Of a stretch of 64,000 bases of DNA, positions 1-64,000 are shown piece after piece; within the stretch, counting starts at the first letter, position 1, and the number at the start of each line of letters is the position of its first letter. The DNA lies in the NCBI RefSeq assembly GCF_036248255.1, contig NZ_CP109178.1:7197001-7261000 (forward strand), given 5' to 3'. The notes beneath the pieces were generated by a model. That model was not told the origin of the DNA. It saw only the letters and a program-made list of their open reading frames with translations, and did not search any database. Position numbers and translations under genes: made by a program. The DNA comes from Streptomyces sp. NBC_01717 (GTDB lineage: Bacteria > Actinomycetota > Actinomycetes > Streptomycetales > Streptomycetaceae).

Positions 1-1
1 C

Positions 2-970
2 GTCCGCCGTACCCTCGCCGCCACGCTCGCCACCCTCACCGCCGCCGGACTCCTCACGGCCTGCGGAACGAGCGACGCCGCCACCGACGAGATCAACCCG
101 AAGGGGCAGCGGGGCACCGGCATCAACATCGGCCCCGACCAGCACCGGATCCGGGAGAAGAAGGTCGACGCCATCGCGGCGAAGGTGCCGGCAGCCATCC
201 GTGAACGCGGCACGCTGCGGCTGGGCGCGAGCGCCGACGCCTCGCCGCCGCTCGGCTTCTACGCCACCGACGACAAGACCCGGATCGGCTCCGAGATCGA
301 CCTGGCGACCCTGATCGCCGACACGCTCGGGCTGAAGCCCGAGTTCGAGGAGGTCTCCTGGGAGAACCTCTTCGTCGGCCTCGACAGCTCCAAGTTCGAC
401 GGCGTCCTGTCGAACGTCACGGTCACCGAGGAACGCAAGGAGAAGTACGACTTCGCGACCTACCGGCTCGACAACATCGCCTTCGAGGCCAGGAAGGGCT
501 CCGGCTGGAAGGTGAAGGGCCCCAAGGACGTGGCGGGCAAGACCATCGCAGTCGCGTCCGGCACCAACCAGGAGAAGATCCTCGTCGACTGGAGCGAGCA
601 GAACGTCAAGGCCGGACGCAAGCCGGTGGACATCAAGTACTTCCAGAAGGACACCGACTACTACCTGGCCCTGCAGTCCGGCCGGATCGACGGCTATCTC
701 GGCCCCAGCCCGTCGGTGAACTACCACGTGGCGTCGGCGGGCCGGTCCGAGGTCGTCGGCACGCTGTCGGGCGGCGGCGACGGACTCCAGGGGAAGATCG
801 CGGCCACCACGAAGAAGGACAGCGGCCTGGTCGAGGCGTACGCGGCCGCCATCGACCACATCATCGAAGACGGCTCGTACGCCAAGGCGCTGGGGCGCTG
901 GGGGCTCTCCAACGAGGCCGTCGAGAAGTCCGAGATCAACCCGCCCGGCCTTCCCAAGCCCAAGAACTGA
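2..970 (+). CDS. ABC transporter substrate-binding lipoprotein, family 3 (5' partial)
   Basis: The frame is open from the first bases of the window, so the start codon lies upstream. The visible N-terminus is the tail of a lipoprotein signal peptide: L-L-T-A-C followed by G, with the lipidated Cys codon at 62-64. The body matches the bacterial family-3 solute-binding fold (SBP_bac_3) used for amino acids and related small polar ligands: R-E-R-G-T-L-R-L-G near residue 64 of the visible part, then a D-G-V-L-S-N-V-T-V-T-E-E-R motif. It should sit outside the membrane and deliver ligand to an ABC permease encoded upstream. Two LLM monooxygenases follow at 22 bp and by overlap, so the ligand is probably degraded by them. 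Ligand identity is inference; an organosulfur compound would fit. Confident as to family. Confidence 0.9.
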   Translation, partial: VRRTLAATLATLTAAGLLTACGTSDAATDEINPKGQRGTGINIGPDQHRIREKKVDAIAAKVPAAIRERGTLRLGASADASPPLGFYATDDKTRIGSEIDLATLIADTLGLKPEFEEVSWENLFVGLDSSKFDGVLSNVTVTEERKEKYDFATYRLDNIAFEARKGSGWKVKGPKDVAGKTIAVASGTNQEKILVDWSEQNVKAGRKPVDIKYFQKDTDYYLALQSGRIDGYLGPSPSVNYHVASAGRSEVVGTLSGGGDGLQGKIAATTKKDSGLVEAYAAAIDHIIEDGSYAKALGRWGLSNEAVEKSEINPPGLPKPKN

Positions 971-991
971 GCCCGAGAGGTACGCACAGCA

Positions 992-2059
992 ATGTCTGCC
1001 ACCAACGGTCTTCATCTGGCCGCCGAGATCGGCGGCCCGCCCCACTACGACGCCCGGCACTACGTCGAGCTCGCCCGGCTCGCCGAGCGCGGAGCACTCG
1101 ACTTCGTGACCCTCGGCGACTCGTTCGCCCGCCCCGGGCCCGACGCGCTCGCCGTGCTCTCCCGGGTCGCACCCGCCACCCGCAGGATCGGGCTGGTGCC
1201 GACCGTCACCACCACCCACACCGAGCCGTTCCATGTCTCGTCCGCGGTGGCCACCCTGGACTGGGTGAGCCGCGGCCGGGCGGGCTGGAGCGCCGACGTG
1301 TCGACGACCGAGGCCGAGGCCCGGCTGTTCGGCCGGCGGTCCGCCGCGCCCGCCGCCGAGCTGTGGCGCGAGGCGGGCGAGACCGCCGATGTCGCCGCCC
1401 GGCTGTGGGACAGCTGGGAGGACGACGCGGAGATCCGAGATGTCGCCACCGGCCGCTTCATCGACCGCGACAAGCTGCACTACGTCGACTTCGAGGGCGC
1501 GACGTTCACCGTCCGCGGACCGGCCATCGTGCCCAGGCCCCCGCAGGGCCACCCGGTCACCGTGATCGACGGGACGGGCGGACCGAGCCAGGAGGCCGCC
1601 GCACGCCACGCCGATGTCGTACTCGTACGGGCCACCGCGCCCGAGCAGGCCGCGGGCATCCGGGCGGACGTACGGCGCCGCGCCGCGGCGTACGGCCGCG
1701 ACCCCGACACCCTGCGGGTGCTGGTGGCGCTCACCGTCGACCTCGGGGACGCCGAGACCGCGCCGGAACCCGGTCTGGAGAGCGGACCGCCGCTCGCCGC
1801 CGGAGGCTCGTACTACCGAGGTGGGCCGGTCGACCTCGCCGAACTGATCGCCCGGTGGCACCGGGCCGGAGCCGTCGACGGCTTCCACCTCACGCCCATC
1901 ACACCGGAGCGCGATCTCGAACGGATCGTCAACGGAACCGTCGCCCTGCTTCAGCACCGCAGTCTGTTCCGCACCTTCTACCCGGGAGGCACGCTCCGCG
2001 AGCACCTGGGACTGGCGCGCCCGGCGAACCGATACGCCCTTGCGGAGGCACGAACATGA
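992..2059 (+). CDS. LLM class flavin-dependent oxidoreductase
   Basis: A 355-aa luciferase-like monooxygenase, expected to use reduced flavin from a separate reductase to oxygenate a small substrate in the cytoplasm. It shows the family pattern A-R-L-A-E-R-G-A-L-D-F-V-T-L-G-D near the N-terminus, a T-T-H-T-E-P-F-H-V segment after strand 4, and the S-R-G-R-A-G-W-S signature that normally reads G-R-x-x-W-N. The ATG at 992 follows a gagagg stretch at about 974-979. It lies between the binding protein and a second LLM enzyme, whose ATG overlaps this stop codon (ATGA at 2056-2059), so the two are translationally coupled. The substrate cannot be read from sequence; SBP plus paired LLM enzymes suggests import and oxidative C-S or C-N cleavage. 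Confidence 0.88.
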   Translation: MSATNGLHLAAEIGGPPHYDARHYVELARLAERGALDFVTLGDSFARPGPDALAVLSRVAPATRRIGLVPTVTTTHTEPFHVSSAVATLDWVSRGRAGWSADVSTTEAEARLFGRRSAAPAAELWREAGETADVAARLWDSWEDDAEIRDVATGRFIDRDKLHYVDFEGATFTVRGPAIVPRPPQGHPVTVIDGTGGPSQEAAARHADVVLVRATAPEQAAGIRADVRRRAAAYGRDPDTLRVLVALTVDLGDAETAPEPGLESGPPLAAGGSYYRGGPVDLAELIARWHRAGAVDGFHLTPITPERDLERIVNGTVALLQHRSLFRTFYPGGTLREHLGLARPANRYALAEART

Positions 2060-3399
2060 CCGCACCGACGCGGAAACAGATGCACCTGGCCGCCCACTTC
2101 CCCGGCGTGAACAACACCACCGTCTGGACCGACCCCCGCTCGAAGAGCCAGATCGAGTTCTCCTCCTTCGAGCACCTCGCCCGCACGGCGGAGCGTGGCA
2201 GGTTCGACTTCTTCTTCCTCGCGGAGGGGCTCCGGCTGCGCGAGCACAAGGGGCGCATCCACGATCTGGACGTGGTCGGCCGACCCGAGTCCCTCACGGT
2301 GCTGAGCGCTCTGGCCGCCGTCACCGACCGGCTCGGCCTCGCCGCCACCGTCAACGCGACCTTCAACGAGCCGTACGAACTGGCCCGGCGGCTCGCCACC
2401 CTCGACCACCTCAGCGACGGCCGGGCCGCCTGGAACGTCGTCACCTCCTCCGACGCCTTCACCGGGGAGAACTTCCGGCGCGGCGGCTATCTCGACCGGG
2501 CCGACCTCCCCCGAGCTCTCGGATCCGCTCGAACAAGGGGGACCCCGTACACCCGGGCCGCCGAGTTCGTCGCCACCGCCCGCGAGCTGTGGGACACCTG
2601 GACCCCCGACGGAACCCCGCGCCCCTTCCGTCACCAGGGGCAGCACTTCACCATCGAGGGCGAGTTCACCGTCCCGCGCTCCCCGCAAGGTCACCCGGTC
2701 GTCATCCAGGCCGGGGACTCCCCGGCGGGCCGCGAGTTCGCCGCGTCCGCCGCCGACGTCATCTTCACCCGGCACGGCACCCTGGAGGCGGGCCGCACCT
2801 TCTACACCGACGTCAAGGCGCGGCTGGCGAAGTACGGCCGGCAACCCGAAGATCTGAAGATCATGCCCGGGGTCACCTTCGTTCTCGGCGACAGTGACGC
2901 CGAGGCCCAGGAGTCGGCGGCCGAGATCCGCCGCCAGCAGATCTCCCCGCAGAACGCGATCCTCGCCCTGGAACAGGTCTGGGGCCGCGACCTCTCCTCG
3001 TACGATCCCGACGGGCCGCTCCCCGAGATCGATCCGGACCCCGATTCCGGACTGGTCCAGGGCCGGGTCAGGATCGGCCACCAGCTCGCCGTCGCGGCTC
3101 GTTGGCGCGCGCTGTCCGAGGCCAAGGGGCTGTCCATCCGGCAGACGGTCATCGAGACGACGGGGCGGCAGTCGTTCATCGGCAGACCGGAGACGGTCGC
3201 CTCGGAGCTCATCGAGTTCGTCTCGACCGATGCGGCCGACGGCTTCATTCTCGTACCGCATCTCACCCCGGGCGGCCTCGACGAGTTCGTGGACCGGGTC
3301 GTCCCGCTCCTCCAGGAACGCGGAGCCTTCCGCTCCGAATACACCGGTCTCACTCTTCGGTCCCATCTCGGGCTGGCCGACCCGGTGGGGAAGGATTGA
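2056..3399 (+). CDS. LLM flavin monooxygenase, NtaA/SnaA/DszA type, with in-frame repeat insertion
   Basis: A 447-aa member of the larger NtaA/SnaA/SoxA/DszA branch of flavin monooxygenases. Typical features: K-Q-M-H-L-A-A-H-F-P-G-V-N-N at the N-terminus, an R-F-D-F-F-F-L-A-E-G strand, N-A-T-F-N-E-P-Y, G-R-A-A-W-N-V-V-T-S, and S-P-Q-G-H-P-V-V-I-Q-A-G-D-S. The frame is open far upstream, but ATG 2056 matches the family N-terminus and overlaps the previous stop. Residues 151-164 (L-P-R-A-L-G-S-A-R-T-R-G-T-P) are encoded by a palindromic repeat at 2503-2545 that interrupts the usual R-G-G-Y-L-x-R-A-D-x-Y-T-R-A-A-E-F stretch. The enzyme may still fold, because the insertion keeps frame and falls in a loop-like position. 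The partner flavin reductase is not visible. Confidence 0.88.
   Translation: MTAPTRKQMHLAAHFPGVNNTTVWTDPRSKSQIEFSSFEHLARTAERGRFDFFFLAEGLRLREHKGRIHDLDVVGRPESLTVLSALAAVTDRLGLAATVNATFNEPYELARRLATLDHLSDGRAAWNVVTSSDAFTGENFRRGGYLDRADLPRALGSARTRGTPYTRAAEFVATARELWDTWTPDGTPRPFRHQGQHFTIEGEFTVPRSPQGHPVVIQAGDSPAGREFAASAADVIFTRHGTLEAGRTFYTDVKARLAKYGRQPEDLKIMPGVTFVLGDSDAEAQESAAEIRRQQISPQNAILALEQVWGRDLSSYDPDGPLPEIDPDPDSGLVQGRVRIGHQLAVAARWRALSEAKGLSIRQTVIETTGRQSFIGRPETVASELIEFVSTDAADGFILVPHLTPGGLDEFVDRVVPLLQERGAFRSEYTGLTLRSHLGLADPVGKD
2503..2545. repeat. Short palindromic repeat inside a coding region
   Basis: This 43-bp stretch begins GACCTCCCCCGAGCTCTCGG and ends AAGGGGGACCCC. Its complement closely matches the intergenic element at 46106-46150, differing at a handful of positions. 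The type, with CCCCCGAGCTCTCGG and GGGGGAC/GACCCC ends, is common as a short intergenic hairpin in Streptomyces (from memory). Here it lies within codons 150-165 of the LLM gene and keeps frame. Confidence 0.65.
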
Positions 3400-3403
3400 T
3401 CGC

Positions 3404-4228
3404 ATGAGCACGGATACACAGAAGGCGCAACAAGTGGAACAGGTGCGGCAGGCGGAGCAGGAATGGATCCGCTGGCACGAGGAGCGCACCGCCACGGTCT
3501 CGGCACCGTACGGACCGCTCTCCCTCACCGGCACGCACTGGCTGTCCGACCACCCGGAGGGTCGAATTCCGGCCGTCCCCGGGCAGTGGCGGGAGGACGG
3601 CGACGAGCTCGTGCTCACAGCCACCGCCGAGGACGGGCTCACCGTCGACGGGAAGCCCTTCACCGGCGAGGTGCGGCTCACCGCGGACCGCGGCGCGGTC
3701 GAAACCTCCCGCGTCGCCCACGGTGAGCGGCGGTTGGTCGTGCTGAGCCGCGAAGGGCTGTGGGCAGTCCGGGACTTCGACCCGGACTCCGCGGCGCGGA
3801 AGACCTTCCGGGCCATCGAAGCGACGCCGTACGACGCCCGCTGGGCGTTGACGGGCACCTTCCGTCCCTACGACACCACCCGCTCGGTCCGGGTCGAGAA
3901 CGCCGACGGAGTCGAGCGCGGACTCGGCCTGGGCGGCGAGATCGCCTTCGAGGTGGACGGAACGGAGCACACCCTCCAGGTGACGGTCGAACAGGACGGC
4001 TCGCTCTGGGCGGTCTTCGCCGACGCCACCAGCGGGAAGAGCAGCTTCCGCTTCCGCTTCCTGCGGCCCGCGGCGCCGGCCGAGGACGGCAGCGTGACGG
4101 TCGACCTCAACCGCGCCGTGCTGCCGCCGTGCGCCTTCGCCGACCACTTCATCTGCCCCTTCCCGCCCCCCGGCAACACCCTTGCCGTCGCCGTCGAGGC
4201 GGGGGAGCGGAACCGGATCGACAACTGA
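3404..4228 (+). CDS. DUF1684 domain-containing protein
   Basis: A 274-aa soluble protein starting at ATG 3404, 4 bp after the LLM stop and hence in the same operon. It resembles DUF1684 proteins: an N-terminal helix with W-I-R-W-H-E-E-R, the motif P-Y-G-P-L-S-L-T-G-T-H-W-L, a run of short beta strands, then a C-terminal V-D-L-N-R-A-V-L-P-P-C-A-F-A-D-H-F-I-C-P-F-P-P-P-G-N segment with Asn, Cys, His and Phe residues that are conserved in the family as I recall it. No signal peptide or membrane segment is seen. Molecular function is not established for the family. Position suggests a role in handling the product of the upstream monooxygenases. The operon appears to end at the hairpin at 4272-4309. 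Confidence 0.8.
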   Translation: MSTDTQKAQQVEQVRQAEQEWIRWHEERTATVSAPYGPLSLTGTHWLSDHPEGRIPAVPGQWREDGDELVLTATAEDGLTVDGKPFTGEVRLTADRGAVETSRVAHGERRLVVLSREGLWAVRDFDPDSAARKTFRAIEATPYDARWALTGTFRPYDTTRSVRVENADGVERGLGLGGEIAFEVDGTEHTLQVTVEQDGSLWAVFADATSGKSSFRFRFLRPAAPAEDGSVTVDLNRAVLPPCAFADHFICPFPPPGNTLAVAVEAGERNRIDN

Positions 4229-4271
4229 CGTACCTCTGACGTACCGGCGACGCACCCACGTATTTCATCCG

Positions 4272-4309
4272 GGCAGGTCCCGGCAGCTCGCGAGCTGCCG
4301 GGACCTGCC
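4272..4309 (+). terminator. Perfect inverted repeat, probable terminator
   Basis: A 38-nt perfect palindrome with arms GGCAGGTCCCGGCAGCTCG and its complement and no spacer, 44 nt after the DUF1684 stop. There is no T-run, as usual for Streptomyces intrinsic terminators. Confidence 0.7.
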
Positions 4310-4524
4310 GCGTGTCCGGTGCCTGCCGGTCGTATGCGCAGAGCGACGACCTCAGGCCAAAAGGCCCTCTTGCGCCAGAAGTTGACGCCTTGAATACTCC
4401 CGAGCAGCGCTTGTCAGGGGCACGCCGTATCCGGAATGCGGAGCACGGTCGTGCGCCCGACTGCGCCTCACGGGTCCGACCACCCCACGGGCGGGCCCCC
4501 GTTTCCCCTTGGGAGGAACCAGAA

Positions 4525-5424
4525 GTGAGGATCAAGCGCACCACCCCCCTCAGCGGCATGGCGAGACGAAGCAGGGCCGTCGCGATCTCCGCAGGCCTTG
4601 TCGCTGTCGCCGCTCTCGCCGTGCCCAGCGCCCACGCCAACACCACCGGGACGTTCAGCGCCAACCAGCTCAGCGCCGCGAGCGACGCCGTGCTCGGCGC
4701 GGACATAGCCGGAACCGCCTGGAACGTCGACCCGGCGACCAAGACCCTGAGGGTCACGGTCGACAGCACGGTCTCGCAGGCCGAGATCAAGCAGATCAAG
4801 AAGTCCGCGGGAGCCAACGCCGGCGCCCTGCGGATCGAGCGCACGTCCGGCACGTTCAACAAGCTGCTCTCCGGCGGCGACGCCATCTACGCCCCCGGCT
4901 GGCGCTGTTCGCTGGGCTTCAACGTCCGCAGCGGCAGCACCTACTACTTCCTGACCGCCGGTCACTGCACCGACGGCAACCCGCCGTGGTACACCAACTC
5001 GTCGAACTCCACGAGCATCGGCCCGACGGTCGGATCGAGCTTCCCGACCAATGACTACGGCATCGTGCGGTACGACAACGCCTCGGTCGCCCACGCGGGC
5101 ACCGTCGGCAGCCAGGACATCACCAGCGCGGCCAACGCCACCGTCGGTATGTCCGTCACCCGCCGCGGCTCCACCACCGGCATCCACAGCGGAACCGTCA
5201 CCGCCCTCAACGCCACGGTCAACTACGGCGGCGGCGACATCGTCTACGGCATGATCCAGACAAACGTGTGTGCGGAGCCCGGCGACTCGGGTGGCCCGCT
5301 CTACTCCGGCACCAGGGCGATCGGGCTCACCTCGGGCGGCAGCGGCAACTGCAGCTCCGGTGGTACGACGTTCTTCCAGCCGGTCACGGAGGCACTCAGC
5401 GCATACGGCGTCAGCGTCTACTGA
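4525..5424 (+). CDS. sprB: Streptogrisin B-type secreted serine protease precursor (S1)
   Basis: A 299-aa pre-pro-protease of the chymotrypsin fold, the same length as S. griseus protease B and very close to it as recalled, including the C-terminal [22 protein letters not shown] 4525 is chosen because of the gggagg ribosome site at 4511-4516 and the match to the known start M/V-R-I-K-R-T. Residues 1-38 form a signal peptide, 39-114 the propeptide ([14 protein letters not shown]), and the mature enzyme starts at L115-S-G-G-D. The triad is H147 (T-A-G-H-C), D177 (N-D-Y-G) and S255 (G-D-S-G-G-P), with paired cysteines around H147 and S255. It degrades extracellular protein. It is monocistronic, with a terminator at 5472-5502. 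Confidence 0.96.
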
Positions 5425-5471
5425 CGCCCGGCACCTCGCGCACCTTCTCGAAACCGCGTTCGGCAACGCCA

Positions 5472-5502
5472 GAGCCCCCGCCCGAATTCCGGGCGGGGGC
5501 TC
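5472..5502 (+). terminator. Terminator hairpin after sprB
   Basis: A 13-bp stem GAGCCCCCGCCCG with its complement and a 5-nt AATTC loop, 48 nt past the sprB stop codon. Confidence 0.85.
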
Positions 5503-5632
5503 CCGTTCACCCCGCGGCTTTTGAGAGGATGTGGGGGAGGACGGTCGCGCAGGAACAACGGGGGCGGATGCTGTGCCTTCCGGAGGGATGCCCTCCGGGA
5601 CCCCCGGCAGACACCCCAGGGGGTTCCAGTCC

Positions 5633-6112
5633 GTGAAGCGTATCGGAGTGACCGGACATCGCAGCATCCCCGAGGAAGCGCACGCCCATGTGATGGCCGG
5701 GATACGAGCGGTGCTCTGCGGCTTCGACGGCTCCCTGGAAGCCCTCTCCAGCCTGGCTGTGGGAGCGGACCAGCTCTTCGCCGACCTGGCACTCGCCTGC
5801 GGGGCGGAACTGACCGTGGTCATCCCCAGCGGTGACTACGAGGCCTGCTTCGCCGACGGGCCCGAACTGGCCCGCTACCGAAGCCTCAAGGGCCGCGCGG
5901 CCCGCGAGGTCCGGCTGGACTTCCCGCACTCCACCGACGAGGCGTACTACGCGGCGGGCGCCTACATCGCCGACCACTGCGACCGGCTGCTCGCGGTCTG
6001 GGACGGCCGGCCCGCCCGCGGCTTCGGCGGGACGGGCGACATCGTGACGTACGCCCGGACACTCGGCCGCCCGGTGACGGTGATCTGGCGCGACGGAGTG
6101 GAGCGCACCTGA
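5633..6112 (+). CDS. SLOG superfamily nucleotide-binding protein
   Basis: A 159-aa Rossmann-like protein of the SLOG superfamily (related to YpsA, DprA and LOG). It opens with R-I-G-V-T-G-H-R, the nucleotide-loop motif of this group. It continues with S-L-A-V-G-A-D-Q-L-F-A (the G-A-D motif), L-T-V-V-I-P-S-G-D-Y, then C-D-R-L-L-A-V-W-D-G and G-F-G-G-T-G-D-I-V-T-Y-A-R, the glycine-rich ligand loop. SLOG domains are known or predicted to bind or process nucleotide-derived ligands in immunity-like systems. GTG 5633 is preferred because the conserved strand begins immediately and an agggggg-type site sits at 5618-5623; an in-frame upstream ATG would add a low-complexity tail. It converges, 52 bp away, on a SLATT membrane gene, a known partner family. 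The true ligand is unknown. Confidence 0.82.
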   Translation: MKRIGVTGHRSIPEEAHAHVMAGIRAVLCGFDGSLEALSSLAVGADQLFADLALACGAELTVVIPSGDYEACFADGPELARYRSLKGRAAREVRLDFPHSTDEAYYAAGAYIADHCDRLLAVWDGRPARGFGGTGDIVTYARTLGRPVTVIWRDGVERT

Positions 6113-6164
6113 CCGGTCGTCGCGAGCCGCTTCGTATACGGCCGGGCCACTACGGACGGTGCCG

Positions 6165-7091
6165 TCACGTCTGGTGTCGGGCGAGCCAGTCGGTGTGCTG
6201 CGGGGAGACGATGCGCTCGGTCTCGAACACCGCCCGGGGCCACTGCCGTTCGGTGAGCGTGGTCTCCATGGCGACCTGCATCGACTCCAGATCCTTCTCC
6301 ACCAGCGAATGGGCGGAGATCAGCGGATGGTGGCGGCGCATCTCGCTCCAGGCCAGACAGGCCGCGGCAGCCGCGGACAGCACCCCGGTCGCGGCGAAGG
6401 ACTGTCCGACGGAGAACATCCTCAACAGGGCGAGGACCAGGGCGAAGGCGGTCAGCGCGGCGATCGTGGTCGACCAGACCAGAGTGGCGCGCCGGGACAC
6501 CTCCTGGCGGCGACGGTACCAACTGCGCTGTTCGATCAGCCGGTCCCGCACATATGTCTCCTTGCGTACGGTGAACGCTTTGTCCCGTAACTCGCGCATG
6601 GAATCCGTGATGAGTCCGCCCGAATCCGTCATGCGCTCGCGAGGGTCCGGCCACCCCACCTTCCGGAGCTCCTGCAGTCCCTCTTCGAGACGATTTGCGA
6701 ACACTGCTTCGGGGTGCTGGGTGCCGGTGTCGAATGGAGAACCGTGCACCGAGTAACGCCAGCACATGGACTTGATGAACTCTGCCGCGGAGCGGTTTAG
6801 TTGCCAATGCGACTTTGCTTTGCGACGGGACGAGAGGTAGGTCGTGATCAGGACACCCAGGTAGGCCAACACACCGACGGAGTCAGTCAGTTGGAACGTG
6901 TCAGCAACCTCCCAGTGCCAGGGAAGCGCTGCCGGTATCGCGCCCGCGACCAGCAGGATCAGCTGCCAGCGGGTGGTATTCACCGCCTCCCGCTGCCGTG
7001 CGATCGCGATGGCGTCCGTGTGGTGAAAGAGCGCCGGTAGATCAGCGTTCCGGAAGACCAGGCTCTGCAGTGGTCCGGGAATCGCCGTCAT
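6165..7091 (-). CDS. DUF4231/SLATT-domain membrane protein (TTA codon)
   Basis: A 308-aa protein with two pairs of transmembrane helices, at about residues 43-59 and 70-87 and again at roughly 205-250. The pairs are separated by a charged helical region with W-Q-L-N-R-S-A-A-E-F-I-K-S-M-C-W-R-Y, the pattern of DUF4231 / SLATT (SMODS- and SLOG-associating 2TM) proteins. These are predicted pore-forming effectors in nucleotide-triggered conflict systems. ATG 7091 is chosen for the GGGAG at 5 nt; GTG 7121 is an alternative. Leu168 is encoded by TTA (complement of 6588-6590), which in Streptomyces requires the bldA tRNA. It is convergent with the SLOG gene and divergent from fxsA. That it is a partner of the SLOG protein is inference from family association and adjacency. 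Confidence 0.8.
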   Translation of the reverse strand: MTAIPGPLQSLVFRNADLPALFHHTDAIAIARQREAVNTTRWQLILLVAGAIPAALPWHWEVADTFQLTDSVGVLAYLGVLITTYLSSRRKAKSHWQLNRSAAEFIKSMCWRYSVHGSPFDTGTQHPEAVFANRLEEGLQELRKVGWPDPRERMTDSGGLITDSMRELRDKAFTVRKETYVRDRLIEQRSWYRRRQEVSRRATLVWSTTIAALTAFALVLALLRMFSVGQSFAATGVLSAAAAACLAWSEMRRHHPLISAHSLVEKDLESMQVAMETTLTERQWPRAVFETERIVSPQHTDWLARHQT

Positions 7092-7303
7092 CTTCACTCC
7101 CGTCTGCGGTTTTGTCTTCACTCATATGGCGGAATGGATGGTTCCGTTGTGTCTGTGGCAGTCTCACGTGACGCTCGCGTTGCAAGAGGGCGTCCTCAGT
7201 TGCCAACAGAGGCCATGAGAGTAAAGTCGTGCCGCCGGACACTGCAATGGTGCAGCTGGCCGGTGCAGTTTCCGTGTCCGGAACAATCCCCTCAAGGACG
7301 GCC

Positions 7304-7471
7304 GTGAAGAACTCTGAATCCTCCCTCTCCTTCGCCGTTGCGAAGAAGAGCCGTGTGCCGCTCGCCGAGATCGACGCGCGTGGCAAGGAAGCCGCCAGCA
7401 AGCTCGGGCGGGTGTTTGCCGCGTCCACCGGTCGCCCGACCCAGGCATCGACCTTCAACTCGGCTCTCTAG
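7304..7471 (+). CDS. fxsA: FxSxx-COOH RiPP precursor peptide FxsA
   Basis: A 55-aa peptide ending S-T-F-N-S-A-L, which fits the F-x-S-x-x-COOH signature exactly (F51, S53, two residues, stop). GTG 7304 is chosen because AAGGA at 7294-7298 lies 5 nt upstream; the frame is open further up to GTG 7229. The leader carries V-P-L-A-E-I-D-A-R-G-K-E-A-A-S-K-L-G-R-V, probably the part recognised by the maturase. The gene for the radical SAM enzyme starts 31 bp downstream. In the FxsB family, the aromatic ring of the Phe is joined to the third residue of the motif to make a three-residue cyclophane; here that would be F51-N52-S53. Whether the C-terminus is cleaved off or displayed on the whole peptide is not visible. 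Confidence 0.9.
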   Translation: MKNSESSLSFAVAKKSRVPLAEIDARGKEAASKLGRVFAASTGRPTQASTFNSAL

Positions 7472-7502
7472 TCACCCCCTCCGGGCTGGCTAGACTGGTG
7501 GA

Positions 7503-9776
7503 ATGACAGGACCCCTGGTCCCTTTCCGCGAAATCGTTCTCAAGGTTCACAGCAGGTGCGATCTTGCCTGCGACCATTGCTACGTCTATGAACATGCAGA
7601 TCAGAGCTGGCGTACCCGTCCGAAAACAATCTCTGACGAAGTCATCTTCCGGACTGCTCAGCGCCTGGCTGAGCATGCCAAGACACATGCACTGCCCTCC
7701 GTGTCAGTGATCCTGCACGGAGGGGAGCCTCTGCTGGCAGGCCCCGCGCGACTGCGGCGCATCTGCGAAGAACTCACCACCGCCTTCGACGGCGTCGCCG
7801 AGCTCGACCTGCGTATCCACACCAATGGTCTGCAGCTCAGCCCCCGCTATCTCGACCTCTTCAGCGAGTACGACGTCAAGGTGGGTATCTCCCTCGACGG
7901 CGACCGCGAGGCAAACGACCGGCACCGCCGGTTCGCCGACGGACGCAGCAGCCACCCCCTGGTCCTCAAGGCCGTCGAGCTGCTCCGCCAGGAGCGGTAC
8001 CGCCATCTGAACCTCGGGCTCCTGTGCACGATCGACATCGAGAACGACCCGCGCGCGGTCCTCGACGCCCTCGTCGAGCTCGATCCGCCGCTCATCGACT
8101 TCCTTCTTCCGCACGCCACCTGGGACGAGCCGCCGCCGCGCCCGGACGGCTCGCGCACCGCCTATGCCGACTGGCTCCTCGCGGTATTCGACCGCTGGCA
8201 GGAGCAGGGGCGCCCGGTGCCCGTGCGGCTCTTCTCCTCGGTCCTGTCCACGCTGAGCGGCGGTCCCAGCCTCACCGAGTCCCTCGGGCTCGCCCCCACC
8301 GACCTCGTCGTCGTCGAGACCGACGGCCAGTTGGAGCAGGTCGACTCGCTCAAGAGCGCCTACGAGGGTGCGGCGGCCACCGGGTTCGACGTCTTCACGC
8401 ACGCCTTCGACGAGGTCGCGGCCCATCCCGGGGTCCGGGCCCGGCAGCTCGGGCTGGACGGCGTCAGCGACACCTGCCGCAGCTGCCCCGTCGTGCGGTC
8501 GTGCGGCGGCGGTCTCTACACGCACCGCTACAAGTCGGCGGATGCCGTGGATCCCGCCCGGGCGTTCGACCACCCTTCCGTGTATTGCGACGATCTCGAG
8601 GCGCTGGTGCGCGGCGTCGAGGAACGGACGTCGGCCTCCGCGGTACCGGCCGCGGTGGCGGACCCCGCCGAGCTGGGCGCCGAGCAGCGGGACCTCACCC
8701 GCACAGCGCTCGCCGTGCTCCACAGCGACCTGGACGGACGCGGCGGCGACCACTGGGCGGCCGCCTGGGAGCTGGCGTCAACGGTAGAGGGATCCGAGGG
8801 CGGATCGCGAGGCCTGGACGAGGCGCTCGCGCACCCCTACGCCCGCAGCTGGCTGCATGACGCACTCTCCGCCGTGCACGAGGAGAGGCCCGGTGCCGGG
8901 AGGGTCGCGTGGCGGCTGTCGTCGTACGTCGCGGTTGCCGTGGTCCGCGCCGGGCTCGATCTGGCCGTACCGGTCGCCTACCGGGACGGCATGCTCGCCC
9001 TGCCCGGCCTCGGCTCGCTGCGGATCGACGGGCTGCGGGACGGCACGGCTCAGGTGCGCGTCACCGACGACGGCTTCCTGGTGCGCCGCGCGGGTGACGG
9101 CCGTCAGGGTGCTTTCGAACGGCGGATCGTACGGGGCCGGGCGCCCGGTCGGGACTGGCTGCCGGTGCGCCGGCTCGGTGGCGGTGACGCGCCCGGTGCG
9201 GCGCCCGGCTCGGCCCCCCGTTGGCTGCTCGACGACCTGGACCCGTACCGCGACTGCTTCCCCGCTCGCCCGGCCGCCCGGCTCCGGCAGGACGAGGCCG
9301 ACCGCCTCGGCGCCGGACTGGACCGGGCCTGGGCACGGATCGCGAAGCGCGCACCGCGGCACGCCGCGGAGATGGCCCAAAGTCTGACCACGGTGACGCC
9401 ACTGAACGGCCCCGCGCCGGGGGAGCCCTCGGTGGGACGGCACGGATACGGCGCGCTGGGCATCCGACCGGACGACAGCGCCGAGCAGTTGCCGCTCGCT
9501 CTGCTGCGGGGCTTTCGCCAGGCCAAGCTCCGGGCGCTGCTCGACGTCACGGATCTTTACGCGGCGGACGGCTCCTGGGAACATCGAACGCCGTGGCAGG
9601 AGGAACTGGTTCCGTTTTCCCGGCTGCTGGCTGAAACGTACGAACGGGTGGCGCTCGGGGCATTCGAGCCGCATTATCTCGACGGCGTACCGCAGGCCAT
9701 CGAAACGCTGGAGCGCGCAGCCGAGCTCACCGTCAGCGGAAAGCAGCTGCTCGACCTGATGAGAAAGGAGGTCTGA
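7503..9776 (+). CDS. fxsB: FxsB radical SAM/SPASM cyclophane maturase with degenerate HEXXH-like C-domain
   Basis: A 757-aa enzyme. Residues 15-30 carry the radical SAM cluster motif C19-x3-C23-x2-C26 (C-D-L-A-C-D-H-C-Y-V-Y-E-H), followed by H-G-G-E-P-L-L. The SPASM auxiliary-cluster cysteines are C325, C328, C334 and C362. It should install a C-C crosslink on FxsA using SAM in the cytoplasm. From about residue 390 a second domain resembles the HEXXH domain often linked to FxsB (A-K-L-R-A-L-L-D-V-T-D-L-Y, then W-Q-E-E-L-V-P-F-S-R-L-L). The motif that normally reads H-E-F-Q-H is R669-G-F-R-Q673 here, so zinc binding looks lost. ATG 7503 has only a weak ribosome site; coupling to fxsA is likely. 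fxsC follows after a 236-bp gap. Confidence 0.93.
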   Translation: MTGPLVPFREIVLKVHSRCDLACDHCYVYEHADQSWRTRPKTISDEVIFRTAQRLAEHAKTHALPSVSVILHGGEPLLAGPARLRRICEELTTAFDGVAELDLRIHTNGLQLSPRYLDLFSEYDVKVGISLDGDREANDRHRRFADGRSSHPLVLKAVELLRQERYRHLNLGLLCTIDIENDPRAVLDALVELDPPLIDFLLPHATWDEPPPRPDGSRTAYADWLLAVFDRWQEQGRPVPVRLFSSVLSTLSGGPSLTESLGLAPTDLVVVETDGQLEQVDSLKSAYEGAAATGFDVFTHAFDEVAAHPGVRARQLGLDGVSDTCRSCPVVRSCGGGLYTHRYKSADAVDPARAFDHPSVYCDDLEALVRGVEERTSASAVPAAVADPAELGAEQRDLTRTALAVLHSDLDGRGGDHWAAAWELASTVEGSEGGSRGLDEALAHPYARSWLHDALSAVHEERPGAGRVAWRLSSYVAVAVVRAGLDLAVPVAYRDGMLALPGLGSLRIDGLRDGTAQVRVTDDGFLVRRAGDGRQGAFERRIVRGRAPGRDWLPVRRLGGGDAPGAAPGSAPRWLLDDLDPYRDCFPARPAARLRQDEADRLGAGLDRAWARIAKRAPRHAAEMAQSLTTVTPLNGPAPGEPSVGRHGYGALGIRPDDSAEQLPLALLRGFRQAKLRALLDVTDLYAADGSWEHRTPWQEELVPFSRLLAETYERVALGAFEPHYLDGVPQAIETLERAAELTVSGKQLLDLMRKEV

Positions 9777-10012
9777 AGCAAGCATTCCGGTTCGGTCCGG
9801 ACTCCGGCACATACACGGGACAACCGGGAGGGGACGACCCACGAGCGAATTCGATCAAGGACGCGATCGATGGCGTCGGGCACGGATGACCGAAAAGGGG
9901 CGTTGAATGACCGAACGCCATGGGGGTGGAGCAAGGTCCGCTCCGGAATGATGAATTCGCTCGCATTCTTTTCACTCCTCGGGTGCGGGTGCTCACACAG
10001 GACGGGGGTCGT

Positions 10013-11344
10013 GTGCACGCAACAACGCAGCAGCGAGCGGCGGACCATCGGCCGTACTTCTTCTTGAGTTATGCGCACACACCGGGGTACGGCGGTGGAA
10101 CGGACCCCGATATGTGGGTCGAACGGCTCTTCCAGGATCTCTGTGGCCACGTGATGGCCATGACCGACCTGCCCGCGGGTGCGCCCGCGGGCTTCATGGA
10201 CCGCGAGATACGCTCCGGCGAGGGCTGGTCGGAACGGCTCGGCGAGGTGCTCGCCACCTGCCGGGTGTTCGTCCCGCTGTTCTCGCCCCGCTACTTCGCC
10301 AGCGAGATGTGCGGCAAGGAGTGGTACGCCTTCGCCCAGCGAGCCATCCACTACCGGGCCCGCCACAACCAGCCGGCCGAGGCCATCGTCCCGGCCCTGT
10401 GGGTGCCGGTGCCGCCCAGCCAACTGCCGGGCCCCGCCGAGCGGTTACAGTTCAACCACCGCGACTTCGGGGACCGTTACGTCAGCGACGGGCTGTACGG
10501 ACTGATCAAGCTCAGACTCTTCGCCGAGGAGTACGAGCGGGCGGTGTACGAACTCGCCAAGCGCATAGTCAACGTCGCCGACACCATGCGGATCGGCACC
10601 GGCCGTCCCGTCGACTACCGCCTGGCCCCCAGCGCCTTCGGCTCACCGAGCAGTGGAGTGACCGGCCCCCGCCCCATGCAGGTGACCATTGCGGCGGCCA
10701 CCCGCCACGACCTCCCCGAAGGGCGCAGCGTCGACTACTACGGCGACAACCCGCAGGACTGGAACCCCTACCACCCCGCCTCGGCACGGCCCCTGGCCTA
10801 TGTCGCCGAGGACCTGGTGCGCTCCCTCAACTACCAGGCCACCATCGCCTCCTTCGACGAGGAGTCCGGCCCCCCGGAGGGCAAACAGCCGCCCAGCAGA
10901 CCGGAGATCCTGCTCGTCGACCGCTGGGCCCTGCAGGACGAGGACCGGCGCCGGCGGCTCGCCGCCTTCGACGCCGAGAACCGCCCGTGGGTGACGATGG
11001 TCGTGCCGTGGAACCGCGAGGACCCCCAGAGCAGAGCCGCCGAGGCCGAGCTGACCGCGAAGCTCGAACAGACGATGCCGACCAAGATGCGCCAGGGCCG
11101 GGCCTACTGCCGCGCCGCCGCCCGGGGCGTACCGAGCATGGAGGCCTTCGGCCAGGTCCTGCCGCAGGTGGTCGAGGCGGCGGCCCAGCAGTACCTGCGA
11201 CATGCCGCGGTCTACCCACCCGCGACGGGCGGCGGGCACACCGAACGGACCCGGCTGACCGGGCCGATGGCGCAGACGCACTTCATACCGGAGACACACC
11301 ACCCTGCGACGGATGCGGAGGACACGGATGACGGCCAGTCGTGA
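10013..11344 (+). CDS. fxsC: TIR-like protein FxsC (TTA codon)
   Basis: A protein of 443 aa from GTG 10013; an in-frame ATG at 9920 would give 474 aa, but the 31 extra codons have poor codon bias. It begins with the TIR-like strand P-Y-F-F-L-S-Y-A-H-T-P-G-Y-G-G-G, then F-M-D-R-E-I-R-S-G-E-G-W, C-R-V-F-V-P-L-F-S-P-R-Y-F-A-S-E-M-C-G-K-E-W-Y-A-F. The last stretch corresponds to the S-x-W-C-x-x-E-L region of TIR folds. FxsC always accompanies FxsA/FxsB loci as I know the family; its function is unproven, and NAD cleavage or scaffolding are both possible. Leu145 is encoded by TTA (10445-10447), implying bldA-dependent translation. The gene ends 17 nt inside fxsT. The 9777-10012 gap may hold its own promoter. 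Confidence 0.87.
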   Translation: MHATTQQRAADHRPYFFLSYAHTPGYGGGTDPDMWVERLFQDLCGHVMAMTDLPAGAPAGFMDREIRSGEGWSERLGEVLATCRVFVPLFSPRYFASEMCGKEWYAFAQRAIHYRARHNQPAEAIVPALWVPVPPSQLPGPAERLQFNHRDFGDRYVSDGLYGLIKLRLFAEEYERAVYELAKRIVNVADTMRIGTGRPVDYRLAPSAFGSPSSGVTGPRPMQVTIAAATRHDLPEGRSVDYYGDNPQDWNPYHPASARPLAYVAEDLVRSLNYQATIASFDEESGPPEGKQPPSRPEILLVDRWALQDEDRRRRLAAFDAENRPWVTMVVPWNREDPQSRAAEAELTAKLEQTMPTKMRQGRAYCRAAARGVPSMEAFGQVLPQVVEAAAQQYLRHAAVYPPATGGGHTERTRLTGPMAQTHFIPETHHPATDAEDTDDGQS

Positions 11345-14300
11345 CGGGCGCATCGTCACCTTCTACTCGTACAAGGGCGGTACGGGGCGCACCATGGCCC
11401 TGGCCAACACCGCCTGGATACTCGCCGCCAACGGCAAACGGGTACTGGCCGTCGACTGGGACCTGGAGGCGCCGGGACTCCACCGGTTCTTCCACCCCTT
11501 CCTCGACCCCTCGACCCTCGGTGCCACCACCGGTGTCATCGATCTGATCACCGAGTACGCCTGGGCAGCGACCAGCCCGGTCCAGCGCGCCGACGACTGG
11601 CACCGTGACTACGCCCGGATCCAGCCGCACGCGGTCTCCCTCACGCCCGAGACGCTCGGCTGGGAGTTCCCGCAGGGCGGAACGCTCGACTTCGTCTCCG
11701 CCGGCCGGCAGAACCGCGAGTACTCCGCGACCGTCTCCACCTTCGACTGGGACAACTTCTACGACCGGCTCGGCGGCGGCCACTTCTTCGACGCCCTGCG
11801 CGACGACATGAAGGCCAACTACGACTACGTCCTCATCGACAGCCGGACCGGTCTCAGCGACATCGCCGACATCTGCACCGTCCATCTGCCCGACGTCCTC
11901 GTCGACTGCTTCACCCTCAGCGACCAGTCCATCGACGGTGCGGCCTCCGTCGCCCGGCAGATCTCCGAGCGCTACACCGGCCGCCCCATCTCGATCTTCC
12001 CCGTCCCGATGCGCATCGACGAGGGCGAGAAGGAGAAAGCCGACGCCGGACGGGCGCTGGCCCGGCTGAAGTTCGACCGGCTGCCGCGCGATCTGTCCGG
12101 CGACGAACTCACGGCCTACTGGGGCGCGGTGGAGATTCCGTACCGTCCCTACTACGCCTACGAGGAGACCCTGGCCACCTTCGGCGACGAGGCCGGTCTC
12201 ACCAACTCGCTGCTCTCTGCCTTCGAACGGCTCACCTCCGTCGTCACCGACCAGCAGGTCACCTCGATGCCGCCGATCGGCGAAGAGGTACGGCTGCGCA
12301 TCCGCGACGCGTTCACCCGGCGCAGGCCCGCGCTGCCCGCCGACCTGTTCCTCAGCTATGTGGCGGAGAACCGGATGTGGGCCGACTGGATCGAATCAGT
12401 CCTCACCCGGGCCGGGTTCCGTGTCGTGCCGCGCGACGTGTCCGCGGAGCGGGAGGCCCTGGAACCGGTGTCCGCGGTCGCCGAGAACGCGACCCGTACC
12501 GTGGTGCTGCTCTCCAGCGCCTACCTCAAGTCGCAGCGTGCGGTGACCCTCTGGGACCGGGCCGTCGCCGATGACCCCGGCGCCGCCCGGCGCCAGCTGC
12601 TGCCGCTCAGGGTCGGTGACGTGCGGCTGTCGGCGCCGTACATCGACCGCAACCCGGTCGACCTCTTCCGGCTCGACGAGGTGCACGCCACGACCTCCCT
12701 GCTGCGCGCCCTGGACCGGCCCGTCCAGCTCACCGACGGTGTCTCGCCCGGACCGCGCTTCCCCGGAACCGTCCCGAGGATCTGGAACGCACCCCCGCGC
12801 AACCCCGGCTTCACCGGCCGCTCCCTGGTCCTGGAGCGGATGCGCGACCAGCTCGGCGGCGGGATGGCCGTCGTACTTCCCCAGCCGCAGACCCTGTACG
12901 GGCTCGGCGGCGTCGGCAAGACCCAGGTGGCCCTGGAGTACGTGCACCGCTTCATGGCCGACTACGACCTGGTGTGGTGGATATCGTCCGAGCAGATCGA
13001 CGACGTGGTGGCCGGGCTCGCCGAGCTCGCCGTCCGTCTCGGCGCCCAGGGCGGCGACGACATGGCGGCCGCCTCGCAGGAGGCCGTCGATCTGCTGCGG
13101 CGCGGGGTCCCCTCGGACCGCTGGTTGCTGGTCTTCGACAACGCGGACGACCCCGAACGGCTGCGGCGGTACTTCCCGCAGGGCGGCTCCGGCCACATCC
13201 TGGTCACCTCCCGGAACCAGGCATGGTCGCAGCACGGCGATGCGCTGCCCGTCGATGTCTTCCTGCGGGAGGAGTCCATCGAGCACCTCCAGCGCCGTGC
13301 CCCCGGGCTGAGCGACGAGGACGCCGCCCAGGTGGCCACCGCCGTCGGCGACCTGCCGCTCGCCGTCGAACAGGCGGCCGCCTGGATCGCGGAGACCGCC
13401 ACCCCGATCGACACCTATCTGGAGCAGCTGGCCCAGCAGGCCCCCGAGGTCCTGGCGCTCAACCAGCCCGCCGGCTACCCGGAGCCGGTCGCCGCGACGT
13501 GGAACATCTCCATCGAACGTCTCAAGGAGCGTTCACCCGCCGCGGTGCGGCTGCTGCAACTCTGTGCCTTCTTCGCCCCCGAGCCGATCTCGGGGAACCT
13601 CCTGTACAGCAAGGAGATGATCGAGGCGCTCAAGCCGTACGACGCCTCACTCCAGGAGAAGCTGGTGCTGGGCCGGGTCATCCGGGAGATCGGCCGGTTC
13701 GCCCTCGCCAAGGTCGACCAGGTCTCCAACTCCATCCAGGTGCACCGTCTGGTGCAGGCCGTCATCCGGGCGCAGCTCAGCGAGGAGGAGCAGCAGGATG
13801 CCCGGCATGTCGTGCACCGCATTCTGGCGGGCGCCCGGCCCGATGACGACGAGCCGATCGACAACCCGTCGACCTGGCCGCAGTTCGCCACCATCTGGCC
13901 GCACCTCGGGCCGTCCGACGCACGCAACTGCAAGGAGCCCGAAGCGCGCAGGCTCCTGATCGACCGGGTCCGCTATCTGTGGAAGCGCGGAGACTTCAGG
14001 ACGGCCACCACCCTCTGCGAGGAGCTGCGCGCCCTCTGGAAGGAGACGCTGGGGGAGCGGGACATCCAGTACCTCTACCTCTGCTTCCACCTCTCCAACA
14101 TCTACCGCTCGCGCGGCCGTTACGTGGAGGCGAGGGAACTCGACGAGATCACCCTCAGCCGGCAGCGGGAGATGCTGGGCCCCGAGCACCCGCACACGTA
14201 CATGAGCACCAGCAGCCTCGCGACGGACCTCGGCACGCTGGGGGAGTACACCAGGGCGATCGAGCTGGCGACCGAGGCCACCGAGGGGTTCAGCCAGATC

Positions 14301-15263
14301 TTCCACGATTCGCACCCGAGGACGCTGGCCGCGGCCAACAACCTGGCGTTCACCCTGCGGGTCGTCGGGCAGTACGCCAGGGCCCGCGAGATCGACCAGG
14401 ACGTGTACGACCGGCGCGTGGAGGTGCTCGGCGCGGAGCATCCGTACAGCCTGTCCTCCGCCATGAACCTGGCCCGTGATCTGCGTGACGTCGGACGGTA
14501 CGAGGACTCCGTCGCCATCCTCAGCCGTACCTACGACAGCTACAAGGCGACCCTCGGGCGCGCTTTCCCCGGCACGCTGAGTGCGGCGAAGAGCCTCGCG
14601 GTCTCGCTGCGCAGGGCAGGGAGACTGGAGGACGCCCGCAGGCTCACGGTGGCCACCCGTGCCAGGTACCGGGCCAAATACACCTCGGCCAACCCCGAAT
14701 CGCTGGCCTGCGACCTCAATATGGCGGCCGACCTGTTCGCGGCGGGCGAGGCGACCGAGGCCAGGGATGCCGCGCAGGAGGTCGTCGACCAGTACATGAA
14801 GGTGCCGGGGGAGAGGCACCCGTACACCCTGGCCGCCCTGAACAACCTCGGCGTCTACCACTCGGGGGCCGGGGCGGCGGAGGAGTCGGAGAGGGTGCTG
14901 ACCCGGGTGGTCGCCACGATGCGGGAGGTGTACGGGCGCGAGCATCCCAACACGTTGTTCAGTGTGATGAACCTGGCCAACGCGACAGCCGAACGGGGCG
15001 ATCTCGAACTCGTACTGGAGACGGAACGGCGGGTGGCCGGACAGCTCCGGGACGTGCTCGGGGCGCATCACCCGGAGACCCTCGCGATGATGTCGAACAT
15101 GGCGGTGACGCTCGACGCGCTGGGGCGCAAGGACGAGGCGCTGCGGGTCAAGTCGGAGACGGTCGAGGAGCTGTCCCGGCAGCTCGGTGACGACCATCCG
15201 CTGACCCGGATCGCCCGGGAGGAGGAGCGCTTCCAGCGCGAACTGGAGCCGCTCGCGGTGTGA
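11328..15263 (+). CDS. fxsT: FxsT: KGGTGRT ATPase - TIR-like - NB-ARC - TPR protein
   Basis: A 1311-aa multidomain protein starting at ATG 11328 with GGAG 7 nt upstream, overlapping fxsC. Residues 8-330 are a ParA/MinD-like ATPase with a variant Walker A (Y-K16-G-G-T-G-R-T22, Arg replacing the usual second Lys) and D-S-R-T-G-L-S. From about 339 there is a TIR-like domain (D-L-F-L-S-Y-V-A-E-N, V-V-L-L-S-S-A-Y-L-K-S-Q). An NB-ARC/STAND NTPase follows: G525-L-G-G-V-G-K531-T, Walker B-like W-L-L-V-F-D-N-A-D-D, and the L676-P-L-A motif. From about 885 to the end are repeated tetratricopeptides of the H-P-x-T-L type. This is the architecture of a ligand-gated STAND switch fused to effector-like parts. 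It closes the fxs operon; a hairpin follows at 15268-15299. Confidence 0.92.
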   Translation: MTASRDGRIVTFYSYKGGTGRTMALANTAWILAANGKRVLAVDWDLEAPGLHRFFHPFLDPSTLGATTGVIDLITEYAWAATSPVQRADDWHRDYARIQPHAVSLTPETLGWEFPQGGTLDFVSAGRQNREYSATVSTFDWDNFYDRLGGGHFFDALRDDMKANYDYVLIDSRTGLSDIADICTVHLPDVLVDCFTLSDQSIDGAASVARQISERYTGRPISIFPVPMRIDEGEKEKADAGRALARLKFDRLPRDLSGDELTAYWGAVEIPYRPYYAYEETLATFGDEAGLTNSLLSAFERLTSVVTDQQVTSMPPIGEEVRLRIRDAFTRRRPALPADLFLSYVAENRMWADWIESVLTRAGFRVVPRDVSAEREALEPVSAVAENATRTVVLLSSAYLKSQRAVTLWDRAVADDPGAARRQLLPLRVGDVRLSAPYIDRNPVDLFRLDEVHATTSLLRALDRPVQLTDGVSPGPRFPGTVPRIWNAPPRNPGFTGRSLVLERMRDQLGGGMAVVLPQPQTLYGLGGVGKTQVALEYVHRFMADYDLVWWISSEQIDDVVAGLAELAVRLGAQGGDDMAAASQEAVDLLRRGVPSDRWLLVFDNADDPERLRRYFPQGGSGHILVTSRNQAWSQHGDALPVDVFLREESIEHLQRRAPGLSDEDAAQVATAVGDLPLAVEQAAAWIAETATPIDTYLEQLAQQAPEVLALNQPAGYPEPVAATWNISIERLKERSPAAVRLLQLCAFFAPEPISGNLLYSKEMIEALKPYDASLQEKLVLGRVIREIGRFALAKVDQVSNSIQVHRLVQAVIRAQLSEEEQQDARHVVHRILAGARPDDDEPIDNPSTWPQFATIWPHLGPSDARNCKEPEARRLLIDRVRYLWKRGDFRTATTLCEELRALWKETLGERDIQYLYLCFHLSNIYRSRGRYVEARELDEITLSRQREMLGPEHPHTYMSTSSLATDLGTLGEYTRAIELATEATEGFSQIFHDSHPRTLAAANNLAFTLRVVGQYARAREIDQDVYDRRVEVLGAEHPYSLSSAMNLARDLRDVGRYEDSVAILSRTYDSYKATLGRAFPGTLSAAKSLAVSLRRAGRLEDARRLTVATRARYRAKYTSANPESLACDLNMAADLFAAGEATEARDAAQEVVDQYMKVPGERHPYTLAALNNLGVYHSGAGAAEESERVLTRVVATMREVYGREHPNTLFSVMNLANATAERGDLELVLETERRVAGQLRDVLGAHHPETLAMMSNMAVTLDALGRKDEALRVKSETVEELSRQLGDDHPLTRIAREEERFQRELEPLAV

Positions 15264-15267
15264 GTTG

Positions 15268-15299
15268 CGGGAGCGTCCGGCCGCCGCCGGCCGCTCCCG
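15268..15299. terminator. Hairpin between convergent fxsT and hydrolase genes
   Basis: Outer arms CGGGAGCG and CGCTCCCG close around a GC-rich, self-complementary CCGGC/GCCGG interior. It sits just past the fxsT stop, and could serve both convergent transcripts. Confidence 0.6.
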
Positions 15300-15320
15300 G
15301 TCCCACTGCTCACCCGGTTA

Positions 15321-16265
15321 TCACTCTGCGGGCGTATCCAGCAGCCAGGTGAGGATCCGGGGGAGCGCGTGGAGCGCGTCGAAGTGCGCGGCCGCCGGTT
15401 CCAGCACGACGGTGGCGTGCGGGATGCGCTCGGCCAGCCAGCGTGAGTGACCGACCGGTGAGAACACGTCCTTCTCACCGTGCCACAGCAGCACCGGACC
15501 CGTGATGTCCGCCGGGTCGAACCCCCACGGGCGGCTGAACGCGATCGCGTCGTCGATCCAGCCGTATGCCGAAGTGCGCAGCCCCTCACGGTAGTTGTTC
15601 AGCAGCATGGAGCGGACCCCGGCGTCGTTCACCACCATCCGGTCGGAATCGGTCAGCTCCCGGCGCAGATCGTCGATGAGCCGAACCGGATTCTGTCTGA
15701 TCACCGCGGACCGCGAGATGAACGACTCCGCCAGTCCGTCCGGGTCGGCCGCCGCCGTGGAGTACGCCAGCACATTCGAGGCGGCCATCCCGTCGAACCA
15801 GTCGAGGCCGTCCGCGCCCCAGGGGGCCAGCCCGACCAGTGCTGCGGTACGGGTGACCCGCTCGGGCATCAGCGCGGCGCAGGCCAGCGCGTGCGAGGCG
15901 CCGCCGGAGCGGCCCACCACGGCGAACCTCTCCAGCCCGATATGGTCCGCGATGGCCCGTACGTCCTCCACGACATCGGCGACACTGCGGCCCGGCAGCC
16001 GGTCGGAGCCGCCGTATCCGGGCCGGTCGTAGGTGATCAGCTGGGTCTTGCGCTGGTACAGCACCATGCCGCGCGGAGCCGGACCGAGCCGGCTTCCGGG
16101 CGTTCCGTGCAGCAGAAAGACCGGTCTGCCCCGCGGATCCCCCAGACGCTCGACCAGCAGATGCCGCCCGTCCGCCGCGCGCACCCGACTGCGCACTCCG
16201 TGCCTCCTCAGCTCGGTGCGGGCACTGCGTGCCCGGCTTTTCCCGCCGATTCGATGATTACCCAT
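15321..16265 (-). CDS. Alpha/beta hydrolase
   Basis: A 314-aa hydrolase of the alpha/beta fold. Visible catalytic features are the oxyanion segment L-L-H-G-T-P-G-S-R, the nucleophile elbow G-R-S-G-G-A-S, an acid in H-G-E-K-D-V-F-S-P and the late His in P-A-A-A-H-F-D-A-L. No signal peptide, so it is cytoplasmic. ATG 16265 is chosen as the first start adjacent to a basic N-terminus; ATG 16313 is also open but both have poor ribosome sites. It faces fxsT tail to tail and diverges from sprD. Substrate unknown; this group includes haloperoxidase-like esterases and lactonases. Nothing ties it to the fxs operon apart from proximity. Confidence 0.85.
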   Translation of the reverse strand: MGNHRIGGKSRARSARTELRRHGVRSRVRAADGRHLLVERLGDPRGRPVFLLHGTPGSRLGPAPRGMVLYQRKTQLITYDRPGYGGSDRLPGRSVADVVEDVRAIADHIGLERFAVVGRSGGASHALACAALMPERVTRTAALVGLAPWGADGLDWFDGMAASNVLAYSTAAADPDGLAESFISRSAVIRQNPVRLIDDLRRELTDSDRMVVNDAGVRSMLLNNYREGLRTSAYGWIDDAIAFSRPWGFDPADITGPVLLWHGEKDVFSPVGHSRWLAERIPHATVVLEPAAAHFDALHALPRILTWLLDTPAE

Positions 16266-16587
16266 CAACGGCCCTATAGAGGCCCCCTGTTGAGGTAAAG
16301 CCTGACCGCGCATCCGGCAGGGGCGTGAACCGGACCCGCAAGGGCCAATACCGGACAGGTCCAGTCCTCACCCACTGCCGACCGGTCGGTTGCACGCGGT
16401 GTTCGCAATCGGAATCGACATGGTGTGACGCCGGGTAAGTGAACGCGGCGCGGCGAAACGGTGGTGTCGTGTGTGCGTCCTGAAGTCGACCTTGTGTGCT
16501 ATCTGCCCGGTCGGAATAGTGGGCGGCTCCATCCTCCGTACCCAAGGCACCCCACTTGCCTGTGTACGGCCCCACAGGAGGTAGAAG
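16266..16587 (+). promoter_or_regulatory. sprD / hydrolase divergent intergenic region
   Basis: This 322-bp gap holds the divergent promoters. Upstream of sprD, TTGTGT (16492-16497), a 17-bp spacer and AATAGT (16515-16520) could be a -35/-10 pair. A perfect 12-bp palindrome CCGACCGGTCGG lies at 16378-16389 and could bind a regulator. The sprD ribosome site AGGAGG is at 16576-16581. No gene is recognisable inside. All assignments are pattern-based. Confidence 0.4.
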
Positions 16588-17673
16588 TTGAAGCATCGAC
16601 GCATATCCAGGAAGCGCGCGGTCATGGCCGGATCGGCCGTCGTCGCCCTGGTCGCAGCGGGAGTCACGTTCCAGAGTGCGAACGCCAGTGACGACGTACC
16701 GCAGTTCACCGTCCGGACCCTGACGGCGAACGCGGCCGGAAAGCTCGCCACCACTCTCGGACAGGATCTGGGCGGCGACGCGGCCGGCTCGTACTACGAC
16801 GCCAAGTCGAAGAACCTGGTCGTGAACGTGGTCGACCGGGCCGCCGCCGAGCAGGTGCGGCAGGCGGGCGGCAGGGCGAAGGTCGTGACGAACTCGCTCG
16901 CCGAGCTGAAGTCGGCCCGGCAGACCCTCACCACCAAGGCCACGATCCCCGGCACCTCATGGGCCGTCGACCCGGTCAGCAATAAGGTGGTCGTCACCGC
17001 CGACCGCACGGTCGACGGCGCCGCCTGGGACAGACTCAGCACGGTCGTCGAGGGGCTGGGCGCCAAGGCCGAACTCAAGAAGACGGCTGGGGAGTTCAAG
17101 CCGTTCATCGCCGGCGGCGACGCGATCTGGGGCAACGGCGGGCGCTGCTCGCTCGGCTTCAACGTGGTCAAGGACGGCGAGCCGTACTTCCTGACCGCGG
17201 GACACTGCACCGAGGCGATCAGCAGCTGGTCCGACTCGCAGGGCGGCGCGGAGATCGGAACGAACGCGGGATCCGAATTCCCGGGCAACGACTTCGGGCT
17301 GGTGAAGTACACCTCCGACACGCCGCACCCCAGCGAGGTCGACCTCTACAACGGCTCCACCCAGCCGATCACCAAGGCGGGCGAGGCGACCGTCGGCATG
17401 ACGGTGACTCGTAGCGGTTCCACCACCCAGGTGCACGACGGCCAGGTCACCGGCCTCGACGCCACGGTGAACTACGGCAACGGCGACATCGTCGAAGGCC
17501 TCATCCAGACGACGGTCTGCGCGGAGCCGGGCGACAGCGGCGGCTCGCTCTTCGCGGGCGACACAGCGATCGGCCTGACCTCCGGCGGCAGCGGCGACTG
17601 CTCCTCGGGCGGGGAGACCTTCTTCCAGCCGGTGCCCGAGGCGCTGGCGGCATTCGGGGCCGAGATCGGCTGA
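16588..17673 (+). CDS. sprD: Streptogrisin D-type secreted serine protease precursor (S1)
   Basis: A 361-aa pre-pro-protease closely resembling streptogrisin D as recalled (K-H-R-R-I-S-R-K-R start, A-A-F-G-A-E-I-G end). The start is a TTG at 16588 with a textbook AGGAGG 6 nt upstream. A signal peptide covers about residues 1-33, and a long propeptide with two N-A-A-G-K-L-like segments runs to about residue 173; the mature enzyme begins I174-A-G-G-D-A-I-W. The triad is H206 (T-A-G-H-C), D235 (N-D-F-G) and S317 (G-D-S-G-G-S), with cysteines next to H206 and S317. It is secreted and probably prefers large hydrophobic residues like its relatives. The last 150 bp of the gene have been copied to 19567-19718. 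It is a paralogue of sprB 12 kb away in the same orientation. Confidence 0.95.
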
Positions 17674-17702
17674 TCAGGCGGGTCCTCGGGGCGCTGTCCC
17701 CA

Positions 17703-17740
17703 TTCGTCGGCCGGGTCCGGACACGGGCCCGGCCGACGAA
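17703..17740 (+). terminator. Terminator hairpin after sprD
   Basis: Arms TTCGTCGGCCGGG and CCCGGCCGACGAA (13 bp, extendable with a G-U pair) enclose a short loop, 30 nt after the sprD stop. Confidence 0.8.
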
Positions 17741-17800
17741 CGAGTCCGGGCATGCCGCAGAAAGCCAGGCCGGCGCCGGACTGCTCGCAGAGCGGCCCGA

Positions 17801-18313
17801 TCAGGAGGCCGTTGACTCCAGGTGGTAGGTCGTGTCGACCCAGAAGCCGTTCGTGGCCCGGGCCTTGATCTCCAGCACGTACTGGCTGGGAGCCAGCGAC
17901 GCGATGCCGCCCCAGATGCCCCATGCGTAGCGCTGGGTCAGCCCCGTCCTGAACGGTGCGGAGAACTCCTGCAGCGGCAACGGAATGCTGTTGAGCGACG
18001 CCGTGGCCTCTGCCACCGTCATGGACTGGGGGACCCTCGAGTACGACCTGGTGTGCTGCATGTTGAGCACCGGGAAGAAGATCGGCCGGTCCGAGGGAAT
18101 CGTGCAGCGCCGCACCACGTGGCCGCCGTAGGTGCCGGCCAGGAACCAGAGGTCGTCCGGCTGGTTCCAGGCGGCGTGCTCGCCTGTTCTGTCCTCGACC
18201 GGGCTGCGGTCGTCAGGGGCGGACAGCGCCCATTTCCACCAGCGGCCCGCGAGCTCTCCGCCCTCTTCGTTGCTCAGTTTCCAGATGCTGTCGACCGATT
18301 CCGCACCACTCAT
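17801..18313 (-). CDS. Hypothetical protein
   Basis: A 170-aa soluble protein from ATG 18313, preceded by a good GGGAGG site. It has no signal peptide or membrane segment. Trp-rich stretches stand out: W-K-L-S-N-E, R-W-W-K-W-A-L, D-L-W-F-L-A-G-T-Y-G-G and Y-A-W-G-I-W-G-G. The C-terminal Y-V-L-E-I-K-A-R-A-T-N-G-F-W-V-D-T-T-Y-H segment looks like an edge of a beta sandwich. I do not recognise the family. The frame stays open upstream of 18313 but that part is poorly biased. It sits at the start of the degraded zone, convergent with sprD and upstream of a VWA-like remnant on the same strand. Confidence 0.65.
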   Translation of the reverse strand: MSGAESVDSIWKLSNEEGGELAGRWWKWALSAPDDRSPVEDRTGEHAAWNQPDDLWFLAGTYGGHVVRRCTIPSDRPIFFPVLNMQHTRSYSRVPQSMTVAEATASLNSIPLPLQEFSAPFRTGLTQRYAWGIWGGIASLAPSQYVLEIKARATNGFWVDTTYHLESTAS

Positions 18314-18399
18314 GACGCCCCTCCCGCGTGCAGCCCCTGGCTCGAGACCCGATTCGAACAAGCGGACAGTACCCGGGGCGGATGAAGGGCTCGACGCCG

Positions 18400-18745
18400 A
18401 CCTCTGAGACTGGTGGCGTCGGCCCGCTGGGGCCGCACGACCCGGGTCGCCGCGTCGCACGCGAGGACGGTGACCAGGCCGCGACGGCCGCCCACGGTTC
18501 GGGAGATTGCGGCAACTTCGAGGAGCGCACTGCGCAGTTCGACGTCACTGACCGATGCGGACGTGTCGATGACGGGATTCGGGTGAGAGAGGGGCCTGTT
18601 GGATTCCAACTCCCGTCTGACCGCGGGAGCATAGACATCATGGGAGGGAAGAGCTTCGTGCTCTCTGCCGCCGCCGTCGTCCGGGCCGAGCGGAACGCGA
18701 CCGACCACGCGTCCGCGGCCGTGCCCGTCGACGGTCTGGCCAAGG
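18400..18745 (-). pseudogene. Remnant of a DUF2201/VWA-like metallopeptidase-associated protein
   Basis: On the minus strand one frame encodes N-P-V-I-D-T-S-A-S-V-S-D-V-E-L-R-S-A-L-L-E-V, followed by G-L-V-T-V-L-A-C-D-A-A-T-R-V-V. This matches the MIDAS-type D-T-S-x-S core and C-D-A strand of the VWA-like domain of DUF2201 proteins, usually partnered with MoxR ATPases. Upstream, the expected S-R-R-type stretch appears only in another frame, and the downstream G-G-G-G-T-D segment is absent, with no start codon in place. This indicates a frameshifted, truncated relic. Nothing recognisable was found from 18746 to 18951. Confidence 0.6.
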
Positions 18746-18951
18746 CACAGTAAGGCGCAGCCCGGTTCGGCCACCCAGGTCGAGGCCGTCAGCGAGCGAA
18801 CCGAAACCACCACCACCTGTGAACGGTGATGGCACCGTGACGGTGGACTACCACGCCGCCCCGATCCATCTGCCCGACGAGGACGCAGCGGAAGGCTTGC
18901 GGACCGTGGACGCCGATCCGGTGCGCGCGGCCAAGGGATCGTACGCGGCCA

Positions 18952-19716
18952 ATGCCCGACCATCCCCACTCAGTCTGGATTGCCCATGCCCTCCGTGTTG
19001 GTATGCGGGCCGCTACCCTCACCGGGGTGGCCGCGGCCCTTGTCGTCCTGTGCGCGACCTCCTTCTGGTGGTTCCACCGCACCGACGACAGCCCGTACGC
19101 CGTCGCAGCCGAGCCGAAGGTGAGCGTCACCTGCAAGGGCGAGTCCCCGTCCAAGGAGCTGCGTACTTTCCTGACCGTGTTCGTCCAGCGTCTGGCAGAC
19201 GGTGACGTGAAGGGCATCGACGCGCCGGCCGACGGTTACCCCGACGGTGCGGCGGCGGCCCGGGAGTCCTCGGACTTTCTGCGCCCGCTCGCACCGGCGG
19301 CCGGTGGCGACCCGGTCATGGCACACATCGGACCGGTGGGCGACAGCCGTTCATTCCTGCAGCGCATCGAGGCACCGCAGGGCGGTCCGGCCGAGACCGA
19401 ACTCACCCTGTCCGACGGTAAGCAGGTGCACATCCAACTGGCCAGGGAGCACGGTGCGTGGTGGGGCTACGCACTCGCGCCGGCCGACTCATACCGGTCA
19501 CGGCCCGGGGCCGGATGCTCGTACGGCACGAGCATCCGGCCCTTCCGTCTGCGTACGCGTCATCGATGCGCGGAGCCGGGCGACAGCGGCGGCTCGCTCT
19601 TCGCGGGCGACACAGCGATCGGCCTGACCTCCGGCGGCAGCGGCGACTGCTCCTCGGGCGGGGAGACCCCAGCCGGTGTCCGAGGCGCTGGCGGCATTCG
19701 GCGCCGAGAACGGTGA
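18952..19716 (+). CDS. Membrane-anchored hypothetical protein with a streptogrisin fragment fused to its C-terminus
   Basis: A 254-aa open frame. Residues 1-185 look like an independent protein: one N-terminal hydrophobic segment (A-A-T-L-T-G-V-A-A-A-L-V-V-L-C-A) then an extracytoplasmic part with C-K-G-E-S-P-S-K-E-L and A-R-E-H-G-A-W-W-G-Y-A-L, of unknown function. From residue 206 ([10 protein letters not shown]) the sequence is identical to sprD, including the catalytic serine but lacking His and Asp, so no protease activity is expected. A 5-bp deletion then shifts the frame into P-A-G-V-R-G-A-G-G-I-R. No good ribosome site is visible for ATG 18952 or ATG 19003. A terminator-like hairpin at 19508-19542 lies inside the frame, so the original gene may have ended there. 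It could be non-functional. Confidence 0.5.
   Translation: MPDHPHSVWIAHALRVGMRAATLTGVAAALVVLCATSFWWFHRTDDSPYAVAAEPKVSVTCKGESPSKELRTFLTVFVQRLADGDVKGIDAPADGYPDGAAAARESSDFLRPLAPAAGGDPVMAHIGPVGDSRSFLQRIEAPQGGPAETELTLSDGKQVHIQLAREHGAWWGYALAPADSYRSRPGAGCSYGTSIRPFRLRTRHRCAEPGDSGGSLFAGDTAIGLTSGGSGDCSSGGETPAGVRGAGGIRRRER
19508..19542 (+). terminator. 15-bp hairpin inside the chimeric frame
   Basis: Perfect arms GGGCCGGATGCTCGT and ACGAGCATCCGGCCC with loop ACGGC. It looks like the terminator of the original gene, now followed by the sprD-derived fragment. Confidence 0.65.
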
Positions 19717-19718
19717 CG
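19567..19718 (+). repeat. Duplicated 3' end of sprD
   Basis: Positions 19567-19668 are identical to 17518-17619 over 102 bp (offset 2049). After that, 5 bp (TTCTT, 17620-17624 in sprD) are missing, and the remaining 50 bp differ at three substitutions plus one small indel before the stop. The block starts at the Cys codon just before G-D-S-G-G-S. Confidence 0.95.
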
Positions 19719-19743
19719 CCGGCTCGCTCACTCGTGTGAGCGA

Positions 19744-19777
19744 GGGCCCGCTTGCCCCCACGGGGGCGGGTGGGCCC
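19744..19777. terminator. Imperfect hairpin between convergent genes
   Basis: GGGCCC...GCCCCC pairs with GGGGGC...GGGCCC across a short loop, with three mismatches or wobbles. It lies between the chimeric frame and the lipoprotein gene and could terminate both. Confidence 0.5.
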
Positions 19778-19784
19778 ACTGCTG

Positions 19785-20516
19785 CTATGCGGAAGGATCG
19801 GCCGGAGCCTTCACCACGGGCTTCTTCGCCAGCGGGTCGTTTTCGCAGCCGAGTGCGTCGGTGGCTCTGCGGGTCATGAGGTAGAGGAAGGTGACCTGCT
19901 GGTCCACCGTCTTCTGCTGGACGTCGGTCCCGTTGAGCAGGGTGTTGGAAGCCTGTCCCTGGAGCAGGACCTTTTGGGACGGCTTCTTGAGGTCGCCGGG
20001 CATCCGGCACGGCACGGTGAGCCGTGAAACGAGGTCGTTGGCTTCGACAGTCGCGCCGTTCACGTCGTAGTGGCTGAGCTTCCCCGGAAGCTTGTCCACG
20101 TCGCGGGCCTCGGTGTCCTGCGGAACCCAGGAGAACTCGATGCGCAGTCTCTTGGAGCCGAAGGTGTTCCTCGGAGCGAACGAGCAGGTCGTCTGAGACG
20201 ACGTCGGCGTGCTCAGGTCTTCTCCCAGTCGTTCCTGCATACCTTCGACCAGATCTGATGTCAGAGCGAAGACAGTGGACTTGAGCTCGTCCGCCTTCAG
20301 CAGGTCACGCACCGCTTCTCCCTCGGTGGAGGAAGCGGGTACGTCACAGAACTCCTTCTCCGGGGCGGCCTTGTCATCTGCTGTGCACGCGGATGCGCCG
20401 AGTGAGAGAAGGGCTATTGCTGTGAGCGCCAAACCCTTGCGGGACCGGACCGACTTCCGGACCTCAGAGGTGTGCCCCTGCGGCGTCTCTTCCGATGGCG
20501 TAACCAGCAGCTGCAT
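19785..20516 (-). CDS. Putative secreted lipoprotein, ESX-type cluster
   Basis: A 243-aa protein. A basic start and hydrophobic run (K-G-L-A-L-T-A-I-A-L-L-S-L-G-A-S-A-C) end in a Cys that could be lipidated, although the -3 residue is Ala rather than Leu. The rest is hydrophilic, with C-D-V-P, T-C-S-F-A-P-R-N, P-C-R-M-P and L-G-C-E-N-D cysteines that may form disulfides. ATG 20516 lies inside the end of the upstream gene; earlier in-frame ATGs at 20531 and 20543 are possible. Overlap of about 50 nt indicates co-transcription with the large ESX-like gene. No family recognised. It may help export or display its upstream neighbours, which is inference from position. Confidence 0.7.
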   Translation of the reverse strand: MQLLVTPSEETPQGHTSEVRKSVRSRKGLALTAIALLSLGASACTADDKAAPEKEFCDVPASSTEGEAVRDLLKADELKSTVFALTSDLVEGMQERLGEDLSTPTSSQTTCSFAPRNTFGSKRLRIEFSWVPQDTEARDVDKLPGKLSHYDVNGATVEANDLVSRLTVPCRMPGDLKKPSQKVLLQGQASNTLLNGTDVQQKTVDQQVTFLYLMTRRATDALGCENDPLAKKPVVKAPADPSA

Positions 20517-22611
20517 CGTCCCTCGCCTCATTGAACGGCCCATTACCCTTGATTCCTCTCTGCTCGCCCCATTCGTCGATCAGGCGAGTGGTTCCGTCCA
20601 TACCCCGGCCGTAGTTCTCGCTGGAATCCTGCTTGCCCTGCTGCTCGGCTGCCTCGACGACATCCTTGGTCCAGTCGTACTTGAATGAATCGATCAACGC
20701 GCCACCCGCGGTGCTCACTACGGGGATCTCGCCTATGAGCCCGTTGGCTCCGATGGCTGAATACTCGGCGGTGTCCTCGGCCCATTCGACCTTGTCATCT
20801 TCCTTGTCCTGGTAGACATCGGCGCCGATTCCGTTGATGGCCCCCATCGCCGTGCCGACCTGCTGGCTCCGGTGGTTCCAGTCCGAGCTGGCCCCGTGGA
20901 TCCCGTTGCCCTCGTAGTCCGGTGCGTCGGCAAGTACCTCGGCGGCGTAGGCGCGTTCGGATTCGTACAGGAGCGAATAGGACGGCGCGTCGTCCGAGAT
21001 GCCCCGCATGACACGTATGAGGCTGCCTTGGCCCACGGCGATGTGCGCCTTGTCGCCGGACCCGTAGATGGAGTCCTTACCGGCGACGCCGCCATAGTCC
21101 GATTCCTGGCCGTTGAGGATGATATGCGTGTCGGGCACATAGTCCGCCAAGGCCTTGGCCATCGGCTGGCGCAGGTTTTCCAGGTCCTTGGGGAACTCGT
21201 CCCCGCCCATCTCGTCGTCCAGGTAGCGGATGGCGTTGTGCATGACCCGCGCCTGGCCCTCGGTGTGCGGACCCGCCTCGCCCAGCTTCTCCCCCGGTTC
21301 GTGGCCGGTGGCGGCTGCCTGGATGGCCGCCCCCAGGCCTGTGGCCTTGTCGGGGTTGTCGACGTCCATGACCGCGCCCGGTCCGGAGAAGTACTCGTCG
21401 GGCCATTCCTTGCGGTCCGTCAGCAGGTATTTCAGGTGGTCGTTCTTGTTCCCCTCGGCCTCCGGGTCGAGGAAGTAGGTGGCCGTGTCCGGATCCTTGC
21501 TCATGATCCCCAGGATTCCGTCCAGCGGATCGTTCGCCAGCTTGGGGCGGCTTGCGTCGACGTGGTGAAGCCAGACATTCGGATTGGCCTTCTCGGCGTC
21601 GATGATGTCGTTCGCGACGTCGTTGAGGAACTGCTTCCCGTACCCGCTGCCGTGCTGCATGAGAGTGACCGCGGTCTGGTAGCCGTTCACCGGCCGCAGG
21701 TTGTCGCCGATGTTGTCCGTACCCGCGTCCTTGAGCCCCTCGACGAAGGGCTTGTACGCGTAGCTGGTCGGATCCTTCGTGCCCGAGGCCACGGTGTTCG
21801 CAAGGCTGGTGTTGATCGAGTTGTAGAGCTTCTGGTCTTCCTTCGAAGCGCCTCTCTCGTCGGCCGCCAACTCCATCCTGTCGGCCAGGTCCAGAGTGCC
21901 TTTCGCACCGAGGCCGTTCAGATAGGCCTCGCTGAAATGTTTGTCCTTGGAATTCTGGTTCATGATGTCCCGGTAGTGCTTCAGCTCCTTCTCGGAAGCA
22001 TCACCGGAACGGACCTTCTCCGTGAGGTTGAGGGCCTCAACGGCCTCGACGTCGTTGACCGGCTTCGAATTGAATCCGAAAAGCGCCGGGTTGTCGGCTC
22101 CCGATGCCTGCAGCAGGGCCACCTTGATGTCGTGATCGTATTCTGTCACGACCTTGACCGCGTCAGCGATCTTCTGCGTGTAGGAATGCTCCACGTCGGG
22201 AAGGTCCGGGTCGTGCTGGATGCTGTACTTGGTCTGGGCGTCGACCTTGCTGAAGTCATAGCTCGCGACGCCTTGGTCCGAGACCTTCATGCCGGCTTCC
22301 TTGGCCTCCGCGACGGCGGACTTGACCCGTCCGATCAGCTCGGTGAGCTGGCCGTGGGCGTCACGAAGGAGCGACTCCAGGGCTCGTGCCTCTTTTTGTG
22401 CGGCGTCGTACTCACTGCGTGTCAAAGCGAAGTTGGTGGAGGATACGGAGGCGCTCTCGCCCGTCCAGAGCTTCCCCTTGGATATGCTCTGGACGTCGTC
22501 CTCGTAGAGGTCTTCGAGCGTCTTGAACTTGCCCGCCATTGTTTTCCAGCCGTCCGCCGCCGTGGTGAGCGCGGACAGCTTTATGTGCATGATCTCGTCG
22601 TACGTCGGCAT
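20464..22611 (-). CDS. Large WXG100-like / DUF6571-type protein
   Basis: A 715-aa protein starting M-P-T-Y-D-E-I-M. The first 110 residues are a helical hairpin typical of ESX/LXG-like N-terminal modules (W-K-T-M-A-G-K-F, K-L-W-T-G-E-S-A near the turn, then a long helix to S-L-L-R-D-A-H-G-Q-L). The middle is rich in D-L-A-D-R-M-E-L and H-G-S-G-Y-G-K-Q-F-L-N-D segments, as in a Streptomyces-specific family I recall as DUF6571. The C-terminal A-M-G-A-I-N-G-I-G-A-D and G-E-I-P-V-V-S-T-A-G-G-A-L-I-D look like a glycine-rich membrane-active hairpin. A type VII-type secreted or surface protein is plausible; no nuclease or other toxin motif was seen. The partner gene ends 9 bp upstream. GC is lower than in neighbouring genes. 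Confidence 0.75.
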   Translation of the reverse strand: MPTYDEIMHIKLSALTTAADGWKTMAGKFKTLEDLYEDDVQSISKGKLWTGESASVSSTNFALTRSEYDAAQKEARALESLLRDAHGQLTELIGRVKSAVAEAKEAGMKVSDQGVASYDFSKVDAQTKYSIQHDPDLPDVEHSYTQKIADAVKVVTEYDHDIKVALLQASGADNPALFGFNSKPVNDVEAVEALNLTEKVRSGDASEKELKHYRDIMNQNSKDKHFSEAYLNGLGAKGTLDLADRMELAADERGASKEDQKLYNSINTSLANTVASGTKDPTSYAYKPFVEGLKDAGTDNIGDNLRPVNGYQTAVTLMQHGSGYGKQFLNDVANDIIDAEKANPNVWLHHVDASRPKLANDPLDGILGIMSKDPDTATYFLDPEAEGNKNDHLKYLLTDRKEWPDEYFSGPGAVMDVDNPDKATGLGAAIQAAATGHEPGEKLGEAGPHTEGQARVMHNAIRYLDDEMGGDEFPKDLENLRQPMAKALADYVPDTHIILNGQESDYGGVAGKDSIYGSGDKAHIAVGQGSLIRVMRGISDDAPSYSLLYESERAYAAEVLADAPDYEGNGIHGASSDWNHRSQQVGTAMGAINGIGADVYQDKEDDKVEWAEDTAEYSAIGANGLIGEIPVVSTAGGALIDSFKYDWTKDVVEAAEQQGKQDSSENYGRGMDGTTRLIDEWGEQRGIKGNGPFNEARDDAAAGYAIGRDAAGAHL

Positions 22612-22620
22612 CGGTTCCCC

Positions 22621-23073
22621 CTAGATATCCGACACTTTGGACTTCACCGAGTTGAAACCGGCCTCGGTTTCCAGGTCGTTGTTACTGAAAAGGACTGCCG
22701 TGTTCCGGAGTGCCGACTTCTCCTGACTCAGGCGCCCCATCAGCCGCTTGACCTGCTCGTCCCAGTGGGAGTGGGCCTTCTTGAGCCCGGCGGCCGTCTC
22801 CCAGCCCTTGAACTCGGCGACGGCTCCGCGGACGGATTCGTCGGCGGCGTCGGCCGCAGTCCTGGTGCCGGGCTCGAGGTTCTTCTCGATGCTGTTCGCC
22901 GCCTTCTTCTTCTTGGCGGGCGTGGTTGCCAGGTCCGGTGAGGTGCTGCTGCCCAGCAAGGGCGGCTGTGTCGTGGCACCTTGGTCGGCGGGGAGCTGGT
23001 TCAACCGCATCTGCGACGAGTGACGCTCGATCACCTCGCCCTTCTGCTGAGCCCACTCTTCCTCGAACGACAT
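22621..23073 (-). CDS. Small helical ESX-type partner protein
   Basis: A 150-aa helical protein, M-S-F-E-E-E-W-A-Q-Q-K at the N-terminus, with R-L-N-Q-L-P-A-D, a K-K-K-K linker and a C-terminal pair of helices with H-W-D-E-Q-V-K-R-L-M and L-F-S-N-N-D-L-E-T-E. Such small proteins occur immediately before DUF6571-like genes in Streptomyces as I recall. The ATG at 23073 has a strong AGGGGGA site. It resembles WXG100 partners in size and helicity but lacks a clear W-x-G. It is first in a three-gene operon (this, the 715-aa protein, the lipoprotein). Probably forms a complex with the next product. Confidence 0.72.
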   Translation of the reverse strand: MSFEEEWAQQKGEVIERHSSQMRLNQLPADQGATTQPPLLGSSTSPDLATTPAKKKKAANSIEKNLEPGTRTAADAADESVRGAVAEFKGWETAAGLKKAHSHWDEQVKRLMGRLSQEKSALRNTAVLFSNNDLETEAGFNSVKSKVSDI

Positions 23074-23289
23074 GGGTCCCCCTGGCTGCTTTCACTCATT
23101 GCCGGACTGTTCAGGTGTGATCACCCTACCGAGTGGTCCACGCCCGGAGCCTCGGCGGCATTGCATCTGTAACCAACCCCATTCGGGCCGTATTTGCTGC
23201 CTGTAGTCCCCTCTGGGGTCATTTACGGCAACAGTCTTCTGTGATGCGAATCTTCGGTCGCCGGCGGAACGGCCGCTCGTGCCCCGGGT

Positions 23290-23873
23290 GACCGGAGCGC
23301 CGGTTCGTCGGCCCCTGCTTCGGCTCCCGCGCGGACCGGGACACCTGGACGCGGCCGGCCGGTGCCGAGAACGTCCTGCTGATCTCGCTGGGCTCGGCGT
23401 ACACGAAACAGCCGGAGTTCTACCGCCAGTGCCTGGCCGCCTACGGCAACCTGGCCGGCTGGCACGTCGTACTCCAGATCGGCAAGTGCACGGACCCGGA
23501 CGAGCTCGGTGACATCCCGGCCAACGTCGAGGTGCACTCGTGGGTGCCGCAGCTGACGGTCCTGGAGCAGGCCGACGCGTTTGTCACCCACGCGGGGATG
23601 GGCGGCAGCAGTGAAGGGCTGTACACCGGGGTTCCCATGATCGCTGTCCCGCAGGCCGCCGAGCAGTTCATGAACGCGGACCGGCTAGTCGGCCTGGGTG
23701 TGGCCCGCCGCATCGACACCGCTCAGGCCACCGCCGTGGCCCTGCGCACCGCGCTCACCGAACTCGTCGCCGACGAGGATGTCGCCCGGCGCTCGGCCCA
23801 GCTCCGCGCCGAAGCGCGGGCCGAGGGCGGTACGGCACGGGCAGCCGGCCTCATCGAGGAGATGTTGGGCTGA
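23290..23873 (+). pseudogene. 5'-truncated MGT-family (macrolide-type) glycosyltransferase
   Basis: After a stop at about 23287-23289 the frame encodes the C-terminal, nucleotide-sugar-binding half of an OleD/MGT-type glycosyltransferase. It contains R-F-V-G-P-C-F-G, then [35 protein letters not shown], and [14 protein letters not shown]. The family normally has about 400 residues; only about 194 remain, and the N-terminal acceptor-binding half and start codon are gone. The intact enzymes inactivate macrolides by glucosylation. ATG 23532 could give a fragment without function. Confidence 0.85.
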
Positions 23874-23882
23874 TCCCTGCCC

Positions 23883-24042
23883 TCAGGCAGGGCTCGAGCC
23901 ACCGGGGGCGGTCGCCGCACCCTCGGTGTCGTCCGGCGCGCCGACGTAGGAGGCGATGGACAGCAGCTGCGGTGTCTGCGCCGACGACCAGCAGCGCGGC
24001 CCGTGCGGTGACGGCGTTTCTCACCTCGTCAGCGAAAGTCAT
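23883..24042 (-). pseudogene. Remnant of a YhgE/Pip-like membrane protein
   Basis: From ATG 24042 the minus strand reads T-F-A-D-E-V-R-N-A-V-T-A-R-A-A-L-L-V-V-G. Then a 1-nt frame change gives P-Q-L-L-S-I-A-S-Y-V-G-A-P before a stop. The pieces together resemble the N-terminal membrane helix of YhgE/Pip-type proteins (L-Q-L-L-F-I-A-S-Y-V-G-A-L). About 50 codons remain. The match is short, so this is a tentative call. Confidence 0.4.
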
Positions 24043-24123
24043 GCCCCCACGGTCGGGGAGAGTCCGGCATTCGCGCAGGCGGGGGCGGGTCGAATGGCGG
24101 AAGAGCGGGGGCGCCTCGATTAT

Positions 24124-24137
24124 CGTACGGATGTTCG
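24124..24137 (+). promoter_or_regulatory. Candidate LexA (SOS) box before dnaE2
   Basis: CGTACGGATGTTCG agrees with the Gram-positive LexA consensus CGAACRNRYGTTCG at all defined positions except the third (T for A). It ends about 60 nt before the dnaE2 start, the right place to repress an SOS-induced cassette. Confidence 0.6.
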
Positions 24138-24198
24138 AAACTTGGTCTATGGTGGAGAGCGAGGGGGTGGTGAGTACGGATCGGTCCAGGAGGTGCGG

Positions 24199-27100
24199 GT
24201 GCCCGGGTTCACGCATCTGCACACCGTTTCCGGGTTCTCCCTGCGCTATGGGGCCTCGCACCCGGAGCGGCTGGCGGAGCGCGCTGCCGAGCGGGGGATG
24301 GATGCCCTCGCGCTGACCGACCGCGACACCCTCGCAGGCGCGGTCCGCTTCGCCAAGGCCTGCGACAGGGCCGGGGTGCGGCCGCTCTTCGGGGTGGGGC
24401 TCGCGGTGGGGGCGGAGGGCGCGGAGCGTGCGCCGGAGGGCGGGCGTACGAACCGGCTGCGGACCCCGGTCCGTGGCGGCGCCTTCGTCGATGAATCGGC
24501 ACCCCGGGTCACCTTCCTCGCCCGGGACGGCGCACGCGGCTGGGCGGAGCTGTGCCGTCTCGTCACCGCCGCGCATGCCGTGACCGGCGACCCGCGGACC
24601 GGTGCCGGGCAGCCCCTGGTCGAGTGGTCCGCGCTGCCCGCCGAAGGGCTCACCGTGCTGCTCGGCCCGGCCTCCGAGGTCGGCAGGGCGCTGGCCGCCG
24701 GACGTCCCGACCGGGCCGCCGTGCTGCTTGCGCCCTGGCGGGAGATCTACGGCGACGACCTGCGCCTCGAAGCCGTCCACCACGGGCGTGAAGGCACCGG
24801 CCCCGGGTCGCTGCGGCTCGCCGCCCGTACCGTCGGCTTCGCTGCCGAACAAGGGGTACGGGCCGTGCTGACCAATGCCGTCCGGTATGCCGACGCCGGG
24901 CAGGGCCCGGTCGCCGACGTGCTCGACGCGGCCCGCGGGCTCGTCCCCGTCGATCCGCGCCGCACCCCGCTCGACAGCGGTGAGCGCTGGCTCAAGGACG
25001 ACCGTGCGATGCGGGAGACCGCCGAGCGGATCACTTCCGCCGCCGGACTCGGCCGCGATGCCGGAGCGCGGCTGCTCGCGGAGACCTGGCGCACCGCCGA
25101 CGCCTGCGTCGTCGACCCCGAGCGCGACCTCGGCCTCGGCGCCGTCCACTTCCCCGAGCCGCACCTCGTCGGCGCGGGCCGCCGCACCGCCCAGCGGGTA
25201 CTGGCCTCCCGCGCCGCCGCCGGCATGGTGCTGCGCGGCTACGACCGCAGGCGCGACTACTGGGAGCGGATGCACCATGAGCTGGACATCATCGGTTACC
25301 ACGGTTTCGCCTCCTACTTCCTGACGGTCGCCCAAGTCGTCGATGACGTACGGGAGATGAAGGTCAGGGTGGCTGCGCGTGGCTCCGGGGCCGGCTCGCT
25401 GGTCAACCACCTCCTGGGCATCGCCCACGCCGACCCCGTCGAGCACGGGCTGCTGATGGAGCGCTTTCTCTCCAAGCGCCGCTTCGTGCTGCCCGACATC
25501 GACATCGACGTCGAGTCCGCCCGCCGCCTCGACGTCTACCGCGCGATCATCGGACGCTTCGGCGCCGAGCGGGTCGCGACCGTCGCCATGCCCGAGACCT
25601 ACCGGGTGCGCCATGCCATCAGGGACGTCGGCGCCGCGCTCTCCATGAACCCGGCCGAGACCGACCGGCTCGCCAAGGCCTTCCCGCACATCCGGGCCCG
25701 CGACGCCCGCGCGGCCATGGAGGAGCTGCCCGAACTGCGCGAGGTGGCGCGGGAGAAGGAGAAGTACGGGCGGCTCTGGGAGCTGGTGGAGGCGCTGGAC
25801 GCCCTGCCGCGCGGCATCGCCATGCACCCGTGCGGGGTGCTCCTCTCGGACGCCTCGCTGCTGCGCCGTACGCCCGTCATGCCCACCAGCGGCGAAGGCT
25901 TCCCGATGGCGCAGTTCGACAAGGAGGACGTGGAGGACCTCGGGCTGCTCAAGCTCGATGTGCTGGGTGTACGGATGCAGTCGGCGATGGCGCACGCGGT
26001 CATGGAGGTGAAGCGGGTCTCGGGCCAGGAGGTGGACCTGGACGCCGTGCCGCCCGGCGACCCGGAGACGTACCGGCTGATCAGGACCGCCGAGACGCTG
26101 GGCTGCTTCCAGATCGAGTCGCCGGGCCAGCGCGACCTGGTCGGCAGGCTGCAGCCCGCCACCTTCCACGATCTGGTGGTCGACATCTCGCTGTTCCGGC
26201 CGGGACCGGTCGCCGCCGACATGGTGCGGCCGTTCATCGAGGCCCGGCACGGCCGCGCGCCCGTCCGCTACCCCCACCCCGACCTGGAGGGACCGCTGCG
26301 TGAGACATACGGCGTGGTCGTCTTCCACGAGCAGATCATCGAGATGGTCGACATCATGACCGGCTGCGGCCGGGACGAGGCCGACCGGGTGCGGCGCGGG
26401 CTCTCCGACCCCGAGCAGCAGGGCCGGATCAAGGACGGGTTCGCGCAGCGGGCGGCGGCGAAGGGCTACAGCGCCGAAGTGATCTCCCGGACCTGGGAGA
26501 TCATCGAGGCGTTCGGCTCGTACGGCTTCTGCAAGGCGCACGCGGTCGCCTTCGCCGTACCGACGTACCAGTCGGCGTGGCTCAAGGCGCACCACCCGGC
26601 GGCCTTCTACGCCGGGCTGCTCACCCATGACCCGGGGATGTACCCGAAGCGGCTGCTGCTCGCGGACGCGCGGCGGCGCGGTGTACCGGTGCTGCCGCTG
26701 GATGTGAACCGGTCGGCGGCCGCCCATAGAATCGAACTGGTGTCCGGTAAGGGGGAGGATTCCGAGGTGTGGGGGCTGCGGCTGGCGCTCTCGGACGTCC
26801 ATGGCATCAGCAAGGCCGAGGTCGCCCGGATCGAGGCCGGGCAGCCCTACACCTCGCTGCTGGACTTCTGGCAGCGGGCGCGGCCGGGCAAGCCGGCCGC
26901 CGAACGACTGGCCCAGGTCGGCGCGTTGGACGCTTTCGGTGCCAACCGCCGTGATCTGCTGCTGCATCTCTCCGAGCTCCACCGCGCCCAGCGGGGAACC
27001 GGGACCAGGTCCGGATCCGGTGGCGCGCAACTCCCGCTCGACGACGGCCGGAAGACCGGCTCCATCGGCCTGCCCGACCTCAATGACGCGGAACGCCTCA

Positions 27101-27696
27101 GCGCCGAGCTCGGCGTTCTGAGCATGGACGTCTCCCGCCATCTGATGGGTGACCACCACGCGTTCCTGAAGGAGCTCGGTGCGGTCTCCGCCAAACGGCT
27201 GCGCGAGACGCGGCACGGGGAGACCGTGCTGGTCGCGGGCGCCAAGGCGGCCACTCAGACCCCGCCGATCCGGTCCGGCCGCAGGGTCATCTTCACCACC
27301 CTGGACGACGGTACGGGCCTGGTCGACCTGGCCTTCTTCGACGACAGCCACGCCGCCTGCGCGCACACCGTCTTCCACTCCTGGCTGCTGCTCGTGCGTG
27401 GAGTGGTGCAGCGGCGAGGGCCGCAGAGTCTCAGCGTGGTCGGCGAGGCCGCCTGGAACCTGGCGGAACTGGCCGAACTGCGGCGTACCGGCGGACTCGA
27501 CGCGGTCGCGGCCCGGCTGGCGGAGGACCCCGCAGCGGAGGAGGAGCCCCCGGGCGACCGGGTGGCCGACAACGGCCGCCGCATCCACCTGCCGACCGGA
27601 TACGAGATGAACCCCTGGTCCGACCTCCAACCGCCCGGCGAAGGCGTCGCCACCGGAAGGAAGCTGTGGCACCAGTCCCCGGGGAGTGCGGGATGA
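24199..27696 (+). CDS. dnaE2: Error-prone DNA polymerase III alpha, DnaE2
   Basis: A 1165-aa C-family polymerase. GTG 24199 is chosen because AGGAGG at 24188-24193 is 5 nt upstream and the PHP domain starts at once (P-G-F-T-H-L-H-T, H6/H8). The catalytic aspartates lie in P-D433-I-D-I-D; the finger and thumb region includes P-M-A-Q-F-D-K-E-D and L-G-C-F-Q-I-E-S-P-G-Q. The C-terminal OB part ends with P-T-G-Y-E-M-N-P-W-S-D-L. Length and the absence of a tau-binding tail separate it from DnaE1. It carries out mutagenic translesion synthesis after DNA damage. The downstream Y-family-like gene overlaps by ATGA. The LexA-box candidate at 24124 suggests SOS control. An imuA' gene is not next to it. 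Confidence 0.95.
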   Translation: MPGFTHLHTVSGFSLRYGASHPERLAERAAERGMDALALTDRDTLAGAVRFAKACDRAGVRPLFGVGLAVGAEGAERAPEGGRTNRLRTPVRGGAFVDESAPRVTFLARDGARGWAELCRLVTAAHAVTGDPRTGAGQPLVEWSALPAEGLTVLLGPASEVGRALAAGRPDRAAVLLAPWREIYGDDLRLEAVHHGREGTGPGSLRLAARTVGFAAEQGVRAVLTNAVRYADAGQGPVADVLDAARGLVPVDPRRTPLDSGERWLKDDRAMRETAERITSAAGLGRDAGARLLAETWRTADACVVDPERDLGLGAVHFPEPHLVGAGRRTAQRVLASRAAAGMVLRGYDRRRDYWERMHHELDIIGYHGFASYFLTVAQVVDDVREMKVRVAARGSGAGSLVNHLLGIAHADPVEHGLLMERFLSKRRFVLPDIDIDVESARRLDVYRAIIGRFGAERVATVAMPETYRVRHAIRDVGAALSMNPAETDRLAKAFPHIRARDARAAMEELPELREVAREKEKYGRLWELVEALDALPRGIAMHPCGVLLSDASLLRRTPVMPTSGEGFPMAQFDKEDVEDLGLLKLDVLGVRMQSAMAHAVMEVKRVSGQEVDLDAVPPGDPETYRLIRTAETLGCFQIESPGQRDLVGRLQPATFHDLVVDISLFRPGPVAADMVRPFIEARHGRAPVRYPHPDLEGPLRETYGVVVFHEQIIEMVDIMTGCGRDEADRVRRGLSDPEQQGRIKDGFAQRAAAKGYSAEVISRTWEIIEAFGSYGFCKAHAVAFAVPTYQSAWLKAHHPAAFYAGLLTHDPGMYPKRLLLADARRRGVPVLPLDVNRSAAAHRIELVSGKGEDSEVWGLRLALSDVHGISKAEVARIEAGQPYTSLLDFWQRARPGKPAAERLAQVGALDAFGANRRDLLLHLSELHRAQRGTGTRSGSGGAQLPLDDGRKTGSIGLPDLNDAERLSAELGVLSMDVSRHLMGDHHAFLKELGAVSAKRLRETRHGETVLVAGAKAATQTPPIRSGRRVIFTTLDDGTGLVDLAFFDDSHAACAHTVFHSWLLLVRGVVQRRGPQSLSVVGEAAWNLAELAELRRTGGLDAVAARLAEDPAAEEEPPGDRVADNGRRIHLPTGYEMNPWSDLQPPGEGVATGRKLWHQSPGSAG

Positions 27697-28700
27697 GCGA
27701 CACGTACGAGGAGCCGGGGATCCTGTACCTGCGGTTCCGCAAGGTCGGCGGCGGCCTACCGGACAGCGCCGGTTACGCCGGGCTGCTCGCTCTCCTCGGC
27801 GCATTCACCCCGGTCGTCGAGGCGGCGCCGCCGGACGGGGCGCTCGCCGATGTGCGCGGTGCGCTGCGCTACTTCGGGCAGGACGCGGCAGGGCTGGCGG
27901 CGGTGATCCGGGTCCGTGCGCTCGCCCTGCACGGGGTGGACTGCGCGATCGGGGCGGCCGAGAACCCGATGCTGGCCCGGATGGCGGCGCGGCGGGCCGC
28001 GCCCGGGACGACTTTCGTGGTGCCCGGCGGCGGGGGTGCCGCATTCCTCGCGGCCGAGCCGGCCGTCGCACTGGACGGTGTCGGGGCGGCTACCGCCCGC
28101 ACCCTGTGCGGATACGGGCTCGACTCCGTCGGCCGGATCGCGGCGGCTCCGCTCGCCACCCTGCAACGGATCACCGGCGTACGGACCGGGCGCGAACTGT
28201 GGGAGCGGGCGCGCGGCATCGACCGTACGAAGGTCGTGCCGAACGCCGCCGCCCGGTCGGTCGCCGCCGAACGGTCCTTCCCGCGCGACGAACTGGACCC
28301 GGAGCGGCAGCGCCGCGCACTCATGTCGCTCGCCGAGGAGCTGGGGGCCCGGATGCGCGGGGACGGTCAGGTGTGCCGGGCGCTCGCGGTCTCCGTGCGC
28401 TACGCCGACCGGACCGGCTACTCGACGCTGACCCGCAGCCGTACGCTCCGTGAACCCACCGCCCACTCCGCGGAGCTCACCGGACTCGCCTACCGGATCC
28501 ATGACTCGTTCGGGCTGCAGCGGGCCCGGGTGCGGGGGATCGGGCTGCGCGCCGAGGGGCTCACGGACCGCGAACGGGCCGCTCATCAGCTGTCGTTCGA
28601 TCCGGTCGACGAACGGGCGCGACGGATCGAGGCGGTGGCGGACCGGCTGCGGGCCAAGTTCGGTCCGCAGGCCGTGATGCCGGGCCGACTCGCCGCCTGA
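27693..28700 (+). CDS. Y-family polymerase-like protein, catalytically dead (ImuB-like)
   Basis: A 335-aa protein whose ATG overlaps the dnaE2 stop. Overall layout follows Y-family polymerases: a palm-like N-terminus (I-L-Y-L-R-F-R-K-V-G), A-I-G-A-A-E-N-P-M-L-A-R-M-A-A-R, the helix-hairpin-helix D-G-V-G-A-A-T-A-R-T-L and G-R-I-A-A-A-P-L, and a little-finger-like C-terminus. The first metal-binding motif (D-x-D-x-F-F) is replaced by L-R-F-R-K, and the S-I-D-E-A-Y-x-D region reads P-P-D-G-A-L-A-D, so polymerase activity is unlikely. As with ImuB of the ImuA'-ImuB-DnaE2 mutasome, it may link DnaE2 to the beta clamp. No imuA' is adjacent. It is shorter than mycobacterial ImuB (about 525 aa). Confidence 0.8.
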   Translation: MSDTYEEPGILYLRFRKVGGGLPDSAGYAGLLALLGAFTPVVEAAPPDGALADVRGALRYFGQDAAGLAAVIRVRALALHGVDCAIGAAENPMLARMAARRAAPGTTFVVPGGGGAAFLAAEPAVALDGVGAATARTLCGYGLDSVGRIAAAPLATLQRITGVRTGRELWERARGIDRTKVVPNAAARSVAAERSFPRDELDPERQRRALMSLAEELGARMRGDGQVCRALAVSVRYADRTGYSTLTRSRTLREPTAHSAELTGLAYRIHDSFGLQRARVRGIGLRAEGLTDRERAAHQLSFDPVDERARRIEAVADRLRAKFGPQAVMPGRLAA

Positions 28701-28749
28701 CCTGCCGTCATGTGATCGACCGAGATCAAGAGTGATGCTGCGTCAGTTT

Positions 28750-28791
28750 TTACCGACGCGTAACTTCCCCCACTACCTTACTCGCGCGTAA
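28750..28791 (+). promoter_or_regulatory. Tandem TTAC-N6-GTAA operator-like repeats
   Basis: Two near-palindromic 14-mers, TTACCGACGCGTAA (28750-28763) and TTACTCGCGCGTAA (28778-28791), are spaced 28 bp centre to centre (about three helical turns), 100-140 bp before the lipase start. They look like paired sites for a dimeric regulator, possibly of the TetR family. Confidence 0.55.
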
Positions 28792-28889
28792 TTTGGCATG
28801 AGCACATGGAACGTCGGTACAGAACTTGTGGTCCGGGCCGCAGGGCGCAGTGACATCGCAACTCCCTTGAGCCGCAAGGAGACCACACG

Positions 28890-29783
28890 ATGCTGCCCTG
28901 GACACGTGCGCCGCGCACCCCACGTGCGCGGAGACGACTCGTCGCACTGCTCCTCGCCTTCGCAGCGTTCGCCACCCCCACGGCGACCGCCACCGCAGCC
29001 ACCCCCACCGCCGCCACAGCCCCCTCCCGTGGCTGGAACGACTACTCCTGCAAACCCTCCGCAGCCCACCCACGCCCCGTCGTCCTGGTCCACGGAACCT
29101 TCGGGAACTCGGTCGACAACTGGCTCGTCCTCGCCCCGTACCTGGTCGGCCGGGGCTACTGCGTCTACTCGCTCGACTACGGGCAGCTGCCCGGCGTGCC
29201 GTTCTTCAACGGCCTCGGCCCGATCGACAAATCGGCCGGCCAGCTGGCCACCTTCGTCGACCAGGTGCTCGCCGCCACCGGAGCGCCCAAGGCCGACATC
29301 GTCGGCCACTCCCAGGGCGGCATGATGCCCAACTACTACCTGAAGTTCCTCGGTGGCGCCGCCAAGGTGAACGCCCTGGTCGGACTCGCCCCCGACAACC
29401 ACGGCACCACCCTCCTCGGGCTGACCAACCTGCTGCCGTACTTCCCGGGCGCCGAGGACCTGCTGAACGCCCACACGCCCGGCCTCGCCGACCAGATGGC
29501 CGGATCCCCCTTCATCACCAAGCTCAACGCGGGCGGCGACACCGTGCCCGGGGTGCGGTACACGGTCATCGCGACCAGGTACGACGAGGTCGTGACCCCG
29601 TACCGCACGCAGTACCTGAACGGGCCGAACGTACGCAACGTCCTGCTCCAGGACCTGTGCCCGATCGACCTGTCCGAGCATGTGGCGATCGGGACCGTGG
29701 ACCTGATCGCCTACCACGAGGTGGCGAACGCCCTGGACCCGGCGCACGCCACCCCGACCACCTGCGCCTCCGTCATCGGCTAG
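28890..29783 (+). CDS. Secreted triacylglycerol lipase / esterase
   Basis: A 297-aa secreted lipase with a basic, hydrophobic, Thr/Ala-rich signal peptide cleaved about residue 40. Motifs: P-V-V-L-V-H-G-T-F-G-N (oxyanion), V-G-H-S-Q-G-G-M-M (nucleophile Ser), A-T-R-Y-D-E-V-V-T-P-Y (acid) and L-S-E-H-V-A-I-G (His); this is the lipase class-2 (LipA-like) fold of actinobacteria. Cysteines at Y-S-C-K-P, G-Y-C-V-Y, L-C-P-I and T-C-A-S may pair. ATG 28890 has AAGGAG upstream. It hydrolyses extracellular lipid esters. Two operator-like repeats upstream suggest specific control. It converges on the LPMO gene, 19 bp away. Confidence 0.9.
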   Translation: MLPWTRAPRTPRARRRLVALLLAFAAFATPTATATAATPTAATAPSRGWNDYSCKPSAAHPRPVVLVHGTFGNSVDNWLVLAPYLVGRGYCVYSLDYGQLPGVPFFNGLGPIDKSAGQLATFVDQVLAATGAPKADIVGHSQGGMMPNYYLKFLGGAAKVNALVGLAPDNHGTTLLGLTNLLPYFPGAEDLLNAHTPGLADQMAGSPFITKLNAGGDTVPGVRYTVIATRYDEVVTPYRTQYLNGPNVRNVLLQDLCPIDLSEHVAIGTVDLIAYHEVANALDPAHATPTTCASVIG

Positions 29784-29802
29784 GCCAGGCCTGGACCGCC
29801 TC

Positions 29803-30837
29803 TCAGTGTCCGCGTCGGGCCGCTTCGCCGGCCCGGCGACGGACCGAGGCGAACAGGGCGGCCGCGCCGACGGCGAGCGCGGCCGCACCGCCGATCGCAA
29901 GGTACGGGGTACTGCCGTCGCCACCCGTCTCGGCGAGGCTCTCGCCCGCCGGGGCGGGGCCGGTGGCGCTGTCCGGCTCGGGTGCGTTCGCCTCGGACGG
30001 GCCTGCCGACGCCCCGGCGGCCGGAGCCGCCTGGGTGACCTTCGCGCCCGTACCGGCGTCGTCGTCACCATGACCGGCGTGCTCCACGGACGACTTGCCG
30101 GCACCCCCGGCGATCTCCTGCTCGGTCGGCGCGGACGCGGTCGGCGCGGGGACCGCGCCCACCGAACCACTGCCGTCGGCACCGCCGTCGGTGCCCCCGA
30201 AGACCACATCGGAGCAGGCGTAGAACGCCTCGGGGGAGTCCGAGCGCTGCCAGACGGTGTAGATCAGCTGCCGCCCCGAACGCTTCGGCACGGTGCCGTC
30301 GAACACATACGATCCGTTCTCCAGCTTCGGGTCGGCGGCCGTGGCGAACGGCTCGGACTCCAGATCCGACCACTTCAGGGGCTTCGTCGGGTCGTAACCG
30401 GCCTTGGTGAGATACAGCTCGAACGAGCCCTTGTGCGGTGCGGTGGCCCGGAAGTGGAAGGTGTGGCTGCCCGCCGCCATCTCGGTCGACGGCCAGTCGG
30501 CGCGCGGCAGATCGAGCCCCTTGAACTTGTCGTTGCCCGCACTGCACAGCTTGCCGTCCGGGATCAACTGCCGGTGATTTCCCGCCGCATTGGCGATGTT
30601 GACCCCGTTCCAGTCGTACAGCGCCTGCGTCCCGCCCGCCGCGACCGCGGCCACGCACGCCGCCGACTTCGGATGCTCGGGCCCCTCCGCGAAGCAGGCG
30701 GAGACCCGGCTGACCGGATCCGTCAGCGAGCCATGTGCGGCGGCCGGAGCCGCGGACAGGCCGGTCAGCGCGAGCGGCGCCACACCGAGCGCGGCGATTG
30801 CGGCGACCTTGCGGCGAGCGGTCCTGATCACGGTCAT
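29803..30837 (-). CDS. AA10 lytic polysaccharide monooxygenase with sortase anchor
   Basis: A 344-aa copper enzyme. The signal peptide ends A-A-A before H35, so the mature protein begins with His, the first ligand of the histidine brace; a second His follows in A-T-A-P-H-K-G. Family motifs include H-G-S-L-T-D-P-V-S-R, G-K-L-C-S-A-G-N-D, W-Q-R-S-D-S-P-E-A-F-Y-A-C-S-D-V-V-F. About 100 residues of Pro/Ala/Thr-rich linker follow, then L301-A-E-T-G305, a hydrophobic stretch and R-R-R, the class E-type sortase signal, so the enzyme should be linked to the wall. It oxidatively cleaves chitin or cellulose. GGAGAG precedes the ATG. Its 295-bp upstream region contains no gene. Confidence 0.93.
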   Translation of the reverse strand: MTVIRTARRKVAAIAALGVAPLALTGLSAAPAAAHGSLTDPVSRVSACFAEGPEHPKSAACVAAVAAGGTQALYDWNGVNIANAAGNHRQLIPDGKLCSAGNDKFKGLDLPRADWPSTEMAAGSHTFHFRATAPHKGSFELYLTKAGYDPTKPLKWSDLESEPFATAADPKLENGSYVFDGTVPKRSGRQLIYTVWQRSDSPEAFYACSDVVFGGTDGGADGSGSVGAVPAPTASAPTEQEIAGGAGKSSVEHAGHGDDDAGTGAKVTQAAPAAGASAGPSEANAPEPDSATGPAPAGESLAETGGDGSTPYLAIGGAAALAVGAAALFASVRRRAGEAARRGH

Positions 30838-31132
30838 GGTGCGTCTCTCCTTCGGCGGTTCACGTCTGCGTGCAGGAGAAGCTAGCCGCCCGCCGGCCCG
30901 AAAACTGCTGCTGGAAGGGGTACTCGGCGATCTTTATGGCCGACTTAAGGAGCGGCTCAGCAGCGATTAAAGAAGACGCTGACCGGCGCCTCCGATCCGC
31001 TCCGTCCCGCCGCCCGCCGTCCGCGGGCGAGCCGGTGGAGTGGCGCGCGGGCAGCGTGTGCCACCCCTTCCACCACCGTGAGCGGTCGGCCCGCTGATCG
31101 ACTGTGTCGGTGGTGGCTGGGACGATCGGCGC

Positions 31133-32611
31133 ATGACGACGATCGACTGGGACTCCGCCGCCGACTCCTTCGACGAGGAGCCCGACCACGGGCTGCTCGA
31201 TCCGGTGGTCCGGCACGCATGGGCGCAGCGGTTGGAGAGCTGGCTGCCCGGCGAGCGCTCCGATGTGCTCGACCTGGGATGCGGCACCGGAAGTCTGGCC
31301 CTGCTCGTCACCGGGCAGGGCCACCGTGTCACCGCCGTCGACCGGTCGCCGCGCATGGTCGAGCAGGCGCGGGCCAAGCTCGCCGGGACGGGCGCCGAGG
31401 TGCTGGTCGGGGATGCGGCCCGACCGCCGGTCGGGAAGCAGCAGTTCGACGTGATCATGGTCCGCCATGTGGTGTGGCTGCTGCCCGACCCCGCGGCGGC
31501 CCTGCGCCACTGGTTCGGACTGCTGCGGCCCGGCGGGCGGCTGCTGATGATCGAAGGGGTGTGGGGCGGGGTGGGTCTCTCCGCCGAGCAACTGACCGGG
31601 CTCCTCGCCCCGCTCACCGAGCGCATCCACCACGAGCGGCTCTCCGACGACCCGGACCTGTGGGGCAAGCACGTCGACGACGACCGCTACGCCCTGCTGG
31701 CCCGCGCCGAACCACCGCACCGGCACACCGAGATCGTCGATGTGCATCTGATCCTCCGCCGCGGCACCGACGTCCTGCTCGCCCGGCGCGCCCGTACGGG
31801 ATACGCGGACGGGCTGTTCAACGGCCCGTCCGGACATGTGGAGGACGGCGAGGACGTCCGCGAGGCGATGATCCGCGAGGCCGCCGAGGAGATCGGCGTC
31901 GAACTGGACCCGGACGAGCTGCGGGTCGCCCTGGTCATGCAGCACCGCGGCCCCGGCGGCGCCCCCCGGACCGGCTGGTTCTTCGAGGCGGAGTACGACC
32001 CGGCCCGCCCGCCGTACAACCGTGAACCGGAGAAGTGCTCCGGACTCGCCTGGTTCCCGCTGGACGCCCTGCCCGACGACATCGTCGCGTACTGCCGTGC
32101 GGGGCTGGACGGATACCGGGCGGGGGAGCGCTTCCTGATCCACTGGCACGAGGACGGCGACACCGTGGCCTACCAGCCGCACGGCATCCGCCGCGCGGTC
32201 CCGCTGCCGTCGGGCGGGGCCCGCACCGGCGGGGTGCACCACATCGAGCTGTGGGTGCCCGACCTGGCGGCGGCCGAGGCGGGATGGGGTTGGCTGCTCG
32301 GCGAGCTCGGCCATGTGCCGTATCAGAGCTGGGAGCGCGGCCGCAGCTGGCGGCGCGGCGACAGCTATCTGGTGATCGAGCAGTCGGCCGATCTGACCCC
32401 GGGGCCGCACGACCGGCTCCGCCCGGGTCTGAACCACCTCGCGTTCCATGTCCGGGACCGGGCCACGCTGGACGCACTGGTGGCGCGGGCCCCGGACCAC
32501 GGCTGGCGACTGCTGTTCCCGGACCGCCATCCGTATGCGGGTGGCGAGGGGCACTGCGCCGCGTATCTGGAGGACGCGGCGGGGTTCGAGGTGGAACTGG
32601 TGGTGCGTTAG
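31133..32611 (+). CDS. Three-domain fusion: SAM methyltransferase - Nudix hydrolase - VOC domain
   Basis: A 492-aa protein joining three enzyme folds. Residues 1-195 are a class I methyltransferase (V45-L-D-L-G-C-G-T-G, then A-V-D-R-S-P-R-M, V-W-L-L-P-D). Residues 200-345 are a Nudix domain with a complete box, G234-H-V-E-D-G-E-D-V to R-E-A-A-E-E-I-G-V (G-x5-E-x7-R-E-U-x-E-E-x-G-U). Residues 367-492 are a glyoxalase/VOC fold (G-V-H369-H-I-E-L-W-V-P-D-L, A-A-Y-L-E-D-A-A-G-F-E-V-E-L). Codon use is uniform and there are no internal stops, so it is not an assembly of gene debris. The combination is not one I recognise; damage repair or nucleotide clean-up is conceivable. The stop overlaps the convergent DUF402 gene by 4 bp. 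Confidence 0.9.
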   Translation: MTTIDWDSAADSFDEEPDHGLLDPVVRHAWAQRLESWLPGERSDVLDLGCGTGSLALLVTGQGHRVTAVDRSPRMVEQARAKLAGTGAEVLVGDAARPPVGKQQFDVIMVRHVVWLLPDPAAALRHWFGLLRPGGRLLMIEGVWGGVGLSAEQLTGLLAPLTERIHHERLSDDPDLWGKHVDDDRYALLARAEPPHRHTEIVDVHLILRRGTDVLLARRARTGYADGLFNGPSGHVEDGEDVREAMIREAAEEIGVELDPDELRVALVMQHRGPGGAPRTGWFFEAEYDPARPPYNREPEKCSGLAWFPLDALPDDIVAYCRAGLDGYRAGERFLIHWHEDGDTVAYQPHGIRRAVPLPSGGARTGGVHHIELWVPDLAAAEAGWGWLLGELGHVPYQSWERGRSWRRGDSYLVIEQSADLTPGPHDRLRPGLNHLAFHVRDRATLDALVARAPDHGWRLLFPDRHPYAGGEGHCAAYLEDAAGFEVELVVR

Positions 32612-33117
32612 GGGGTGTCGCCGGGCGGGCACGGTGCGGCCAGCAGCCCCGCGAGCCCGCCCGCAAGGGCCAGGCGTTCCAGCTCGTCCAGCGCCTGGCG
32701 GGCGGCATCCGCAGCCGCCGGATCGCGTGCGGTCAGGCCGCTCTCCTCGAACTCGTCCTCGTCCAGTCGCAGTACGGACGAGCCGTCCGCCGACACCCAC
32801 AGGTCGAGATCCAGGTCCTCCACGAGCAGTTCCCCGTCGCGCAGCACGGCAGGCCGGGTGATGTCGCAGTACCAGCCTTTCAGCGTCCCCGCGCCGGTAC
32901 GGACCTCCTTCACCGCGAACCACCGGTCGCGCCAGTAGTGCTCGGTGAAGACATCGCCCGGCTCGAACCGTACGAAGCCGAAGTCGCGCACACCCGGCGC
33001 GGCCCACGGGGCCGTCACCGTCACCCGGATGCCGTCGTCGCGTACGACGTCCGCCAGGTAGCGGATCTTCGTCCGGCCCGCCTTGACCAGGGCGACCTCA
33101 ACCGAGCTTGCGTACAT
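32608..33117 (-). CDS. DUF402 domain-containing protein
   Basis: A 169-aa DUF402 protein. The C-terminal half has the family signature: W-F-A-V-K-E-V, G-W-Y-C-D-I-T-R-P-A, then D-L-D-L-D-L-W-V and L-D-E-D-E-F-E-E-S-G, a cluster of acidic residues that binds metal in relatives acting as nucleoside di/triphosphatases or in fosfomycin-type pathways. ATG 33117 is chosen for the GGAGG 6 nt upstream. The start overlaps the end of the upstream acetyltransferase gene by 20 bp, so the two form an operon. Substrate not known. Confidence 0.85.
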   Translation of the reverse strand: MYASSVEVALVKAGRTKIRYLADVVRDDGIRVTVTAPWAAPGVRDFGFVRFEPGDVFTEHYWRDRWFAVKEVRTGAGTLKGWYCDITRPAVLRDGELLVEDLDLDLWVSADGSSVLRLDEDEFEESGLTARDPAAADAARQALDELERLALAGGLAGLLAAPCPPGDTP

Positions 33118-34018
33118 GCCGTACCTCCGTGGCGCAGATCCCGTAGCCGAACCATGTGTTGATCGCCAGCATCGGGCCGTTGTCCGCGTCATTGCCGGTG
33201 TACGCGTCCGTGTAGCCGGCCGCGCGTGCCCGGTGCAGCGAGTCGTTCTTGGCGAGCTTTGCCAGGCCCCGGTTGCGGTACGCCCTGCGGGTGCCCGTCA
33301 TCCCCGACCAGTAGCGGGTCAGACCGTCGGTGTTCGCGGCGCTGAACGCCGCCACCTGGTCGTCCACCACCACGACCGAGGTGAGCTCCCGGTCGAGACC
33401 GGGGTTGCTCCACGTGTGCTGCAGCCAGTCCTCGTAGTCCGCGAGCTCGGTGGGGGTGTCGCTCGGCTCGTCCGCCGTGGACTCGGCGTCCGCCTCGAAC
33501 AGCGGCCTCGGGTCGTCGGCGAAGTCGGCGGCGGTACGCAGTTCCACACCGGCCGGGAGCTCCTGACGGGGCGGCAAGGTGCCGTGCGCCAGGTCGAGAT
33601 GGAGGAAGTGCGCCGGGCGGCTCGGCGTGTAGCCGCGCTTCTCGGCGAAGGCCCGGCTCGCCGGTTCGTCGAGCACCCAGGTGTAGACGGCGACGGCCCC
33701 CGCACCGGCCAGATACTCCTCGGCGGTGCGCACCAGCAGCGAGCCCGCCCCGCGGCCCGTCCGCCGGGGGAGCGTGTAGGGATTGCAGAAGCCCTGGCCG
33801 GGTTCCGGGCTGTCATAGGCGATGCCGACCTGCGCGGTGCCGATGATCTCCCCGTCCTCCTCGGCGATCAGCAGCCGGTACCGCTTGTCGGGGTGGGCGG
33901 TCGCCTGCTCGAAGACGACCTGCTCGGGTGTGGTCACCATGTACGGGAGTGCGGCTCGCCGCACCCGTACCCAGGCCTCGGCGTCGGTGGGCAGGAAGTC
34001 GCGCACGATGACAGTCAT
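33098..34018 (-). CDS. GNAT family N-acetyltransferase (tandem domains)
   Basis: A 306-aa protein with two GNAT-like halves. The first has V-R-D-F-L-P-T-D-A-E-A-W, E-E-D-G-E-I-I-G-T-A-Q-V and R-R-T-G-R-G-A-G-S-L-L-V-R (acetyl-CoA loop). The second has S-V-V-V-V-D-D-Q-V-A-A-F and R-A-Y-R-N-R-G-L-A-K-L-A-K, then N-T-W-F-G-Y-G-I. Both CoA loops look usable. Resembles mycothiol synthase-like and antibiotic acetyltransferase layouts; the acceptor cannot be deduced. ATG 34018 fits the conserved start; the ribosome site is weak. The downstream DUF402 gene overlaps. The divergent neighbour is a GntR regulator. Confidence 0.88.
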   Translation of the reverse strand: MTVIVRDFLPTDAEAWVRVRRAALPYMVTTPEQVVFEQATAHPDKRYRLLIAEEDGEIIGTAQVGIAYDSPEPGQGFCNPYTLPRRTGRGAGSLLVRTAEEYLAGAGAVAVYTWVLDEPASRAFAEKRGYTPSRPAHFLHLDLAHGTLPPRQELPAGVELRTAADFADDPRPLFEADAESTADEPSDTPTELADYEDWLQHTWSNPGLDRELTSVVVVDDQVAAFSAANTDGLTRYWSGMTGTRRAYRNRGLAKLAKNDSLHRARAAGYTDAYTGNDADNGPMLAINTWFGYGICATEVRHVRKLG

Positions 34019-34088
34019 GCGCCGGACGGTACGCGGCGGTCCGGCCCGGTCGCCTCCGAATTTCCGGCGGTGGGGGAGAATCGGTCCC

Positions 34089-34463
34089 GTGACCTTGAAG
34101 ATCGCCATTGATCCGGACGCCGGCACCGCCCCGTACGAGCAACTGCGCACGCAGATCTCCGAACTGGCCCGGTCCGGCGAGCTGCCCGTCGGCTACAGAC
34201 TTCCGACCGTACGCGGCTTCGCCGAGGAGCTGGGCCTCGCCGCGAACACCGTCGCCAAGGCGTACCGGGCGTTGGAGTCGGACGGGGTGATCGAGACCCG
34301 CGGGCGCAACGGTACGTTCATCGCCGCCGCGGGCGATACGGCGGAACGCAAGGCGGCTGCTGCGGCGCGGGAGTACGCGGAGCAGGCGAGGCGGCTCGGG
34401 CTGTCCCGCGCCCGGGCGGCGTCGCTGGTGGAGGATGCGGTGCGGGTGGCCTACGAGGGGTGA
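34089..34463 (+). CDS. GntR family regulator, YtrA subfamily
   Basis: A 124-aa short GntR protein: winged-helix DNA-binding part (A-P-Y-E-Q-L-R-T-Q-I, L-P-T-V-R-G-F-A-E-E-L-G-L-A-A-N-T-V-A-K-A-Y-R-A-L) followed by only a small helical dimerisation tail of about 45 residues, which defines the YtrA type. GTG 34089 follows a GGGGGA stretch. It likely represses itself and perhaps the divergent GNAT-DUF402 pair through the 70-bp gap. YtrA-type regulators often sit with ABC transporters; none is adjacent here. Confidence 0.9.
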   Translation: MTLKIAIDPDAGTAPYEQLRTQISELARSGELPVGYRLPTVRGFAEELGLAANTVAKAYRALESDGVIETRGRNGTFIAAAGDTAERKAAAAAREYAEQARRLGLSRARAASLVEDAVRVAYEG

Positions 34464-34505
34464 CAGGGCGGACCGGGGCCGTCCGGTAGCCGTTAGGTCA
34501 TCGAG

Positions 34506-34580
34506 TGCCGGACGGGCCTGAAGATGTCATCGGATGCCGGACGGGCTCAGAGGCTGTCCCCAACTGCCGGACGGGCCTGA
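34506..34580. repeat. Three direct repeats TGCCGGACGGGC, 29-30 bp period
   Basis: Copies start at 34506, 34535 and 34565, each followed by a CTGA/CTCA-like tail and variable bases. They lie between the ends of the convergent GntR and ATPase genes. They may be repeated 3'-end elements or an inefficient terminator block. Confidence 0.7.
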
Positions 34581-34613
34581 TCTCAAGCCTGCCCGGCGAT
34601 CGGGTACTACACC

Positions 34614-35708
<1,095 letters not shown>

Positions 35709-35972
35709 GGCGCCCATGATCCGGCACGGCGGCACCCGGCGCACCCAGGTTTCGCCACCTCCCGTCAACCGGCCCGCACATGGGCCGTTCACTCCGCGGA
35801 AGCGGTTTTGTCCACCGGTGCGCAGGATGCCGGATTCCGGTGTGACGGGACCTCAGGAGGGCGTCAGAAAGCGCTCATCCGATCGACTTGGCATGGACAC
35901 TTCCGGACCGGCGGACCTGCTGCTACCACTGAGTAGGCAGAGATCCTGCCGGTTCGGTCCAAGGGAGGTTCC

Positions 35973-36782
35973 ATGAAAATGTCCAGACTCGTGGCGTTCT
36001 CGTCCTCGCTCCTGCTAGGTGCCGTACTCGCCCTGACCGGGGCAGCCACCGCGAACGCCGCATCGTCCGTCCAGGCCGTCGACTACGTCGCCCTCGGCGA
36101 CTCGTACTCCTCGGGGGTCGGGTCCGGCAGCTACGACAGTGCCAGTGGTGACTGCAAGCGCAGCACCAAGGCCTACCCCGCCCTCTGGGCGAACGCCAAC
36201 TCGCCCTCGTCGTTCGCCTTCACCGCCTGCTCGGGTGCCCGTACCGACGATGTGACGGCTGGACAGCTCTCCCCGCTCAACTCCTCGACCGACCTCGTCT
36301 CGATCTCCATCGGCGGCAACGACGCAGGCTTCGCCGATGTCATGACCACCTGTGTACTCCAGTCGGAGTCCACCTGCCTCAGCCGGATCGCCACAGCCCG
36401 CAGCTACGTGGACACCACCCTGCCCGGCAAGCTCAACTCGGTGTACACGGCGATCAGGTCCAAGGCGCCGGCCGCCCGTGTCGTCGTCCTCGGCTACCCC
36501 CGCTTCTACAAGCTCGGCGGCAGCTGCATCGCCGGTCTGAGCGAGACCGAGCGCTCCGCCATCAACAGCGCGTCCGACTACCTCAACGCGGCAACCGCCA
36601 AGCGTGCTGCCGACCACGGCTTCACCTTCAGCGATGTCGCCGGGAGGTTCACCGGGCACGAGATCTGCTCGGGAAGCGCATGGCTGCACAGCGTCAACTG
36701 GCTCAACATCGGTGAGTCGTACCACCCCACCGCCGCCGGACAGTCGGGCGGATACCTGCCCGCCTTCAGCTCCGCCGCCTGA
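35973..36782 (+). CDS. Secreted SGNH-family esterase/lipase
   Basis: A 269-aa extracellular hydrolase with a signal peptide of about 30 residues (A-N-A-A). SGNH blocks: G-D-S-Y-S-S-G (Ser, block I), G-A-R-T-D-D (Gly, II), G-G-N-D-A-G-F (Asn, III) and S-Y-H-P-T-A-A-G (His and acid, V). Cysteines are spaced as in the S. coelicolor / S. rimosus lipases of this family (three pairs). GGGAGG precedes the ATG. It hydrolyses short and medium chain esters outside the cell. A hairpin made by GGGCGG and CCGCCC just after the stop is shared with the convergent kinase gene. Confidence 0.93.
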   Translation: MKMSRLVAFSSSLLLGAVLALTGAATANAASSVQAVDYVALGDSYSSGVGSGSYDSASGDCKRSTKAYPALWANANSPSSFAFTACSGARTDDVTAGQLSPLNSSTDLVSISIGGNDAGFADVMTTCVLQSESTCLSRIATARSYVDTTLPGKLNSVYTAIRSKAPAARVVVLGYPRFYKLGGSCIAGLSETERSAINSASDYLNAATAKRAADHGFTFSDVAGRFTGHEICSGSAWLHSVNWLNIGESYHPTAAGQSGGYLPAFSSAA

Positions 36783-36800
36783 CCGGGCGGACCGCCCGGG

Positions 36801-38441
36801 TCAGTCCTCCGCCGGGTAGGAGGCCCCGTTCGACGGGGTCTCCGTCCGGCAGGTCACCGAGAACTCCACCCCGTTCGAGGTGACCACGACCGGACTCCTG
36901 ACCTCCAGCGTGATCGTTCCGTGGTACGTGGTGTCCTGCTGGTACGTCAGTTCCGTGTGCGACACCTTCTTCGCGCGCCCGTCGCCGGAACCGAAGGGCA
37001 ACGACTGCCAGCCCGGATCGGAACTCGTACCGTCCTTCAGCACCCACCGGTACTCGACCTCCGCCGGCGTGCGCCCCACCGTGACGGTCGCCTCGACCGC
37101 AGGCGCCGATGCGTGCGGGGGAGGACAGCTGCCCTCGTAACTGCCGCGCACCGAGGTGAGATAAACCGTCACGGTCTGCGGCGGCGGCTTGCTCGTACTG
37201 CTGTGGCTGCTTCCGCCGCTCACGGCCTTGCCCGTGGTGTCGCCGTCGCCGGTGGAGCTGCTGCCGCCCTGCGCTCCGGCGGACCCGGGCGCCTCCTGCG
37301 CGGCGGGTGTGGTGTGCGGAGCGCTGCTGGTCGCACCCGGGCCGCTGCCCGTGGCACCTCCCGTGTCGCCGTCGTCACCGCGGTCCGCGAGCGTCCAGAT
37401 GATCCCGCCGACCGCCAGCAGCAGCACCGCCACGCCCACGGCGAGCAGCGCGACCGCCCGGCGCGGCGGCCCGGCGGGGGCGACTTCGGCCGTCGTGGAC
37501 GGATCCGACGAGGGCGGCGCGGGTACGGGACGGGGTGCCCGGGGTGTGATGGTGCCGGCCGTCGTCGTCGGACCGTACGGATCCGGCGTACCCGCCCCGG
37601 TGGCGCGCGGCGCACCGCCCGCCGCGATGATGCGGAGCTGGTGCTCGGCCTGTTCGGCGGAGAGCCGCTCAGCAGGATCCTTGCGCAACAGCCCCTCGAC
37701 GACCGGGCCGAGCGGGCCGGCCCGCCGGGGCGGCGGCAGCTCTTCGTCGACCACAGCCCGGAGGGTGTTCAGCGGTGTGTTCTGACGGAACGGCGAATTG
37801 CCCTCGGTCGCGGCGTACAGAAGCACTCCGAGCGACCACAGATCCGATTCGGGCCCCGGCGTGCGCCCCAGCGCGCGCTCCGGTGCGAGGAACTCGGGCG
37901 AGCCGATCAGCTCGCCCGTCATGGTGAGTGCGGACGTCCCCTCGACCAGGGCGATCCCGAAGTCCGTCAGTACCACCCGCCCGTCGTTGGCGAGGAGCAC
38001 ATTGCCGGGCTTCACATCACGGTGCAGCACCCCGGAGGCATGGGCGCTGCGCAGCGCGGCCAGCACCTCCGCGCCGATGCGCGCGGCCCGCTGAGGGGTC
38101 ATCGGCCCCTCGGCGTCCAGCACTTCGGAGAGCGCGAGCCCTCGGATCAGCTCCATCACGATCCACGGGCGGGAGTCCTCGGTCGCCACGTCGTAGACGG
38201 TCACCACATTGCGGTGCGAGACCCGGGCCGCCGCCCACGCCTCCCGCTCCAGGCGCGCGTACAGCCGTTGTACGTCGGAGGAGGCGAGCCCCGACGGGGC
38301 GCGGACCTCCTTCACGGCGACCTCGCGCCCCAGCACCTCGTCGCGCGCCCGCCACACGACCCCCATCCCGCCCTGGCCCAGGGGCCCCAGCAGGCGGTAT
38401 CGGCCCGCGATCAGTCGGTCGTCGCCCGGCACTTCGCTCAC
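36801..38441 (-). CDS. Membrane Ser/Thr protein kinase (PknB-type, no PASTA)
   Basis: A 546-aa receptor kinase. GTG 38441 is chosen for the GGGGGA at 5 nt. Kinase domain about residues 12-270: G-Q-G-G-M-G-V-V-W, V-A-V-K-E-V, H-R-D-V-K-P-G-N, D-F-G-I-A, A-P-E-R. A Pro-rich linker leads to a transmembrane helix (A-V-A-L-L-A-V-G-V-A-V-L-L-L-A-V-G-G-I), followed by a Ser/Thr/Gly-rich spacer. An extracellular beta domain of about 110 residues has V-Y-L-T-S-V-R-G-S-Y, E-A-T-V-T-V-G-R-T-P-A-E-V-E-Y-R-W and two cysteines. There are no PASTA repeats, so muropeptide sensing is not implied. The ligand is unknown. Confidence 0.93.
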   Translation of the reverse strand: MSEVPGDDRLIAGRYRLLGPLGQGGMGVVWRARDEVLGREVAVKEVRAPSGLASSDVQRLYARLEREAWAAARVSHRNVVTVYDVATEDSRPWIVMELIRGLALSEVLDAEGPMTPQRAARIGAEVLAALRSAHASGVLHRDVKPGNVLLANDGRVVLTDFGIALVEGTSALTMTGELIGSPEFLAPERALGRTPGPESDLWSLGVLLYAATEGNSPFRQNTPLNTLRAVVDEELPPPRRAGPLGPVVEGLLRKDPAERLSAEQAEHQLRIIAAGGAPRATGAGTPDPYGPTTTAGTITPRAPRPVPAPPSSDPSTTAEVAPAGPPRRAVALLAVGVAVLLLAVGGIIWTLADRGDDGDTGGATGSGPGATSSAPHTTPAAQEAPGSAGAQGGSSSTGDGDTTGKAVSGGSSHSSTSKPPPQTVTVYLTSVRGSYEGSCPPPHASAPAVEATVTVGRTPAEVEYRWVLKDGTSSDPGWQSLPFGSGDGRAKKVSHTELTYQQDTTYHGTITLEVRSPVVVTSNGVEFSVTCRTETPSNGASYPAED

Positions 38442-38718
38442 GGTGATCCCCCATCCGCAGGAGTGGCGGCAGCACGGCGGAAACCTCTCCACGCTAGCTC
38501 AGACCGGCCCGTTCCAGACCCCCTTGCGCAATAATCCGCCGCTGCGGGCAACCGCTCCCGATCTGTCCAACTCGCCCTGGAATCGAGCGAATTATGAGCC
38601 CGATCGTCAACCTCCGTATGTGTGTGCTCAATCCGACGACCGGGATACACGAGTGTCATAGTGGGGGGATAGGGTTAACCTGCCCGGGCCGGGTGCCCTC
38701 GTACGGGTGGGGAGTGAC

Positions 38719-38982
38719 ATGGAACAGATAGCGATGCGCAGCAGGCCGCGTGTGCCTGCCATCACATGTGGGAGCAGTGCGACCAGTTCGCGCCTCGACC
38801 GCCATCTCGCAGTGCTCGGCGGTCCCGCCGTCCCGCAGCGCGAGACCGCGGAAGCGACGCTGCTGATGCTCGAGCTCACCTCGCGCGACGCCGCGCACAC
38901 CCGCCGGAGCAAGAGCGCGCGTGTCTCGCTCTTCGCGCCGCTGCGGCGACTGCGACGCTCGCTCTTCGGTGGCCGCCACTGA
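38719..38982 (+). CDS. Small hypothetical protein
   Basis: An 87-aa basic protein. ATG 38719 is preceded by GGGGAG at 5 nt. The sequence M-E-Q-I-A-M-R-S-R-P-R, L-A-V-L-G-G-P-A-V-P-Q-R-E-T-A-E-A-T-L-L-M-L-E-L-T-S ends in an Arg-rich R-R-L-R-R-S-L-F-G-G-R-H tail. No membrane segment or motif was recognised; the tail might bind nucleic acid or membrane. The AT-rich upstream region (38590-38650) could hold its promoter. Confidence 0.65.
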   Translation: MEQIAMRSRPRVPAITCGSSATSSRLDRHLAVLGGPAVPQRETAEATLLMLELTSRDAAHTRRSKSARVSLFAPLRRLRRSLFGGRH

Positions 38983-39042
38983 CCCGACGGACCGTCACCA
39001 CCGTTCCGGCCCCTGACTGATCCGGCCCGCCGCTCGGGCCGC

Positions 39043-39230
39043 TCAGGCGATCACACCGTCCCGGCACAGCGCTGCTCTCCTGCTCGTCCGTCATCCCCGC
39101 GGCCCGCAGCAGCGCTTCGGTGTGCTCGCCGAGCGCCGGTTCGGTCCCCGTGCCCGGCTCGCCCATGATGCCGCCCCGCCCCGGCACCGTGATCGGTGGC
39201 AGCACGGTCCGCGGCGCACGCCCGGATCGC
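39043..39230 (-). pseudogene. 3' fragment of a CaiB/BaiF (class III) CoA-transferase
   Basis: The minus strand encodes R-T-V-L-P-P-I-T-V-P, then P-A-L-G-E-H-T-E-A-L-L-R-A-A-G-M-T-D-E-Q. After a frameshift it reads A-A-L-C-R-D-G-V-I-A and a stop at 39043-39045. This is the typical C-terminus of family III CoA-transferases. The rest of the gene (about 350 residues) is missing. The 38983-39428 gap otherwise contains only the promoter and ribosome site of the next gene. Confidence 0.6.
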
Positions 39231-39428
39231 CTGCCAACTCCAGTCATCGCGGCGCCTGTTCGCCGAGTCGATGCCACGCCCGTGGTGCGTCGTGCGGGCC
39301 GACGGCGGGTGCGTGGGATCCCGTGTACGTAACAACTTTTTCATCACGAGATGTTGACGTCGAAAACTTCCAGGGCCAGGGTGCTGATCGTTTGGCACGT
39401 ACACGGCACCTCACCCCCGGAGGCGTAC

Positions 39429-41174
39429 ATGTGTGACCTGCACGATCAGCACGAGCACGCGCACGAAGCGGCCTTGGCGGCAGGACCGGTCCTCAGCCGG
39501 AGACGGATCATGCAGATGCTCGGCGCGGCAGGGGTGACCACCGCAGTGATGGCGGCCGACGCCGACCCGGCGATGGCCGCGGCCTCCGAGGCGGCCGACA
39601 CCGCGACGGACGACGGTTACGAGGCTCCGAAGGGACTGGCGCAGGACAGCCCGGCCAAGCAGGCGGCGATGGGCTGGATCGACGGCAACAGCGGTCGGAT
39701 CACCGGGCTCAACGCAGAGATATGGGACCACGCCGAGCTCAGCCTGCGCGAGTGGAACTCCTCATTGGCCGAGGCCGGGTTCCTGGAGAAGGCGGGCTTC
39801 GACGTCGAGTTCGGCACCGCGGGCTTCCCGACCGCGTTCACCGCCACGTTCCGCCACGGCAGCGGCGGCCCGGTCCTCGGCTTCAGCGGGGAGTACGACG
39901 CGCTGCCCGGCCTCTCGCAGAACAAGGGCGTCGGCCACCACGACCCGCGCGAGTACATCCACGACCCGTTCGCGCCCGGTTACGGCCCCGGACACGGCTG
40001 CGGGCACAGTGCGCTGGGAACGGCCGCGGCGGCCGCCGCGGCAGCCGTCGCCCAGACCGCGAAGAAGCACCGGCTCCCGGTCACCGTGAAGTTCTTCGGC
40101 TCGACGGCCGAGGAGGCGCTGATCGGCAAGACGTACGCAGTCAGCAAGGGCGTGTACGACGGCCTCGACGCCTTCCTGGACTGGCATCCGTCCACGGCCA
40201 ACGCCACCGGCTGGGGCACCACCACCGCGATGACGGCGGTGACGTTCACCTTCCTCGGGGTCGCCGGACACGGCGGCACCCCGCTCGGCAACAAGAGCGC
40301 GCTGGACGCCGCCGTGATGATGGCGACGATGTCGGAGTTCCTGCGCGAGGAGAACCTCGCCCCGTCGGGCCGGCTCCACTGGGTGATCAACAACGGTGGT
40401 GACATCCCCAATGTCACCCCGGAGATCGCCGAGATCTCGTACTACGTGCGCGAAGGCAGCCCGGCCCGCGTCCAGGTGCTGCTCGACAAGGTGATCGCGG
40501 TCTCCGAAGCGGCGGCGAAGGCCAGCCAGACCACGGTCGGACACCGGATCACCTCGGCCTGCTGGAACCAGCTGCCGTCGAAGTCCTTCGCCGAACTGCT
40601 GCACGAGAACATGACGCAGATCGGTCCGCCCGCGTTCACCGACGAGGCGCACGCGCTGGCGAAGGAACTCCAGGAGTCTCTCGGACTGCCGGCCGCCGGC
40701 ATGCACGACAAGGTCGGCGCGCTGACCCCGCCCAACCCGGTCTTCATGGGCGGCGGTTCGACGGATGTCGCGGACATCAGCTGGAATGTGCCGACCGTTT
40801 CGATGGGCGCGGCCCTGGCCCCGATCGGCACCAAGATGCACACCTGGTCCACGGCCGCGTGCGCGGCCGCCGCTCCCGGTCAGGCGGCGGTGCTCGCGGC
40901 GGCGAAGTATCTGGCGGCGACCGCGGTCGATCTCATCACGCAGCCGGAGCGGCTGAAGGCGATCAAGGCCGAGTTCGCGGAACGCACCAAGGGGCTGGAG
41001 TGGAAGACGGCGCTGCCGGAAGGCTATGAGCCGCCGATGTACGAGCCGCCGTCCTGGTTCCTGAAGAAGACCGGACAGAAGTGGCCGCCGAACAACATCA
41101 CCTGGCCGCCGAAGCGGGTCGTGTCGCACGAGAAGTTCTCCTCGCTGGGACCGGAGCTGTCACCGCAGAAGTAG
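39429..41174 (+). CDS. Tat-exported M20-family amidohydrolase (AbgB-like)
   Basis: A 581-aa metallohydrolase. The N-terminus has a twin-arginine signal (S-R-R-R-I-M-Q-M-L-G-A-A-G-V-T-T-A-V-M-A-A). The catalytic domain shows F-S-G-E-Y-D-A-L-P-G, G-H-G-C-G-H-S-A-L-G (metal ligands), T-A-E-E-A-L (general base Glu), L-D-W-H-P-S-T and G-G-S-T-D-V-A-D. These are like the p-aminobenzoyl-glutamate hydrolase AbgB, with the dimerisation domain between. The C-terminal 60 residues are an unusual Pro/Trp-rich tail (P-P-S-W-F-L-K-K-T). ATG 39429 has GGAGG 6 nt upstream. Substrate is probably an N-acylated amino acid or aminobenzoyl conjugate, taken outside the cell membrane. Confidence 0.9.
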   Translation: MCDLHDQHEHAHEAALAAGPVLSRRRIMQMLGAAGVTTAVMAADADPAMAAASEAADTATDDGYEAPKGLAQDSPAKQAAMGWIDGNSGRITGLNAEIWDHAELSLREWNSSLAEAGFLEKAGFDVEFGTAGFPTAFTATFRHGSGGPVLGFSGEYDALPGLSQNKGVGHHDPREYIHDPFAPGYGPGHGCGHSALGTAAAAAAAAVAQTAKKHRLPVTVKFFGSTAEEALIGKTYAVSKGVYDGLDAFLDWHPSTANATGWGTTTAMTAVTFTFLGVAGHGGTPLGNKSALDAAVMMATMSEFLREENLAPSGRLHWVINNGGDIPNVTPEIAEISYYVREGSPARVQVLLDKVIAVSEAAAKASQTTVGHRITSACWNQLPSKSFAELLHENMTQIGPPAFTDEAHALAKELQESLGLPAAGMHDKVGALTPPNPVFMGGGSTDVADISWNVPTVSMGAALAPIGTKMHTWSTAACAAAAPGQAAVLAAAKYLAATAVDLITQPERLKAIKAEFAERTKGLEWKTALPEGYEPPMYEPPSWFLKKTGQKWPPNNITWPPKRVVSHEKFSSLGPELSPQK

Positions 41175-41280
41175 CGGGCGGGTGCCGGGGCGTGTGCGCG
41201 GCATGCCCCGGCGCCACGGCACCGGGTGACGCCTGCCCGGCGGCGGGAACAGCGCTCGGGGCCGCCGGAGTCGGCCCGGG

Positions 41281-42104
41281 TCACTCGCCGCCGCGTGCGT
41301 GGCGTCGTACGGCCAGTGGGACGAAGACCGCGAGCAGCACCGCCGACCAGGCGATTGTGCCCGCCACCGGGTGGGTGACCGGCCAGGCGGCGTCGGGGGG
41401 CGGTGATGCGTTGCCGAACAGGTCGCGGGTGGCGGCGGCCATGGCGCTGATCGGGTTCCACTCCGCGACCGTCCGCAGCCAGCCCGGCAGGTTGTCGGTC
41501 GGGATGTACGCGTTGGACAGCAGCGGCAGGACGAAGGTGGCACTGCCGAGTTGGCCGGCCGCCTCCTCGTTGCGGATCAGCAGGCCCAGCCAGCAGCCCA
41601 TCCACGACGTGGCGAACCGGAGAAGCAGCAGCAGCCCGAAGGCGCCCAGAGCGGCGAGCGGGCCGCCCTCGATCCGCCAGCCGACCGCGAGTCCGACCAG
41701 GATCAGCGGGACCATGCCGATGGCCGTGGTCAGCAGATCGGCGGCGGTCTGGCCGAGGGGTACGGCGGGCCGGCTCATCGGCAGTGTGCGGAACCGGTCC
41801 ATCACCCCGCGGTGGCAGTCCTGCGCGGACTGGAACATCCCGGTCATGATGCCGTTGGCCGCCGTCGACGCGAGCAGACCCGGCACCAGGAACGCGCGGT
41901 ACTCCTGGCCGGGCATGGCCAGGGCGCTGCCGAACACGTAGCCGAAGAACAGCAGCATCGTGATCGGCATGGTCTGGGTCAGGATCACCACGCCCGGGGC
42001 TGCTTTGATCCGCTGCAGATGGCGGCCCAGCACGGCCAGGCTGTCGGCGATCGGGGTGCTCGTCGCGGGTCCGGTGTGCTGCTCATGGGCCAGTACGGTG
42101 CTGC

Positions 42105-42108
<4 letters not shown>
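41281..42108 (-). CDS. ABC-2 type exporter permease (DrrB-like)
   Basis: A 275-aa permease with six hydrophobic segments, including the ABC-2 signature region G-S-A-L-A-M-P-G-Q-E-Y-R-A-F-L-V-P-G-L and F-V-L-P-L-L-S-N-A-Y-I-P-T-D-N-L-P-G-W-L. Its start overlaps the 3' end of the ATPase gene by 4 bp, so the pair is co-translated. Resembles DrrB of drug exporters; the exported compound is unknown. Confidence 0.92.
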
Positions 42109-43082
<974 letters not shown>

Positions 43083-43101
43083 GTGGCCCACCGTAGCGCA
43101 C

Positions 43102-43118
43102 TACGTACGGTGTACGTA
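43102..43118. promoter_or_regulatory. TetR-type operator candidate
   Basis: TACGTAC-GGT-GTACGTA is a perfect 7+7 palindrome with a 3-bp spacer, between the divergent exporter and TetR genes. A degenerate copy (TACAGCGTACGTA) lies at about 43062-43074 over the exporter start. Confidence 0.65.
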
Positions 43119-43146
43119 ACTAGGATGGTGAACGAGGTGATGATCG

Positions 43147-43854
43147 ATGGTGGGGCGACCCGCTGTACCGGAAGTGATCTGGGCGCGCCCCGAGCGTGCG
43201 GGCCGCGGCCCCAGGCCCGCGTTCAGCCGCGCCGACATCGCGGCAGCCGCCGTCCGTATCGCCGATGCGGAGGGCTTCGACGCGGTGTCCATGCGGAAGG
43301 TCGCGGCGGAGCTCGGCTGCGGCACGATGTCGCTCTACAACTACGTACCCCGCAAGGAGGACCTGTACGAGCTGATGCTCGACGCGGTCAGCGGCGGGTA
43401 CGAGTTCCCGGAGCCGTCCGGCGACTGGCGCGCCGATCTCATCGCGCTGGCCCATCAGGCCCGCGAGATGATGCACCGCCACACCTGGGTGCCGCGGCTC
43501 ATGTCACCCGTGTACGGCTTCAGCCCGAACGCGCTGCGGTATCTGGAGTACACGCTCAGCTGCCTGGACGGCGTGGACGCACGGTTCGGCGAGAAGATGG
43601 AACTCATCGCCATGATCAACGGCGTGGTGACCACCTACGTGGCCAACGAGATCGCCACGGCGGAACGCAGTCGGTCGCTGCCCTGGTCCGAGGAGCAGGA
43701 GCAGGCCGCACGCACCGGCTATCTGATCAGCCAGATCGCGACCGGGAGGTATCCGCGGATGGCGGCGGGATTCGCCGAGGACCCCGGGCCGATCGATCTG
43801 GACGGCGTCTTCGACCGGGCACTGCACCGGGTGCTGGACTCGTTCGACCGGTAG
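43147..43854 (+). CDS. TetR family transcriptional regulator (divergent to exporter)
   Basis: A 235-aa regulator. After a basic N-terminal extension, the helix-turn-helix is F-S-R-A-D-I-A-A-A-A-V-R-I-A to M-R-K-V-A-A-E-L-G-C-G-T-M-S-L-Y-N-Y-V-P-R-K-E-D-L. A TetR_C-type ligand domain follows (S-P-N-A-L-R-Y-L-E-Y, M-I-N-G-V-V-T-T-Y). ATG 43147 has a GAGGTG site. It most likely represses the divergent ABC exporter and itself through the palindrome at 43102-43118, released by the transported drug. Confidence 0.92.
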   Translation: MVGRPAVPEVIWARPERAGRGPRPAFSRADIAAAAVRIADAEGFDAVSMRKVAAELGCGTMSLYNYVPRKEDLYELMLDAVSGGYEFPEPSGDWRADLIALAHQAREMMHRHTWVPRLMSPVYGFSPNALRYLEYTLSCLDGVDARFGEKMELIAMINGVVTTYVANEIATAERSRSLPWSEEQEQAARTGYLISQIATGRYPRMAAGFAEDPGPIDLDGVFDRALHRVLDSFDR

Positions 43855-43873
43855 CGCGCATGCGCCCATGCCG

Positions 43874-45133
43874 TCACAGCAGCGCGAACTGCCCGTCCGG
43901 CCCCTCCTCCTGATGGTCGAGCACCGACGCGGGCCGGCGGGCCGTCGCCGCCACCGGCAGGACGCCGGCCGCCCGCAGATCACCGGCGGTGAGCTGCGGA
44001 CCTTCGGTCAACGCCTGCTGCCGGGGCCGGAGTTCGGTGAGCAGTGCCAGCACGGTGATCAGTTCCAGCAGCTCCGAGGTCCACTCCTGGGGCCAGCCCC
44101 GGGGCCGTATCGCTTCCAGCCCGTCCGCCTCGTCCGACGAGGCCCGCCGCCCGAACCACAGCTCCAGCATCCGTACCCCGCCCACCCGGAACTCCCAGGC
44201 CCCCGCCGGTACCGGCGAAATGCGTCCCGTACCCAGCAGGAGCGCCTCGTCATCGGGGTCGTACTCCAGCGTGCCCGGCGCGGCCGGTACCGCCGCCCGC
44301 ACATAGGGGCGCCGCCCGCCGGGCAGCCGGGGGCGCTCCCCGCCACGGGCACCGCGCAGCTGCAGCCGCGACAGTTCCCGGCCCAGTTCCACCCCGGCCC
44401 ACCAGCGTGCGGTGTCGGCGGGCAGCGGTACGACACAGCCGGCGGGGGAGTGGCGGGCCGCCGTGACGATCCACGCCAGCACGGACTCCGCGGTGACCGC
44501 GTCCCCGTGCCGGGCGCGCAGCAGCCCGAGCAGACCGGGCGCCAGATTGGGTTCCAGTCCACCGGGCCGCCGGTAGAGCGGCCGGATCCGGCCGGGGCGG
44601 CCCGCCGGGGAGTGGCCGTCGGGCAGCAGTGCCGTCACGGACAGGGCGGGACCGGCGTCCTGCGGTACGTACCCGTGCTCGACGGCGAAAAGTTGGTGGC
44701 CGTCGGCGACCCGCCACAGCTCCGGGCGGGCGGCGTCGATCAGCCGGTGGTCGGGGATCAGCCACTGCTCGTCGTACGGGCCGTGCAGGATCCGTACCGG
44801 CTCGGGGCAGGGGCCGGACTCCCGGGCGAACCGGGCGGTGGAGCCGGACTGTCCGGGCAGCGCCGCGACCGGAGTCTGTTGGCTACGGGAACGGGTGGGC
44901 CTGAAGAGCCGTTCGCGCTCAGCTCCCTCGGTGCGCACCAGCCGCGCCCAACGGGCCTTGAGGGAAGCGGTGTCCGGAGCCGTCACCCACTGGCGCCCGG
45001 TGCGCAGGGGTCGTACGGACCATGGCATGAGGTCGTCGAGCAACGGGATGTCGTCGTCCCCGCCGGCTCCGGCGCCCGCCCGTGCTGCCACCGTGTCGTC
45101 CTCCCCGTCGCCACGTCTGCCCGCCCCCGGCAT
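43874..45133 (-). CDS. Type ISP restriction/modification-like protein, C-terminal domain only
   Basis: A 419-aa protein resembling the C-terminal (type ISP C) region of single-chain type ISP restriction-modification enzymes: P-L-L-D-D-L-M-P-W, R-T-G-R-Q-W-V-T-A-P, Y-D-E-Q-W-L-I-P-D-H-R-L-I-D, L-W-R-V, and L-L-G-L-L-R-A-R-H-G. The nuclease, helicase and N6-adenine methyltransferase parts are absent; no N-P-P-Y motif and no Walker motif are seen. A stand-alone DNA-recognition-like protein, widespread in Streptomyces as I recall, is more likely than a working restriction system. The start at 45133 has no good ribosome site; GTG codons 15-20 residues on are alternatives. Confidence 0.62.
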   Translation of the reverse strand: MPGAGRRGDGEDDTVAARAGAGAGGDDDIPLLDDLMPWSVRPLRTGRQWVTAPDTASLKARWARLVRTEGAERERLFRPTRSRSQQTPVAALPGQSGSTARFARESGPCPEPVRILHGPYDEQWLIPDHRLIDAARPELWRVADGHQLFAVEHGYVPQDAGPALSVTALLPDGHSPAGRPGRIRPLYRRPGGLEPNLAPGLLGLLRARHGDAVTAESVLAWIVTAARHSPAGCVVPLPADTARWWAGVELGRELSRLQLRGARGGERPRLPGGRRPYVRAAVPAAPGTLEYDPDDEALLLGTGRISPVPAGAWEFRVGGVRMLELWFGRRASSDEADGLEAIRPRGWPQEWTSELLELITVLALLTELRPRQQALTEGPQLTAGDLRAAGVLPVAATARRPASVLDHQEEGPDGQFALL

Positions 45134-45163
45134 CGTAACGGCGTGACGCGGGAGGGTGCCCGG

Positions 45164-45949
45164 TCAGTGCGCTTCCACCGTCACCGAGAAGGAGAACCGG
45201 TCGCCCCGGTACCGGATCTGTGCCACATCCACCACCCGGCCGCTCTCGTCGTACGTCACCCCCGTGTAGAAGAGGATCGGGCTGAGCAGCGGGACCTGCA
45301 GGAGCTCGGCGGTGGCCGGGTCGGCGAGCCGGGCCTCGACCGTGTCCGTGATCCGCGCGATCCGGACGCCGACGCGGTCGCGCAGCACCTTGGTCATCGG
45401 CCAGCGTTCCAGATCGGCGGGATCGAGCCGGGCGGCGACCTCGGGATGCACGGCGTTCTCCGCCCAGTTGGTGGGCTCACCGTTGTCGCCGTCGCAGCGC
45501 AGCCGTCGGTAGCCGACCACCTCCGTGCACTCCGGGAAGTACTCCACGAGATCGCCCGTCAGTGCCAGCGGACCGTGGCCGAGAACCGTGGTCCGTTCGC
45601 CCGACTGCTGGGCGACGATCGCATCGATCGAACCGAGCAGCCGCACCGGTGACACCCGCCGGGCGCGCGGCTCGATGAAGGTGCCGCGCCGCCGGTGTCT
45701 GCTGATCATCCCCTCCGTCTCCAGCTCCTTGAGCGCCTGCCGCATCGTGAGGACGCTGACGCCGTAGTGCGCGGCAAGCTGTTCCTCGGTCGGCAGCCGC
45801 AGCGAGGCGTCCTGGGCTCGGCCGAGTATGGAGGCGCGCAGGGACTGCGAGACCTGGTACCACAGCGGCAGTTTGCGGTTCAGCACCAGCGAGTCGGGGG
45901 CGAAGGCCGTCACCTGGGGCGTCTGGGGAAGTTGAGGCACCTGGGTCAC
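45164..45949 (-). CDS. GntR/HutC-type transcriptional regulator next to hmgA
   Basis: A 261-aa regulator. Winged helix at residues 30-100 (L-W-Y-Q-V-S-Q-S-L-R, L-P-T-E-E-Q-L-A-A-H-Y-G-V-S-V-L-T-M-R-Q-A-L-K-E-L), then a UTRA ligand-binding domain (V-V-G-Y-R-R-L-R-C-D-G, Q-I-R-Y-R-G-D-R-F). GTG 45949 has GGAGA upstream. It is followed on the same strand by the type ISP-like gene. Its promoter region faces hmgA, transcribed in the same direction upstream. Control of homogentisate catabolism is plausible from context but not proven; the repeats at 46024-46035 and 46196-46207 are candidate sites. Confidence 0.88.
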   Translation of the reverse strand: MTQVPQLPQTPQVTAFAPDSLVLNRKLPLWYQVSQSLRASILGRAQDASLRLPTEEQLAAHYGVSVLTMRQALKELETEGMISRHRRRGTFIEPRARRVSPVRLLGSIDAIVAQQSGERTTVLGHGPLALTGDLVEYFPECTEVVGYRRLRCDGDNGEPTNWAENAVHPEVAARLDPADLERWPMTKVLRDRVGVRIARITDTVEARLADPATAELLQVPLLSPILFYTGVTYDESGRVVDVAQIRYRGDRFSFSVTVEAH

Positions 45950-46023
45950 CTGGACTCTCCGTACTGCGACACTGCGGTCGCGACGAGCGGGGGCTGGAAG
46001 GGGCGGGCTTCGCCCAGGGTCTT

Positions 46024-46207
46024 TCGTTTGGATCAGGCTGGATCAGGGAGCGGGGTCCGGTGCGTGCAGCTGCAAGGCGGAGGAGGGAGCCCACGCGGAG
46101 CGAATGGGGTCTCCCCCGCTCGAGCGAAGCCGAGAGCTCGGGGAAGACTGACGACAACGCGGCAGATGTGCGTGCCGGGCCCCGCGAGCCCAGCATGATC
46201 CAAACGA
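46024..46207. promoter_or_regulatory. Separated inverted repeat in the hmgA-gntR gap
   Basis: TCGTTTGGATCA (46024-46035) and its exact complement TGATCCAAACGA (46196-46207) bracket most of the gap. The left copy is followed by a second GGATCAG, giving a tandem GGATCAGGCTGGATCAGG. Could be regulator sites or the ends of a small inserted element. Confidence 0.5.
46106..46150. repeat. Short palindromic intergenic repeat
   Basis: An imperfect hairpin beginning GGGGTCTCCCCCGCTCGAG and ending GAGCTCGGGGAAGAC. Its complement matches the coding-region copy at 2503-2545. It lies inside the larger inverted repeat at 46024-46207. Confidence 0.65.
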
Positions 46208-46213
46208 GAGGCC

Positions 46214-47551
46214 CTAGGGCCGGAAGTTGCGTTCGAGACCCTGCCACACGTCGTCGTACCCGCGCTGCAGATGGTCGGCGGTTGCCGCCTGTCCGGTCGC
46301 CGTGACCGGCCAGCGGGTCTCGAACATGAAGGCAAGACCGTCGTCGATCTTCTGCGGTTTCAGCTCCGCGGCGCTCGCCCGGTCGAAGGTCTCCCGGTCC
46401 GGGCCGTGCGCCGACATCATGTTGTGGAGCGAGCCGCCGCCCGGCACGAAGCCGCCCTTGCCGGCCGTCTTCGCGTCGTACGCGCCCTCGATCAGCCCCA
46501 TGTACTCGCTCATCACATTGCGGTGGAAGTACGGCGGCCGGAACGTGTCCTCGCCGACCAGCCAGCGCGGCGCGAAGACGACGAAGTCCACACCGGCCAG
46601 ACCGGGGGTGTCGGACGGCGAGGTCAGCACAGTGAAGATCGACGGGTCGGGGTGGTCGTAGCTGATGGAGCCGATGACATTGAAGCGGTGCAGGTCGTAG
46701 ACGTACGGGGTGTGGTTGCCGTGCCAGGCGACCACGTCGAGCGGCGAGTGGTCGTACGTCGCGGACCAGAGGTTGCCGCAGAACTTGTTGATCACCTGGA
46801 CCGGGCGGTCCTCGTCCTCGTACGCGGCGACGGGGGCGAGGAAGTCACGGGCGTTGGCAAGGCCGTTGGCCCCGATCGGCCCGAGGTCGGGGAGAGTGAA
46901 CGGCTGACCGTAGTTCTCGCAGACGTAGCCGCGGGCGGAGTCGTCGAGGAGTTCCACGCGGAAGCGGACTCCGCGGGGGATCAGCGCGATGTGGCCGGGG
47001 TCGGCGCGCAGCAGGCCCAGTTCGGTACGGAGCAGCAGGCCGCCGCGCTCCGGGACGATCAGCAGTTCGCCGTCCGAGTCGCTGAACACCCGGTCGGTCA
47101 TGGCCGTGTTGGCGTGGTACAGGTGCACCGCCATGCCCGTGCGCTGGGTGACGTCGCCGTTGCCGCCGAGGGTCCACAGGCCTGCCAGGAAGTCCGTATC
47201 GGGAGCGGGCTCGGGGAGCGGGTTCCAGCGCAGCCGGTTCGGATCGGGGACGGACTCGGCGAAGGGGGCGGTGCGCACCGCGCCGTTGTCGATCCGGACG
47301 AACGGCGGGTGGGCGGCCGACGGGCGGATCCGGTAGAGCCATGAACGGCGGTTGTGGGCGCGCGGTTCGGTGAAGGCCGAGCCGCTCAGCTGCTCGGCGT
47401 AGAGCCCGAGGGGCGCTCGCTGCGGCGAGTTACGGCCGTGCGGCAGCGCCCCCGGGACCGCCTCGGAGCTGTGCTCGTTGCCGAAACCGGGGGAGTGCGC
47501 AAGCGCTTCCGCCGTCTTCCTCGCCTGCTCGATGCCGCTGGTGCTGCCCAT
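46214..47551 (-). CDS. hmgA: Homogentisate 1,2-dioxygenase
   Basis: A 445-aa non-haem iron dioxygenase that opens the ring of homogentisate to maleylacetoacetate in tyrosine and phenylalanine breakdown. Diagnostic motifs: [25 protein letters not shown], and the iron site [14 protein letters not shown] (His and Glu) with [10 protein letters not shown] (His). Length is normal. GGGAG lies 7 nt before the ATG at 47551. The maleylacetoacetate isomerase and fumarylacetoacetase genes are not adjacent. The GntR gene lies 264 bp downstream on the same strand. Confidence 0.96.
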
Positions 47552-47728
47552 GCCGCGCTCCCGGTGCCGAAGAAATCCTATGGGTCACCGTAGGAATCAG
47601 ATCGGGGCACGTCAACGGGGCGGGGCGGTGGCGCGCCGCGGATCCGGGGCGGGGCCGTGCCGGAAATCTTTTGGTCCGTCGTGCACAAGGGGGTTTCAAA
47701 AGATGAACAATGCTCTACTCTCCCGCAC

Positions 47729-49903
47729 ATGTCGTGGACACGAAGACTTCTGGTGGTCCTGGTGGCGCTGGCTGCCGCACTCCTCGCGGCCTCGGCCGCC
47801 CAGGCACACGAGGAACGGCCGGTCCCCCTGCCGGACGGTTCCGGCAGCGTCCCGGTCCACCGCGCCGGCGAACCCGATCTGCTGGTCTGCAAGAGCGACC
47901 GGGTCGACTTCGAACGCCGGATATCCGGCTTTCCGGCGAAGCTCCGGGCGCGCAACCTCGAACTCTTCGACCGGTGCCGGAAATCCGGCTACCGCCATCT
48001 GCAACAGGCCGTCGACAAGGTCGGCAGACCCGGCATGAACATCGCGATCCTGCCCGGCCTGTACGAGGAGGAGCCCTCGCTGCCCAGGCCGACGGGGGAG
48101 TGCGCGAGGCTCAAGGCACCCGACTCGCAGCTCGGCTACCAGATCCTGTCGTACGCGCAGCAGAAGCAGTGTCCGCACAATCAGAACCTGGTGGCGATCC
48201 TCGGCAAGAAGCAGCTCCAGATCGAGGGGACCGGGGCGGCGCGCACCGACGTCGTCATCGACGCCAAGTACCAGAAGCTCAACGCGATCCGCGCGGACGG
48301 CTCCGACGGCATCTACTTCAAGAATTTCACCGCACAGCGCACCACGTTCAACTCGCTGTACGTGCTGGCACAGGACGGCTTCGTCATCGACGACGTCCTC
48401 ACCCGGTGGAACGACGAGTACGGCTTCCTCACCTTCGCCAGTGACCACGGGCTGTACAAGAACTGCGAGTCGTACGGCAACGGCGACTCCGGCATCTATC
48501 CCGGCAGTGCGTCGGACATCAACGACGGCTACGGCTACGACGTGCCGCGCTACTCGATCGAGATCACCGGCTGCCGCAGCCACCACAACATGGTCGGATA
48601 CTCCGGCACCGCGGGCGACTCCGTCCACGTCCACGACAACGAGTTCGACCACAACATGGGCGGCGCCTCGATGGACAGCGCCTTCCCGGGTCACCCGGGG
48701 CTCCCGCAGAACCACGCACGCTTCGAACGCAACCTGATCCACGACAACAACGCCGACTACTACCCGTACGTCGCCGACGGCACCTGCGCCAAACCGCCCG
48801 TGGAGCGCGGCTACGAGGAGGGTGTCGTCTGCCCGCAGATCTCCATGCCGCCGGGCACCGGCATCATCACCGCGGGCGGCAACTGGAACATCTACGAGAA
48901 CAACTGGATCTACGGACAGCGGCGCGCCGCCTTTTTCCTGAGTGCCGTCCCCGCCTTCATTCGCGGCGAGAACGCCCTGGCGAAGCAGGTCGACACCTCG
49001 CACCACAACCGGTACGCGGACAACCACCTCGGCACGGACAAGGCGGGCCGCTCCCGGCCCAACCGCACCGATGTGTGGTGGGACGGCCAGGGGGACGGCA
49101 ACTGCTGGCAGTCGGACACCGGGCCGTCCACACCGCGCTCGCTGCCCGAGTGCGGGGCGGCGCGCGGCGCGGTCTCCGGCCGCACCGATCGATTGGTGGG
49201 CGAACCGGTCAAACTCGCCCAATTGCTGGTCTGTGCCGACTACAACGTGCGGGCGCGGCGGCTGCCGACCGGCTGCGACTGGTACGGCGCACGCGGCGTC
49301 GAGCGCATCGAGGTACAGATCGCGCTGGGTGTCGCCCTGGTGCTCGTGCTGGTCGGCGGCGTGCTGTGGTGGCGCCGCCTGCGGCACAGCCGGCTCGCCA
49401 CAGCGGCCACGCTGCTCGGCGCGATCGGCCTCGGGCTGGATGTGGCCGGTGCGACGACGGGCCTCGCGTCCTCCTATCTGCCTGCGGTGGCGCTGCTGCT
49501 GACCGGGGCGTGGTGGACCGGCATCGGGCTCGTACTGCGCGGCGAGCGGCCCGGACTGGGCTGGACCACGATGGTGCTGGGCGTCCTGACCCTGCTCGAC
49601 GCCTTCGACAAGGCCGTCCTGATGATCCCGTGGATCCCGATCGGCCCGGCCTGGATGCGCGGCCTCCTCGGTGTCATCTGGGTGCTGTGGGCGGTGGTGG
49701 CCTCGGCTCGGCACGGTGAACGGGCGGTAGGGAAGAGGACGGACCCGGGGCCGGACGCAGACGCGGATGTCGATGCGGCGGACACACATGGCAGCGACGA
49801 GACGGGGGCCGATGCGGACGCGGGGTCCGGATCGGCGGATTCCGGGCCGGACACGCATTCCGAGGCCGACCGGAGCTCCGCACCGGATCGGGACCGATCA
49901 TGA
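47729..49903 (+). CDS. Secreted right-handed parallel beta-helix protein with C-terminal membrane domain
   Basis: A 724-aa protein. A signal peptide (residues 1-26, A-A-Q-A-H) leads into a Cys-containing region (D-L-L-V-C-K-S-D, F-D-R-C-R-K-S-G-Y) and then a parallel beta-helix built from N-x-I/D-x-N-x-like turns: F-K-N-F-T-A-Q, Y-K-N-C-E-S-Y-G-N-G-D-S-G-I-Y, S-V-H-V-H-D-N-E-F-D-H-N, Y-E-N-N-W-I-Y-G. It resembles NosD and surface lyase-like folds. From about 535 there are four or five transmembrane segments (I-A-L-G-V-A-L-V-L-V-L-V and on), then a disordered Asp/Ser tail. ATG 47729 has no ribosome site and may be read from a short or leaderless mRNA. The next gene overlaps by ATGA. Possibly a surface glycan or metal handling protein. 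Confidence 0.8.
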   Translation: MSWTRRLLVVLVALAAALLAASAAQAHEERPVPLPDGSGSVPVHRAGEPDLLVCKSDRVDFERRISGFPAKLRARNLELFDRCRKSGYRHLQQAVDKVGRPGMNIAILPGLYEEEPSLPRPTGECARLKAPDSQLGYQILSYAQQKQCPHNQNLVAILGKKQLQIEGTGAARTDVVIDAKYQKLNAIRADGSDGIYFKNFTAQRTTFNSLYVLAQDGFVIDDVLTRWNDEYGFLTFASDHGLYKNCESYGNGDSGIYPGSASDINDGYGYDVPRYSIEITGCRSHHNMVGYSGTAGDSVHVHDNEFDHNMGGASMDSAFPGHPGLPQNHARFERNLIHDNNADYYPYVADGTCAKPPVERGYEEGVVCPQISMPPGTGIITAGGNWNIYENNWIYGQRRAAFFLSAVPAFIRGENALAKQVDTSHHNRYADNHLGTDKAGRSRPNRTDVWWDGQGDGNCWQSDTGPSTPRSLPECGAARGAVSGRTDRLVGEPVKLAQLLVCADYNVRARRLPTGCDWYGARGVERIEVQIALGVALVLVLVGGVLWWRRLRHSRLATAATLLGAIGLGLDVAGATTGLASSYLPAVALLLTGAWWTGIGLVLRGERPGLGWTTMVLGVLTLLDAFDKAVLMIPWIPIGPAWMRGLLGVIWVLWAVVASARHGERAVGKRTDPGPDADADVDAADTHGSDETGADADAGSGSADSGPDTHSEADRSSAPDRDRS

Positions 49904-50757
49904 AGCGATCCCCCAGCCCCCTGCGGCTCAGCAGGCTCAACAGGCGCACGGCGCGCACGGCCTTCCGCCGGCTCACCGTCGCGCTCCTCACCGCAGGCGC
50001 CCTCGTGGTCGGTGCGAGTGCCTGTGGTGGGCGGGCAACCACCCACCACCGACCCGGCACCAGTCATGAACAGGCCGTCGGCAGCGTCGGCCGGCTCCTT
50101 GCTGCCGACGACGGATCCGGTCACCGGCTCCGGCAGGTCGACGCCGAGAGCGCCCCCGCGGTGACCGTCGCCGTCCGGCCGGACTCCGAGGACGGGTGGA
50201 ACGTCCATCTCTCCGTACGGAACTTCAGGTTCACCCCGGACAGCGTCGGCGGCGCGGCGCTCCCCGGACGCGGCCACGCCCTGCTCCTCCTCGACGGGCG
50301 CCCACTGGCCCGGCTCTACGGTCCCTGGTACCACCTCCCCCGCTCGCTCGTCCGCGGTGCCGGCGGCGGCCGCACCGTCACGGCCCGGCTGTACGCCGAC
50401 GATCACACCGCCTGGGCCGTGCACTCCACGACGATCCAGGCCACCACCCCGCTCACCACCACTCCTCCCGTCGGCACACCCGCCGAGCCCCGCCCCGACC
50501 GGACTCTGGAGATCGTCATCTCCCACGGCAAGGTCAGCCCCGCCCCCGGCCGCATCGAGATCAAGAAGGGGCAGCGGATCGAGCTGCGCGTCCGCACCGA
50601 CCACGCCGACACCCTCCACGTCCACGGCTACGACAGGGAAGCGCGCCTGCGCGCCGGACGGACCACCACCCTCACCTTCACCGCCGATCGCACCGGACTG
50701 TTCGAGGTCGAGACCCATGAGTCCGCACTGCTGCTGACCCAGCTCGTCGTACGGTGA
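49900..50757 (+). CDS. Lipoprotein with cupredoxin-like C-terminus
   Basis: A 285-aa protein. An Arg-rich N-terminus and hydrophobic segment end L-V-V-G-A-S-A-C, a usable lipidation site. The last 85 residues (L-E-I-V-I-S-H-G-K-V, R-I-E-I-K-K-G-Q-R-I-E-L-R-V, D-T-L-H-V-H-G-Y-D, F-T-A-D-R-T-G-L-F-E-V-E-T-H) fit the EfeO/cupredoxin-like beta sandwich that binds copper, although the usual Cys-Met ligands are replaced by His residues (H-V-H-G, E-T-H). It overlaps both neighbours (ATGA before, GTGA after), so the three genes form one unit. Confidence 0.8.
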   Translation: MKRSPSPLRLSRLNRRTARTAFRRLTVALLTAGALVVGASACGGRATTHHRPGTSHEQAVGSVGRLLAADDGSGHRLRQVDAESAPAVTVAVRPDSEDGWNVHLSVRNFRFTPDSVGGAALPGRGHALLLLDGRPLARLYGPWYHLPRSLVRGAGGGRTVTARLYADDHTAWAVHSTTIQATTPLTTTPPVGTPAEPRPDRTLEIVISHGKVSPAPGRIEIKKGQRIELRVRTDHADTLHVHGYDREARLRAGRTTTLTFTADRTGLFEVETHESALLLTQLVVR

Positions 50758-52037
50758 ACGTCCTCGCTCACGGCATCGGCTCCCAGCACGATCTGCCGCT
50801 GTCCCCCTTCTATGCGTTCGCCGGTGCGTTCGCCGCCCTCTTCGTCTCGTTTCTCGCCCTCGGCCTGCTCTGGTCCGCCTCCCGATTCCGTGGGGACCGG
50901 GCGGGCCGCCCGATCCCGGCCGCCCTCCAGCGCCTCGCCGACGCCCACCCCACCCGCATGGTCGCGCGCGTCCTCGGCCTGGCCGCCGCCCTGTTCGTCC
51001 TCCTCCACCTCCTCCTCGGCCCGAACGGGCCGGAGCACAACCCGGCCGCGGGCACCGTCTATGTGCTCCTCTGGGTCGGGCTCGTCCCCGCCTCGCTCCT
51101 CCTCGGTCCCGTCTGGCGACTCCTCAACCCCCTGCGTACGCTCCACCTCCTCGTCTGCCGGGCACTCGGCCGCGACCCGGCCGCAGGCCGCCCCCTCCCC
51201 GTACATCTCGGCCTGTGGCCCGCCGCGGCCGGACTCCTCGCCTTCACCTGGCTCGAACTCGTCGCCCCGGACCCCGCGTCGTCCACCGCACTCCTTCTCT
51301 TCTTCGTGCTCCACGGCGTTGTCCACCTCGCGGGCGCCGCCCGCCACGGCGCCCGCTGGTTCGACCACGCCGACGCCTTCGAGGTCTACTCCGGTCTGCT
51401 CGCCCGGCTCTCCCCCCTCGGCCGCCGGCCCGCCGACCGGCGACTCGTCCTGCGCTCCCCGTTCAACGGACTCGATGCCGTCCCTCAGACCCCCGGTCTC
51501 GTCGCCACCGTCTGCGTCATGCTCGGCTCCACCGCCTACGACGGCTTCTCCGACGCCCCTTCCTGGATCACCACCGTCCAGACCTCACCCCTGGGTCGCA
51601 CCACCGCGGCCACGCTCGGACTGCTCGCCGCCGTCGCCCTCGTCGCCACCCTGTATGCCCTCTGCGCCGGTGCCACCCGGCTGATCTCCGGCCGACTCAG
51701 CCACCCCCTCACCGCCTTCGCGCACTCGCTCGTCCCGATCGCCCTCGGCTATCTCGTCGCCCACTACTTCACACTCTTCGTAACCGAAGGTGCACGTACA
51801 GTCATGGTGGCACTCGGCACTGACAATCCGGTCCCGCCCGAACCACCCCTGACCCCCGGCGGCATCGCCACGCTCCAGGTCACCGCCATCGTCATCGGGC
51901 ACGTCCTCGGCGTCGTCGCAGCCCACGACAGGTCCGTCCGCCTCTTCCCGCCCGCTCGCGCCGTCGCGGGGCAACTCCCCCTGCTGGCCCTGATGATCGC
52001 GTACACCATCGGCGGCCTGACCCTGCTCCTGGCCTGA
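50754..52037 (+). CDS. Polytopic membrane protein, partner of the beta-helix / cupredoxin pair
   Basis: A 427-aa protein with about nine to ten transmembrane helices starting at GTG 50754 inside the previous stop. His-rich loops stand out: L-L-H-L-L-L-G-P-N-G-P-E-H, F-F-V-L-H-G-V-V-H-L-A-G-A-A-R-H-G, F-D-H-A-D-A-F-E-V-Y, and Y-L-V-A-H-Y-F-T-L-F. These could carry metal or haem. I do not recognise a named family. Together with the upstream lipoprotein and beta-helix protein it looks like an envelope complex, perhaps for copper or electron transfer; that is inference. Confidence 0.82.
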   Translation: MNVLAHGIGSQHDLPLSPFYAFAGAFAALFVSFLALGLLWSASRFRGDRAGRPIPAALQRLADAHPTRMVARVLGLAAALFVLLHLLLGPNGPEHNPAAGTVYVLLWVGLVPASLLLGPVWRLLNPLRTLHLLVCRALGRDPAAGRPLPVHLGLWPAAAGLLAFTWLELVAPDPASSTALLLFFVLHGVVHLAGAARHGARWFDHADAFEVYSGLLARLSPLGRRPADRRLVLRSPFNGLDAVPQTPGLVATVCVMLGSTAYDGFSDAPSWITTVQTSPLGRTTAATLGLLAAVALVATLYALCAGATRLISGRLSHPLTAFAHSLVPIALGYLVAHYFTLFVTEGARTVMVALGTDNPVPPEPPLTPGGIATLQVTAIVIGHVLGVVAAHDRSVRLFPPARAVAGQLPLLALMIAYTIGGLTLLLA

Positions 52038-52083
52038 CCGCAGGTGCGCACCCGACCGTCCCGCAGAGGAGAGCCACGGCATC

Positions 52084-52704
52084 ATGGAGCCCGTGCCCCA
52101 TGCGAATACGAACCTCCGCCGCGCCCCCGTGCAGCAGCGCAGTGCCGAACGCCTCTCCCGGATACTCGACGCCTGCGCCGAACTCCTCGACGAGACCGGT
52201 TACGAGCAGCTCTCCACCCGGGCCGTCGCCGCACGCGCGGAAGTCCCGATCGGATCCGTCTACCGGTTCTTCTCCAACAAGCGCGCCCTCGCCGACGCCC
52301 TGGCCCGGCGCAACCTGGACAGTTACGCGGAGCGCATCACCGGCCGCCTGGCCGCCATCCCGGCCGCCGACTGGCGCAGCGCCATCGACGCCGTGCTCGA
52401 CGAATACCTCGAGATGAAGCGCTCCGTCCCCGGCTTCGCGCTCGTCGACTTCGGCGCTCCGGCCCCCGTGGACGATCCGGCCTCCGACGCCAACCACCGC
52501 GTCGCGGACCGGCTGACCCACCTGCTCTCCGGCCATCTGGGGCGCACCCCTGACGAAGATCTGCTCCGGACGATCCTGGTCTGCGTCGAAGCCGCCGACG
52601 CGCTCCTCCAACTCGCCTTCCGCACGGAGCCGTCGGGCGATCAGGCCATCGTCGCCGAGACCCGCGTGCTGATCCAGGCGTACCTGGCCCGGGTCCTGGA
52701 CTGA
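52084..52704 (+). CDS. TetR family transcriptional regulator
   Basis: A 206-aa regulator with the usual N-terminal helix-turn-helix (R-I-L-D-A-C-A-E-L-L-D-E-T-G-Y-E-Q-L-S-T-R-A-V-A-A-R-A-E-V-P-I-G-S-V-Y-R-F-F-S-N-K). The C-terminal domain matches the type with G-F-A-L-V-D-F-G and V-E-A-A-D-A-L-L-Q-L-A-F. It starts 46 bp after the membrane protein gene. A loosely spaced GAGGAG precedes ATG 52084. It may regulate the molybdopterin oxidoreductase 194 bp downstream; no palindrome was obvious in that gap (52705-52898). Confidence 0.9.
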   Translation: MEPVPHANTNLRRAPVQQRSAERLSRILDACAELLDETGYEQLSTRAVAARAEVPIGSVYRFFSNKRALADALARRNLDSYAERITGRLAAIPAADWRSAIDAVLDEYLEMKRSVPGFALVDFGAPAPVDDPASDANHRVADRLTHLLSGHLGRTPDEDLLRTILVCVEAADALLQLAFRTEPSGDQAIVAETRVLIQAYLARVLD

Positions 52705-52898
52705 ACCCGAGGCCGCACGGCACCTCACGGCAGCGCAACCCACCGCACGGCACCGCGCCGCACCCCGCTTCGCGGAGATCCGACGAGACCCCCTGCCCGG
52801 CAACATCGCCGCGACAACACCTCCCCACCATGCGTACCGGTCGGTATGCTCGGCCGTGCTTGCCCGCGTCTCCGCTGTTGCCGCCCCGGGGAGGGCCC

Positions 52899-55178
52899 AT
52901 GCCGCACGACTCCAGCAGTTCCCGCGAGTCCCGCACCGCCCTGCGCATCTGCCCCCTGTGCGAAGCCACCTGCGGACTCACCCTCACCATCGAGGGGACA
53001 CGGGTCACCGGTGCCCGCGGCGACCGGGACGATGTCTTCAGCCGGGGCTTCATCTGCCCCAAGGGCGCTTCCTTCGGCGGGCTCGACGCCGATCCCGACC
53101 GGCTCCGCACCCCCCTCGTCCGCAAGGACGGCGTGCTCCAGGAGGCCAGTTGGTCCGAGGCGTTCGACGCGATCGCGTCAGCCCTGCCCGCACTGACCGA
53201 GCAGCACGGGCAACAGTCCGTCGGTGTCGTCCTCGGCAACCCGAACGTGCACACCATGGCCGGCGCGCTCTATCCGCCCACCCTGCTCGCCACGCTCCGC
53301 ACCCGGGCCTTCTTCACCGCGAGCACCCTCGACCAGATGCCCAAACACGTCTCCAGCGGACTGCTCTTCGGCGACCCGAACGCCATCCCGGTGCCGGACA
53401 TCGACCGCACCGACCATCTGCTGCTCCTCGGCGCCAACCCGCTCGAATCCAACGGCAGTCTCTGCACGGCCCCCGACTTCCCCGGCAGGCTCAAGGCGCT
53501 GCGTCGTCGCGGCGGCACCCTCACCGTCGTCGACCCCCGCCGCACCCGGACCGCCCGCCTCGCCGACCGGCATGTCGCCATCCGCCCCGGCGCCGACGCA
53601 CTCCTGCTCGCCGCGCTCACCCACGTACTCCTCGAGGAGAAGCTCACCGATCCCGGTACGCTCGCCGACCATCTCGAAGGACTCGACGAAGTAGCCGACG
53701 CCGTACGGGAGTTCACCCCAGAGGCGGTCGCCGAGGCGTGCGACGTGGACGCCTCGACCATCCGTACGATCGCCCGGGAGCTGGCCGCCGCCCCCACCGC
53801 CGCCGTCTACGGGCGCATCGGCAGCTGCACCGTGGCGCACGGCACCCTCGCCAGCTGGCTCGTCGACGTCCTCAACATCCTCACCGGCAACCTCGACCGC
53901 CCCGGTGGTGCCCTCTTCCCGCTCTCCGCCACCGCCCGCGCCCCCCGGCCCGCCGCCCCCGGCAAGGGCTTCGCCCTGGGACGCTGGGCGAGCCGGGTCT
54001 CCGGGCACCCCGAGGCCAAGGGCGAACTGCCCGTCGCCGCACTAGCCGAGGAGATCGAGACCCCCGGGGACGACCGGATCCGCGCCCTGATCGTCCTCGC
54101 CGCCAACCCCGTGCTCTCCGCACCCGACGGCGACCGCCTGGACCGGGCGCTGGCCGGGCTGGACTTCATGGTCAGTGTCGACCCGTACCTCAACGAGACC
54201 TCGCGCCACGCCCATGTGGTGCTGCCCCCGCCGCCGCCGTCGCAGAGCGCCCACTTCGACTTCGCGTTCAACGCACTCGCCGTACGCAACCAGGTCCGCT
54301 ACACCCGACCCGCCGTCCCGCTCGACGACGGCCTCCTCGACGAGAGCGAGATCCTCGCCCGGCTCGTCCTCGCCGTCTCAGGGATGCGCGGAGCCGACCG
54401 GTCCGCCGTGGCCGCCGTGGACGCCATGATCATCGACCGGGTGCTGACCAAGGCCGTCGCCGATCCTCTCTCGCCCGTGCACGGCCGCACCCCCGCCGAA
54501 CTGGCCGCCGCGCTCACCGGCCGCACCGGGCCGGAACGCCGCCTCGACCTGATGCTCCGCCTCGGCCCGTACGGCGAAGGCTTCGGCGCCGACCCCGACG
54601 GCCTCACCCTGGACCGGCTCCTCGCCCATCCGCACGGCATCGATCTCGGCCCGCTCCGGCCCCGCGTCCCGCAGGTCCTGACCACCCGCAGCGGACGCAT
54701 CGAGCTCCTCCCCGCGGCGATCGCCGCCGACCTGCCGAGGCTCCGCAGCGCACTCGCCGACCGGCCGGGAGCCGACTCGCTCGTCCTCGTCGGCCGACGC
54801 CATCTGCGCTCCAACAACAGCTGGATGCACAACGTCGCCTCGCTCGGTGGCGGCTCGAATGTCTGCACCCTCCAGATGCACCCGGCCGACGCGGCCCGGC
54901 TCGGACTGGCGGACGGCACCCCCGCCACGATCACCGCGGCCGGCGGCGCACTGACCGCACCCGTGGAGATCACCGAGGGCATCCGGGCCGGAGTGGTGAG
55001 CCTCCCGCACGGATGGGGACACGACCGGCCCGGCACCCGGACGTCCGTCGCGTCCGTCGCCCCCGGAGTCAACGTCAACCAGCTCCTCGACGGCACCCTG
55101 CTCGACCCGCTGTCCGGCACCGCCGTCCTCAACGGCATCCCCGTCGCGGTGGCGCCCAGCACCTCACCTGGCCATTGA
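52899..55178 (+). CDS. Molybdopterin-dependent oxidoreductase (formate dehydrogenase alpha / assimilatory type)
   Basis: A 759-aa molybdenum enzyme of the DMSO reductase superfamily. N-terminal [4Fe-4S] ligands are C18-x2-C21-x3-C25 and C53 (C-P-L-C-E-A-T-C, F-I-C-P-K-G). Cofactor regions include L-L-L-L-G-A-N-P-L-E-S-N-G, V-V-D-P-R-R-T-R-T-A, and the C-terminal molydopterin-binding domain (S-N-N-S-W-M-H-N, L-Q-M-H-P-A-D-A-A-R-L-G). No Tat signal, so it is cytoplasmic. ATG 52899 has GGGGAG close upstream. It may oxidise formate or reduce an N/S-oxide; the electron partner is not encoded next to it. Confidence 0.9.
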   Translation: MPHDSSSSRESRTALRICPLCEATCGLTLTIEGTRVTGARGDRDDVFSRGFICPKGASFGGLDADPDRLRTPLVRKDGVLQEASWSEAFDAIASALPALTEQHGQQSVGVVLGNPNVHTMAGALYPPTLLATLRTRAFFTASTLDQMPKHVSSGLLFGDPNAIPVPDIDRTDHLLLLGANPLESNGSLCTAPDFPGRLKALRRRGGTLTVVDPRRTRTARLADRHVAIRPGADALLLAALTHVLLEEKLTDPGTLADHLEGLDEVADAVREFTPEAVAEACDVDASTIRTIARELAAAPTAAVYGRIGSCTVAHGTLASWLVDVLNILTGNLDRPGGALFPLSATARAPRPAAPGKGFALGRWASRVSGHPEAKGELPVAALAEEIETPGDDRIRALIVLAANPVLSAPDGDRLDRALAGLDFMVSVDPYLNETSRHAHVVLPPPPPSQSAHFDFAFNALAVRNQVRYTRPAVPLDDGLLDESEILARLVLAVSGMRGADRSAVAAVDAMIIDRVLTKAVADPLSPVHGRTPAELAAALTGRTGPERRLDLMLRLGPYGEGFGADPDGLTLDRLLAHPHGIDLGPLRPRVPQVLTTRSGRIELLPAAIAADLPRLRSALADRPGADSLVLVGRRHLRSNNSWMHNVASLGGGSNVCTLQMHPADAARLGLADGTPATITAAGGALTAPVEITEGIRAGVVSLPHGWGHDRPGTRTSVASVAPGVNVNQLLDGTLLDPLSGTAVLNGIPVAVAPSTSPGH

Positions 55179-55211
55179 CCTGGGGTTTTGCTCGTATTGC
55201 TCACATGTCAA

Positions 55212-55234
55212 CGTCTTGTTAACGCACCAAGACG
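55212..55234 (+). promoter_or_regulatory. Inverted repeat before the citrate transporter
   Basis: CGTCTTG and CAAGACG separated by 9 bp (TTAACGCAC), about 70 bp before the start of the CitMHS gene. A possible regulator site; too short to name a regulator. Confidence 0.35.
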
Positions 55235-55299
55235 CGCCCTAACGTCATCCGGACCGCCGACTCCGGTGGGAGTTCAAGGGTGAACGATAGGTATCCCAC

Positions 55300-56715
55300 A
55301 TGCTGACAATCCTCGGCTTTGCCATGATTGCGACCTTCTTGGTCCTGATCATGATGAAGAAGATGTCGCCGATCGCGGCGCTGGTCCTGATCCCCGCACT
55401 GTTCTGTGTCGCCGTCGGGCAGGGCGCCAAGCTCGGTGACTACGTGATCGACGGCGTGGGCAACCTGGCCCCGACCGCCGCGATGCTGATGTTCGCCATC
55501 GTCTACTTCGGTGTGATGATCGATGTCGGCCTCTTCGACCCGATCGTCCGGGGCATCCTGCGCTTCTGCAAGGCCGACCCGATGCGGATCGTCGTCGGTA
55601 CGGCGGTGCTCGCCGCGATCGTGTCGCTGGACGGCGACGGCTCCACCACCTTCATGATCACCGTCTCGGCGATGTATCCGCTCTACAAGCGCCTCAAGAT
55701 GAGCCTCGTCGTGATGACCGGTGTCGCCGCGACGGCCAACGGTGTCATGAACACCCTGCCCTGGGGCGGCCCCACCGCCCGCGCCGCCACCGCGCTCAAG
55801 CTGGACGCGGGCGACATCTTCGTCCCGATGATCCCGGCGCTCGGCGTCGGACTGCTCGCGGTCATCGTTCTGGCGGTCGTCCTCGGCCGGCGCGAGCGCA
55901 AGCGGCTGGGCTTCCTCACCCTCGACGAGGCCGTGGTCCAGGAGCCCGAGACGGTCCTCGTCGGTGCGGGCGGCGGCAGCGACCGTACCCGCAAGACGTC
56001 CGGCGGAGCCGGTACGGGCACGGACGCCGAGCCCGAGGAGGCGGCCCACCCCGACGCGGACGACGACGAGGGCTTCAAGGGTCTCGACCCGAACCGGGCC
56101 ACCCTGCGGCCCAAGCTCTACTGGTTCAACGCCGGGCTCACCGTCGCCCTCCTCACCGCGATGATCATGGAACTGATGCCGATCCCGGTGCTCTTCCTGC
56201 TCGGCGCGGCCCTCGCCCTCACCGTCAACTTCCCCCACATGCCCGACCAGCGGGCCCGCATCGCGGCCCACGCGGACAACGTCCTCAACGTGTCCGGCAT
56301 GGTCTTCGCCGCCGCCGTGTTCACCGGCGTGCTCTCCGGCACCGGCATGGTCGAGCACATGGCGGACTGGCTCGTCGGCGCGATCCCGGACGGCATGGGC
56401 CCGCACATGGCGATCATCACCGGCATCCTGAGCGTCCCGCTCACCTACTTCATGTCCAACGACGGCTTCTACTTCGGCGTCGTCCCCGTGCTCGCCGAGG
56501 CCGGCGCCGCCCACGGTGTCTCCCCGCTGGAGATCGCCCGCGCCTCCCTGGTCGGCCAGCCGCTCCACATGTCGTCCCCGCTGGTCCCCGCCGTCTATGT
56601 CCTCGTCGGCATGGCGAAGGTCGAATTCGGCGACCACACCAGGTTTACCGTCAAATGGGCCGCGCTCACCTCACTGGTGGTGCTCTGCGCCGGCCTCCTC
56701 TTCGGCATCATCTGA
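55300..56715 (+). CDS. CitMHS family metal-citrate transporter
   Basis: A 471-aa, about 12-helix secondary transporter of the CitMHS family, which imports citrate complexed with Mg, Ca or Fe. Markers: P-I-A-A-L-V-L-I-P, L-D-G-D-G-S-T-T-F-M-I-T (substrate loop), N-G-V-M-N-T-L-P-W-G-G-P-T-A-R, F-M-S-N-D-G-F-Y-F-G and G-Q-P-L-H-M-S-S-P-L-V-P. A hydrophilic Gly/Asp/Glu-rich loop at residues 215-255 divides the halves. The next gene starts 3 bp downstream. Regulation may involve the inverted repeat at 55212. Confidence 0.95.
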   Translation: MLTILGFAMIATFLVLIMMKKMSPIAALVLIPALFCVAVGQGAKLGDYVIDGVGNLAPTAAMLMFAIVYFGVMIDVGLFDPIVRGILRFCKADPMRIVVGTAVLAAIVSLDGDGSTTFMITVSAMYPLYKRLKMSLVVMTGVAATANGVMNTLPWGGPTARAATALKLDAGDIFVPMIPALGVGLLAVIVLAVVLGRRERKRLGFLTLDEAVVQEPETVLVGAGGGSDRTRKTSGGAGTGTDAEPEEAAHPDADDDEGFKGLDPNRATLRPKLYWFNAGLTVALLTAMIMELMPIPVLFLLGAALALTVNFPHMPDQRARIAAHADNVLNVSGMVFAAAVFTGVLSGTGMVEHMADWLVGAIPDGMGPHMAIITGILSVPLTYFMSNDGFYFGVVPVLAEAGAAHGVSPLEIARASLVGQPLHMSSPLVPAVYVLVGMAKVEFGDHTRFTVKWAALTSLVVLCAGLLFGII

Positions 56716-56718
56716 TCC

Positions 56719-57984
56719 ATGGCCGACACGGAAGAGCCCGGCAGGAGCTGGCTGCTGCGCCTCGTCATCACCTTCGCCTTCGCGCAGGGGGCGGTGTCGA
56801 TGGCGCGGCCCGCCGTCTCCTACCGGGCTCTCTCGCTCGGTGCGGACGAGCGCGCCATCGGTGTGATCACCGGGGTGTACGCACTCCTCCCGCTCTTCGC
56901 CGCCGTCCCGCTCGGCCGTCGGACGGACCACGGCCGGTGCGCACCCCTGCTGCCTCTCGGTGTCGTCCTGATCGCCGGCGGCTGCGCCCTCAGCGGTACG
57001 GCGGGCTCCCTCCCGGCGATGGCGGCGTGGAGCGGTGTGATGGGGCTCGGCCATCTCTGCTTCGTGATCGGCGCCCAGTCGATCGTCGCCCGTCAGTCCG
57101 CCCCCGCCGAACAGGACCGAAATTTCGGCCACTTCACCATCGGCGCCTCGCTCGGCCAGCTCATCGGGCCGATCGCCGCGGGGTACGTGATCTCCGAGCG
57201 GGACGGCGCCCTGGCCCGTACGAGCGCACTCGCCCTGGTCGTCTCGGCGGCCGTCGCCGCCGCGTCCTTCGTCTCGCTCTGGCGCATCGAACACCGCACG
57301 GCGCCGGACGCCCGCGCGGCTGCCCGGGCCGACAAGGTGCCCGTCGGCCGCATCCTGCGTACCCGCGGTGTTCCGGCCGGCATCTTCATCAGCCTCGCCG
57401 TGCTCTCCGCGACCGACATCCTCACCGCCTATCTGCCCGTCGTCGGCGAGCACCGCTCCATCGCCCCCGCCACCATCGGGCTGCTGCTCAGCCTGCGGGC
57501 CGCCGCCACCATCGCCTGCCGCCTGGTGATGACGCCGATGCTGCGTCTCCTGGGCCGTACGGCGCTGCTCACCACGACCTGTCTGCTGGCCGGCCTGCTC
57601 TGCGCGGGCATCGCCCTGCCGGTCCCCGTCTGGGCGCTGGCCGTAATGCTCGCCGTGCTCGGCTTCTGTCTCGGGGTCGGCCAGCCTCTGTCGATGACCA
57701 CCGTCGTCCAGGCGGCCCCGGCGGAGGCCCGCTCCACCGCGCTCGCACTCCGGCTGACCGGCAACCGGCTCGGCCAGGTCGCGGCCCCCGCGTCCGCCGG
57801 CGTGATCGCCGGAGTGGCGGGCACCGCCGCGCCGTTCGTGATGCTGGGTGCGCTTCTGCTCGCCGGGGCGGGGCTGGGGATGCGCGGAGGGCGATCCCGG
57901 ACCGCCGAGGCGACCCCGGCCGTTCCGGCACCCGCACCCGTTCCCAGGTCCGAACTGCCCGCCGTGAACCGGAATCGCACCTGA
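56719..57984 (+). CDS. MFS transporter
   Basis: A 421-aa major facilitator with about 12 helices. The loop between helices 2 and 3 carries G-R-R-T-D-H-G-R-C, corresponding to the G-x3-D-R-x-G-R signature. It starts 3 bp after the CitMHS gene and so is probably co-transcribed. Pro/Ala-rich C-terminus. Substrate unknown; pairing with a citrate carrier may suggest export of a siderophore or organic acid. Confidence 0.9.
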   Translation: MADTEEPGRSWLLRLVITFAFAQGAVSMARPAVSYRALSLGADERAIGVITGVYALLPLFAAVPLGRRTDHGRCAPLLPLGVVLIAGGCALSGTAGSLPAMAAWSGVMGLGHLCFVIGAQSIVARQSAPAEQDRNFGHFTIGASLGQLIGPIAAGYVISERDGALARTSALALVVSAAVAAASFVSLWRIEHRTAPDARAAARADKVPVGRILRTRGVPAGIFISLAVLSATDILTAYLPVVGEHRSIAPATIGLLLSLRAAATIACRLVMTPMLRLLGRTALLTTTCLLAGLLCAGIALPVPVWALAVMLAVLGFCLGVGQPLSMTTVVQAAPAEARSTALALRLTGNRLGQVAAPASAGVIAGVAGTAAPFVMLGALLLAGAGLGMRGGRSRTAEATPAVPAPAPVPRSELPAVNRNRT

Positions 57985-58122
57985 CGTCTCCGGCTCACCC
58001 GTCCCAGTACTGCGCAACCTTTGCACGAGTCATTCCCAGCACCCCGGGTAGTGGGCTAACTTCAGCGCGTTGCAGCCGCTCCCCACCGCTCCACCTCACC
58101 ATCCTCCCGGGCGGACCCACAC

Positions 58123-59505
58123 ATGACTCGCGCCATCTCCCTGCACAACGTCAGCAAGGCGTACGGACGGACCCAGCGTGCCGTCGACCGCTTCTCGCTC
58201 TCCATCGACCCGGGCGAGTTCGTAGTCCTGCTCGGACCCTCGGGATGCGGCAAGTCGACCGTGCTCCGCATGATCGCCGGCCTGGAGGAGATCACCGAGG
58301 GCGAGCTGCTGCTCGACGGCGAACCGGCCAACTACCTGGCGCCCCGCGAACGCGGCATGGCCATGGTGTTCCAGAACTTCGCGCTCTACCCGACCATGAC
58401 CAACCGGGCGAACATCGGCTTCCCGCTGAAGCTGGAGAACCCTGGCCGGGACCACACCGCTCGCGTCGAGAACACGGCCAGGATGCTCGGCATCGAAAGC
58501 GTCCTCGACCGCTACCCGGGTCAGCTCTCCGGCGGTGAGCGCCAGCGCGTCGCCATGGGCCGGGCCATCTCGCGTCGGCCCTCCGTGTTCCTGATGGACG
58601 AGCCGCTCTCCAACCTCGACGCGAAGCTGCGCAACCATCTGCGGGCCGAAATATCGCAGCTGACCCGGGAGCTGGGCGTCACCACCGTCTATGTGACGCA
58701 TGATCAGGCCGAGGCGATGTCTCTCGGCGACCGGGTCGCCGTGATGCGCGGCGGACGGCTCCAGCAGGTCAGCCCGCCGCGCGAGGTCTACGCCCTGCCG
58801 GAGAACGTCTTCGTCGCCGCGTTCATCGGCACCCCGCGCATCAACCTTCTCCAGGCCGTCGTCCACGCACCCCTCGAAGGGCGCATGTCGATCGACCTCG
58901 GCCGCCAGCGGCTGCCCCTGCCCGAACCGCTCAGCCCCGACCACCAGTTGCTCCGTATCCAGCAGGGCCGCCAGATCATTGTCGGACTGCGCTCGGAAGC
59001 GGCCAGGATCGCCGCGCCCAGCCAGGCCCGCCCCGGCGAGGTCGCGCTGAGCGGCATCGTCGAACACGTCGAGTACCAGGGGCACGAGGCACTGGTCCAC
59101 CTCAACACGGGGTCGCAGCCCGCCGTGGTGCCCGACCTCGAATCGGCCCGTCCCGACAGGGCGGCCCAGCGCCGCCGCCGCGCCGCCGGCAGCGGAATCG
59201 GCGGTGCTTCCGGTGGTGGGGTGGGCGTACTGGAACGGCTGAGGGAGCGCGCCACCGGTCACATCAGCGGCCCCGTCGTCGCCCTCGACGAACCGGAACC
59301 CGACCGTGGGCAGCCCGCCACCCGCACCCCCGACCGCCCCGCGATCACGGCCGGCGACCTGGTCGTCCGTACCGGCCCCGACATGCGGCTGCGCACCGGT
59401 GGACAGGTCCCGCTCCTGGTCGACCTCGCGCATCTGTACGTCTTCGACCACTACGGCCGCCGGATCTGCCCCCTGCCGAAGGACATCCCCGGACTCGACG
59501 TCTAG
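58123..59505 (+). CDS. ABC sugar-transport ATPase, MsiK/UgpC type
   Basis: A 460-aa ATPase: Walker A G38-P-S-G-C-G-K-S-T, Q-loop F-Q-N-F-A-L-Y-P, signature L-S-G-G-E-R-Q-R-V-A-M-G-R-A, Walker B V-F-L-M-D-E-P-L-S-N-L-D, H-loop Y-V-T-H-D-Q-A-E-A-M, and a C-terminal TOBE/MOP regulatory domain. It resembles MsiK, the shared ATPase of Streptomyces sugar importers, but is about 85 residues longer because of an insertion at 345-400 (R-R-R-R-A-A-G-S-G-I and R-A-T-G-H-I). No permease genes adjoin it, as usual for a shared ATPase. The first ATG has only a weak GGCGGA upstream. Confidence 0.93.
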   Translation: MTRAISLHNVSKAYGRTQRAVDRFSLSIDPGEFVVLLGPSGCGKSTVLRMIAGLEEITEGELLLDGEPANYLAPRERGMAMVFQNFALYPTMTNRANIGFPLKLENPGRDHTARVENTARMLGIESVLDRYPGQLSGGERQRVAMGRAISRRPSVFLMDEPLSNLDAKLRNHLRAEISQLTRELGVTTVYVTHDQAEAMSLGDRVAVMRGGRLQQVSPPREVYALPENVFVAAFIGTPRINLLQAVVHAPLEGRMSIDLGRQRLPLPEPLSPDHQLLRIQQGRQIIVGLRSEAARIAAPSQARPGEVALSGIVEHVEYQGHEALVHLNTGSQPAVVPDLESARPDRAAQRRRRAAGSGIGGASGGGVGVLERLRERATGHISGPVVALDEPEPDRGQPATRTPDRPAITAGDLVVRTGPDMRLRTGGQVPLLVDLAHLYVFDHYGRRICPLPKDIPGLDV

Positions 59506-59580
59506 GGCCTCTCATGTGGAACATGCCGGCAGAGTCCTGCCGTGCGACCGGAAGTGTGGCGGGCCGGACGGGACCGTGCG

Positions 59581-59599
59581 GGCACCCTCCAGGGGTGCC
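59581..59599 (+). terminator. Small hairpin after the MsiK-like gene
   Basis: GGCACCC and GGGTGCC with a 5-nt loop. May end the upstream transcript before the exporter promoter. Confidence 0.4.
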
Positions 59600-59621
59600 G
59601 GGCGGCGGTCGAGCTCGGTCG

Positions 59622-59652
59622 TTGACCTCAAGTCCGGTGGAGGTCGTACGGT
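59622..59652 (+). promoter_or_regulatory. MerR/SoxR-type promoter of the ABC exporter
   Basis: TTGACC (59622-59627) and TACGGT (59647-59652) are separated by 19 bp, the long spacer that defines MerR-family activated promoters. The spacer is centred on GACCTC-N10-GAGGTC (59624-59645), whose left half CCTCAAG matches a SoxR box. The start codon lies 7 nt after the -10, so the mRNA would be leaderless. Confidence 0.6.
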
Positions 59653-59658
59653 CTTTCC

Positions 59659-61545
59659 ATGAGCATGGAAGCCACCGCGTGGACGCAGCTCCACAACGTC
59701 ATGAACGCGCAGCAGGACCGACGCCCCTTCGACCGGAACACCCTGCGGCGCATCGCCGCGTTCGCCCGCCCGCACCGGCGCCGGGTCGCCCTGTTCCTGG
59801 TACTGAGTGTGGCGACGGCGCTGCTCGCCGTCGCCACCCCCGTGCTCGCCGGCCGCGTCGTGAACGCGATCGTGACCGGCAAGGAGGCGGGCACCGTCAC
59901 GCGGCTGGCCGTACTCATCGCCGTGATCGCCGTCGCGGAGGCCGGACTCGGGCTGGTCGGCCGCTGGCTCTCGGCCAACCTCGGTGAGGGGCTCATCCTC
60001 GATCTGCGGACCGCGGTCTTCGACCATGTGCAGCGCATGCCGATCGCGTTCTTCACCCGCACCCGCACCGGCGCGCTCGTCAGCCGCCTCAACAACGACG
60101 TCATCGGCGCCCAGCGCGCCTTCAGCAACACCCTGTCGGGCGTCGTCAGCAACGTCGTCACCCTCCTTCTCACCCTCGGCGTGATGCTCAGCATCTCCTG
60201 GCAGATCACCGCACTCGCGCTGGTCCTGCTGCCGGTGTTCGTGCTGCCCGCACGCCGGATGGGTACGCGGATGGCGAGACTCCAGCGGGAGGCCGCCGCC
60301 CACAACGCGGCGATGGGAACCCGGATGACCGAGCGCTTCTCGGCGCCCGGCGCCACCTTGATCAAACTCTTCGGCAGGCCCGCCGACGAATCCGCGGAAT
60401 TCGCCGCCAGGGCGGGCCGAGTGCGTGACATCGGCGTCCGGACGGCCATGGCCCAGTCCGCGTTCATCACGGCGCTCACCCTCGTATCGGCGCTGGCGCT
60501 CGCCCTCGTCTACGGGCTCGGCGGGTACTACACACTGCGCGGCCAACTGGATGCCGGAGCGGTGGTCGCTCTCGCCCTGCTGCTGACCCGGCTGTACGCG
60601 CCGCTGACCGCCCTCGCCGGGGCGCGCGTCGAGGTGATGAGCGCGCTCGTCAGCTTCGAGCGGGTCTTCGAGGTCCTCGACCTCAAGCCGCTCATCGAGG
60701 AGAAGCCGGACGCACGGGCGGTCCCGGAGGGGCCGGTGTCCGTGGAATTCGACGACGTACGCTTCGGCTACCCGTCCGCCGACAAGGTCTCCCTCGCCTC
60801 GCTCGAAGACGTAGCCACCCTGGACACCCGCGGTGGCGCCGAAGTGCTGCGCGGCGTCTCCTTCCGCGCCGAACCCGGCCGGACCGTGGCACTCGTCGGA
60901 TCGTCCGGCGCGGGCAAATCGACCATCGCGCAGCTGCTGCCCCGGCTGTACGACACGGACGAGGGTTCCGTACGCATCGGGGGCATCGACGTACGCGACC
61001 TGTCCGCCGACACCCTGCGCGACACGCTCGGCATGGTCACCCAGGACGGCCACCTCTTCCACGAGTCGGTCCGCGCCAACCTCCTGCTCGCCCGGCCCGA
61101 CGCCACCGAGGAAGACCTCTGGGACGCTCTGCGCCGCTCACGCCTGGACGGCCTGGTCGCCTCACTCCCCGACGGGCTCGACACCGTCGTCGGCGAACGC
61201 GGATACCGGCTCTCCGGCGGCGAACGCCAGCGGCTGACCATCGCCCGGCTGCTGCTTGCCCGCCAGCGCGTCGTCATCCTCGACGAGGCCACCGCCCATC
61301 TGGACAACACCTCGGAAGCGGCCGTCCAGGAGGCACTGGCCGAAGCCCTCCAGGGACGCACCGCGGTGGTGATCGCCCACCGGCTCTCCACCGTACGGAC
61401 GGCGGATCTCATCCTCGTCGTGGAGAACGGGCAGATCGTGGAGCGGGGCACCCACGAGGAACTCCTCGCGGCCGGCGGCCGGTACGAGGAGCTGTACCGC
61501 ACCCAGTTCGAGCGTCCGGGCGCCGAGCCCGCGGAACTCGGCTGA
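59659..61545 (+). CDS. ABC exporter, fused permease-ATPase
   Basis: A 628-aa half transporter. Six transmembrane helices fall between about residues 38 and 320 (T-R-T-G-A-L-V-S-R-L-N-N-D loop). The ATPase has Walker A G414-S-S-G-A-G-K-S-T, signature L-S-G-G-E-R-Q-R-L-T, Walker B R-V-V-I-L-D-E-A-T-A-H-L-D and H-loop A-H-R-L-S-T-V. Homodimeric drug or redox-active metabolite export is likely. There is no ribosome site before ATG 59659, in line with a leaderless mRNA from the MerR-type promoter above. In S. coelicolor the SoxR regulon includes an ABC transporter (from memory), which supports the link. ATG 59665 is a second start. Confidence 0.93.
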   Translation: MSMEATAWTQLHNVMNAQQDRRPFDRNTLRRIAAFARPHRRRVALFLVLSVATALLAVATPVLAGRVVNAIVTGKEAGTVTRLAVLIAVIAVAEAGLGLVGRWLSANLGEGLILDLRTAVFDHVQRMPIAFFTRTRTGALVSRLNNDVIGAQRAFSNTLSGVVSNVVTLLLTLGVMLSISWQITALALVLLPVFVLPARRMGTRMARLQREAAAHNAAMGTRMTERFSAPGATLIKLFGRPADESAEFAARAGRVRDIGVRTAMAQSAFITALTLVSALALALVYGLGGYYTLRGQLDAGAVVALALLLTRLYAPLTALAGARVEVMSALVSFERVFEVLDLKPLIEEKPDARAVPEGPVSVEFDDVRFGYPSADKVSLASLEDVATLDTRGGAEVLRGVSFRAEPGRTVALVGSSGAGKSTIAQLLPRLYDTDEGSVRIGGIDVRDLSADTLRDTLGMVTQDGHLFHESVRANLLLARPDATEEDLWDALRRSRLDGLVASLPDGLDTVVGERGYRLSGGERQRLTIARLLLARQRVVILDEATAHLDNTSEAAVQEALAEALQGRTAVVIAHRLSTVRTADLILVVENGQIVERGTHEELLAAGGRYEELYRTQFERPGAEPAELG

Positions 61546-61570
61546 CCGGCGAAGCCGCCGGTGCCGCAGG

Positions 61571-64000
61571 TCAGCCGGGGAATCCCGGACGGGTGGCCCA
61601 GTCCGCCCCGGCGGCCTGCTCCACCGCGAACGCCCCGGCCGGATACGGGAGTTCAGCCGCGAGGGCGGCGGCGCGGCCGAACTCCTCGTGCGCTTCCTGT
61701 GCCCGGCCCAGCGCCGCGAGCGCCGCCGCGTGAACCGTACGCGCGTCGGTCAACGACAGCTGTTCGCCGACGTTTTCGGCGCGTACGGCCTCATCCACCG
61801 CCCGTCGCACCGCGCGCTCCGGGCGTCCTGACAGCAGCTCCGACCACGCCAGCAATGCGGCCGAATCGGGACCGCTGTCGTCGGCCGGCAGTGCAAGGGC
61901 CTCCCGCGGGCGTCCGGTGCGCACCAGGAGCTCGGCCTGCGCCGTCCGCACCTCGTACACCGCCTGCCGGTCGCCCTGCGCCTCGGCCACCTCCGCGGCG
62001 CGGGTCAGGAGCTCCGCGGCGCCCGGTTCATCCGTCCTCATCCGGAACCGGGCCAGTGCGGCCAGCGCGTACGGGGTGCACCATGCGGGCTGCCCGTCGG
62101 TCTCCCGTGCCGCGGCCTCCGCGTGCTCCCGCGCCTCCTCGAACTCCCGTAGGAGCAAGTGGAGTTCGGCGAGGTTGGCCCGCTCGAAGGCGACCGCGGT
62201 CGGGTCGCCGGTGTGCTCGGCGAGCCGCTGGGCCCGCCGGCCGAAGGAGACCGCCTCGGCGAGCCGGCCCGATCGCCTGGCATGCTCGCGCAGTACGGAG
62301 ACGACGGTGGCCAGCAACTCCTGGTCGCCGTACGCCTCGGCATGCGGCAGCGCCAGATCGGCTGCCTCGCGGGCCTGCGCGAACCGGCCCGCGAGGCCGA
62401 GCGAGGTCGCCTGCATCCCCAGGGCGCGGGCCAGCAGCCCCCGGCGTTCGCTGCCAGGTATTGCGTCCGCGGCGTCCTGTGCGGTACGGGCCGCGGTGTG
62501 CGCCGACTCGTACCGGCCGGTCACGAACCGCAGGACCGCCGCCGCCAGATGGTGGGTCGCGGCGGCCAGCGGCAGGGTGGGCGGACCGGGTGGGTAGGTG
62601 CGCAGCAGCTTCTCGCCCTCGTCGGTACCGCGGTACTTCACCAGCACCTCGGTCAGCCGGGCGGCGGCCAGCACCTGACCGTCCTCGTCGCCGCGCCGGA
62701 CCATGTCGTCCAGCGCCTCGCGCAGCACTGCCGCCGCCTCCTGGTAGCGGGCCATCCGGCGCAGCACGACAGCGCGGTCGATCCGGGCCTGCGCCGCGTC
62801 GGAGGCCAACGCGTCCAGCCGGGCGGTCAGTTCGGCGTAGTAGCGGTCCGCGGTGTCATTGGCGCACAGGGCTGCCGCACGTTCGGCCGCCTGGCGCAGA
62901 TAGTGGGTGGCCCGGGGGTCATCGGCGCGGGCGAGATGTGAGGCCAGGGTGTCCACGGCGTCCGGCCTGCGCCGCAGCACCGCCTCCGCGTACGCCGAGT
63001 GCAGCTGCCGGCGACGGGCCGTGGACAGCCCGTCGTAGCAGGTCAGCCGGACCAGCGGATGCCGGAACGCGAGACCGGGCAGTGGCCGCCCGCCGACCAC
63101 CACGGTCCGCTCAGCCACCACCGAAGCCGCGATCGCCGCGTCCACGGCATCCGTCGCTTCGGCGGACGACAGCGGCGGATGCAGCCCGTGCTCGGTCATG
63201 TCTAGCACCTCGGACAGCGCGGCGCCGCCGCCTGCGACGGAGACGGCCTCCACGACCCGTCGCGCCGCCGGCCCCAGCCGTGCCAGGCGCGCCGCCACCA
63301 GCTGTCGTACGCCCTCCGGCGCACTGAGCGCGGCGGGATTCGTGCCCTCGTGGACGGTCCGGGCCAGTTCCAGGGCGAAGAGGGGGTTGCCCAGCGACAG
63401 TTCCCAGACCCGGTCGAGCCCGGTCCTGGCGCCCGCGTCCGCCGCGATCGCCAGACACTCCGCACGGTCGAGCCGCCCCAGCTCCAGGGTGCGGGCCAGC
63501 CCTTGACGCATCAGACCGTCCAACGCGGTGCGCCTGGGGTCCGCCGCCGCGAACTCCTCGGCCCGGTACGTCACGGCGAACCGCCAGTCGGCGCCGGTGG
63601 CCACCGCCCGCCGGGCCAGATGGCTGAGCAGCTGGTACGTCCCCGAGTCGGCGGCGTGCAGATCGTCCAGCACGAGCAGCACCGGCGCGGTGGCCGCCAG
63701 GTCGCCCAGCAACCCGGCCGTCGCCCGGAACAGCCGGTCGCGCTGTTCCTCCGGGCTGCGTTCCGCGCCCGCGTCGATCTGGCCCAACGAGGGCAGCAGC
63801 GAGGCGAGTTCGGGGTACTCGCCACCGATTCCGGCCCGTTCGGCGGACGGCCTGTCGGCCATCCAGGCGTCCAGTGCCTCGACGAAGGCGCCGTACGGCG
63901 TGTGGCCCTCGGCGTCGTGGCCCGCGCCCCACAGCACGGTCGTCCCGGCCTCGGCCGCCCGCCGGGCCGCCTCCGCCGTCAGCCGGGTCTTGCCCACCCC
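61571..64000 (-). CDS. ATPase-TPR regulator (LuxR/MalT-like large ATPase), 5' partial
   Basis: The frame enters from the right edge, so the start lies beyond 64000; 809 codons are visible. The visible sequence opens inside Walker A (G-V-G-K-T-R-L). Further STAND-ATPase motifs follow: V-L-L-V-L-D-D-L-H-A-A-D-S-G-T-Y-Q-L-L (Walker B), and L-E-L-G-R-L-D-R-A-E-C-L-A. From about residue 330 there are TPR-like helices. Such proteins are large regulators of the LuxR or SARP-like class. No helix-turn-helix is present at the C-terminus (ends T-R-P-G-F-P-G), so a DNA-binding domain, if any, must be N-terminal and out of view. Confidence 0.85.
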   Translation of the reverse strand, partial: GVGKTRLTAEAARRAAEAGTTVLWGAGHDAEGHTPYGAFVEALDAWMADRPSAERAGIGGEYPELASLLPSLGQIDAGAERSPEEQRDRLFRATAGLLGDLAATAPVLLVLDDLHAADSGTYQLLSHLARRAVATGADWRFAVTYRAEEFAAADPRRTALDGLMRQGLARTLELGRLDRAECLAIAADAGARTGLDRVWELSLGNPLFALELARTVHEGTNPAALSAPEGVRQLVAARLARLGPAARRVVEAVSVAGGGAALSEVLDMTEHGLHPPLSSAEATDAVDAAIAASVVAERTVVVGGRPLPGLAFRHPLVRLTCYDGLSTARRRQLHSAYAEAVLRRRPDAVDTLASHLARADDPRATHYLRQAAERAAALCANDTADRYYAELTARLDALASDAAQARIDRAVVLRRMARYQEAAAVLREALDDMVRRGDEDGQVLAAARLTEVLVKYRGTDEGEKLLRTYPPGPPTLPLAAATHHLAAAVLRFVTGRYESAHTAARTAQDAADAIPGSERRGLLARALGMQATSLGLAGRFAQAREAADLALPHAEAYGDQELLATVVSVLREHARRSGRLAEAVSFGRRAQRLAEHTGDPTAVAFERANLAELHLLLREFEEAREHAEAAARETDGQPAWCTPYALAALARFRMRTDEPGAAELLTRAAEVAEAQGDRQAVYEVRTAQAELLVRTGRPREALALPADDSGPDSAALLAWSELLSGRPERAVRRAVDEAVRAENVGEQLSLTDARTVHAAALAALGRAQEAHEEFGRAAALAAELPYPAGAFAVEQAAGADWATRPGFPG

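Follow-up and report, generated by a model that had tools for sequence, protein, structure and literature searches.

The FxSxx-COOH system is already a named kind in NCBIfam, where TIGR04268, TIGR04269, NF040588/TIGR04276 and NF040586 describe its four proteins, FxsA, FxsB, FxsC and FxsT. Its maturase FxsB forms a short cyclophane on FxsA by a crosslink at the Phe-x-Ser motif, and we know of no answer to why TIR and STAND genes should reside in an RiPP operon. Thoeris pairs the TIR protein ThsB with the SLOG-bearing ThsA; nucleotide-centered SLOG/SLATT conflict systems have reportedly been delineated by Burroughs and co-workers; and NB-ARC/TIR STAND receptors are a known system class. In the window, by which we mean the whole 64,000-nucleotide stretch of Streptomyces sp. 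NBC_01717 DNA analyzed here, the four fxs genes lie in the same order as in the NCBIfam system, linked to SLOG, tandem SLATT and hydrolase genes that those family models do not name. Relative to Thoeris, the SLOG domain stands alone rather than in a ThsA-type SLOG–effector fusion, a SLATT protein of the membrane takes the predicted effector role, and the locus has a STAND protein and an RiPP in addition. As in the SLOG/SLATT conflict systems, SLATT_3 and SLATT_1 domains exceed their cut-offs and a SLOG gene adjoins, but here the pair is linked to an RiPP operon. FxsT resembles the NB-ARC/TIR STAND receptors in combining an NB-ARC domain with an intact P-loop, TPR repeats and a TIR domain, yet it has a degenerate TIR and a ParA-like ATPase fused ahead of these domains, and the putatively catalytic TIR resides on a separate protein, FxsC. 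This clustering of immune-type, nucleotide-sensor-like and membrane-effector genes suggests that the peptide serves an intracellular alarm rather than being an ordinary antibiotic. We read the locus, with rather less than even confidence, as a STAND/TIR conflict-type module that takes an RiPP as its input and is predicted to act through a nucleotide-gated output at the membrane, a module whose anatomy is observed and whose signaling we infer.

All four fxs genes claimed by the first-pass annotation are indeed present, each product exceeding NCBI curated cut-offs, and their A-B-C-T order recurs in relatives. The fxsA gene (7304..7471, plus strand) starts with GTG and encodes a 55-residue precursor that matches TIGR04268 at 37.3 bits against a cut-off of 28; it ends in FNSAL, as had been read from the sequence, and thus has the F-x-S-x-x required of the family. 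Among 78 homologous loci, in all of which F-x-S-x-x is present by design of the search, the C-terminus is FNSAL in 49, FSSAL in 19 and FNSSL in 7, with three others occurring once each. A candidate fxsA promoter (7200..7250, plus strand), identified by eye, has TTGCCA (7200–7205), a 16-base spacer and TAAAGT (7222–7227), and lies within a block conserved across many orthologous loci in an 18-row alignment, several rows of which are unaligned. The 34-base motif at 7217–7250 has itself as its sole match in the genome with up to three mismatches allowed. The host genome contains a second FxsA match. Downstream, fxsB (7503..9776, plus strand) scores 583.7 bits with TIGR04269 (cut-off 370) and 412.5 bits with NF040587 (cut-off 225), the latter representing the form whose extension has lost HExxH, which bears out its assignment as a radical SAM/SPASM maturase. 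The three radical-SAM cysteines are conserved in 113 of 114 FxsB matches, the remaining match not spanning them, and the three tested SPASM cysteines in all 114. HExxH, the motif of the active beta-hydroxylase (FxsBH), is absent from the extension of the window FxsB, which is thus of an inactivated beta-hydroxylase type. Of 112 long FxsB frames, 90 likewise lack the motif and 22 retain it.

Two of the proteins bear a TIR, one that looks catalytic and one that is degenerate. FxsC (9920..11344, plus strand) matches NF040588 at 234.9 bits (cut-off 130) and TIGR04276 at 245.5 bits (cut-off 55), and Pfam TIR_2 is found in both FxsC and FxsT, in agreement with the TIR-like nature first assigned to FxsC. 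Its putative catalytic glutamate, Glu134, is kept at 119 of 119 loci, and we take it to be the catalytic glutamate of TIR NADases and cyclases, an equivalence that the poor-quality model of FxsC leaves unconfirmed. FxsT (11313..15263, plus strand), whose frame overlaps that of fxsC as reported, matches NF040586 at 1035 bits (cut-off 300), the KGGVGR ATPase model NF047398 at 150 bits (cut-off 90), and Pfam NB-ARC and TPR_12. The annotated ATPase/TIR/NB-ARC/TPR arrangement thus holds for every domain, with the qualification that the TIR lacks the putative catalytic glutamate, which is seen at 1 of 113 loci and is leucine in the window. Two FxsT lysines are maintained: that of KGGTGR in 116 of 116 and that of the STAND P-loop in 131 of 134. 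The link to NAD levels, originally drawn for fxsC/fxsT, should be limited to fxsC.

The original extent of 7304..15263 proved too small, as SLOG and SLATT genes lie upstream and a hydrolase gene downstream, for a locus of approximately 5633–16313. The SLOG gene (5633..6112, plus strand) encodes, from a GTG at 5633, a single 159-residue domain of SLOG/DprA fold, according to an AF2 model and fold search; ShosA (PDB 8zva), at 23% identity, is larger and has other partners, and a common fold is no proof of function. The tandem SLATT_3 + SLATT_1 gene (6165..7121, minus strand), divergent from fxsA, exceeds model cut-offs in both Pfam (128.9 and 122.4 bits) and NCBIfam (184.6 and 103.9 bits), and crude hydropathy predicts one membrane helix in its product and three in those at loci L047 and L050, where the SLATT 2TM effector type has two per domain. 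In a sample of 246 Streptomyces genomes, FxsC lies no more than 15 kb from 66 of the 73 strong SLATT places. Every one of the 72 strong-SLATT genomes carries FxsC somewhere, compared with 98 genomes in the full sample of 246, and a SLATT lies within the same distance of 72 of the 73 best SLOG places in Streptomyces. Beyond Streptomyces a linked SLATT is seldom seen (1 of 20 loci), and at two loci of another family (L049 and L057) the SLOG gene adjoins a TrkA-N/RyR membrane protein in place of SLATT. Such tight SLOG–SLATT–FxsC linkage in Streptomyces and the TrkA-N/RyR partner suggest that a nucleotide is produced for which a receiver exists. They also argue against a scheme of NAD+ depletion only, in which triggered FxsT causes FxsC to destroy NAD+ while SLOG and SLATT act separately, for example in a second arm or in regulation; we consider this unlikely, even with the invariant FxsC glutamate and the many FxsC+FxsT loci that lack SLOG and SLATT.

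It is quite improbable, too, that SLOG and SLATT are bystanders, an independent pair kept beside fxs by shared descent. Two loci (L161 and L162) do retain SLOG+SLATT with no fxsB, fxsC or fxsT at the site, and the two pairs lie on opposite strands in orthologous loci; however, both of those genomes carry FxsC elsewhere, and fxs loci exist at which SLOG stands beside a different membrane protein. Moreover, the pair recurs at sites devoid of S1 proteases (L047, L048 and L050), beside an inverted A-B-C-T block, and on one strand in another family (L189). Different, single SLATT genes adjoin fxsT at L046 (NF033634, 102.7 bits) and the C+T pair at L169.

If the conflict-type reading is correct, the FxSxx-COOH RiPP locus would provide the input to a signaling module that works inside the cell. 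FxsB would form the short cyclophane at the Phe-x-Ser of FxsA, and the modified peptide, presumably retained in the cell, would be sensed by FxsT, whether as its trigger, its ligand or the element that it guards. FxsT is a STAND ATPase that also carries the ParA-like KGGTGRT ATPase, and its TIR may be a non-catalytic adaptor. Once switched on, FxsT would assemble the catalytic TIRs of FxsC, which would consume NAD+ to yield a nucleotide signal; binding of this signal by the SLOG protein would then open or recruit the SLATT membrane protein, leading to growth arrest or cell death. The peptide may be a substrate of the alpha/beta hydrolase, which would then trim or degrade it. The specific version, in which a ribosomal peptide with a radical-SAM cyclophane is the triggering or guarded element, inside the cell, of a STAND receptor that operates through a pseudo-TIR adaptor and the catalytic TIR of FxsC, whose NAD-derived product gates a SLOG sensor with an exchangeable SLATT or TrkA-N/RyR membrane effector, is possible but doubtful; it would amount to a Thoeris-like pathway preceded by an RiPP. 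The SLOG–SLATT pair, the catalytic/degenerate TIR split and the exchange of membrane partners together give a testable pathway with named residues and, if true, a post-translationally modified peptide would be an intracellular immune ligand in bacteria.

The first-pass annotation had proposed a conflict or developmental system. The conflict-type reading is strengthened by the adjacent SLOG and tandem SLATT genes and by the TrkA-N/RyR swap at two loci, as well as by the fusion of FxsC to a SAV_2336 N-terminal domain at one orphan locus, by two plasmids on which FxsC lies within much longer genes adjoined by MoxR/AAA ATPase genes, and by C+T pairs with no detectable fxsB; the role of the peptide as signal or guarded element we still infer. 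Alternatively, the same parts might form a slow developmental or stress circuit that regulates hyphal growth, sporulation or programmed death of compartments in response to the peptide as an endogenous cue, rather than an anti-phage defense; this seems to us rather unlikely, although several observations fit it. The Streptomyces locus occupies mostly one syntenic site, and the NB-ARC, ATPase and FxsC-TIR domains are under very strong purifying selection (dN/dS 0.00–0.08 for NB-ARC and 0.01–0.10 for FxsC-TIR), which together weigh against an arms race; likewise, no FxsC match was found among 50,697 phage records. Against such a circuit stand the patchy presence of FxsC in Streptomyces, partial losses at L046, L161, L162 and L169, and the SLATT, SLOG, TIR and STAND parts themselves, which are typical of conflict systems.

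The alpha/beta hydrolase gene (15321..16313, minus strand; Abhydrolase_1, 74.3 bits) is convergent with fxsT, has below-cut-off matches to S33-type prolyl aminopeptidases, and adjoins 105 of 124 complete FxsC+FxsT loci. The earlier statement that the operon contains no protease holds for fxsA to fxsT, but with this hydrolase adjoining and two S1 proteases flanking the extended locus, it does not extend to the surroundings. These enzymes, and an AAC(3)-like gene that some relatives carry, would fit a secreted natural product, with FxsA exported, matured by the neighboring proteases and directed at other cells, and with FxsC and FxsT regulating production or immunity. Such a product is nevertheless improbable: no transporter is found among the called genes between the two S1 proteases, no secretion signal is seen in FxsA by eye, and at fxs loci L037–L053 and L057 S1 proteases are confined to the Streptomyces loci L044–L046.

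Some smaller observations concern gene starts and database matches. The true fxsC start may lie further inside the frame, as relatives often start near residue 22, and for fxsT the second methionine at 11328, preceded by GGAGG, is the likelier start by eye. The model for ThcB4 of type III Thoeris (NF058526) scores 10.3 bits, below its cut-off of 220, and further FxsT matches exist in the host genome besides the fxsT of the locus. PADLOC returned no match for the SLATT, SLOG and hydrolase proteins; it matched FxsB to pVip at 35.2 bits and the FxsT ATPase to PDC-M28B at 80.6 bits.

The four genes that the first-pass annotation had read as a complete FxSxx-COOH RiPP locus with TIR and STAND proteins (7304-15263) are real: the precursor peptide FxsA (37.3 bits), the radical SAM/SPASM maturase FxsB (583.7), the TIR protein FxsC (234.9 and 245.5) and the multidomain FxsT (1035) all exceed their NCBIfam cut-offs, and Pfam places TIR_2 in both FxsC and FxsT, the latter together with NB-ARC, DUF7779 and TPR. 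The "lost HExxH" model matches the FxsB extension at 412.5 bits. Loci of the FxSxx-COOH kind are already known. The NCBIfam family names met here mention neither SLOG nor SLATT, a statement about names alone and no claim of an unpublished link. The 10.2-Mb genome, whose contig C1 carries the window at 7197001-7261000, holds a second FxSxx-COOH locus at C1:3401001-3421000, with FxsA (48.8 bits) and FxsT (876.9 bits) matches and an fxsB-like gene, its neighbors by eye being trypsin-like, MoxR-type AAA and SAV_2336-type genes.

Immediately upstream of the operon lie a SLOG-fold gene (5633-6112, +) and a tandem-SLATT gene (6165-7121, −), and their association with FxsC was counted across 246 Streptomyces genomes. 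FxsC (E<=1e-20) occurs in 98 of them, at 146 places, and the SLATT protein in 80, at 81 places once the pieces of split genes are merged, 73 of them strong (>=42% identity) and 8 weak (<=34%). FxsC lies within 15 kb of 66 of the 73 strong places; since each FxsC accounts for 30 kb in roughly 9 Mb, simple arithmetic puts a random place that close less than 1% of the time. Of the remaining seven, five sit on contigs without FxsC, which is on another contig of the same genome (contig ends unchecked), and two (G081 and G182) retain SLOG and SLATT where fxsB, fxsC and fxsT all lack a match, FxsC being located elsewhere in both genomes. By hand tally, a strong SLATT is found in 72 genomes, every one of which carries FxsC, whereas 7 of the 8 with only a weak SLATT lack it. 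The 73 best SLOG places likewise have SLATT within 15 kb in all but one case (72), weaker SLOG relatives being located elsewhere. The converse fails, as 80 of the 146 FxsC places have no SLATT nearby.

These co-locations are not independent events, because most Streptomyces loci occupy one site, between a pair of S1 protease paralogues (4312-5424 and 16588-17673) that carry alpha-lytic prodomains and are syntenic in many Streptomyces; some loci, moreover, represent a single genome twice over (L035 and L127). The setting differs elsewhere. Three loci (L047, L048 and L050) lack the flanking proteases, and SLATT and FxsC share a strand at 13 of the 66 places, which in those inspected (L036, L150, L152-L154) corresponds to an inverted fxsA-B-C-T block. 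In L189, from another family, SLOG, SLATT, fxsB, fxsC and fxsT all lie on one strand. Only 1 of 20 non-Streptomyces loci, taken one per genome from 20 of the 21 other-genus genomes with an above-cut-off match, has SLOG and SLATT, which makes the pair an accessory found in a subset rather than a universal Fxs part. Elsewhere, distant SLATT/SLOG relatives have neighbors that by eye resemble a TIR gene in L215, a caspase gene in L212 and small two-helix membrane proteins in L205 and L210.

FxsC and the FxsT ATPase are adjacent in 133 of 161 loci examined, a set that leans toward orthologues, since similarity to the window's FxsC was the basis on which 80 loci were retrieved. Among the 124 FxsC+FxsT loci uncut by contig ends, SLOG, SLATT, fxsB and an alpha/beta hydrolase gene (15321-16313, −, in the window) occur together in 77, 20 of which also carry an AAC(3)-like gene; the hydrolase is present in 105, fxsB alone in 14, SLOG with a TrkA-RyR protein in 2, and none of these modules in 5. 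FxsC and FxsT without an fxsB match, accompanied by an extra gene TIR-like by eye, are found in L168, L170 and L173, and L046 keeps fxsT beside a shorter single SLATT gene (9215-9778) with no fxsB or fxsC match, so that FxsC plus FxsT, or FxsT, can exist without RiPP genes. L169, again with no fxsB match, has a shorter single SLATT gene beside fxsC and an fxsT without ATPase match. The orphan FxsC of L140 (8300-11230) forms a fusion with a SAV_2336 N-terminal domain. On plasmids NZ_CP108204.1 and NZ_CP108290.1, FxsC lies within much longer genes alongside AAA/MoxR ATPase genes, one of them adjoining a recombinase gene and close to a Tn3 transposase gene.

The putative catalytic glutamate of FxsC, which we take to be that of TIR enzymes, is present in 119 of 119 loci, at identities down to about 33%. 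The aligned FxsT-TIR position (n = 113) is Leu in 57, Val in 41, Asp in 4, Ala in 3, Phe in 2, Gly, Thr and Glu in 1 each, and a gap in 3. The KGGTGR lysine is kept in 116 of 116 and the STAND P-loop lysine in 131 of 134. SLOG and RyR domains are known for binding NAD-derived nucleotides. For that reason the TrkA-N/RyR protein that adjoins SLOG in place of SLATT in L049 and L057 (RyR 74.7 and 55.1 bits) is suggestive. The parts fit a chain, each arrow of which we infer, in which the modified peptide would engage a STAND receptor with an adaptor TIR, this would activate the catalytic TIR, and the resulting nucleotide would be sensed by SLOG, which would then act on a membrane effector.

Against nine relatives, dN/dS is very low in NB-ARC (0.00-0.08), the ATPase (0.02-0.09) and the FxsC TIR (0.01-0.10); further ranges are those of the radical SAM part (0.09-0.18), SLATT (0.10-0.22), SLOG (0.03-0.24) and the FxsT TIR (0.11-0.28). 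Such slow, syntenic evolution also agrees with a developmental role for the module, a reading we regard as rather unlikely next to the signaling chain. The FxsB extension (8628-9773), which has lost HExxH, reaches 0.31-0.51 where most other parts stay below 0.3, and FxsA spans 0.21-0.65. Of 112 long FxsB frames, 22 retain the HExxH motif, as does 1 of the 80 loci having SLOG, SLATT and a long FxsB; intact copies are found in Fxs loci of other families. FxsA C-termini from 78 loci read FNSAL in 49, FSSAL in 19, FNSSL in 7 and three other ways once each. An AAC(3)-like acetyltransferase, which may modify the peptide, is encoded in many of the Fxs loci, and its gene frequently stands between fxsB and fxsC (L047 8427-9200, 227 bits; also L051, L053, L057 and L164-L167).
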